Virus record (IMG/VR): IMGVR_UViG_3300025120_000319
Coordinates: 1-30,537 of that record
Source of the DNA: a virus
Reading direction: 5' to 3' (one strand)
Length of the DNA: 30,537 nt
Position 1 is the first letter of the stretch, and the number at the start of each line of letters is the position of its first letter. Of this stretch, positions 1-30,537 are shown one piece after another. The notes beneath the pieces are model-generated. The model was not told the DNA's origin. It made no database searches and saw nothing but the letters and a program-made list of their open reading frames with translations. The position numbers and the translations under genes are program-made.

Positions 1-1503
1 CTTATGGTCACCTGTGTTAAAATTGTGTGTTAGAATATGATACGAACCGTTGATATAATTTATAGGACTGGTTATACTAGACACTCTTTCGTATTGGCTA
101 CCATTAACAACAAAGTCTAATGTTCCACCTGTATTGTTGTCATAAAACGATACATAGTAAAGATTTGTGCTATTGATTCTACGTTCAATTAACCAGGCAA
201 TGTTATTACCGTTTTGTGTGACTCCTCTAATATTGTAAGTATCACCGGATCCTGTTGAACTTTGTGGTCCAACGTGTGTAGAAATGCTTAAAGAGGTTAT
301 GCTTGATGTTTTACCAACTCTCCATTGGTTACTAAATCCGCCTCCTAGATAATAATAAGAGCCGTCCCATGCTATTGTATTTCTGTGAAAATTACTACTA
401 CTAGAATAAGAACTTACAGTAGTAGTATCTGATGTCCATGTTATTCCATCACTTGAACTATAAATTGTTCCACCATCTCTAAGTATGAATAAACTATTTA
501 GGTAAACAATCTTAAGGTATGGACTGTTAAAAGTAATATTTAAATTTGTTGAAGTTCTAGTCCAACTTGTTCCGTTAGTTGAAGTCCAAACAAAATTTGT
601 TCCCCAACTGTAATAGGTTGATCCTACATATAAAACATTTGAATCTGGTTGAACATAAGTTCCATTTGTAAAGGATAGACTGTGCGTTCCAAACTTTTTA
701 TTTGAAGCGTCAAATGTAATATAACTTGAATTGGTAATTGTTGCTGAAGTATTTCTAACGTGTATCTGTGCTGAAATACTTGTAGCAAATTCACTTGATA
801 GTGATGCTTCTGCTAAGGCGTTTGTTGTGCCTTGGAAACTTAATGCTGATGTTGTATTGAATGTTGCATCTGTAGATGCTGTTTTAACTGGGGTAGAAGA
901 CTGAGTAAAAGAGGTAGAAAGAGCGGAATCAAATACCGCTGTTTTGACACCTTGTAAACTAAGATTAACAATGTTGCTAAGTGTTGCTTCGTTGCCACTA
1001 AACTTACTCACAGTTGCATTCATTGATATTGAACTTACCAATGTTGCTGTAATTACTTTAATTGTGCCGGTAGTAATTGACGGAGTAAACAATGCACCAA
1101 AGTCTGCTTGTGCGTCTACTGTTTTAACTGCTGTTGAACTTACTGTAGATGCAACTGATAATGACGTTGAATCATCACCATCTATTGTTAGTAATAATCC
1201 ACTATTTGATGTTAATCCAAAAGAACTAGAAAGAGTTGCACTTCCTTCTGTTTCAGTTACTTCTGTTAGGTCTGCACTAATAGTTACTGCTGTTGCAAGT
1301 GTTAACGGGTCAAGGTATTTTATTGTTTCAGTATACCCAGCATTCCAATAACCTTCTTCAACATATCTAGTGGCCGCTAAAAATTCTTCAGCATTACAAC
1401 TAACTGTTGATGTAACTGTTAATGATATTGCATTGGGTTCAACAACAACTTGAAAGTATCCTGCTTCAATATACCCACTTTCTACATATCTAATAGTAGC
1501 CAT
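1..1503 (-). CDS. Tail fibre / receptor-binding protein, second copy of its N-terminal part (cut by window edge)
   Basis: The frame opens with ATG at 1503 and stays open for 501 codons to base 1, where the window cuts it. It equals residues 1-501 of the protein at 26569-30417 apart from nine amino-acid changes. All nine lie in the kelch- or sialidase-like propeller region, at roughly residues 368-478: G to S, T to S, N to S, N-S-V-F reading block changed to P-Q-S, SS to NT, and N to T. It is best read as the same locus seen again through the circular join, from a slightly different member of the population, and not as a second gene. The start codon lies just after the stop of the LamG gene copy at 1513. 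Confidence 0.85.
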   Translation of the reverse strand, partial: MATIRYVESGYIEAGYFQVVVEPNAISLTVTSTVSCNAEEFLAATRYVEEGYWNAGYTETIKYLDPLTLATAVTISADLTEVTETEGSATLSSSFGLTSNSGLLLTIDGDDSTSLSVASTVSSTAVKTVDAQADFGALFTPSITTGTIKVITATLVSSISMNATVSKFSGNEATLSNIVNLSLQGVKTAVFDSALSTSFTQSSTPVKTASTDATFNTTSALSFQGTTNALAEASLSSEFATSISAQIHVRNTSATITNSSYITFDASNKKFGTHSLSFTNGTYVQPDSNVLYVGSTYYSWGTNFVWTSTNGTSWTRTSTNLNITFNSPYLKIVYLNSLFILRDGGTIYSSSDGITWTSDTTTVSSYSSSSNFHRNTIAWDGSYYYLGGGFSNQWRVGKTSSITSLSISTHVGPQSSTGSGDTYNIRGVTQNGNNIAWLIERRINSTNLYYVSFYDNNTGGTLDFVVNGSQYERVSSITSPINYINGSYHILTHNFNTGDHK

Positions 1504-1623
1504 CTAAACCCCTTACGTATTCTTATCTTCGACTACACTACTGCCATTTGTGCCGTCAAAACTTACAAGTTGTATTGTGTTTGAATCATTTTCAAGTGCC
1601 GCACTTGGTTGTGTGTATGAACT
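1..1623. repeat. Left copy of the terminal redundancy
   Basis: This stretch is repeated at 28915-30537 with a constant offset of 28,914 and no indels. The match starts at the first base and ends at the last base of the window, which is the usual mark of a circular or headful-packaged genome. By eye I count 15 substitutions, at 71, 132-135, 260, 262-264, 266-268, 282, 287 and 402. Bases 403-1623 look identical. Confidence 0.93.
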
Positions 1624-2979
1624 GCCTGTGTATCTTGCGTTATCACTAATTCTAACATCGTTTATATACCCAGTATATAAACTTGTAGTTCCTTCAATTG
1701 AACCTACTTTTAAATCGTTTTCAAGATAATTGTTTCCTGATCCTGGTGCTGTGCTTTGACGTCCATTATTTTCGTAAGCATAAACACTTCCGGAGAAACT
1801 AACTGTGTTTCCTCTTGTGCCGTTTAACATCAATTCTAATGTGTTGCCGTTTCTTACTAGAGCAACATGATTCCAAGAATTTACATTGTAACTACCAAAA
1901 CTTGTGCCACCGGATATGTTCCAACTTGAACCGTTATCACTCATGTATAGTTTTACTTGCCCACTTAACAATAATAAGTCTAATGCCTGTGAACTATTAT
2001 TTTGACTTGCAATCATAACTTGTGTTGCTGTTGCTGTTGGATAAAACCATGCTTCGATTGTAAAGTCGTTTGATCCTGAATTGTAATATTCTAATGAACC
2101 AAACCAAGCATTAGTTGATCCGTTTGCATAAAGACTTGTAGTTCCCCATTTGCTTTGAGCATTTGATAATGTTGGTGGAGTTTCACTAACATAACCACCT
2201 AAGAAAGTGCTTCGTTTGCGTCTATCGCCAACGTCATCAAAGAATGTGTTAGTTGTTGATGTGCCATCCATGTGCATTAACAATTTGTCATTTGCTGTGT
2301 CAGGATCTAACGGTGCTGTTGGAACTGTAATTGAACTAGATGTTGGGTTGTATAAGTTAGTAGCACTGACTCTAACTTCATCAATCCACCCAGGGTCACC
2401 ACTATTAAAAGGCAATCCACCATCTGAAAATGCACCAATGCCTAGGTTTTCTCTGCCTGATGCTCCTACAGTAGAAGTAGAATTTGTAACTGTTTGTTGT
2501 CTTGTGCCATTTGTATAAAAACTTAAATTGCCACTTGTATCTCTAACTAAGCAAAGGTGGTGCCATGTGTCTGTGGCTAATACTCCCGATGCCGCGGCAA
2601 CGTTCATATCACCTGCACAATAAATTTGTATTTTTTTGTCATAGTTTCTAAGCAAGATAAAGAAGTCAGTTGACGCTGTGCCACTTCCTATTTTGTTAGA
2701 TAATAAATTAACACTATTTGGATATCTTTGATTGTCATATCTAAACCAAAATTCAAAAGTAAATGCACCATTAAAAATAAAATCTCCTGCAGTCTCAGGT
2801 TCTACCTTAATATAATCTCCAGTGCCGTCAAACATAGCACTTGAGTTTCCAAATTGACTGTATGGATGATAATTGGTATGTTGAACATCACCAAATGCTG
2901 ATATAGTATTACTTCTTAGGCTAGAGCCCGCCGCCACGGCACCTTGTGCCAAATATGAAATTCTACTTGCTCCTAACAT
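1513..2979 (-). CDS. Fibre-associated protein with two LamG/concanavalin-like domains
   Basis: This protein of 488 residues probably sits at the distal tail and binds a surface carbohydrate. A first LamG-like jelly roll spans about residues 47-205, with the marks FTFEFWFRYD, TWHHLCLV, GRENLGIGAF and WIDEVRVSATN. A linker with LLMHMDGT and FDD follows. A second LamG domain spans about 265-450 (FTIEAWFYPT, SWNHVALVRNG, DVRISDNARYTG). The first domain is clearly related to one in the 841-residue protein at 6072-8597. An AAGGAGAC site precedes ATG 2979. The gene sits between a small fibre gene and the large fibre gene, in one transcript. LamG folds occur in many phage adhesins; the ligand here is unknown. 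Confidence 0.8.
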   Translation of the reverse strand: MLGASRISYLAQGAVAAGSSLRSNTISAFGDVQHTNYHPYSQFGNSSAMFDGTGDYIKVEPETAGDFIFNGAFTFEFWFRYDNQRYPNSVNLLSNKIGSGTASTDFFILLRNYDKKIQIYCAGDMNVAAASGVLATDTWHHLCLVRDTSGNLSFYTNGTRQQTVTNSTSTVGASGRENLGIGAFSDGGLPFNSGDPGWIDEVRVSATNLYNPTSSSITVPTAPLDPDTANDKLLMHMDGTSTTNTFFDDVGDRRKRSTFLGGYVSETPPTLSNAQSKWGTTSLYANGSTNAWFGSLEYYNSGSNDFTIEAWFYPTATATQVMIASQNNSSQALDLLLLSGQVKLYMSDNGSSWNISGGTSFGSYNVNSWNHVALVRNGNTLELMLNGTRGNTVSFSGSVYAYENNGRQSTAPGSGNNYLENDLKVGSIEGTTSLYTGYINDVRISDNARYTGSSYTQPSAALENDSNTIQLVSFDGTNGSSVVEDKNT

Positions 2980-2988
2980 ATTGTCTCC

Positions 2989-3576
2989 TTACGCTGTGAA
3001 GTTCGTTGCTATGTTAGTAAAGTATGTTGATCCATCGTAAAAGATACTTACTACACTATCGCCGGTAAGTGTTTTGTTCCCACCTGCAAATTTGTATGCG
3101 CCTGTTCCACTTGCTGTTCCTGTTCCACTTACAATAAGTGTAATAGTTTGACCTGCGGCCGCATCTGTAAATGCACTTAATGCTAATCCTGAACTAATAG
3201 TTACTGTCTTAACATTTCCGTTTGCTACAGTAAGTCCTGGTGAATCATTTGATCCAATTGCTTCAATTGTTTCTGCATAATCTTTGAATACAGGATTTAT
3301 AATAATGCTACCTTGTGCGTCAAGGTTACCACCTAGTTGTGGTGTTGTGTCTTCTACTACGTTTGCAATTCCGCCTGTTGGAATAACTGGTGGAGTATAA
3401 CTAAAAGCACCTGTTGCATTATTGTATGACAATGCACCGTTGCCACTAGCGCCATTTTGTGTTACGGATAAATTTGTAAATTCAAGTTTATCTGTATTTA
3501 GGTTATTGAAATTCGCATCAGCCTCAGCCGTTGTTAATTCCGAACCTTTGGTGTTTCTTAAAACTATTGTTGACAT
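2989..3576 (-). CDS. Small tail-fibre structural protein
   Basis: This protein of 195 residues starts with MSTIVLRNTKG and then has the stretch LTTAEADANFNNLNTDKLE, a shape common at the start of phage fibre and baseplate-wedge proteins. A middle stretch, ALSYNNATGAFSYTPP, and a Gly/Thr-rich C-terminal beta region also fit a trimeric fibre protein. ATG 3576 follows an AAAAGGAGTG site at good spacing. The gene lies in the fibre block between the 132-residue gene and the LamG gene. A 7-bp GC-rich hairpin (arms 3612-3618 and 3632-3638) sits just upstream of it. I infer a virion role from composition and neighbours; no exact family is named. Confidence 0.7.
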   Translation of the reverse strand: MSTIVLRNTKGSELTTAEADANFNNLNTDKLEFTNLSVTQNGASGNGALSYNNATGAFSYTPPVIPTGGIANVVEDTTPQLGGNLDAQGSIIINPVFKDYAETIEAIGSNDSPGLTVANGNVKTVTISSGLALSAFTDAAAGQTITLIVSGTGTASGTGAYKFAGGNKTLTGDSVVSIFYDGSTYFTNIATNFTA

Positions 3577-3654
3577 TGCTCACTCCTTTTAGTGTTAATT
3601 TAATAGTGTAGTGAGGGGACACAATTAAGGCCCCCTCAACAAATTTATTAACTC

Positions 3655-4053
3655 TTAAGCAAGTGAAACTGTCAAGTTGCCTGAACTCACCTGAAACGTG
3701 TCCCCCGTCTCAATAGTTTTTGAAGTTGTTACTGCACCATAGAACAATACGTTCCCTGATGTAGCCGCATCCATTACTGCAACGTGAGTAACTGTTCCCC
3801 AGTTAGTTGTTGCCGCACTAAATGTTACAGTTGCGTTAGTAGAAGCACTACCTGAAGACGCCGCCGCAAATGCGACACTTTGTCTACCGTATGCTGTGCC
3901 TGAAGTTGAAATCTCTGCACTTGGTGAGTTTCCTTCTAAGCCGGTGTCTGCTGTAAACAATGCAAGATAAATCCCGCCTGGTTGTGAGAACGCCGAGTTG
4001 TCTAACACGTGGTCTAATACTTTGTTTTCTAGATAATCTGAAGCCGCTGACAT
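3655..4053 (-). CDS. Conserved phage structural protein, probable tail appendage
   Basis: This protein of 132 residues starts MSAASDYLENKVLDHVL, followed by GIYLALFT and then Ser/Thr/Ala-rich beta strands (YGRQSVAFAAA, TNWGTVTHVAVMDA, SGNVLFYGAV). This pattern (xALFT, then YxRxxVxF, then NWGxVTHxAxxDA) recurs in small tail-associated proteins of many phages, usually with no assigned function. ATG 4053 follows an AAGGAGAAAATATT leader. Its 128-base leader carries unusual mutually exclusive inverted repeats (4078-4122) and a TAAATACA box, so it may begin a transcription unit for the fibre genes. Confidence 0.75.
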   Translation of the reverse strand: MSAASDYLENKVLDHVLDNSAFSQPGGIYLALFTADTGLEGNSPSAEISTSGTAYGRQSVAFAAASSGSASTNATVTFSAATTNWGTVTHVAVMDAATSGNVLFYGAVTTSKTIETGDTFQVSSGNLTVSLA

Positions 4054-4077
4054 AATATTTTCTCCTTGTTGATATAT

Positions 4078-4122
4078 GTTGTCTGTTCTTTAACATGACA
4101 GACAACATGGAGTTGTCCTGTC
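4078..4122 (-). promoter_or_regulatory. Three-armed leader with competing hairpins
   Basis: Read on the minus strand, the leader of the 132-residue gene contains ACAGGACAAC, then GTTGTCTGT, then ACAGACAAC. The middle arm (4098-4106) can pair perfectly with the last arm (4078-4086), or, with one bulged base, with the first (4112-4121). Only one helix can form at a time. The last arm lies just before the ribosome site. This could be a folding switch, or a processing or stability hairpin. Confidence 0.5.
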
Positions 4123-4125
4123 AAT

Positions 4126-4133
4126 TGTATTTA
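4126..4133 (-). promoter_or_regulatory. TAAATACA box before the fibre block
   Basis: On the minus strand GGTAAATACAATTG sits 73 bases before the start of the 132-residue gene. It is one of several TAAATACA boxes in gaps ahead of gene modules (others at 13708, 16831, 20538). It is a candidate late promoter core. Confidence 0.35.
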
Positions 4134-4181
4134 CCCCAAAACGTCAAAAAACGTTGAAAAAAGGCAAAAAAAGATTTATTG

Positions 4182-6056
4182 TTACAAATCGTAGCCTATA
4201 AATGTAGATACTGTGCCTGTTAACAATGTATCTCCGCCACTTGGTGGTGTATCAAATGCTGTTAACACATCTATTTGCATACCGCCTGCACCTGTAACAT
4301 TGTCTACGTTAACTGTAGCGCCAATTGTTATACTTGCACTTGCTGTTCCTGGATTTGTTACACTAACTGATGTAGGAACTGCTACTCCGCCTACAGGAGC
4401 AATTGGCAAATACATATATCTTCTTACACCTACTGATTTAAGATACTGTGTTGTTCCATCAAACATTCCGCACCATACAACAGGAACTTGTGCGTATTCG
4501 CATTCAAAGTCTGCTGGTGGCTGTGGTCCTGTTGTTGCATTGTTTGTAACACTAATTGTTGCAGTATTATTAGTAACTGAACACAAATTGTCTACATGCG
4601 GTGTAAATGTTACTGTAACACTTACTGCTGGTCCAAATGTGCTGTCGTCTGTTGTATTAACTGTTAAACTGGCCGCGTTTGAATTAACTGTAACTGTGCC
4701 AGTAAGTGCTGTTGATACTTTACTAACACCAGTTCCTGTTATAGCGTAGTTTAATGTTGCTCCGTTTGCTTTGCCTACTGTTACAACATTTACTGTTGAC
4801 GAAGCACCTTCTTGAATACTACTTGTAGCAGTAACATTTGAAATATACTCAGTTGGTTCAGGCAATACTCTATAATGTGTTGTTGCTCCACCCATTTCAA
4901 CGTTAAACGTAGTATCAGCAGTAACCGTAGGTGTAAATGTAAGACTTGCACTAGAACCGGTAGTAACAACTTCACCTGTTAAAGGTATATCTACTTCACC
5001 TGAGGCTAAACCAGTAATAGTGTAATCGTATGTATAATTTGGAGTGTTAATAAAACAAACTTCGCAATCATGACTCATGCTTAATGTTGTTGATGCTCCA
5101 GGACATAGTTGTATTGGATCAGCACTTGTGCCAGTTCCTGCTCCTGTAGGACCAGTTGCAGGTGCGTGTGTAAGATTAGGCTTCTTAGCACCAGCAGTCA
5201 TCATTTCATTAGTTGCTTTGTCGTTGAATTGAATGTCTTCTGTTAAAACTCCTGTGTTTGGATCAGCAGTAACAAACTTTTTTAATAATCCATTTGCAAT
5301 GCCTAATAGTGCATTGGCTCCTAACAATCGAGCCATCATCTTGCCTGAGTCTGCATCATCACTTTTGGTTATCTCAGCATTGAATACTTTTGATTTAATG
5401 CCATTAAAGTGTGTGCGTGTTTCGTAACTTAATCCAGACTCTGTGTATATTGTTCCATCGTATTCTTGAGCCGTTATGCTAAAAATTAAATCGCCTTCGT
5501 CAGTATCTTCTTCTTGAATTTGAATAACTCTAAATTCTTTTGATGTAAAGTCTAAACCAGAATTTGTAACTGTTACAATATCTCCTGCTTTTAAACTGTT
5601 TGCTTCAAAATGACTTCTAAATTCAATTATAAGATCTAATCTATTTTGTTTTAATTCTCTGCCAGCAATATACTGTGCTTGGATAGGATCGTTACATTGT
5701 GGTAAGGATATTTCTAAAGTATTGTCTAATTCGTTTGTAAATCTATTTGCTGATGCAAGACTTACTTCGATAACATCTGTTGTGTCTCTTAGATCTCTGT
5801 GCGGATAACTTACACTAACTTTGTTAAACAGATCATCCATACCTGTGCCACTAACATTTATTTCACCTACAATGTTAGTATCGTCAAAATCGTATACACT
5901 TGCAACGGCACTATTTAAAATACTCGTCCATTGACCTGCGTTGGTGTCCCATGTAATAAATGCACCACTGTGATTGGCAAGTGTATTAATATTGTCTAGA
6001 ACATTATTATTTGTATCTACTAAACCGTTAATTCTAAATTTTGGATTTGTTGGCAT
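4182..6056 (-). CDS. J-like tail tip protein, C-terminal part
   Basis: This protein of 624 residues begins with a segment typical of the middle of lambda J-like tip proteins: KFRINGLVDTNNNVLDNI, then GAFITWDTNAGQW, then beta-rich hub repeats up to about residue 210 (SITAQEYDGTIY). From about residue 310 it carries Ig-like or bacterial-Ig repeats (ASLTFTPTVTADTTFNV, ASLTVNTTDDSTF) that would extend the tip fibre. It lacks the usual J N-terminus, which is instead found in the gene at 8594-9355 with an 841-residue adhesin gene in between. Its ribosome site GGAGAT overlaps the stop of that adhesin gene, so translation is probably coupled. It would close the distal end of the tail and carry receptor-binding parts. 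Confidence 0.8.
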   Translation of the reverse strand: MPTNPKFRINGLVDTNNNVLDNINTLANHSGAFITWDTNAGQWTSILNSAVASVYDFDDTNIVGEINVSGTGMDDLFNKVSVSYPHRDLRDTTDVIEVSLASANRFTNELDNTLEISLPQCNDPIQAQYIAGRELKQNRLDLIIEFRSHFEANSLKAGDIVTVTNSGLDFTSKEFRVIQIQEEDTDEGDLIFSITAQEYDGTIYTESGLSYETRTHFNGIKSKVFNAEITKSDDADSGKMMARLLGANALLGIANGLLKKFVTADPNTGVLTEDIQFNDKATNEMMTAGAKKPNLTHAPATGPTGAGTGTSADPIQLCPGASTTLSMSHDCEVCFINTPNYTYDYTITGLASGEVDIPLTGEVVTTGSSASLTFTPTVTADTTFNVEMGGATTHYRVLPEPTEYISNVTATSSIQEGASSTVNVVTVGKANGATLNYAITGTGVSKVSTALTGTVTVNSNAASLTVNTTDDSTFGPAVSVTVTFTPHVDNLCSVTNNTATISVTNNATTGPQPPADFECEYAQVPVVWCGMFDGTTQYLKSVGVRRYMYLPIAPVGGVAVPTSVSVTNPGTASASITIGATVNVDNVTGAGGMQIDVLTAFDTPPSGGDTLLTGTVSTFIGYDL

Positions 6057-6071
6057 AATCTATCTATCTCC

Positions 6072-8597
6072 TTACCTTGGGTTGGTGTCTATAATTACAA
6101 CACCATCTGAACCAGTATACGGACCTTGCCCGGAGGATGTGATGAAGCCGTAACGCCCGCCTTCACCTGTGTTGGATGGCATTGTGTAACCAACATTGCT
6201 TTCTGATGATGCTTCTCCGTGTCCACCCTTACCGTATTCATTGTTGTTCCATGCAACTATTCCAGATCCAGGATATCCTGATGTAGAACCATTGTTATAA
6301 GGTTGACCGTTTTGGTTAGCACCTGCACCACCACCACCAAATCCTTGACCGTTGTTTTGTCCTGATGTAACAAAGTCGCCGTTCCCGCCTACAAAAACTC
6401 CTCTAATAAGAGTATTAGTTGGATCAGTTACAGATCCTGAATTTCCGCCGTCTTTACCAATTGTTGTTGTAGAACTATTGTAATTTTCAAAATACTCACC
6501 ACCTTGACCACCAGTTACAGTATATCCAAATGCTGTAGTATTGCCTCCTGGTCCGCCAACAACTTGAACAGCGTTAGGATAAGTTGCACCTGATGCTCCG
6601 CCTCCTGGAGGTCCTCCAGCACCAACAACTATTGAATAAGATCTAACTGCTGGATCTGTAAATAATAAATTTTGAACTGAAAGTGCGCCGCCACCTCCTC
6701 CGCCGCCACCTTCGTAGGCTCCGCCGCCTCCAGCACCAACAGCAATTAAATCTAACTTACCATAAAGTATAGTTTGAAGACTTAAATTATATGTGTGTGT
6801 TCCAACGGTAAACGTATTCAATGCCCAATCAGTAGAAGGAATACTACCTACACCTAAATATTTAATAGATGATTTCCATTGGTCAACTATTGTTCCTGTA
6901 GAGCCACCGTTTCTAAGTGTAAATGTAATTTGAACATCACCCGTAGCATTGTAGGTATTATAATAAGTTAGCAATCCCATTAGGTTGCCCATATAACCTT
7001 CGCCGCCTGTTATTTCTATGTAGTTGTTAGTAATGTTTACTTCATCAGTTGATAGACCAATGTATCCTGAAGAAACTTCTACTTTTATGTAATCACTTGT
7101 TTGTGTAATTTTTGGTTTAGTTGCTGAATTAGCAAACATGCTTTGTTCAGTTGATACTTGAGCGTTTCTGTAAGCAGTAATTGTTGCCGCACTTCTTGTA
7201 ACGCCTCCACTAGTATCATTGTCATCTAAGAATGTTGTTGAACCGTCAACTCCGCCGGCATGCATCAATACTCTATCATACTGTTGATTAGTAAACGGTG
7301 CACTAACGTCAACAACATCTAAAGTTGGATCATATCTATTTGTTGCACTAACACGCAATTCGTCAATCCAAGCATCGCCACCGCTATCACTTGGTTGTTT
7401 AACGTTTAACGGTAAACTGTTGTCAACAAACGCACCTAAACCAAGATTCTCTCTGCCAACACTACCTATACCAGTATTTGCCGCAGTTGTTCTTTGTTGT
7501 AAGACTCCGTCTACATATAAACTCATTACGTTATTACTGTTCTTAACTAGAATAACATGATACCATTGATCAATATTAAGTGCTGAAGTAGCCGCCGCAA
7601 TGTTCATATCTTGAGATGCATAAATTTGTAATTTTCTATCTAAGTTTCTCCACAGTATAAACATATCTGTTGTTGTAGAAGCCAATCCAGTTTTATTAGA
7701 GATTAAACAACTACTGTCATTTCCTGTGTCTGATTCAATATAAAAGAAGAACTCTACAGTAAATGCATCATTGCCGCCGAATATAAAGTCTCCTGAGTTT
7801 GCTGGTTGAATTTCTAGTCTAGATGCACTTAATCCACCTGTTGCACTTTGACCGTCAAACTTAGCACTAGACCCTTGATCAAACAATTTGTTAGGTTGAT
7901 TACTGTAATAGTCTAAGAATCTTACATTTTCAACAATGTCGTTGTTTGTAAATGTAGACACAACTGCAAGTTCAGATGTCATTCCTTTAATTCTAGTGTT
8001 GTTACACACTATATTAAACCTAGATATAATTGCTAATTCAACTTCGGCTTGTTCTATATTTACAACCATAATAGGATGAGCACTTGCTCCGTGATATTTT
8101 TTAGGTGTGCAACTTATAGTCGCTGTAGATGCTAACGTTGCAACTGCTTTGAAATTTCCTATATTCCATGATTGATTTATTCTAGTTCCGTTTCTAGTAA
8201 ATCCAATTGTGCAACTAAATTCAAAGCCGCCTTCTGTGCCTGTTGGAATGTTAATTGTAGGAGTTTTAATAGTGTCCCAATTGCTAACTGAAGTTATGCC
8301 GCTAACTTCGTAAACGCCTGCACTAGGAGTAGTTAAAACACATCCTGACGGCATTGATGCAAATGTAACAGTTGCTCCACTTAATGAACTAACATCTACT
8401 GTGAATACAACTAACGCCGCACTTGGTTGAATAATTTCAACAATGTCAATATTTCTTTCAAGTGTAAAACTTGTAGAAGTAATAGCACTTGTTATATCAG
8501 TTGCATTAGGAAAATTAAATATAACATCGCTGGTTCTGTTGTCAGTGTAACTTACTACACCATCTGCAAAATTGTTTAGTTCTGTTAATGATGTCAT
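6072..8597 (-). CDS. LamG plus glycine-rich adhesin interrupting the J-like tip gene
   Basis: This protein has 841 residues. Its first 20 residues (TELNNFADGVVSYTDN) look like the J-protein segment that should follow the gene at 8594-9355. The rest is adhesin: beta-rich region to about residue 210, a LamG domain at about 235-430 (FTVEFFFYIES, QWYHVILVKN, GRENLGLGAF, WIDELRVSATNRY), a linker, then a glycine-rich C-terminal domain from about 610 with runs such as GGGGAYEGGGGGGGGA and an ending DGVVIIDTNPR. Glycine-rich domains of this kind form the receptor-binding tips of T-even-type gp38 adhesins. Its ATG overlaps the stop of the previous gene as TATGA. It is likely a main host-range determinant. 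Confidence 0.8.
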   Translation of the reverse strand: MTSLTELNNFADGVVSYTDNRTSDVIFNFPNATDITSAITSTSFTLERNIDIVEIIQPSAALVVFTVDVSSLSGATVTFASMPSGCVLTTPSAGVYEVSGITSVSNWDTIKTPTINIPTGTEGGFEFSCTIGFTRNGTRINQSWNIGNFKAVATLASTATISCTPKKYHGASAHPIMVVNIEQAEVELAIISRFNIVCNNTRIKGMTSELAVVSTFTNNDIVENVRFLDYYSNQPNKLFDQGSSAKFDGQSATGGLSASRLEIQPANSGDFIFGGNDAFTVEFFFYIESDTGNDSSCLISNKTGLASTTTDMFILWRNLDRKLQIYASQDMNIAAATSALNIDQWYHVILVKNSNNVMSLYVDGVLQQRTTAANTGIGSVGRENLGLGAFVDNSLPLNVKQPSDSGGDAWIDELRVSATNRYDPTLDVVDVSAPFTNQQYDRVLMHAGGVDGSTTFLDDNDTSGGVTRSAATITAYRNAQVSTEQSMFANSATKPKITQTSDYIKVEVSSGYIGLSTDEVNITNNYIEITGGEGYMGNLMGLLTYYNTYNATGDVQITFTLRNGGSTGTIVDQWKSSIKYLGVGSIPSTDWALNTFTVGTHTYNLSLQTILYGKLDLIAVGAGGGGAYEGGGGGGGGALSVQNLLFTDPAVRSYSIVVGAGGPPGGGASGATYPNAVQVVGGPGGNTTAFGYTVTGGQGGEYFENYNSSTTTIGKDGGNSGSVTDPTNTLIRGVFVGGNGDFVTSGQNNGQGFGGGGAGANQNGQPYNNGSTSGYPGSGIVAWNNNEYGKGGHGEASSESNVGYTMPSNTGEGGRYGFITSSGQGPYTGSDGVVIIDTNPR

Positions 8598-9355
8598 ACT
8601 ATATCAACCTCGTTACTTGCTATGCCTGCACCGTAAGTTGTGTTCTGCATATAGTCATTTAGAACATCTCCAGGCTTTGTCATTGTATTTGTCAATTTGA
8701 ATGTAATGTTAGAGCCAACTGTGGTTAATTTTTGTGTCTTGTTATATTCTAGTCTAACTAATGCAAACACTAAGCCGTTCATTGTATGACTGCTGGTCCA
8801 ACCTGGCATAAGTGAACTTGCTGATGTTGAATTGCCTGAAGTTTCACTTGTAAATGAAGTAGCATTATTACTGCCGTCATTGAAAGGATAAACTTTAATT
8901 AATCCGCTCCATACATTACTTGAGTTCCCGTCACTGTCGTAAATGTTTTCTACAGTAACGCCATCTGATTGAAAACCTAATCTAAATCCATCAATGTGAA
9001 CTTCGTTAAATGATATTGCACTTGCAGTCCCATCAATTAAATTGCCTGTCTTTTCGCACAACACAACAGCAACCCACATTGTTTTGTTGTCTGATGATAA
9101 CTGTGCATCAATAATCTTACCTGGCACAAATGCACTTCCGTATAATACAGGAACTTTGTGTTGCGTATCTGCTTGAAGTGTAACTGTAGTTCCTTTGTCT
9201 TGAATACCTTTGTTATCTTTGTTCATGCTTTTGTTAACACGATTCAAAGCGTATCCAAGCAAGGCAGTTCTTGCTAGAGTGTTGCCAATGCCGCTTCCGC
9301 CTAAGAAGCCTAAAGCACTTCTACCTATTCCTACTATGCTATCTAAGAAACTCAT
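8594..9355 (-). CDS. J-like tail tip protein, N-terminal part
   Basis: This protein of 253 residues has a short hydrophobic Gly-rich start (ALGFLGGSGIGNTLART). A J-like N-terminal domain follows: VPVLYGSAFVPGKIID, DNKTMWVAVVLCEKTG, MNGLVFALVRLEYN, KPGDVLNDYMQNTTYGAGIASNEVDIV. In intact J-like proteins the TRYGxGxxxxxID motif continues into an SxxxAxxYxD segment and then RFxxNGxxDTxxxxLDNI. Here the frame stops right after NEVDIV, and those next segments open the two following genes. Overlap with the next gene is TATGA and with the previous gene is TAATG, so all are probably translated by coupling. It would form the hub at the tail tip together with the gene at 4182-6056. Confidence 0.8.
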   Translation of the reverse strand: MSFLDSIVGIGRSALGFLGGSGIGNTLARTALLGYALNRVNKSMNKDNKGIQDKGTTVTLQADTQHKVPVLYGSAFVPGKIIDAQLSSDNKTMWVAVVLCEKTGNLIDGTASAISFNEVHIDGFRLGFQSDGVTVENIYDSDGNSSNVWSGLIKVYPFNDGSNNATSFTSETSGNSTSASSLMPGWTSSHTMNGLVFALVRLEYNKTQKLTTVGSNITFKLTNTMTKPGDVLNDYMQNTTYGAGIASNEVDIV

Positions 9356-9942
9356 TAAGGTGCTCCAAAATCAAATTTAGTGTCTTGAACTGTTGCTACT
9401 CTGTCCATTGACAAATCGCCTGAAGCAAAACTTTTTTGACTTGCACTATTTGTTTTTCTACCTGCTAATTTAGCCTCAAGTATACTAAAGTTATTAGTGC
9501 ATTCTAATAATAAATTTAAACTGCTAGAACGTTGTTCTACATCAAACTCTTCTTGAATACTAAAATTTACAACTCTACCTACAAAGTAACTTTGAGTTTC
9601 AATTAGTCCGTGGTTAACATTGTAGATGTTACGATAAATTTTAATGCCAGAGCCTTTAATTTTTGAATATATAATTTCTTCAACACTATCTGTAGGAATG
9701 CCACTTAGACTAACTGTAATAGAATCGCCACTTGGTCTTATTTCACTTGTTCTGCTTGTAATGTTTAATAATTTACCTAAAGGAGTATAGGTTTCGCTGT
9801 TGATGCTAGTAGCAGTATCTTCGTCAGTAAATCGCAACACTTGGCTAGTATAAGAACCACTGCTTGTAGTTCTATATTCAGCAACGTCTACTCTAACAAA
9901 TAAATTTGTTCTTATGCTCTGATATGCACTTAAATCTGCCAT
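9355..9942 (-). CDS. Distal tail / minor tail protein (lambda gpL-like position)
   Basis: This protein of 195 residues begins MADLSAYQSIRTNLFVRVDVAEY and has NFSIQEEFDVEQRSSSLNLLLECTNNFS and KLAGRKTNSASQKSF. DxAYIPLGKLLNIT-type text (SETYTPLGKLLNITSRTSEIRPSGDSITVSLSG) fits the DUF2163/gpL-like proteins that join the tape measure end to the tip. It lies between the gpM-like gene and the J-like N-terminus, as gpL does between M and J/K/I in lambda-type tails. GAGGT precedes ATG 9942. The C-terminal cysteine cluster of classic gpL is absent, so the assignment is by position and overall shape. Confidence 0.65.
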   Translation of the reverse strand: MADLSAYQSIRTNLFVRVDVAEYRTTSSGSYTSQVLRFTDEDTATSINSETYTPLGKLLNITSRTSEIRPSGDSITVSLSGIPTDSVEEIIYSKIKGSGIKIYRNIYNVNHGLIETQSYFVGRVVNFSIQEEFDVEQRSSSLNLLLECTNNFSILEAKLAGRKTNSASQKSFASGDLSMDRVATVQDTKFDFGAP

Positions 9943-9945
9943 CTA

Positions 9946-10323
9946 TTAAACCTCTACAAATATGAACGGTCCTGCCCATCTTACTTGATCGTAACCAAAT
10001 ACTTCCCACTCTGGAAATGAAACACAAATAACACTATATGACTCTTCACTGCCTGGAGTTGAGTTTGAATAATACCAAGGGTGTTTAGCATATGTTATTG
10101 TAATTGTTCCTGCTGTATCTCTGTCTAGTGCTTCTAGTGCTTCAATGCTTACACGTTCCTGACTCCATTTAGGACCATCAGGTAGTTTAAGAGTAAAGAT
10201 CTTTTTAGGAGTGCCTCTACTTACACTTTTAACAACACCATTTCTTGTTTGTGTTTGTGCAACATTCTTTTTTCTATTAATGCTCATTGTTGTAGCATTA
10301 TCCATAACGTATTGAAAACTCAT
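9946..10323 (-). CDS. Minor tail protein (lambda gpM-like position)
   Basis: This protein of 125 residues is beta-rich: MSINRKKNVAQTQTRNGVVKSVSRG, FTLKLPDGPKWSQERVSIEALEALDRDTAGTI and an ending WAGPFIFVEV. It lies directly after the tape measure gene, where lambda-type phages carry the distal tail protein that caps the tube. Its ribosome site GGAGAT overlaps the TAG stop of the tape measure. It probably forms a ring between the tape measure end and the tip. No catalytic motif is seen. Confidence 0.6.
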   Translation of the reverse strand: MSFQYVMDNATTMSINRKKNVAQTQTRNGVVKSVSRGTPKKIFTLKLPDGPKWSQERVSIEALEALDRDTAGTITITYAKHPWYYSNSTPGSEESYSVICVSFPEWEVFGYDQVRWAGPFIFVEV

Positions 10324-10327
10324 CTAT

Positions 10328-12661
10328 CTATCTCCTTACCGGCACTTTGCGAGCACCTTGACTTGCAACAGCATGAATAAATCCAGGATCTCTTGCAACC
10401 ATTTGTTTGAAACTTGAAGCGTCTACTGCATTAATGTTATAAGTTACTGCACCGCCACCTCCCATTGGTGTTACTGTAGCAGGTCCTGACACTAACTCTG
10501 GTCCACGCTCTCCTACAACTCCAAATGAGCCTGCTGGTATCATTCCACCATTAGCAAAGAATCCTGCAAACAAACTACTTAGGCCTCCACCAGTTGAACT
10601 GCCTCCACCAAATGCACCAAATGTTTGTGCAATAACTTGTTGAATTTGTGAACGTAGTAACTGTTCTAGTATATCATTAATAAGACTTTTAAATTCAAAC
10701 TTACCTGTTTTAGCAAAGTTTACAATAGTATCTTCAATACCTTTAGTAGTTGTTTTAAATATCTTCTCTGCGGATTTAGCGGCATTGGTTGCATTGTCTT
10801 CAAAATCTTCAAATGCTCTTTTCCAACCAAAGCCAAATGTTCGTTGTGCATCACGTTGTTGTTTAGCAAGTTCAGTAAGTTTTTCAAATGTTTTTGTAGC
10901 ATGTTCTTCTAGAGTGTTTATTTCCGCCATATAGGCATCACTTGTGATTAACCCATCTTCCCATTTTTCTTTTACTTTTCTAATTGCTTCAACTAGGTCA
11001 TTATCAATTTGACTATTAATATCGGCAATTTCTATTTCAAATTTATTTAAACTTAACTTTTTTAATTCACTTTGTGCATCTCTAACACTTTTGTCCATGT
11101 CTGCAAAGAAGTCTCTGCGATTATTTAAAACATCTAATAAAGCAAGTTCTTTTTCTTGTTCTTCTCTATTTGCTTCACGCAATATAAGCATGTCTTTGAG
11201 ACCTTTACGTGATGTATTGTAAAGGTCTTCCATAGCCGCTAATTGTTTTTCAATTTCTGCAACTTGGACTTTTGATTCTTCAGTATCTTTAAGTTTTAAT
11301 TCTGTAAGGTCTTGTTGCAACGGACGAATTGCTTGATAATATCTTGTTGCAAATCTATTTAAATCCTGTTGTATGTTAGCCTGACTCTCAGTAAGTGTAA
11401 GCAATTCTCCTTCTGCATTAACAGCCGCCATTAAATCTTGAACACCCATTTTGTATTGATCAAAATAATTTATTGTGCTTCTTGTAATCTCTGCTTGATC
11501 ATTTTTTAGATCTGCTAACAAGTCACGGAACTTAGGAGCCGCTGGAGCAGTTGGATCTGCAGTTAACGGACCTACGTTGTCGCCTGCTGTTGATAATGCG
11601 TCTAATTCATCTTTTAATTCTGATACACTTTTAGCAGTTCCTGAAGTCATTTTTTCAATACTTACAACAACACCTGCCGCCGCGGCAACACCTGCGGCTA
11701 ATTTAATTAGACCAACACCTGTAACACCTTGTAATACTGCTCCTGCTACTGCAACACCACTTAATGCTTTACGCATTGAATTTAATGCACCAACTACTGC
11801 TAATATTTTACCAACAGCAAATGCCGCAAAAAACCCTGCTAAGAGTGCTGTTATGTATTTTAAATTATCTGCAATAAACCCTATTGCTGTGCCAATAGTT
11901 TCGCCCATCCATTTAAATAGTCCGGCGTTGGCATCAATAAAGCCACTTAGATTTCTAACTGCTCCTGCTAAGGCATCATTAAGTCCACCTTGGCCTATAA
12001 TGTCTGCCGCATTTCCTAGTGCGTCTTCTAAGTTTGAGAATGATTGACTTAGGTTGTTTGCTCTTGCCGCACTTGCTCCGCCAAAGGCTTCTTCCATGCC
12101 TTCTTCTAGTGCACCTAATATAATAGCGGCACCTTCAGCAGTTTGTCCAAGTTTAGATATTTCTAATCTGTTAATTCCTAATTTTTCACTTAGGATGGTG
12201 AATACAGGAATACCTCTATCACCTAGTCTGTTTAATTCTTCTAGTCCTAATCCACCAGCACTTGTTCTAGCATATAAGTCTGTGATAGCCTGTAAGGCTC
12301 CAACTGCATCTGCTGATACACTTGATACGTCTGCAAATAATTGTAACTGTTTAATAGTTGGTTCAAGACCAGCCGCTTTTAATTTAATAACTGAAGCAGT
12401 TAAGTCTTCAACTGTAAAGATACTTTGTGTGGCAAACGTTTTAATTTGTTCAAATGCCTGAGCACCTACTTCAACGTCTTTAAATAGAATACCTAGTGTT
12501 GTTCTTAAGTCTTGGAATCTAGCACTAATATCTGTAACTGCTCTAAATGTAAGAGCACTACCAACTGTTGCCGCAACACTTAAAATTGCACCTTGAAGTC
12601 CTTTAAGACTTTGTTGTGCTCCTTTAGTATCTACTGCTACGTTGTATCTTAAATCAGCCAT
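10328..12661 (-). CDS. Tail tape measure protein
   Basis: This protein has 777 residues and sets tail length; at about 1.5 angstrom per residue it suggests a tail near 115 nm (inference). The N-terminal 220 residues match lambda-type tape measures: TVGSALTFRAVTDISARFQDLRTTL, VEVGAQAFEQIKTFA, LNRLGDRGIPVFTILSEKLG, LSQSFSNLEDALGNAADIIG. Hydrophobic segments at about 250-335 may enter the host membrane. A long coiled coil spans about 385-640. Near the C-terminus is GMIPAGSFGVVGERGPELVSGPATVTPM, a hallmark of phage tape measures. AAGGAAA precedes ATG 12661. It follows the frameshifted chaperone gene, the standard tail order. I see no peptidase domain in it. Confidence 0.93.
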   Translation of the reverse strand: MADLRYNVAVDTKGAQQSLKGLQGAILSVAATVGSALTFRAVTDISARFQDLRTTLGILFKDVEVGAQAFEQIKTFATQSIFTVEDLTASVIKLKAAGLEPTIKQLQLFADVSSVSADAVGALQAITDLYARTSAGGLGLEELNRLGDRGIPVFTILSEKLGINRLEISKLGQTAEGAAIILGALEEGMEEAFGGASAARANNLSQSFSNLEDALGNAADIIGQGGLNDALAGAVRNLSGFIDANAGLFKWMGETIGTAIGFIADNLKYITALLAGFFAAFAVGKILAVVGALNSMRKALSGVAVAGAVLQGVTGVGLIKLAAGVAAAAGVVVSIEKMTSGTAKSVSELKDELDALSTAGDNVGPLTADPTAPAAPKFRDLLADLKNDQAEITRSTINYFDQYKMGVQDLMAAVNAEGELLTLTESQANIQQDLNRFATRYYQAIRPLQQDLTELKLKDTEESKVQVAEIEKQLAAMEDLYNTSRKGLKDMLILREANREEQEKELALLDVLNNRRDFFADMDKSVRDAQSELKKLSLNKFEIEIADINSQIDNDLVEAIRKVKEKWEDGLITSDAYMAEINTLEEHATKTFEKLTELAKQQRDAQRTFGFGWKRAFEDFEDNATNAAKSAEKIFKTTTKGIEDTIVNFAKTGKFEFKSLINDILEQLLRSQIQQVIAQTFGAFGGGSSTGGGLSSLFAGFFANGGMIPAGSFGVVGERGPELVSGPATVTPMGGGGAVTYNINAVDASSFKQMVARDPGFIHAVASQGARKVPVRR

Positions 12662-12662
12662 A

Positions 12663-12953
12663 TTATTTCCTTAATATTTTAGACGGAATTAATTTTCTTA
12701 TATAATTCTCTGTCGGTTTACTCATGCCATTAAGGGCCTGTTGGCTTCTGCCTTGGTCTAAAGGAACTGCGTAATTGTAATTGGCTTTGATTTTATTACC
12801 TTGTAATCTAGTTCTACGTCTTGCATTTCCACTTGCTATAGGAGTTATGCTACGCCAGAATTTATGTGCATCGCTTGGCAATTTGTTAAACTTTGCAACA
12901 ATTTTGCCAATGCTTGGACCCATTCTGTTTTTACTAATAGTAATTTTACTCAT
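12663..12953 (-). CDS. Small tail assembly or completion protein
   Basis: This protein of 96 residues is strongly basic, with motif GNARRRTRLQGNKIKANYNYAVPLDQGRSQQALNGMS followed by KPTENYIRKLIP. This resembles the HK97 gp10-like group of neck or tail-completion proteins, in which an arginine-rich strand is followed by Y-A-x-x-L-D-x-G-x-S. It overlaps the end of the frameshifted chaperone frame by 8 bases and precedes the tape measure. Its position inside the tail block is unusual for a neck protein. Confidence 0.6.
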   Translation of the reverse strand: MSKITISKNRMGPSIGKIVAKFNKLPSDAHKFWRSITPIASGNARRRTRLQGNKIKANYNYAVPLDQGRSQQALNGMSKPTENYIRKLIPSKILRK

Positions 12954-13514
12954 GTTTACCCTTTACGTTTGAAACCATTTGTTGTAGTTGTTCTGTTGAA
13001 TAACCATGATCAACAACATTCTCCAATTTAGTTCCTTCTTTACCTTTTTTATTTAGATATATTTCGTATGCCAATGCTAAGTTTGCACAACGCATATCTA
13101 AACTATCCCCCAACCTCATAACACCTGACGGCATTACACCGTATCTACGAGCAACAGCATCAAGTATCAATAAGTTAGATACTTCGGGTGTTAGATCTTG
13201 GAAGTTGGGGTCACGAAGTTTCCCAACGCAATTACCGTCTTTTCAACTGCCTTGATCATAATATCGTTTGGAAGAATTTTACCATTCTTAAGAACTTTAT
13301 TTCCCTTTTCATCAAGGATAAGTTCCTTCATTGTGGCAACGACATCACCAATATTCTGTTGTCCTTCTAGATTTGCCAACGACATAAACGTTGCCATATC
13401 TACTCGGTCGTATACCCAAAACTCAATAATTTCGCCATAGGTTTTTACCATAGACTCGTCATCTATTACAATTTTTGTAAGTTTGGGTTCTTTTGCTAGT
13501 GTTTCTAATTTCAT
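12946..13514 (-). CDS. Tail assembly chaperone, -1 frameshift product (lambda gpGT-like)
   Basis: The upstream frame (13514-13191) and a second open frame with no good start of its own (ending at 12946) are joined by a canonical slippery heptamer GGGAAAC at 13218-13224, in the right phase (TTG GGA AAC). A -1 slip gives residues 1-99, then LRDPNFQDLTPEVSNLLILDA and on to GKHE, 189 residues in all. The second part (RRYGVMPSGVMRLGDSLDMRCANLALAYE) has the look of the T domain of lambda-like gpGT. It would coat the tape measure and recruit tail-tube subunits. The place between tube and tape measure genes is where this frameshift is found in most siphoviruses. Confidence 0.88.
13191..13514 (-). CDS. 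Tail assembly chaperone, short form (lambda gpG-like)
   Basis: This protein has 107 residues, from MKLETLAKEPKLTKI to NFVTPTSKI, made when ribosomes do not slip. It has a central stretch YGEIIEFWVYDRVDMATFMSLANLEGQQ and a helical second half typical of small tail chaperones. ATG 13514 follows GGAGATTAACAG. The ratio of this form to the frameshifted form normally matters for tail assembly. It is not expected in the virion. Confidence 0.85.
   Translation of the reverse strand: MKLETLAKEPKLTKIVIDDESMVKTYGEIIEFWVYDRVDMATFMSLANLEGQQNIGDVVATMKELILDEKGNKVLKNGKILPNDIMIKAVEKTVIALGNFVTPTSKI
13218..13224 (-). promoter_or_regulatory. Slippery site GGGAAAC for -1 programmed frameshift
   Basis: On the minus strand the heptamer reads G GGA AAC in the frame of the short chaperone. 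It has the X XXY YYZ form and differs by one base from the lambda G-T site (GGGAAAG). The 0 frame stops 9 codons later, at 13191-13193, while the -1 frame stays open to 12946. Confidence 0.88.
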
Positions 13515-13517
13515 CTG

Positions 13518-13691
13518 TTAATCTCCATTTCTATCAATCAGTTTGTGTGTTAGCATAACAACAAACTTTAGCCGAGTTGCGGCTTTTTTAATGTCTGCTT
13601 CAGCACACTTTAATTCATTAGTTGCTTTGGCAGTTTCTGCTTGTATACTTTGAACAAGTTCTTTGTTCGTCTTTTGATCTATTACATCCAT
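13518..13691 (-). CDS. Small helical protein between tube and chaperone genes
   Basis: This protein has 57 residues from ATG 13691 (MDVIDQKTNKELVQS); a GTG at 13706 would add five residues. It is mostly helical and charged (ETAKATNELKCAEADIKKAATRL) and ends LIDRNGD. A TAAATACA box at 13708-13715 lies just upstream, so this gene could start a transcript for the chaperone and tape measure genes. Its last codons contain the ribosome site of the chaperone gene, so translation may be coupled. I do not recognise a family. Confidence 0.55.
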   Translation of the reverse strand: MDVIDQKTNKELVQSIQAETAKATNELKCAEADIKKAATRLKFVVMLTHKLIDRNGD

Positions 13692-13707
13692 ATATCTATA
13701 TCTCACT

Positions 13708-13715
13708 TGTATTTA
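13708..13715 (-). promoter_or_regulatory. TAAATACA box after the tube gene
   Basis: On the minus strand CTAAATACAAGT lies 17 bases upstream of ATG 13691 and just after the strong hairpin that follows the tail tube gene. Eleven bases match the box at 16831. Confidence 0.4.
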
Positions 13716-13720
13716 GTAGT

Positions 13721-13772
13721 TTAAGGAATATAGGGGGGCGAACCCCCCTATACTGCCCTCACCCTTCCTTAA
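13721..13772 (-). terminator. Strong nested hairpin after the tail tube gene
   Basis: A 10-bp stem (TATAGGGGGG / CCCCCCTATA, 13729-13752) closes a TTCG loop on the minus strand. A further 8-bp arm pair (TTAAGGAA 13721-13728 / TTCCTTAA 13765-13772) brackets it. There is no long U tract, so it may protect the 3' end of the abundant tube mRNA or end only part of transcription. Confidence 0.6.
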
Positions 13773-13780
13773 TATTGCTA

Positions 13781-14257
13781 TTAAGAAACTGTGTATTCAC
13801 CGTCAACAGTGACTGTGATTGGTGTTACCCAAACTGGTGCATCTGCTGAAACAGTAGGTGCAAGACCAGTAATATAACCACTGCCTGAAATAGTTTTACC
13901 TGTTGCGCCACCATCAGTGTCACCTAGATATAAACTAAAACCAACTTTGGTTTTATCTTTTGAAAGACCAAAGATTCCTGAAAGTGCCGCTGTGTTGGCA
14001 CTTGCAGTTGCGTCTCCAAAAAACGTAGTCTGTTCTAATACCAAGTTCATACTTATACTATTAGTAGACGTTGTAGCAATTTGTTGCTTCGCTGTGCTAT
14101 CTAATTGAGTCCAAGTAAAAACATCATTGGCATTGTTTACAGTTACGTCCTGCAATGCAGGTATTGTTAGCCCAGAATCAGATCCGTTCGATGCAACATC
14201 TAGTGATAGTGTTGCTTGAACGCCGCTGACGCCTGGTGCTGGATAAATGTAAGCCAT
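13781..14257 (-). CDS. Major tail tube protein
   Basis: This protein of 158 residues is rich in Ser/Thr/Ala and beta strands. It begins MAYIYPAPGVSGVQATLSLDVASNG and contains LDSTAKQQIATTSTNSISMNLVLEQ, then FGLSKDKTKVGFSLYLGDT and a C-terminal APVWVTPITVTVDGEYTVS. This shape matches lambda gpV-like tube proteins without an added Ig domain. The strong AAAAAGGAG site and the stable hairpin after the gene fit high expression. It lies after the connector genes and before the chaperone pair, the usual place. It would stack as hexameric rings around the tape measure. Confidence 0.82.
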   Translation of the reverse strand: MAYIYPAPGVSGVQATLSLDVASNGSDSGLTIPALQDVTVNNANDVFTWTQLDSTAKQQIATTSTNSISMNLVLEQTTFFGDATASANTAALSGIFGLSKDKTKVGFSLYLGDTDGGATGKTISGSGYITGLAPTVSADAPVWVTPITVTVDGEYTVS

Positions 14258-14272
14258 TCGTTTTTCTCCTTT

Positions 14273-14665
14273 TTAGATTACTTTATTAAACCGTATTTCC
14301 ATTGAATTAACTATTAAATCACCTTGATACTCAGTTGAAGCATCTAACTCCCTACGGTGTATACCCGCTATGGTTGTTATGTTTTTTGCTTTTCTTAAGT
14401 CGGCGACTAATGTATCGTAATTCGCTGGTAGTTGCTTTGCGTCTGCTGAAAAGTAGATACTAACTGAAGTAACTTCGCTATCAATGATAGGTCCATCTAA
14501 TGCACTAACAAGAGGTTCTGTAACTACTTGTTCTCCATCTACATAAATCTTTTTAGGATTACTTAGATAAAGTGCATTCCCACTTACATCGTATGGCATA
14601 TCATCTGAAACTGTAAAAGTTCCTAAGGATAGTCCGTTGATGTAATTAAGTATCTGACTTCGCAT
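14273..14665 (-). CDS. Probable tail terminator / neck protein
   Basis: This protein of 130 residues starts MRSQILNYINGLSLGTFTVSDDMP and ends with EYQGDLIVNSMEIRFNKVI. The alternation of a first helix, a strand with YVDGEQVVTEP and a C-terminal strand fits lambda gpU-like tail terminators. It is placed exactly before the tube gene and overlaps the previous gene as TAATG. It would cap the tail tube and join it to the head. The identification rests on size and place. Confidence 0.62.
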   Translation of the reverse strand: MRSQILNYINGLSLGTFTVSDDMPYDVSGNALYLSNPKKIYVDGEQVVTEPLVSALDGPIIDSEVTSVSIYFSADAKQLPANYDTLVADLRKAKNITTIAGIHRRELDASTEYQGDLIVNSMEIRFNKVI

Positions 14666-15174
14666 TATCTGACCCTCTTCAAGTTAACTTGTCCAGGTGA
14701 TTTCTCTGAGGATTCAACGGTATTGTCTCCATCAAAGTCATACCAATCACCAGCCGTGATCAATTCTCCAAACAACGATTCTGCTTTGTTTTTGTAATAA
14801 CCCATCTTTTGTCTTTCTGCATTGTCTTCGTTTCCAAAGTCTGCAACAATAGGTAGGATATACTCTGCTAACCCTTCGTAGATTGCCAGGTCCTTAAAGT
14901 CGTTTAACCGTGCTTTAATTTTATCTGGATCTACTGCTGGGATATCAGCAACAGTATTGTATGCTATTGAATTGTCACGTCTGATGTAGTATGATTTCCA
15001 CCATGAACTTGAGCGAACCTTTGAAAGAATTCGCTCAGTTGCTCTAATAAGACCATCTTCTACGACGTCATCAGTTAGTCCTTCGTTTGAATTAAAAATG
15101 CGTTGGTCTTTCGACACTACATCATTAAAATCAGCAAAACTAATAGTGATATTATTTTCTATTATGAAGGACAT
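14665..15174 (-). CDS. Head-tail connector / adaptor protein
   Basis: This protein of 169 residues follows the capsid gene. It has SFADFNDVVSKDQRIFN, TDDVVEDGLIRATERILSKVRSSSWWKSYY, then a helical body and a charged C-terminus (EKSPGQVNLKRVR). A small mostly helical protein with DxxxxxxLIRATERI directly after the capsid gene fits the gp6/gp15-like adaptors that bind under the portal. GAGGAG precedes ATG 15174. Confidence 0.65.
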   Translation of the reverse strand: MSFIIENNITISFADFNDVVSKDQRIFNSNEGLTDDVVEDGLIRATERILSKVRSSSWWKSYYIRRDNSIAYNTVADIPAVDPDKIKARLNDFKDLAIYEGLAEYILPIVADFGNEDNAERQKMGYYKNKAESLFGELITAGDWYDFDGDNTVESSEKSPGQVNLKRVR

Positions 15175-15189
15175 CTACTAACTCCTCGC

Positions 15190-16044
15190 TTAGTCTGTTG
15201 CTGAACCAACAAGTTTCACAGCATGTGAAGCCTGAAGAATCGCTTGACCTACGTCTACGCTCATCATAATGTCTGTTGATCTAGCCGCGGCTTTATCTTC
15301 AGTTTTCATTTTGATGCCACCACGCATTGCGTGACCTAAAGCAGTTGGTGCAAATACAGCACCTACCATGTTTAATTCAGAATCAGCATCTGTATCTAAA
15401 TCAGATTTAACTAATGCACTTTCATAGATTGAACATCCACCAAGCATACCAATGAAACCTCTTTCAAGGATACCAGCACCATAGTTGTTAGCAGTAGCAA
15501 CTGTGCCGCCTGCGTTGTATAATGCTTTTTTCATTTGAAGTGCTTGTCTTGGACCAACTACAGCCGCTAAAGGACCAGTAATTTTGTTGCCTCTAAGAGT
15601 TGCAATCGCTTCCATGATTCCGTCTACAGTAATTGCAGAGTCTTCAGTTCCTACTGACTGTGAAATAGAATTGAAAAGTGCGAACACTTTTGAGTCCATT
15701 TTTTCAGCAATAGCACGACCTGCTTGAGCACCTAAGTCAGCGATAACGTCACGCTGTGCTGTGTCTCTCAAGAAGTCAGTTACTTGGAAGTATGTTCCAA
15801 CTTCACCAAGTTCAATTGATGCAGTTGTTGTGTTTGTATCAGCCGCAGATGGCGCTGTGCCTTCTGTTAGGTCAATAGCCGCTACAGCAGAATATACTGG
15901 AACGTTGATTATTTTGCCTGAGTTACTAGGCATGTCGAAAACAGTTACTAACTGTCTCGCGATGCTTGATTCATACGCCGCAAATTGAGCGTCACCAAGT
16001 AAAGCGGTAAACAGTTCACTGTTGATAGTTGTGTTGTTAGCCAT
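15190..16044 (-). CDS. Major capsid protein
   Basis: This protein has 284 residues and is predicted to have the HK97 fold. It starts MANNTTINSELFTALLGDAQFAAYE and has an N-arm to P-domain run (DMPSNSGKIINVPVYS, GTAPSAADTNTTTASIELGEVGTYFQVTDFL), spine-helix text (ADLGAQAGRAIAEKMDSKVF), and later PLAAVVGPRQALQMKKALYN and GFIGMLGGCSIYES. No cleaved delta domain is seen in it, and a separate scaffold gene lies just before it. AAGGAGAT precedes ATG 16044. It is short for the fold, which suits a small head holding about 29-30 kb. Confidence 0.85.
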   Translation of the reverse strand: MANNTTINSELFTALLGDAQFAAYESSIARQLVTVFDMPSNSGKIINVPVYSAVAAIDLTEGTAPSAADTNTTTASIELGEVGTYFQVTDFLRDTAQRDVIADLGAQAGRAIAEKMDSKVFALFNSISQSVGTEDSAITVDGIMEAIATLRGNKITGPLAAVVGPRQALQMKKALYNAGGTVATANNYGAGILERGFIGMLGGCSIYESALVKSDLDTDADSELNMVGAVFAPTALGHAMRGGIKMKTEDKAAARSTDIMMSVDVGQAILQASHAVKLVGSATD

Positions 16045-16071
16045 TTCTTTATCTCCTTAAAAATGTTGGCA

Positions 16072-16773
16072 TTAGAAAGAAAGGTTGCCTTTGGCTTTTG
16101 CCTCAGCATATCTCTTTCTGTGTTCGGGATTACTCATATCCAATTTACTAAAATCTACTTTACCAGTGTTGGTATCAAGACCTAGACTACTTTTAGAATT
16201 CGTTGTGCTTATTGTTGGAGATACAAAATGTGGATTTTCCTTAAGAAAGGAATCAACTAATGCATCTACACCAATTGGTTCACCAGCGTCATTATAACGA
16301 ACTGAACCATCGTTGCCAACTACTTCTACATCGCCTAAGTCATTAAGTCTTACTTGGTTACTTAGTAGTGCTTTAACCTGTTCAGGATTTACACTTCTAT
16401 GTTTAGCCGCCGCGTTAAGCAACGGTGTATTAACCTTATACTCCTTAATAATAGAGTCTCGTTTTTGGATTTCCGAATCCTTTTTGGCGGCAAGTTCCTG
16501 TAAAGTCTTTTCAAATTCACCACGTTTAATTTGTTGTTCTTGCTGACGCTGTTCGGCCTCTGCTTTCAACGAACGTAGTTCATCTGGGTCGCCCAATTCT
16601 TCATATGGACGTAGAAGTTTACGTTGTAATGACCCTTTCATTCTGGCCATCATATCATCTACTTCTTTTTGACTAAAAGTCTTTTCCGCATTCTCGGTTG
16701 CCTCAATTTCTGTGTTTGGTGTCACCTCCGCTTGAGTAGCGTTTTCTTCTTGAACCAATGTATTATCTGACAT
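16072..16773 (-). CDS. Capsid scaffolding protein
   Basis: This protein of 233 residues is acidic at its N-terminus (EENATQAEVTPNTEIEATENAE), then FSQKEVDDMMARMKGSLQRKL, then a coiled coil at about residues 60-115 (LKAEAEQRQQEQQIKRGEFEKTLQEL). It ends with a Ser/Thr-rich linker and a basic helical tail HRKRYAEAKAKGNLSF. This is the standard build of phage scaffolds, whose C-terminal basic helix binds the capsid protein. ATG 16773 has an AAAGGAGG site. The leader holds a 20-base perfect palindrome and a TAAATACA box, so a transcript may begin here. Confidence 0.85.
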   Translation of the reverse strand: MSDNTLVQEENATQAEVTPNTEIEATENAEKTFSQKEVDDMMARMKGSLQRKLLRPYEELGDPDELRSLKAEAEQRQQEQQIKRGEFEKTLQELAAKKDSEIQKRDSIIKEYKVNTPLLNAAAKHRSVNPEQVKALLSNQVRLNDLGDVEVVGNDGSVRYNDAGEPIGVDALVDSFLKENPHFVSPTISTTNSKSSLGLDTNTGKVDFSKLDMSNPEHRKRYAEAKAKGNLSF

Positions 16774-16805
16774 TGTGCATCGCCTCCTTTAAGAGTTAAT
16801 AATTT

Positions 16806-16825
16806 AATAAAGTAATTACTTTATT
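16806..16825. promoter_or_regulatory. 20-base perfect palindrome in the scaffold leader
   Basis: AATAAAGTAATTACTTTATT equals its own reverse complement. It lies between a TAAATACA box (16831-16838) and the scaffold ribosome site. As DNA it could be a protein-binding operator. As RNA it would fold into an AT-rich hairpin near the 5' end of the scaffold-capsid transcript. Confidence 0.6.
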
Positions 16826-16830
16826 CTACT

Positions 16831-16838
16831 TGTATTTA
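16831..16838 (-). promoter_or_regulatory. TAAATACA box before scaffold and capsid genes
   Basis: On the minus strand GCTAAATACAAGTAG lies 58 bases before the scaffold start, next to the 20-base palindrome. A transcript from here would carry scaffold and major capsid genes. Confidence 0.4.
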
Positions 16839-16847
16839 GCAAACGCT

Positions 16848-17213
16848 TTAGATACCATTGTTAAACGAGGTATTCCTTGCATTTTGCAACCCTAATCTGT
16901 CCTGTTGTATTAGAACCGGAACGGGAGTAGAGTTAATCCCAAATGAAGGGTGACTGTGTAACCACTCTTCAAATTCTCTTTCATTGTTTAGACGTTGTTC
17001 TATCTTTTTTAACAACCTTGGTTTTCTATCCAAGCAATAGACTCTTGCTTCTAAACTGTTTAAATCTTTTACTTCACCTGTCCATAAGACAACTTCTATT
17101 TTGTCTTGCTTCCAGGCTTTGTAACTCCATGGACAATAAGTGCGTATAGAGTAAAAATAATCTCTCCAAAGAGTCTTATTTTTTACCGCCTCTTTTACCG
17201 CCTCTTTTTCCAC
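16848..17213 (-). CDS. Small protein of unknown function, GTG start
   Basis: This protein has 121 residues if GTG 17213 is the start; an in-frame TGA 6 codons earlier leaves no upstream ATG. It is rich in Trp and charged residues (TLWRDYFYSIRTYCPWSYKAWKQDKIEVVLWTGE, REFEEWLHSHPSFGINS). The first 12 codons overlap, in another frame, a 20-residue Lys/Gly/Arg peptide (17176-17238). It lies in the head block between portal and scaffold. I do not recognise a family. A virion or assembly role would be inferred from place only. Confidence 0.62.
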   Translation of the reverse strand: MEKEAVKEAVKNKTLWRDYFYSIRTYCPWSYKAWKQDKIEVVLWTGEVKDLNSLEARVYCLDRKPRLLKKIEQRLNNEREFEEWLHSHPSFGINSTPVPVLIQQDRLGLQNARNTSFNNGI

Positions 17214-17238
17214 CTTTTTTCTTCTTCTTCATAGCCAT
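17176..17238 (-). CDS. 20-residue Lys/Arg/Gly-rich micro-protein
   Basis: From ATG 17238 the frame reads MAMKKKKKGGKRGGKRGGKK and stops at TAA 17176. It has a GAGGG ribosome-like site at good spacing. It overlaps the start of the 121-residue gene in a different frame. Small basic proteins of this style are common near portal genes in marine phages and may bind DNA or RNA. It may also act only as a translated leader that couples to the next gene. It is too short to be certain. Confidence 0.5.
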   Translation of the reverse strand: MAMKKKKKGGKRGGKRGGKK

Positions 17239-17255
17239 TGTGTGCCCTCGCTGTG

Positions 17256-17462
17256 TTATTTGCTTTTCTTTTTAATTCCCATACGGCTTTTAACGCCCTG
17301 GTTCTTTAATTGTTTCTGAGCAATTCTCATTCCTTCATTGAAACTTGAACTGCTTCTTGTAAGTGCTCTGCCACCATTCATAGCATAACGTTTGCCTGCA
17401 CGGTGACCACCACAATCAGACTTGCATCTCATACCATAGTATGTGACTGGCTTCTTGGCCAT
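17256..17462 (-). CDS. Small basic protein with Cys pair, conserved in marine phages
   Basis: This protein of 68 residues starts MAKKPVTYYGMRCKSDCGGHRAGKRYAMNGG and continues with SSSSFNEGMRIAQKQLKNQG and a basic end GIKKKSK. The CKSDCGGHRAGxRY text recalls a small protein of unknown role seen near portal genes in other marine phages (from memory, not a search). Only one CxxxC pair is present, so a full zinc site is doubtful. Its ATG overlaps the stop of the 52-residue gene as TAATG. Confidence 0.7.
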   Translation of the reverse strand: MAKKPVTYYGMRCKSDCGGHRAGKRYAMNGGRALTRSSSSFNEGMRIAQKQLKNQGVKSRMGIKKKSK

Positions 17463-17620
17463 TACACATCGCCTAATACAATGTATATGTCGTAGTCATA
17501 CTCACTAAGTGCTGACTCAACTGCGGCTGTGCATTCGTCTGGTGTTAAAGATGTTACGTCAACATCTACTTCTACTGTTTGAACAGTATCATCTTTTTGT
17601 AATTGAATTTGTAAAGCCAT
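17462..17620 (-). CDS. Small acidic protein, 52 residues
   Basis: The frame from ATG 17620 reads MALQIQLQKDDTVQTVEVDVDV, then TSLTPDECTAAVESALSEYD and ends YIVLGDV. It is acidic, with an alternating beta start and a helix. GGGAGA lies upstream inside the preceding gene. It overlaps both neighbours by the TAATG form, so it is part of a coupled run of four small genes after the portal. Function unknown. Confidence 0.7.
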   Translation of the reverse strand: MALQIQLQKDDTVQTVEVDVDVTSLTPDECTAAVESALSEYDYDIYIVLGDV

Positions 17621-17760
17621 TATTCTGTCTCCCTATAAAACACTGAGCCAAGTTCTTCTTTGACTCTTTGAAGTAACAATTCGTTGTCTGCTACTTCTAC
17701 TGTTGTTGTTTGCCAAGTATCTTCTGGCAATGTTTTGTATTCAATATTAATTGTTGCCAT
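17620..17760 (-). CDS. Small protein, 46 residues
   Basis: The frame from ATG 17760 reads MATINIEYKTLPEDTWQTTT, then VEVADNELLLQRVKEELGSVFYRETE. A very good AAGGAGAATAAC site lies inside the end of the portal gene. The beta start with TVEV resembles that of its 52-residue neighbour (QTVEVDVDV), so the two may be paired in function or distantly related. Function unknown. Confidence 0.7.
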   Translation of the reverse strand: MATINIEYKTLPEDTWQTTTVEVADNELLLQRVKEELGSVFYRETE

Positions 17761-17761
17761 G

Positions 17762-19264
17762 TTATTCTCCTTGTTGTAACAATGCTTCTTTTGCTGTAGT
17801 AATATCTGCTTGACTAATTTCAGGATGTAGTTCTAAAATTTGTGTGTCAGTTAAACCTTCCATAATCATTTCTTGAATATGTTGTGTTCTATTCTGTGCA
17901 GTTGTTACAGGATGTAACATTGGTTCTACTTTGTCAATTTGTTCTTGATCCACTTCCATCCATTCCAAAATTTGTTTGTCAATTTCTTTATAAACTTCCG
18001 GACTTGTTGCAGTATCTTTTGCAATTTTAAGTTGAGTAATTTCACTTGCTGTATCCCTTATATTAAATGAGCCTGGGTAGTCTATGTGGCCATCCCACTC
18101 GTAACCAAGATAGTTGCTCCATAACTTCCATAACTGTTCTTCTGCTAATTCCATAGCATCTGCTTTTTCACTTAGGCGTGCCCCTAGTAATTCAAATTCT
18201 TGCTCTTGGGCTACTCCGCTCATGCGTCTTGCTTCAGTGCTTCTAATTGAACCTGTGTTAGCAATCTTATCAATTGAATCTATAGTTTGTTTTATTGCTT
18301 GGTAAATTGAATCAACACTTGCACCTGTATATTCTAACATATAAGGTTTTAAGCCAGGATCTAAGTTCTCTGGCATGTGTATGAGTGCCCCTGACCCCGT
18401 GCCTACATTTGTTTCAGGCGTGGCGACAAGACTTGGATGTGTATTTAAACGTATACTCTGATCTACTTCTGATGTTGCGTTGTAAATAAAGCGTTGCAAA
18501 TCACTGATGTCTGCAATATCACTTACTCCAATGCCTCTAACTGTGCTTCTAATATTGTAAACACATACTACCGGAATCTTACCTAGGTTGTTTGGTTCTT
18601 CATATTGTTCTTGTATTTCACTGCTGTCAATGTCTACTACTGTAGTCTTAATAGAATACTGTGTCCATTCTTTAACTACTCTAACTGAGCCGTTAACATC
18701 TTCTAAGTATTTGAAGTAGTCTAATTCGTATCTACCATTTGGTGCTCTTGTGTATTGCCAATCTAATACTGTTAGTGGTGTTAATAAACTAACATATGGT
18801 CTAACGCCTAATTGAACTTGTTCTTCTCTAGTTGTAGCACCAACGTTAGGTTGTGTGCAAACAATCCAAGAATGCCCAAATACACTTGACCAGGTCATTG
18901 CATCTTTCATAAATGCTTCTAGACTTCTTCCGTCCATGTCAGCATCTTTTAGGAAGTCTTCAACTTCAGGCATTCCTTCTAGGCTTCCGTATTCTCTGTG
19001 AGGACAAGTTCTAAATAAAAATGATTTGTAAATTGATACTACACTATAACAATGATTGTCTAGTGGGGTATTGTTTAGTCTTGCTTCGAATTCAGCATCT
19101 GTTTCAAGTTGGTATCTTGTTAAATGTTTTGCATCTCTATAAGTTTCCCCACCTAAGTATGACTCAAGTAGGTATCTCCAGCGTGGTTGATATGTATCGT
19201 ATATCTCATTGCCACTTATTAAATGACTTATTTCTGTTTGAATAGTTTGGGTTATTGTTGCCAT
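17762..19264 (-). CDS. Portal protein
   Basis: This protein of 500 residues would form the dodecameric ring at one capsid vertex through which DNA passes. The N-terminal part has YDTYQPRWRYLLESYLGGETYRD, the middle has PYVSLLTPLTVLDWQYTR and GKIPVVCVYNIRS, then SDLQRFIYNATSEVDQSIRLNTHPSL, and a helical region with SGVAQEQEFELLGARLSEKADAMELAEEQLWKLW. These match portal stem and wing patterns of siphoviruses. It is directly downstream of the large terminase, and AAGGAAAA lies before ATG 19264. The C-terminus is helical and acidic. Confidence 0.88.
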   Translation of the reverse strand: MATITQTIQTEISHLISGNEIYDTYQPRWRYLLESYLGGETYRDAKHLTRYQLETDAEFEARLNNTPLDNHCYSVVSIYKSFLFRTCPHREYGSLEGMPEVEDFLKDADMDGRSLEAFMKDAMTWSSVFGHSWIVCTQPNVGATTREEQVQLGVRPYVSLLTPLTVLDWQYTRAPNGRYELDYFKYLEDVNGSVRVVKEWTQYSIKTTVVDIDSSEIQEQYEEPNNLGKIPVVCVYNIRSTVRGIGVSDIADISDLQRFIYNATSEVDQSIRLNTHPSLVATPETNVGTGSGALIHMPENLDPGLKPYMLEYTGASVDSIYQAIKQTIDSIDKIANTGSIRSTEARRMSGVAQEQEFELLGARLSEKADAMELAEEQLWKLWSNYLGYEWDGHIDYPGSFNIRDTASEITQLKIAKDTATSPEVYKEIDKQILEWMEVDQEQIDKVEPMLHPVTTAQNRTQHIQEMIMEGLTDTQILELHPEISQADITTAKEALLQQGE

Positions 19265-19283
19265 AGCATTTTTCCTTTATTGT

Positions 19284-20534
19284 TTAATTAGTAACCAAAT
19301 TATGCCCCCACCTCTGAGGTGTTTGAGCAGGCGCAAGATTTCGTTGCAACGGAAATAAGAACGCAACACAATAACTTAACGCATCAAATTGATGTGAAAA
19401 GTCTTGTTTCCCGCCTTTTTCTGGCACCATTGTGCCGTCACGGAAATTATATTTCTCCATGCTCTCTATAGTGTATTTACACGTTTTACTTATAAAGAGC
19501 CTTCTTTGACCGTCTGCTGAACAGAAACGAGCATTGGTAGCGTTAATTCTATCACGTATTGGATCGTGACGTCTAGGGGCTTTAATAATAAATCCTGCAT
19601 TTTGTAATATGCTGTGATCTGTTTGACCATTTGCACTCGTTTTTCTGGCTGATCCGCTAGGATCGGGGTAAAAGAAGATCTTACTTTTAGGATATCTTCT
19701 ATTAATTTCATCTGCTAATTCTTGTGTGTTTGAATTAAACATCTGAACTTCGTCTATGCAATATAATGATTCGTGATCCTGCACGAATACACAAGCAGTA
19801 AGAGGAGCAACGTTAAAGTCGCCTCCAATATGAAGTGTTCTGTAGTCCAAGCCTTCTGGCATCTCTTTAGTGTTTTCGTCTCTATCATATGACCAGGCTA
19901 CCCTTGACTCTGTAGTTTCAAATGAGGCTTCAAACTCTTGCCTAAATTGTTTTAAACTCATTTCGCCTTGTGCTTGTTCTATTTCAGCATCGTCTACAAA
20001 GCCTGCGTCACGAGTAGTAAAACTCCAACTCTTCCATTCCTTAGGATGATCTTGTTCCATGTTGTATAGGTCATAGAACCAATTTGATTTGCCCATAGGA
20101 GTTGATATAAACATAGCACCACCTTTTTGATCTGCTAGTGCTGGTCTAATAATAGTTTGAAAAAGTTCTGGGTCTACAATAGCACACTCGTCTATTACAA
20201 CGTAGGAAAGACTTACTCCACGTAGTGCATCTATGTTTTCACTGCCTTTAAGTGCAATTATTGAATTGTTCTTAAGAGTTATTTGTAGTTCGCTTTCGTT
20301 GATCTTTTGAATCCAACGTAAGTCTAATAGTATTTCTTTTAATAGTTTCCAAGCGATGGTCTTAGCCTGGCGGTAAGATGCAGTAATGTAATATATATTT
20401 TGATTAGGAATTCTTGCTTGATAACACATTTCTCTAATAGAGAGGTAAGTCTTACCAGACCGTCTACCGGCACTGATAGTTTTAAAACGAGAAGGATGGT
20501 GGGCGACTTCTGATTGCCATTGTGCTAATTGCAT
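19284..20534 (-). CDS. terL: Terminase large subunit
   Basis: This protein of 416 residues is the ATP-driven DNA packaging motor and nuclease. Walker A is GRRSGKT (residues 23-29), Walker B is YVVIDE (111-116), and the coupling motif is FISTPMGKSNWF. Nuclease acidic residues are in IGGDFNV, FFYPDPSGSA and HQFDALSY near the C-terminus. It is followed at once by the portal gene. No clear ribosome site lies before ATG 20534; instead a CATAAATA box ends 5 bases before it, so the message may begin at or very near the start codon. The next ATG inside is far away. Confidence 0.95.
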   Translation of the reverse strand: MQLAQWQSEVAHHPSRFKTISAGRRSGKTYLSIREMCYQARIPNQNIYYITASYRQAKTIAWKLLKEILLDLRWIQKINESELQITLKNNSIIALKGSENIDALRGVSLSYVVIDECAIVDPELFQTIIRPALADQKGGAMFISTPMGKSNWFYDLYNMEQDHPKEWKSWSFTTRDAGFVDDAEIEQAQGEMSLKQFRQEFEASFETTESRVAWSYDRDENTKEMPEGLDYRTLHIGGDFNVAPLTACVFVQDHESLYCIDEVQMFNSNTQELADEINRRYPKSKIFFYPDPSGSARKTSANGQTDHSILQNAGFIIKAPRRHDPIRDRINATNARFCSADGQRRLFISKTCKYTIESMEKYNFRDGTMVPEKGGKQDFSHQFDALSYCVAFLFPLQRNLAPAQTPQRWGHNLVTN

Positions 20535-20537
20535 AAC

Positions 20538-20545
20538 TGTATTTA
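20538..20545 (-). promoter_or_regulatory. TAAATACA box directly before terL
   Basis: On the minus strand CATAAATACAGTT runs straight into the start codon ATG at 20534. If this is a -10 element, the RNA would begin at about the A of the start codon, giving a leaderless message. Confidence 0.4.
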
Positions 20546-20570
20546 TGTTCAGCAGTAATTAGAGGCCTAA

Positions 20571-20828
20571 TTAAGAGGCTTTAGTGTCATGCACTACATT
20601 GGCTAGTATGCGTTCTATCTGAATTAGATTACGTTCTATCTGTTGAAGTCTATCAGTATGCACTCTGTATTGTTCTACAATCTTCTGATGTGCTGAGCCA
20701 AACTCTACTAACAAGTCCTGCATCTTATTCTGATTTTGTATTAGAGTATTAATCGTCTGGCGTTGATTAACGCTTTCTTGTTTAAGCATTTGTAATTCAT
20801 CATAAGGAGAGTATTCATTATTGAACAT
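20571..20828 (-). CDS. Coiled-coil protein upstream of the large terminase
   Basis: This protein has 85 residues from ATG 20828. A longer frame from TTG 20909 would overlap the previous gene and is less likely. It starts MFNNEYSPYDELQMLKQES and is nearly all helix with heptads (NTLIQNQNKMQDLLVEFGSAHQKI, RLQQIERNLIQIERILANV). The ribosome site is weak. Small coiled-coil genes just before terL are often small terminase subunits, so this is a second candidate for TerS, or a partner of it, beside the gene at 23291-23707. It has no visible DNA-binding motif. Confidence 0.65.
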   Translation of the reverse strand: MFNNEYSPYDELQMLKQESVNQRQTINTLIQNQNKMQDLLVEFGSAHQKIVEQYRVHTDRLQQIERNLIQIERILANVVHDTKAS

Positions 20829-20853
20829 ACTAATACTTATCAAATCCTGTTTA

Positions 20854-21054
20854 TTAGATATAGTTTGATTCAATTTCAGTGTATACGTCTTGACTTTTGG
20901 TGCTAACAATTTTTGCTAACCTGTTTCTACAGTTGATGTTAAGAGCATCATAATGAATTTGTGCATACGGTAAATTGTCATATGTTGCTGTGTCGTCATA
21001 TCTACCTGTTGTAGCACATTGGCTTTGAATTATATATTTTACTGTGTGTGTCAT
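20854..21054 (-). CDS. Small protein with own promoter, 66 residues
   Basis: The frame from ATG 21054 reads MTHTVKYIIQSQCATTGRYDD and TATYDNLPYAQIHYDALNIN, ending ESNYI. AGGAAAGAG precedes the start. The reading frame runs further upstream, but there it contains promoter 21088-21116, so the longer form is not credible. The strand-then-YDNLPYAQ pattern is not one I can name. It lies in the early cluster and is likely made early. Confidence 0.72.
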   Translation of the reverse strand: MTHTVKYIIQSQCATTGRYDDTATYDNLPYAQIHYDALNINCRNRLAKIVSTKSQDVYTEIESNYI

Positions 21055-21087
21055 TTTGTAGTTCTCTTTCCTAATTGTTATACTTAC

Positions 21088-21116
21088 AGTATACAGTCTT
21101 TTGATGGGGTTGTCAA
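21088..21116 (-). promoter_or_regulatory. Sigma-70 promoter, TTGACA-17-TATACT
   Basis: On the minus strand the -35 is TTGACA (21111-21116), the spacer is 17 bases and the -10 is TATACT (21088-21093). It lies 15 bases after the stop of the 49-residue gene and drives the 66-residue gene. It is a near-perfect match to the consensus. Confidence 0.85.
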
Positions 21117-21130
21117 GGGTTTTGGATAAA

Positions 21131-21280
21131 TTATTCGTTGTCTGTAATGTAATCATCTTCACAAAAATTGCACACTGGTTCAGGTCCACCCAAACTGTGC
21201 TCCTTGTCTACCATAGTAACAAACCATTCTCTGTCTTGGTTGTCATTACCACATACTACGCATTCTAAAAAATTTGCCAT
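21131..21280 (-). CDS. 49-residue zinc-finger-like protein
   Basis: The frame from ATG 21280 reads MANFLECVVCGNDNQDREWF, then VTMVDKEHSLGG and PEPVCNFCEDDYITDNE. Two CxxC pairs (C7/C10 and C37/C40) form a classic zinc-ribbon spacing. A CAGGAGAACAAA leader gives an excellent ribosome site. It has its own promoter (21318-21346) and the next promoter begins 15 bases after its stop. Phage zinc ribbons of this size often bind nucleic acid or host RNA polymerase; which, if either, is unknown. Confidence 0.78.
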   Translation of the reverse strand: MANFLECVVCGNDNQDREWFVTMVDKEHSLGGPEPVCNFCEDDYITDNE

Positions 21281-21317
21281 TTTGTTCTCCTGTGTGTGTT
21301 TGCCTTATTATGTATAT

Positions 21318-21346
21318 ACTATAACACCATTAAGGTGCTATAGCAA
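21318..21346 (-). promoter_or_regulatory. Sigma-70-like promoter, TTGCTA-17-TATAGT
   Basis: On the minus strand the -35 is TTGCTA (21341-21346) and the -10 is TATAGT (21318-21323), with a 17-base spacer. The spacer contains CACC-ATTAA-GGTG, a small inverted repeat that could bind a regulator. It lies 15 bases after the stop of the 82-residue gene and serves the zinc-finger gene. Confidence 0.7.
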
Positions 21347-21360
21347 ACATTTTGGATGAA

Positions 21361-21609
21361 TTACTCGTTGCCTGTGTGTAGTTCTTGTTGGATCCAATTT
21401 TTGATTGATGCTATGTGGGTTGGATCACCAATCAACTCGCCTGAAACACGAATTGTGACTGAGTCAAACTCTTGATCGTCCGTTTTGAATTCGTAGTATG
21501 GATCTGACGCTTGTGTGTTTGGAAACACATCTTTCAGTTCAACATTGTGTATCTTAGCAAGTTCTCTTACTTCTGATTCTGTAGCAATCATCTTTTGTTT
21601 CTGTGACAT
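21361..21609 (-). CDS. Small acidic protein, 82 residues
   Basis: The protein starts MSQKQKMIATESEVRELAKIH and has DVFPNTQASDPYYEFKTDDQEF, VTIRVSGELIGD and an ending WIQQELHTGNE. CAGGAGATAGAT precedes ATG 21609. It has its own promoter at 21646-21674. A helix, strands, helix pattern is seen but no named family. Acidic surface and early position would suit a host-takeover protein, which is inference only. Confidence 0.75.
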   Translation of the reverse strand: MSQKQKMIATESEVRELAKIHNVELKDVFPNTQASDPYYEFKTDDQEFDSVTIRVSGELIGDPTHIASIKNWIQQELHTGNE

Positions 21610-21645
21610 ATCTATCTCCTGTTGTTAATGCCTTATTGTTCTTAC

Positions 21646-21674
21646 AGTATACAGTCATTCTAGACCAATTGCAA
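21646..21674 (-). promoter_or_regulatory. Sigma-70 promoter, TTGCAA-17-TATACT
   Basis: The minus-strand -35 is TTGCAA (21669-21674) and the -10 is TATACT (21646-21651), with a 17-base spacer. The 12 bases from the -10 onward match the promoter at 21088. It lies 14 bases after the stop of the 70-residue gene. Confidence 0.78.
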
Positions 21675-21687
21675 GTATTTTGGTAAA

Positions 21688-21900
21688 CTATTCTGCAAAT
21701 CTATTGAATATTTCCCAATAGATCTTTCTGAATCGTTCTCTCTGAGGTTTGGGCATATTATCAGCACCGTCAACACATCCATACAACAACTGCATTAGGT
21801 CACAGTTGTTGTATTGATCCATATTGTTAATGTCTTTAAGATTAATTGGAGTTAAGGTTTTATCAAGTTCTTCTGCAAGGGTCTGAGGATCTATTTGCAT
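21688..21900 (-). CDS. Small protein, 70 residues
   Basis: The protein starts MQIDPQTLAEELDKTLTPIN and ends RERFRKIYWEIFNRFAE. It is mostly helical, with a CDLMQLLYGCVDGADN centre. Its ATG overlaps the stop of the 106-residue gene as TAATG, with GGAGA just upstream inside that gene, so the two are translated together. Function unknown. Confidence 0.72.
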   Translation of the reverse strand: MQIDPQTLAEELDKTLTPINLKDINNMDQYNNCDLMQLLYGCVDGADNMPKPQRERFRKIYWEIFNRFAE

Positions 21901-22220
21901 TACGCTGTCTCCTGGCTTAATGTATCAATTAATTCGTATTGTTTAAATTTATCAAGGTCAAGATCGTTTTTCCACAACCATACCAGGCAGTCCTCAACTT
22001 TAACGTTATATTTTAAATCTACTAAGTCAGACAAACCTGTATGACCGCCCGCTCTCATTTCTGGCCAATCCATAACTTCTAAAAACTTATACAACTGTTT
22101 TCTTGCGTCATACAATTCTTTTTCACGTAACAGTTTGGCATCAGAGGGCCAGTGTTTTACCAATAGCGTTGCGTAGCATTTTAGGATCTCTTTCTGTTTT
22201 TTTACATTAAATGTTGTCAT
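21900..22220 (-). CDS. Small helical protein, 106 residues
   Basis: The protein starts MTTFNVKKQKEILKCYATLLVKHW and has WPEMRAGGHTGLSDLVDLKYNVKVEDCLVWLWKN. It is rich in Trp and Lys and mostly helical. It overlaps the previous gene (22220-22522) as TAATG. With its neighbours on both sides it forms a three-gene coupled set (100, 106 and 70 residues). I cannot name a family. Confidence 0.75.
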   Translation of the reverse strand: MTTFNVKKQKEILKCYATLLVKHWPSDAKLLREKELYDARKQLYKFLEVMDWPEMRAGGHTGLSDLVDLKYNVKVEDCLVWLWKNDLDLDKFKQYELIDTLSQETA

Positions 22221-22522
22221 TACTGCACCTTTTCTAAATCGTCAAGGTCAATTACATCCACAAACTCAGGTGGATAGTCAGCATTTATATTGTTGGGGTT
22301 TTTCTTTAAAGGTCTAAGGCCATCTACAACAATTCCTTTATCACGCATTTTAGTGTGCATTGATAATTGAATTATTTCTTCCCAATGACGCCAGTTTTGC
22401 ATCTTAGGATCTACCCATAGTGTTCTTTGTGTTTTGTCTTCTGCACACCATACCATATTTCTGTATGCGGTGCCTCCATGCCTTGATTGGCACGGTGTGG
22501 TTTTTGTTATTACGCCTAACAT
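22220..22522 (-). CDS. Small beta-rich protein, possible OB-fold nucleic-acid binder
   Basis: This protein has 100 residues: MLGVITKTTPCQSRHGGTAYRNMVWCAED, KTQRTLWVDPKMQNWRHWEEI, GIVVDGLRPLKKN, INADYPPEFV and an acidic end DVIDLDDLEKV. The order of strands (KxxPxQSRxGGxxYxxM, then RTLWVDPKMxNWxxW, then GxVVxGL) resembles a small group of marine phage proteins that may be OB-fold-like. That is a weak resemblance from memory. AAGGAGAATAAA precedes the ATG. The leader has a GC hairpin and the 21-base repeat also found at 22859. Confidence 0.72.
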   Translation of the reverse strand: MLGVITKTTPCQSRHGGTAYRNMVWCAEDKTQRTLWVDPKMQNWRHWEEIIQLSMHTKMRDKGIVVDGLRPLKKNPNNINADYPPEFVDVIDLDDLEKVQ

Positions 22523-22533
22523 TTTATTCTCCT

Positions 22534-22554
22534 TGTTTCATGTTTCAAATACTG
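22534..22554 (-). repeat. 21-base leader repeat, copy 1
   Basis: This is identical to 22859-22879. On the minus strand it reads CAGTATTTGAAAC then ATGAAACA, directly before the ribosome site of the 100-residue gene. It follows a small hairpin (GGGG/CCCC, loop 7). Its ATG opens a five-codon frame (MKQGE) whose stop TAA abuts the true start. Confidence 0.85.
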
Positions 22555-22593
22555 GGGCATTACACCCCCCTATTAATTTTATTTTATATTATA

Positions 22594-22848
22594 TTAGTTA
22601 CACTCCAGAATCTTAGTCTTTGGCCAATCGTGCGGTATTGTCATTTCTTGTCTACTAAACACCTTAAGATTATCCCATTCAAATCCCAAAAGATGAGCAT
22701 CAATTTCTTGTAGTTTGTTAAAGGGTTTTCCGTTGTCATCTCTATCTATTGTATGACGAACTGTGTGTAGATTGTCTGGTGTAGCAGGACGTCTGCCATC
22801 TCTTTTTACTGTTGTTGTGTATTCAATTTCAAATGTAACTTTTTTCAT
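22594..22848 (-). CDS. Small protein from the strongest promoter, 84 residues
   Basis: ATG 22848 follows AGGAGAACAAA; an in-frame ATG at 22866, inside the leader repeat, has no ribosome site. The protein reads MKKVTFEIEYTTTVKRDGRR, then TPDNLHTVRHTIDRDDNGKPFNKLQEIDAHLLGFE and ends PKTKILECN. A beta start with a charged loop is seen but no known family. It is transcribed from a consensus promoter at 22904-22932. Confidence 0.75.
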   Translation of the reverse strand: MKKVTFEIEYTTTVKRDGRRPATPDNLHTVRHTIDRDDNGKPFNKLQEIDAHLLGFEWDNLKVFSRQEMTIPHDWPKTKILECN

Positions 22849-22858
22849 TTTGTTCTCC

Positions 22859-22879
22859 TGTTTCATGTTTCAAATACTG
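22859..22879 (-). repeat. 21-base leader repeat, copy 2
   Basis: This is the perfect partner of 22534-22554. It sits between a 7-bp stem-loop and the ribosome site of the 84-residue gene. The shared plan of hairpin, repeat, ribosome site suggests shared control of the two genes or recent copying of the leader. Confidence 0.85.
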
Positions 22880-22897
22880 TAAGTTTTTTTAACTTAC
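22879..22897 (-). promoter_or_regulatory. 5'-terminal hairpin of the early transcript
   Basis: GTAAGTT and AACTTAC pair around a five-base loop. The hairpin begins seven bases after the -10 of the promoter at 22904, so the predicted first base of the RNA is also the first base of the stem. Such a 5' cap stem is known to protect mRNA from RNase E. Confidence 0.6.
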
Positions 22898-22903
22898 TTT
22901 TAT

Positions 22904-22932
22904 ATTATACAACAATTAAAGGGTGTTGTCAA
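22904..22932 (-). promoter_or_regulatory. Perfect sigma-70 promoter, TTGACA-17-TATAAT
   Basis: On the minus strand the -35 is TTGACA (22927-22932), the -10 is TATAAT (22904-22909) and the spacer is 17 bases. It is the strongest promoter seen in the window and heads the early cluster. Confidence 0.92.
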
Positions 22933-22941
22933 CCTTTTTTG

Positions 22942-22975
22942 GCAAATAAAATTGGACAGTTCCTCACCTTGTCCA
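22942..22975 (-). terminator. Probable terminator before the main early promoter
   Basis: On the minus strand TGGACA (22970-22975) and TGTCCA (22953-22958) form a 6-bp stem with an 11-base loop, followed at once by ATTTTATTTG. It lies 100 bases after the 76-residue gene and ten bases before the promoter. The stem is short, so termination may be partial. Confidence 0.5.
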
Positions 22976-23002
22976 GGGTGTCGCATGAACGGCTCAAGAA
23001 TA

Positions 23003-23017
23003 GTAACATTATGTTAC
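23003..23017. promoter_or_regulatory. 15-base near-perfect palindrome, possible operator
   Basis: GTAACAT-T-ATGTTAC has two perfect 7-base arms. It lies about 70 bases upstream of the strongest promoter, in a gap of 140 bases with no credible gene. It is the size and symmetry of a dimeric repressor or activator site. Confidence 0.5.
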
Positions 23018-23073
23018 GTTTGGTTCTGCGAAAACCATTAAACCTCTCATACGGCATAACCTCAGAGGATTTG

Positions 23074-23304
23074 TTAATCTTTCTTAGGAGGCTTCTTATC
23101 TTGTGCTTTCCTAATATCATCCATAATAGTGTTTTTAGGTTGTTTTAGATTTAAGGCCTCAACATCTACAATTTTAGTTGAATCGTCTGTGTCTATATCT
23201 AAAAACTTAACATGAGGTTCATTTATCTCTTTGAATCCGTCTTTAGGATTTCCAGAGTAAAACTTTTCACCATCTGTCCAATAATCGTGTTTAATTCTTT
23301 TCAT
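23074..23304 (-). CDS. Small charged protein, 76 residues
   Basis: The protein starts MKRIKHDYWTDGEKFYSGNPKDG, then VKFLDIDTDDSTKIVDVEALN, and ends with a Lys-rich tail (DIRKAQDKKPPKKD). AAGGAGAACAACAAG precedes ATG 23304. It overlaps the end of the small terminase gene by 14 bases. Function unknown. A probable terminator follows it. Confidence 0.72.
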   Translation of the reverse strand: MKRIKHDYWTDGEKFYSGNPKDGFKEINEPHVKFLDIDTDDSTKIVDVEALNLKQPKNTIMDDIRKAQDKKPPKKD

Positions 23305-23707
23305 CTTGTTGTTCTCCTTGTAATGACTCTACCCAGGGTAAAGGTTCGTTTGAGTCAGTGTTAATTAACTGATCTGACATCCCTAGCATATTTTTAGCAA
23401 GGAAAATTTGCACCGCCGCATTCATGTTTTTACAAGCATTGTTGAGCATAGCACGTCTTAAAGTTATCTTTACTTCTTCACGCCCTTTTGTAAGATATTC
23501 CGCAAAGTTGTATCTTAAGGTGTCTTCCTTAATACCAAAAAAGTTTGATATCTCATTATCTCTACAGCCTAATGCGGCTAATTTTTGCACTTCTTCTGGT
23601 GCAATTACTATTTTGTCACGGCCTACACATATACCTTTAACAGTTGCTTCTACAATCTGTTTGGGTTTAGGGCCGGGTTTGTTTACCAATTGTTTTTCTA
23701 CGGACAT
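23291..23707 (-). CDS. terS: Probable small terminase subunit
   Basis: This protein has 138 residues. A helix-turn-helix spans about 37-70 (APEEVQKLAALGCRDNEISNFFGIKEDTLRYNF). Then AEYLTKGREEVKITLRRAMLNNACKNMNAAVQIFLAKNMLGMSDQ follows. This order (GCxxxEIxxFFGxxxxTLxxxF, KGRxxxKxxLRRAxxxxA, WLxKNxLGxxD) is typical of phage TerS proteins, which bind pac or cos DNA and feed TerL. It is unusual in lying 2.8 kb upstream of terL, past the early cluster. A strong GGAGG precedes ATG 23707. A plain DNA-binding regulator is the alternative. Confidence 0.72.
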   Translation of the reverse strand: MSVEKQLVNKPGPKPKQIVEATVKGICVGRDKIVIAPEEVQKLAALGCRDNEISNFFGIKEDTLRYNFAEYLTKGREEVKITLRRAMLNNACKNMNAAVQIFLAKNMLGMSDQLINTDSNEPLPWVESLQGEQQDEKN

Positions 23708-23745
23708 TGTATCCTCGCCTCCTTTGGAGTTGTTATCTTAAACAT

Positions 23746-23754
23746 ATATTTATT
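23746..23754 (-). promoter_or_regulatory. AATAAATAT box before the small terminase gene
   Basis: On the minus strand AATAAATATATG overlaps the stop codon of the HNH-like gene and lies 39 bases before the small terminase start. It is a weaker form of the recurring TAAATA box. Confidence 0.3.
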
Positions 23755-24253
23755 GTAATCCTACAAGACCAGCAAGTTTTTGAGTAAAAGACTTAGATTT
23801 AGTCTTAGTCTTACGGCGTCTAGTATATTTGCATGTGCAGGCACTTTGTATGCTCATGCCTTGCTTTAATCTATCGTAATAAACCCAAGTAGGTATGTTA
23901 TTTGCTATTGCACGTCTACGTCCTATAGCACGATCTGACAAATAGACTGTGTTAACTCTAATGCGTGTTGTAGGATCACCTTTGACCCAATTGTGTGGTC
24001 CATATGGTTTTGATGTGTCCTTGCGATGTAGGTCTGAAACGTGTTCAAGATCACCTACACTATCAAAGAAGTTAATGAATCCTTCTTGACCATATTCTTT
24101 AATGCTCCATTCATCAACTATTTCATAATAACCGTTTTGAGTGCCATTATAACCTTTTGCTCTCCATACAGGATCACAGCGTTGATTGATGGCATACCAT
24201 ATACGCCAAGTCTTGATGTAGTCCTTGCGTAGTTCTGTGTATAGACTGCTCAT
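23750..24253 (-). CDS. Divergent HNH/AP2-like DNA-binding protein
   Basis: This protein of 167 residues has the plan of phage AP2/HNH proteins: WRIWYAINQRCDP (16-28), GYYEIVDEWSIKEYGQEGFINFFDSVGD (41-68), then DLHRKDTSKPYGPHNWVKGD (74-93) and RIRVN. In usual members this reads SLDRIDNxGxYxPxNCRWA. Here Cys-Arg is lost (HNW) and DRID is HRKD, so nuclease activity is doubtful. A basic tail (YTRRRKTKTKSK) follows, with a CTC pair. It could be a transcription or packaging regulator. It overlaps the 94-residue gene as ATGA and precedes the small terminase. Confidence 0.65.
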   Translation of the reverse strand: MSSLYTELRKDYIKTWRIWYAINQRCDPVWRAKGYNGTQNGYYEIVDEWSIKEYGQEGFINFFDSVGDLEHVSDLHRKDTSKPYGPHNWVKGDPTTRIRVNTVYLSDRAIGRRRAIANNIPTWVYYDRLKQGMSIQSACTCKYTRRRKTKTKSKSFTQKLAGLVGLQ

Positions 24254-24534
24254 TGTGTTTTACCTAATAGTGTTTCTATTGTGCGTAGTTTGAGTTCAAT
24301 TTCTCTTACACGTTTGATTGTGTCTTGCACTTCAATAGGTGGTTTGAATTCATCTATCCACGTGTCATTTTCTTCTACTTCTATTGCTATCATTTCTTGA
24401 TTGTGTTCAAGAAACGCAATACGTTCTACTATACCAAAGTAGGCCCATACAGCAATTCCTGTAAATGCTATAAGACTTAGAAGATTCTTAAGTGGTATAG
24501 TAAACTCACTTTGTTCATTTAATTTATTAGCCAT
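24250..24534 (-). CDS. Single-pass membrane protein with coiled-coil tail
   Basis: This protein of 94 residues starts MANKLNEQSEFTIPLKNLLSL, with one membrane segment at about 14-37 (LIAFTGIAVWAYFGIVERI). An acidic linker (EVEENDTWIDEFKPPIE) and a C-terminal heptad helix (TIKRVREIELKLRTIETLL) follow. CCGGAGAAT precedes the ATG, and TATAAATACT (24557-24566) lies further upstream. Close relatives by look occur in marine phages with no set role. A holin or spanin-like lysis job or membrane anchoring of replication are both possible. Confidence 0.75.
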   Translation of the reverse strand: MANKLNEQSEFTIPLKNLLSLIAFTGIAVWAYFGIVERIAFLEHNQEMIAIEVEENDTWIDEFKPPIEVQDTIKRVREIELKLRTIETLLGKTQ

Positions 24535-24556
24535 TTGTATATTCTCCGGTAACGTA

Positions 24557-24566
24557 AGTATTTATA
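24557..24566 (-). promoter_or_regulatory. TATAAATACT late-promoter-like box
   Basis: On the minus strand this is TATAAATACT, equal to the T4 late -10 consensus TATAAATA. It heads the 94-residue membrane gene. A TATAAT at 24570-24575 could serve instead as an ordinary -10, but no good -35 fits it. Confidence 0.5.
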
Positions 24567-24574
24567 AGAATTAT

Positions 24575-25093
24575 ACAAATACCACTTATTAAGTGGTGTT
24601 TTGAGCAGTATAACAAAGCCAAACTCTGTTTGTCTTACTCAATCACTACGCTTTGCTTCGTGATATCGTTATTCCTTTTTTTTTAATTGTTTTTAGTATC
24701 ACCGTTGGAAGATCATATCAACGCCTATTACAGGCGTATCAAATAATACTAACAGCATCGCCGCTATCATATCATATCCAATTACCTAACCACATTGTGG
24801 AACAGTAGGTTTTGCTATCACTGTATTAAGGGCATATCTTACGCAACAAACAACTGCTATTGGATCAGCAAGTGTTGTTTGTTTGATGGTGGTATTTCAG
24901 TTGTAATCCATCTCACTTTTAGTAGGCGTTCCTACTCAACTATTAAGACTCATAGCAAACGACAATCACCCTTAGGGGTGTTCATTTAAAGCATCCTTGT
25001 TGCCAAGGGTAGTGCTAGAGAATTGCATACAAGCAATGCAGGTTACTGTCTCACATCAGAACAGATTCACCAACGGTATTATCTACTGGCCCG
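24575..25093 (-). ncRNA. Candidate large structured non-coding RNA
   Basis: This 519-base stretch has no credible gene and is dense in inverted repeats. An 8-bp long-range pair, TTTGCTAT (24811-24818) with ATAGCAAA (24952-24959), encloses three hairpins: a 10-bp stem 24845-24854/24874-24883 extended by 4 bp, GATGG/CCATC (24885-24889/24908-24912), and AGTAGG/CCTACT (24921-24936). Others outside are 24581-24597, 24620-24632, 24642-24664, 24721-24737, 24784-24810, 24967-24980 and 24995-25008. The last transcribed hairpin (24581-24597, 7 bp) could end it. It may be an ornate phage RNA of the GOLLD/ROOL kind by size and place only, or a replication origin. The strand is inferred from the flanking genes. 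Confidence 0.5.
24581..24597 (-). terminator. Hairpin closing the non-coding block
   Basis: ACCACTT pairs with AAGTGGT around a 3-base loop. On the minus strand it is followed by ATTTGTATAATTC, a weak U-rich run, and then by the TATAAATA box. It may mark the 3' end of the candidate RNA. Confidence 0.45.
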
Positions 25094-25285
25094 TCAACCT
25101 TGTGTCTTGTTTCTAAGTGCCTTAATAAGAGATCGTTGTTCATTGAGTTTTGCCTGTTGTGTTTTAAGTTTTTTTGCCTTGTTTGTTTTATGCCATGCTG
25201 AATCAAAACCTTTACTAGGTGATGTAAAATAATCACGGTCTAGTGTGGTCACGTATGAATGTCTATTCCAATTGATGTTTGCCAT
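25094..25285 (-). CDS. Small basic protein, 63 residues
   Basis: The protein starts MANINWNRHSYVTTLDRDYFTS and continues SKGFDSAWHKTNKAKKLKTQQAKLNEQRSLIKALRNKTQG. The C-terminal half is a strongly basic helix that would suit binding RNA or DNA. AAGGAAAGACC gives a good ribosome site. It is the only gene between two candidate non-coding RNAs and has its own promoter (25365-25393). A role with the adjoining RNA is an attractive guess, not shown. Confidence 0.7.
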   Translation of the reverse strand: MANINWNRHSYVTTLDRDYFTSPSKGFDSAWHKTNKAKKLKTQQAKLNEQRSLIKALRNKTQG

Positions 25286-25306
25286 GGTCTTTCCTTGTTA
25301 CATAGT

Positions 25307-25314
25307 TATTTATC
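25307..25314 (-). promoter_or_regulatory. GATAAATA box in the leader of the 63-residue gene
   Basis: On the minus strand this reads GATAAATAACT, 22 bases before the start codon. It fits the recurring TAAATA box and would give the gene a second, later promoter beside the sigma-70 one at 25365. Confidence 0.3.
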
Positions 25315-25364
25315 AAATACAGCATTTTCACTGCAATTTGTGGTAGAACTTTAACTGTTCTTAT

Positions 25365-25393
25365 AGTATACACAGGTTTACTATCAAAGTCAA
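25365..25393 (-). promoter_or_regulatory. Sigma-70 promoter, TTGACT-17-TATACT
   Basis: On the minus strand the -35 is TTGACT (25388-25393), the -10 is TATACT (25365-25370) and the spacer is 17 bases. It lies just past the terminator at 25415-25440 and drives the 63-residue gene and perhaps the non-coding block after it. Confidence 0.8.
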
Positions 25394-25414
25394 CCTTTTT
25401 GTAAAATTTAGTCA

Positions 25415-25440
25415 AAAAGAAACCCCGCAATGCAGGGTCT
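25415..25440 (-). terminator. Rho-independent terminator
   Basis: On the minus strand AGACCCTGC and GCGGGGTTT pair around an ATT loop (with G-U pairs) and are followed by CTTTTTG. It ends the long late transcript, or the short candidate RNA just upstream, and insulates the next promoter. Confidence 0.85.
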
Positions 25441-25605
25441 CATAAACTGGATCTAGTTGAACACTTACCTTTAGGAGGAAACTCTAATAGAGTAAACCCA
25501 ATTTTGAGAACACCAGTTTCGAGTATGGCAACTCGGATTTGATAAAGTGACAGCCTTATCTAGTAACAAGAAACAGGAGTTTCATAACTGTGTGTTCTGT
25601 AATAT
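25415..25605 (-). ncRNA. Candidate small RNA with own promoter-like box and terminator
   Basis: The 346 bases between genes (25286-25631) hold no frame of note. On the minus strand a GATAAATA box (25606-25613) is followed by hairpins GAAAC/GTTTC (25570-25583) and CGAGT/ACTCG (25520-25535). Next comes a 7-bp pair AAACTGG/CCAGTTT (25444-25450 with 25513-25519) enclosing ACTCT/AGAGT (25481-25493), then the terminator. CCTCCT (25473-25478) would lie unpaired and could pair with ribosome sites. Alternatively this is only a long 3' tail of the zinc-ribbon message. Confidence 0.5.
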
Positions 25606-25613
25606 TATTTATC
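25606..25613 (-). promoter_or_regulatory. GATAAATA box before the candidate small RNA
   Basis: On the minus strand GATAAATAATATT lies 19 bases after the stop of the zinc-ribbon gene and at the head of a gene-free segment that ends in a strong terminator. Confidence 0.35.
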
Positions 25614-25631
25614 TTCATAGCGTAATAAAGG

Positions 25632-25952
25632 CTATTTCTTGGGCTTAACTGGGGTATTAGATCTCCACCAAGCACCAAGTTCAGGTGATGATAGAGTATA
25701 CTTGCCCGTGACAGGATGTTGGAAGCAATTACAATTATTACACTTTTTTGCCCAATGTATTACAGGACTTAGTCTTTTGTAAAATAACGTTCTATGATTT
25801 GTAACTGTAAGATCACAATCAGGACATAGTTTAGGAGGATGAATTATTTCATATTCAGGAGATACAGTTTCATTCTCGTCAAACCCCTTTAATACCTTTT
25901 GAGGTTTTTCTTGTAATCTACCTTCTTTAATTAAATCTTTTATAACATCCAT
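25632..25952 (-). CDS. Zinc-ribbon protein
   Basis: This protein has 106 residues. Two Cys pairs, CPDC (43-46) and CNNC (71-74, with a further C76), make a zinc ribbon, preceded by a helix (MDVIKDLIKEGRLQEK) and followed by a stretch with ELGAWWRSNTP. Similar small zinc-ribbon proteins occur in cyanophages and other marine phages without known role. It has no clear ribosome site, and its ATG lies in one arm of an 8-bp inverted repeat (25951-25984). It ends the block after the fibre and the holin-like gene. Confidence 0.75.
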   Translation of the reverse strand: MDVIKDLIKEGRLQEKPQKVLKGFDENETVSPEYEIIHPPKLCPDCDLTVTNHRTLFYKRLSPVIHWAKKCNNCNCFQHPVTGKYTLSSPELGAWWRSNTPVKPKK

Positions 25953-25984
25953 ACCAATATTTAATAGGTATTAGAAATTGGTAT
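25951..25984 (-). promoter_or_regulatory. Inverted repeat covering a start codon
   Basis: ATACCAAT (25951-25958) and ATTGGTAT (25977-25984) are perfect complements. A shorter ATACC/GGTAT pair competes with them. On the minus strand the second arm includes AT of the start codon at 25952-25950, so folding would hide the start. Confidence 0.5.
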
Positions 25985-25986
25985 AG

Positions 25987-26226
25987 TTAAACTGGCATAG
26001 AACTTATAATAGTTGCAACAGCGCCTACTAGAGCAACAACAACGGTGCTTACAGCAACTATCATTGCCTTGATTAACCCTTTGTTGCCTTTGATGATACC
26101 TTGATGTAGTTCAACAACGGCGTTTTCAACTTTTTCTAAACGTTCATTCAATTGTGCATACCTTATGGCGCACAAATCAACGTGTGCTTCTAAATGGGCT
26201 CGCTCGTATTCTGTAGTGTCAGGCAT
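25987..26226 (-). CDS. Holin-like membrane protein
   Basis: This protein of 79 residues has a charged N-terminal half with a coiled coil (MPDTTEYERAHLEAHV, YAQLNERLEKVENAVVELHQG), then a single membrane segment at about 53-76 (AMIVAVSTVVVALVGAVATIISS) and a very short tail. This order is that of XhlA-like holin partners and of many phage single-pass holins. Its position after fibres suits a lysis gene, but no endolysin lies near. ATG overlaps the previous stop (TAATG). It could instead be a membrane anchor. Confidence 0.65.
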   Translation of the reverse strand: MPDTTEYERAHLEAHVDLCAIRYAQLNERLEKVENAVVELHQGIIKGNKGLIKAMIVAVSTVVVALVGAVATIISSMPV

Positions 26227-26558
26227 TATGCTACTCTATCCATAACTTTCATTCTAAAATTTCTTCTGTCTGTAATTGCATTAGAAGTAGTAATTTTACA
26301 TGTTACAATATATGTTTTGTTATTTTGTCCACCTGATAATTCTACATAAGTTTTATCACCTGTAATACCTGAACTAACAATAGTTGGTGGTGTTGGGTCG
26401 TTACGTCTTGCCGCAACTGAATAAGTTACTGTTGACAAACCGTCACTTGTTTCTAAATAATCAGCCCAATTAAAAGTGTAAATCAATTGTGCTTCTGGGT
26501 CTTTTGTGATTTGCAAACCTGTTGAAGTTTGTTCAAATCCTGTTCTATTAATCGCCAT
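26226..26558 (-). CDS. Small Ig-like structural protein
   Basis: This protein of 110 residues starts MAINRTGFEQTSTGLQITKDPEAQL and has YTFNWADYLETSDGLSTVTYSVAA, ELSGGQNNKTYIVTCKITTSN and an ending RRNFRMKVMDRVA. This pattern (KDPxAxLxYTxxWxxWL, LSGGxxGxxYxVTxxIxT, DxRxFxxxVxxR) recurs in small Ig-like phage structural proteins of neck or fibre. AAGGAGAAACAA precedes the ATG. It lies directly after the large fibre gene and is probably on the virion. Confidence 0.78.
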   Translation of the reverse strand: MAINRTGFEQTSTGLQITKDPEAQLIYTFNWADYLETSDGLSTVTYSVAARRNDPTPPTIVSSGITGDKTYVELSGGQNNKTYIVTCKITTSNAITDRRNFRMKVMDRVA

Positions 26559-26568
26559 TTGTTTCTCC

Positions 26569-29500
26569 TTAGGTTACAATATGCTCTCTTGTTTCTTTAA
26601 CAATAGTATGTTCTCTTGCTTCTGAAACAATTGAATATTCTCTTGTTTCTGCCGGAATTTTATAAACAATGTCGTCAATGTTGATAACCCTAACATCCGC
26701 ACTAATTGTTATATTACTATTTATTACGCTTGTTACAGATACCCGTTTTCCAGCGGTAAACGAGCCTGTTACAACAACATTAGCATTTACAATGCCAAAT
26801 CTTATTCTATTACCATCAGCAGTTTGTGTAAAGTTGCTGATCATAATTATTTCATTATTTCTAGATGCTACTGCTGTAACATCAAAGCCGCCTTCGCCAC
26901 TTAGTGTTGCGTCTGCTGTAACAATTTTAACAGGTGTTGATTCAACACTTGCAACAATATCAAAGTCTGCTTCACCAGTAATATTTGATGTGCCTTCTAC
27001 GTCAACTGTAATAGCACTATCAAGACTTGAAATACCTTGTTTTGTTAAACTAATATCTGATGTTAATGTAGAATCAACAGTTGCAACAATTACATTGCCT
27101 GTGGTCTTACGTGCTATTATTGTTAGACTACTTGCAACATCTGCATCTATTAAGAAATCACCAATTTTAGCAACTGCTGTTAATTGTGTAGCAACACTTG
27201 GAAGTTCTGCTTCTAGTGTTCTTGTTACGCTTGGTGTTACATCAGTTACGCTTACTGCAACGTCAACAGTTGATTCTGCATCAACAGTTTTTATAACAGT
27301 TGCATCAACTGTTGTTGCACTTGTTACAGTTGCAACAAACGGTCTTGTTCTATTGCAATCAACTGCTGGAAGATTAAACGAACTAGTAAGAACAGCGTTA
27401 AAGTCTTTGGTAGTTGAATTATCTGCACTTAGGTTAAACACACTTGCAAATGAACCAACACCAAATCTAATTCTATCGCCTGTTGTGCTAGTATCAAATG
27501 CACTTGTTAGATTAGCAGTTGGGTCAATAATAGTGTTTACTGTAACTGCTACTGAACTATTAGTTGTTAATGTTGCACTAAATGATTTGAATAATGTTTC
27601 GTTAGTTGTTTGAGCAAAGTCACTTGTTAGTGTAGCAACACCGCTACCAATAAAGTTTGGATTTGCAGTTTGTGTAAAGGCACTATCTGCATTAACAAAG
27701 AAGTCACCTATTTTAACTGCAACACTTATTAGAGTGTTTATACTGTCAAAGTCAGCGCCTGTTGTTTTAATAAGTCCAGCGTCTATTTGGCTCGTAAATA
27801 GCAAGTTAGCACTTGAACTTGCTGTTACTTGTTTAACTGCTGTAACGCCTACTGTTGACGCTGTATTGCACGTTATAGACCCACTATCTTTAATTCGTAA
27901 CCCTGTTGCTGAAACACTTGTTGAACTTGTTATTGTTGCTGTTGCTGTTCTAACAACATCTGTGTTGGCTACTACATTTGAAGCACTTGAAATACTTGCG
28001 GCACCATTTGCAATAACATATGTTAAATCTGCTGTTACACTTGCAACTGCTGTAATTGTTGCTGACGGATCTACTGTATCACTAAATCTACTGTCGTCAT
28101 TAAGTGTATTATCAAAATGCATCAGTAGGTCTGTGTTTAGACCATTTTCATATGCAGTAGTAGGAACTGTAATAGTTGCTTCACTGTGACTGCTTAGAGC
28201 ATCATCACTAACTAATAATTCATCAATTTGGACTGCACCAAAAGGAGTTTCTATAAGTATTTCTCTACCTATACTATCAAGACCAAATGATTGTTGATTT
28301 ATGTATCTAGTTCCATTAATCCAAACACTAACTCCACTGTCATTTACTATTCTTATGTGATTCCATTGATTGTTTATTATATTATTGCCTGCAGAATGAT
28401 TATTTGAATTACCATCTGACAGAGAGGCATTAGTGTTATTAGGAGCAAGAATTGACCAATTAAAAGTGCTTGTTGAATTAACAGGATTAAGTTGGAATAA
28501 TCGAAGTCCACTATTTGATGTTTGGTATACATTAAAATCAATTGTTTTCCATGTGCCGAAGTCTGTATTATCACCTCTAGATATTATTAGTTGAGGCGTT
28601 AATTCGCTGTCAGTAACTGATCTGTTTATACTAAATGAATTACCATCGTAAGTAACAAAAGAACCATTTGCATCACTGAATATATAATTGCTACCATCAT
28701 GTGCACCAGCGCCTAGACTAACACTTGTATGTCTATAATTTACATAGTTGGTTGCTTCTGCTAAATTGTTAATACTACTACCAACAGCAAATCTACCAGT
28801 TGTGCCACCAATTATATATTTGCTGTCAAAATAATCCATATAATCAAGTGCTAGATTGTTAATGTTAAAAGAGGTGCCACTTGTAAAACTATTACCATTA
28901 GCAGTTGTGTAAACCTTATGGTCACCTGTGTTAAAATTGTGTGTTAGAATATGATACGAACCGTTGATATAATTTATAGGACTGTTTATACTAGACACTC
29001 TTTCGTATTGGCTACCATTAACAACAAAGTCTAATGTTCCACCTGATGAGTTGTCATAAAACGATACATAGTAAAGATTTGTGCTATTGATTCTACGTTC
29101 AATTAACCAGGCAATGTTATTACCGTTTTGTGTGACTCCTCTAATATTGTAAGTATCACCGGATCCTGTTGAATTGAATACACCAACGTGTGTAGTAATG
29201 TTTAAAGAGGTTATGCTTGATGTTTTACCAACTCTCCATTGGTTACTAAATCCGCCTCCTAGATAATAATAAGAGCCGTCCCATGCTATTGTATTTCTGT
29301 GAAAATTACTACTACCAGAATAAGAACTTACAGTAGTAGTATCTGATGTCCATGTTATTCCATCACTTGAACTATAAATTGTTCCACCATCTCTAAGTAT
29401 GAATAAACTATTTAGGTAAACAATCTTAAGGTATGGACTGTTAAAAGTAATATTTAAATTTGTTGAAGTTCTAGTCCAACTTGTTCCGTTAGTTGAAGTC

Positions 29501-30417
29501 CAAACAAAATTTGTTCCCCAACTGTAATAGGTTGATCCTACATATAAAACATTTGAATCTGGTTGAACATAAGTTCCATTTGTAAAGGATAGACTGTGCG
29601 TTCCAAACTTTTTATTTGAAGCGTCAAATGTAATATAACTTGAATTGGTAATTGTTGCTGAAGTATTTCTAACGTGTATCTGTGCTGAAATACTTGTAGC
29701 AAATTCACTTGATAGTGATGCTTCTGCTAAGGCGTTTGTTGTGCCTTGGAAACTTAATGCTGATGTTGTATTGAATGTTGCATCTGTAGATGCTGTTTTA
29801 ACTGGGGTAGAAGACTGAGTAAAAGAGGTAGAAAGAGCGGAATCAAATACCGCTGTTTTGACACCTTGTAAACTAAGATTAACAATGTTGCTAAGTGTTG
29901 CTTCGTTGCCACTAAACTTACTCACAGTTGCATTCATTGATATTGAACTTACCAATGTTGCTGTAATTACTTTAATTGTGCCGGTAGTAATTGACGGAGT
30001 AAACAATGCACCAAAGTCTGCTTGTGCGTCTACTGTTTTAACTGCTGTTGAACTTACTGTAGATGCAACTGATAATGACGTTGAATCATCACCATCTATT
30101 GTTAGTAATAATCCACTATTTGATGTTAATCCAAAAGAACTAGAAAGAGTTGCACTTCCTTCTGTTTCAGTTACTTCTGTTAGGTCTGCACTAATAGTTA
30201 CTGCTGTTGCAAGTGTTAACGGGTCAAGGTATTTTATTGTTTCAGTATACCCAGCATTCCAATAACCTTCTTCAACATATCTAGTGGCCGCTAAAAATTC
30301 TTCAGCATTACAACTAACTGTTGATGTAACTGTTAATGATATTGCATTGGGTTCAACAACAACTTGAAAGTATCCTGCTTCAATATACCCACTTTCTACA
30401 TATCTAATAGTAGCCAT
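26569..30417 (-). CDS. Large tail fibre / receptor-binding protein
   Basis: This protein of 1282 residues starts with two copies of RYVExGYxxAGY (residues 5-16 and about 47-58). It then has many 25-35-residue beta repeats of the form A-x-L-x-S-x-F (to about 260), a LamG-like shell at about 265-800 holding a propeller-like insert (STNGTSWTRTSTN, SSSDGITWTSDTT, AWDGSYYYLGGG), and more beta repeats. The C-terminus has Glu-Thr-Arg-Glu units (PAETREYSIVSEAREHTIVKETREHIV) often found at the end of marine phage fibres. This C-terminal part sits at the low-coordinate end. The propeller holds the strain differences between the two terminal copies, so it likely contacts the receptor. Confidence 0.85.
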   Translation of the reverse strand: MATIRYVESGYIEAGYFQVVVEPNAISLTVTSTVSCNAEEFLAATRYVEEGYWNAGYTETIKYLDPLTLATAVTISADLTEVTETEGSATLSSSFGLTSNSGLLLTIDGDDSTSLSVASTVSSTAVKTVDAQADFGALFTPSITTGTIKVITATLVSSISMNATVSKFSGNEATLSNIVNLSLQGVKTAVFDSALSTSFTQSSTPVKTASTDATFNTTSALSFQGTTNALAEASLSSEFATSISAQIHVRNTSATITNSSYITFDASNKKFGTHSLSFTNGTYVQPDSNVLYVGSTYYSWGTNFVWTSTNGTSWTRTSTNLNITFNSPYLKIVYLNSLFILRDGGTIYSSSDGITWTSDTTTVSSYSGSSNFHRNTIAWDGSYYYLGGGFSNQWRVGKTSSITSLNITTHVGVFNSTGSGDTYNIRGVTQNGNNIAWLIERRINSTNLYYVSFYDNSSGGTLDFVVNGSQYERVSSINSPINYINGSYHILTHNFNTGDHKVYTTANGNSFTSGTSFNINNLALDYMDYFDSKYIIGGTTGRFAVGSSINNLAEATNYVNYRHTSVSLGAGAHDGSNYIFSDANGSFVTYDGNSFSINRSVTDSELTPQLIISRGDNTDFGTWKTIDFNVYQTSNSGLRLFQLNPVNSTSTFNWSILAPNNTNASLSDGNSNNHSAGNNIINNQWNHIRIVNDSGVSVWINGTRYINQQSFGLDSIGREILIETPFGAVQIDELLVSDDALSSHSEATITVPTTAYENGLNTDLLMHFDNTLNDDSRFSDTVDPSATITAVASVTADLTYVIANGAASISSASNVVANTDVVRTATATITSSTSVSATGLRIKDSGSITCNTASTVGVTAVKQVTASSSANLLFTSQIDAGLIKTTGADFDSINTLISVAVKIGDFFVNADSAFTQTANPNFIGSGVATLTSDFAQTTNETLFKSFSATLTTNSSVAVTVNTIIDPTANLTSAFDTSTTGDRIRFGVGSFASVFNLSADNSTTKDFNAVLTSSFNLPAVDCNRTRPFVATVTSATTVDATVIKTVDAESTVDVAVSVTDVTPSVTRTLEAELPSVATQLTAVAKIGDFLIDADVASSLTIIARKTTGNVIVATVDSTLTSDISLTKQGISSLDSAITVDVEGTSNITGEADFDIVASVESTPVKIVTADATLSGEGGFDVTAVASRNNEIIMISNFTQTADGNRIRFGIVNANVVVTGSFTAGKRVSVTSVINSNITISADVRVINIDDIVYKIPAETREYSIVSEAREHTIVKETREHIVT

Positions 30418-30537
30418 CTAAACCCCTTACGTATTCTTATCTTCGACTACACTACTGCCATTTGTGCCGTCAAAACTTACAAGTTGTATTGTGTTTGAAT
30501 CATTTTCAAGTGCCGCACTTGGTTGTGTGTATGAACT
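28915..30537. repeat. Right copy of the terminal redundancy
   Basis: This is the partner of 1-1623. It contains the N-terminal part of the 1282-residue fibre gene and the last 111 bases of the LamG gene that is complete at 1513-2979. If the two copies are one locus, the unique genome is 28,914 bp and gene order continues from 28914 into base 1. Confidence 0.93.
30427..30537 (-). CDS. LamG fibre protein, C-terminal end (cut by window edge)
   Basis: This is the last 37 codons of the gene that is complete at 1513-2979, with identical sequence, ending DGTNGSSVVEDKNT and TAA at 30427. It is cut by the right edge and repeats the left copy because the molecule closes on itself. Confidence 0.85.
   Translation of the reverse strand, partial: SSYTQPSAALENDSNTIQLVSFDGTNGSSVVEDKNT

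Follow-up and report, generated by a model that had tools for sequence, protein, structure and literature searches.

We identified a structured noncoding RNA of about 500 nt on the minus strand of the window, the whole 30,537-base stretch of viral DNA analyzed here, on the basis of homology and covariation (positions 24600 to 25101, with the 3' end probably falling between 24600 and 24578). With a probability of roughly 60%, the role of this folded RNA is a structural or scaffolding one, exerted in trans in the course of lytic infection, and satellite-like islands carry a copy as well. The main genes of the virus record lie on the minus strand, and the genes present, which include portal, TerL, TerS, capsid, and tail genes, mark a small tailed phage. 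Positions 1 to 1623 and 28915 to 30537 are 99.1% identical, an imperfect repeat, and this terminal redundancy of the contig implies that the genome is probably complete at approximately 28.9 kb. The RNA occupies a noncoding gap of approximately 560 nt between a basic, codirectional 63-amino-acid (aa) open reading frame (ORF) upstream (25094 to 25285, minus strand) and a 94-aa ORF downstream (24534 to 24250, minus strand); the downstream genes encode this 94-aa protein, an HNH nuclease-like protein, and the small terminase subunit (23291 to 24534, minus strand). The RNA begins near 25101, 8 nt inside the 3' end of the 63-aa ORF. The initial annotation of this DNA, made from the sequence alone, had described that ORF as a small basic protein gene; the basic ORF is present, but its status as a protein-coding gene is uncertain because no homologue was found in the relatives that we fetched. 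A tRNA search of the whole window was empty, in agreement with the earlier claim that the gap holds no tRNA.

The RNA can be divided into three domains, all on the minus strand. The 5' domain (24984 to 25101), defined by covariation counts and by a match to a hold-out model (R3, below), contains P1a (25099-25097/25090-25088), P1b (25094-25091/25076-25073), P2' (25071-25070/25042-25041), P2 (25064-25060/25050-25046), whose loop UUCUGAUGUG is near invariant, and P4 (25008-25004/24999-24995). As P1a crosses P1b, the two form a pseudoknot. A two-tier hairpin, P5 (24957 to 24987; AAAUGA/UCGUUU plus CACCC/GGGUG), was drawn from the predicted fold and covaries by eye in relatives. The core domain (24795 to 24918), based on covariation counts and a second model (R2), carries the motif UUGCGU and the helices P6 (24912-24908/24889-24885), P7 (24883-24874/24854-24845), and P8 (24823-24819/24807-24803), the last enclosing GAUAGCAAAACCU. 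The 3' domain (24696 to 24785), recognized by a layout conserved in relatives, contains the hairpin P9 (24737-24731/24727-24721), flanked by partial direct repeats (D1 and D3; 24766 to 24785, 24712 to 24731, and neighboring positions).

Support for this architecture comes from alignments of 57 diverse 5' domains, the window included, and 30 core domains. A structure-free mutual-information scan recovered P1a, P1b, P2, P2', and P4 in the 5' domain and P6, P7, and P8 in the core. Both sides have changed in 15 of the 18 pairs of the 5' domain, P1b among the helices that covary across the 57 sequences, and 91.7% of cells are paired in the named structure in the 5' and core domains alike. The covariation score is 0.601 against 0.163 in shuffled alignments for the 5' domain (57 sequences) and 0.594 against 0.164 for the core (30 sequences). 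With partners slid out of register, covariation does not exceed 0.13; because the structures were picked on the same alignments, this control is biased towards them, but the margin is still large. Covariation among homologues, the absence of which the initial annotation had named as a refuting outcome, is therefore present, and its proposal of a large ornate RNA is borne out in the 5' and core domains. Read on the minus strand, the alignments hold 63 G-U cells versus 24 A-C cells, more than half of the G-U cells coming from one pair, an excess consistent with the RNA being the minus strand; this strand assignment is well supported. The relatives have no conserved ORF in the RNA, and the sense strand of the window RNA encodes at most 23 aa, so a conserved small protein in place of an RNA was rejected for want of an ORF common to them. 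Core model R2 scores the window at 99.3 bits, the window itself being in that alignment, and matches the held-out island loci L325, L327, and L328 at the expected place with 59 to 75 bits; the four diverged-core phage loci included in that search (L127, L168, L130, and L148) were missed.

Folding and repeat content are consistent with these results. The predicted minus-strand fold of the gap is better than those of 100 out of 100 shuffles (-143.1 versus -122.7 ± 6.4; z = -3.2), and the plus-strand fold is weaker (z = -2.5) yet also better than all shuffles. The gap had been described as dense in inverted repeats, and we counted eight pairs of at least 8 nt; the 10-bp arm pair singled out earlier is real and corresponds to P7, in which all six counted pairs have changed on both sides. 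The proposed 8-bp long-range helix (24701-24708/25070-25077) did not survive comparison with relatives. Its 5' half (CCGT, 25076 to 25073) is part of the conserved P1b, and its 3' half aligns with the motif CTTCCTAGYRAWG, which by inspection is noncomplementary in relatives.

Relatives of this RNA occur both in phages and in chromosomal islands of water bacteria. A protein-guided search for related phages yielded L013 and then L085, L066, and L040; the equivalent gap of L013 is 70% identical over 297 nt, with visibly compensating stems. Two DNA patterns from conserved loops were then scanned in viral contigs and genome contigs, and at least about 150 loci, a few on the same contig, were confirmed by a nucleotide profile. 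The RNA is present on more than 100 contigs of uncultured phages, which belong to two or more unrelated kinds. In small phages like that of the window, it lies between a tail-adaptor gene and TerS. In T4-like phages, the order is gp47, gp46, an approximately 80-aa protein, and a SegE GIY-YIG nuclease, followed after approximately 40 nt by the RNA; SegE GIY-YIG adjoins the RNA in about 70 loci, and in most T4-like loci a same-strand gene starts 340 to 450 nt after the 5' domain. The 5' or core domain went undetected in many phages closely related to that of the window, a point against the trans-acting reading, and phages of this type can thus do without the RNA. Upstream of TerS in five of these relatives (L019, L021, L023, L025, and L029), the gap keeps a similar 3' hairpin and a GAGCGNTAGCG-type tail, with no 5' or core domain above E 0.03; these gaps hold either highly diverged or truncated RNAs. 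Scans with exact matches or short patterns from the window alone gave nothing but chance matches, and L097 to L100 and L102 look like coincidences in coding DNA. No match was obtained by blastn of the gap or its relatives against isolate phages and plasmids, nor in the nearest isolates examined (DSL-LC06, at 11 bits, and the gp46 region of Atu_ph07 and PAC2). As side observations on the T4-like loci, the gene after the RNA in L127, L163, L168, L195, and others encodes unrelated-looking proteins with a common N-terminal M(K/R)(I/V/L)xE(I/L)(I/L)xE, possibly a targeting tag, and the SegE GIY-YIG protein (by Pfam) at L163:9831-10259 matches PHROG 447, "NAD synthetase", at E 5.8e-36, a name that looks wrong.

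The closest catalogued RNA is Polynucleobacter-1 (RF01718), which was scarcely mentioned in the literature that we searched. L040 matches this model at 73 bits, and 18 of 20 mostly T4-like loci pass its gathering score, the T4-like members at 45 to 83 bits. The window stays below the gathering score, with no match in the region at E values up to 5, and none of 13 island loci reaches E 0.5; for this reason homology was tested by hold-outs. Covariance model R3, built from 14 sequences (L040 plus T4-like loci, none of the window type), finds the window at 24984 to 25103 on the minus strand (34.1 bits, E 1e-7 when searching its own genome, a rough value as for all of the model E values) and 11 of 12 other held-out loci. 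A nucleotide profile of T4-like loci only recovers the window at 33.3 bits (E 9.4e-9) together with each of the 57 non-T4 loci; conversely, a profile made from non-T4 loci only recovers 58 of 58 loci of the other group. These sequence comparisons place the window RNA as a divergent, longer relative of Polynucleobacter-1 below the threshold for Rfam membership, and some 350 nt past the end of the Rfam model are also conserved. Our best reading is that the window RNA belongs to a broad superfamily of which Polynucleobacter-1 is the only catalogued piece. Kinship with GOLLD and ROOL, which the gap had been said to recall, fell away: neither model matches in the window in a scan of all 4,227 Rfam families, no tRNA is present, and the homologues are of the RF01718 type instead. 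Against Rfam as a whole, the gap gave only chance-level matches with E values up to 5 allowed.

Candidate transcription signals frame the RNA on the minus strand. A GATAAATA box upstream of the 63-aa ORF (25307 to 25314), a consensus match only, is the candidate promoter of the RNA transcript, with a sigma-70-like alternative at 25393 to 25365. At the other end, a hairpin just ahead of a promoter-like box had been noted before, and indeed the terminator-like hairpin ACCACTTAATAAGTGGT (24597 to 24581) precedes a T4-late-promoter-like TTATAAATA box for the 94-aa gene (24567 to 24559), again a consensus match only. A strong intrinsic-terminator-like hairpin of 10 pairs with a T-run also lies just upstream of the RNA's transcription unit (25441 to 25419, minus strand). 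The T4 late promoter consensus is TATAAATA. Boxes of the form xATAAATA number six on the minus (coding) strand of the window and none on the plus strand, and TAAATA occurs 24 versus 10 times; the minus-strand boxes include those at 25314, 24567, 23754, 20547, and 25613, several of them just before genes. These boxes are probably late promoters with a T4-like consensus. TAAATA lies upstream of the RNA in 17 of 17 islands, mostly at -20 to -35 nt (shuffled mean, 2.5), and close upstream of 15 of 53 phage copies, most of which thus lack it; all of these are consensus matches only, in AT-rich DNA. The pattern suggests that both phage and island may produce the RNA at a late stage of infection.

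Chromosomal copies were found in Polynucleobacter, Methylophilaceae, Yoonia, SAR116, and others. Most are accompanied by a divergent DUF6641 gene, and in 9 of 11 regions read, a recombinase of approximately 200 aa lies downstream of the RNA on the same strand, with variable cargo in between, some of it restriction-modification-like from our reading of the sequences. The module of RNA, DUF6641, and small recombinase recurs in proteobacterial islands, at L313 to L323, L239, L254, L267, L270, and L296. The islands carry one to three integrases, with larger integrases nearby and, in several, tRNA genes too. Islands with different cargo have approximately 540 nt in common from the same 5' start, and the RNA is followed by a gene that differs among islands and in many cases lies on the other strand. 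The RNA is present in 28 of 151 genomes of the genus of L239, the locus of Polynucleobacter hirudinilacicola MWH-EgelM1-30-B4, in one to three copies, in 3 of 136 genomes of the order of the SAR116 genome, and in 4 of 398 genomes in an even draw of the phylum, a patchy distribution that is the pattern of a mobile trait. No capsid, terminase, or packaging genes were seen in the islands, and "satellite" is thus a label by analogy. We found no described counterpart of the RNA-DUF6641-small-integrase module and no mention of DUF6641 in the literature searched, and the predicted DUF6641 fold (mean pLDDT, 77) had no match in the PDB. The Yoonia region (L319:1-19501) holds two RNA-recombinase modules approximately 15 kb apart and several DUF6641 paralogues. 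A 250- to 270-aa island family with a YxWWxxLxxxxEY-like motif also recurs (L313:5324-6094, L295:1772-2581, and L319:8961-9755); the scanned copies matched nothing in Pfam or PHROG.

The 3' domain shows an additional constraint. Two short segments of 6 to 10 nt, here called X, flank P9 and are identical within a locus but different between loci. The arrangement CTC-X ... YCT-X is present in 84 of 134 loci with 21 distinct 6-nt versions of X, whereas identity falls to 0.2% when segments are swapped between loci of different X and to 0.15% in shuffles. The 84 loci are related and do not represent 84 independent events; even so, the 21 distinct versions imply that within-locus identity was kept through many changes. 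Examples are L317 (offsets 367 and 422), L168, L156, and L160; in the window, the repeat is only degenerate (GATATGAT repeats). An internal anti-repeat for X was rejected, its complement occurring at chance level (7 of 24 versus 7.5 expected). No clear excess of X copies was seen near the RNA, and a cassette arrangement with X copies at cargo borders was not convincing apart from one copy in Yoonia L319, where a third copy of the segment, AGCAAAGTC, follows the recombinase at a distance of 57 nt.

Several other explanations deserve weighing against action in trans. The RNA could be a cis-acting leader or intergenic regulator of the downstream gene with which it shares a transcript, a role already suspected by those who discovered Polynucleobacter-1; as we read the table of Weinberg et al. 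(2010), that motif is marked as probably cis-regulatory (PMC2864571), and the same-strand gene that follows in most T4-like loci fits this. However, downstream genes differ between groups, those of the islands frequently lie on the other strand, an arrangement that argues against a simple leader and favors action in trans, and in the window the terminator-like hairpin and new promoter-like box divide the RNA from the 94-aa gene. We consider a leader unlikely. Similar doubt attaches to a DNA or RNA element that serves genome handling in cis, be it a packaging signal near TerS, a replication origin, or a recombination site beside integrases. Its neighbors are suggestive, namely, TerS in the window's phage group, the recombination genes gp46 and gp47 in T4-like phages, the small tyrosine recombinase in islands, and frequent homing-type nucleases, but the pairing fits one strand better and extends over approximately 500 nt with conserved loops, and the T4-like neighbors are not packaging genes. 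An origin as the sole explanation, the main alternative named at the outset, is disfavored by the minus-strand G-U excess and the many unrelated genomic contexts; a clear GC skew switch is absent at 24.5 to 25 kb, and the short repeats in the gap exist but are part of the RNA's 3' domain.

A multimeric, RNA-only cage or scaffold, comparable to GOLLD and ROOL but unrelated in sequence, would be a more specific form of the trans-acting reading. GOLLD and ROOL form cages (PMC12286853), and the RNA resembles them in its size, its ornate fold, and its occurrence in phages and mobile islands, but the window lacks a tRNA neighborhood, and this specific form is possible rather than probable. It is improbable that the superfamily is programmable, with the X pair serving as guides or as matching overlaps that direct a recombinase or nuclease. 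Segments that differ between loci yet match within them and find complements in the RNA no more often than by chance would suit such a role, as would the small tyrosine recombinase that travels with the RNA in islands; the window itself has the repeat in a degenerate version only. We give very little credence to a mobile ribozyme or intron remnant carried with an adjoining nuclease, HNH in the window and SegE GIY-YIG elsewhere, since group I intron, group II intron, and HEARO models have no Rfam match, the RNA sits between genes rather than inside one, and these nucleases were not seen in islands.

Under the preferred reading, a trans-acting RNA of lytic infection, the RNA would be transcribed on the minus strand from a promoter upstream of the 63-aa ORF, and its transcript would stop short of the promoter-like box at 24567. 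The product would then act in trans, either by itself as a folded RNA or as the scaffold of an RNA-protein complex, and satellite-like islands would each have a copy under a late-phage-type promoter and so produce it upon phage infection. What the data show is the folded structure, the homology to RF01718-type RNAs, and the settings in phages and islands; we infer that the RNA is expressed late, works in trans, and is linked to satellites. These findings imply that a motif catalogued in 2010 at 141 nt is the front of a large ornate RNA, which joins GOLLD and ROOL on the short list of large phage RNAs without an assigned function. Unlike the uncultured phage, the named Polynucleobacter host strains make expression and role directly testable, and an explanation is needed for the covarying direct repeats, an unusual constraint.

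Comparison with known systems places this RNA beside several of them. Like tyrosine-recombinase islands at tRNA genes, to which the name of phage satellites is given here by analogy, the RNA-bearing islands have integrases and defense-like cargo, but they differ in having no packaging or capsid genes that we could see. GOLLD is likewise large and ornate and found in phages and integrated elements, with many members above 800 nt (PMC12286853), whereas the window RNA matches no GOLLD model and has no tRNA nearby. ROOL is comparable in size (a studied ROOL is 659 nt), in its phage and prophage context, and in having no known protein partner; the window RNA differs in lacking a match to its model and in not adjoining a tRNA island. 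With Polynucleobacter-1, the window RNA shares the 5' domain with its pseudoknotted P1, the P2 loop UUCUGAUGUG, and CACUAYCC-P4, but the Rfam entry models 141 nt, whereas the full RNA extends to approximately 400 to 550 nt, core and 3' domains included.
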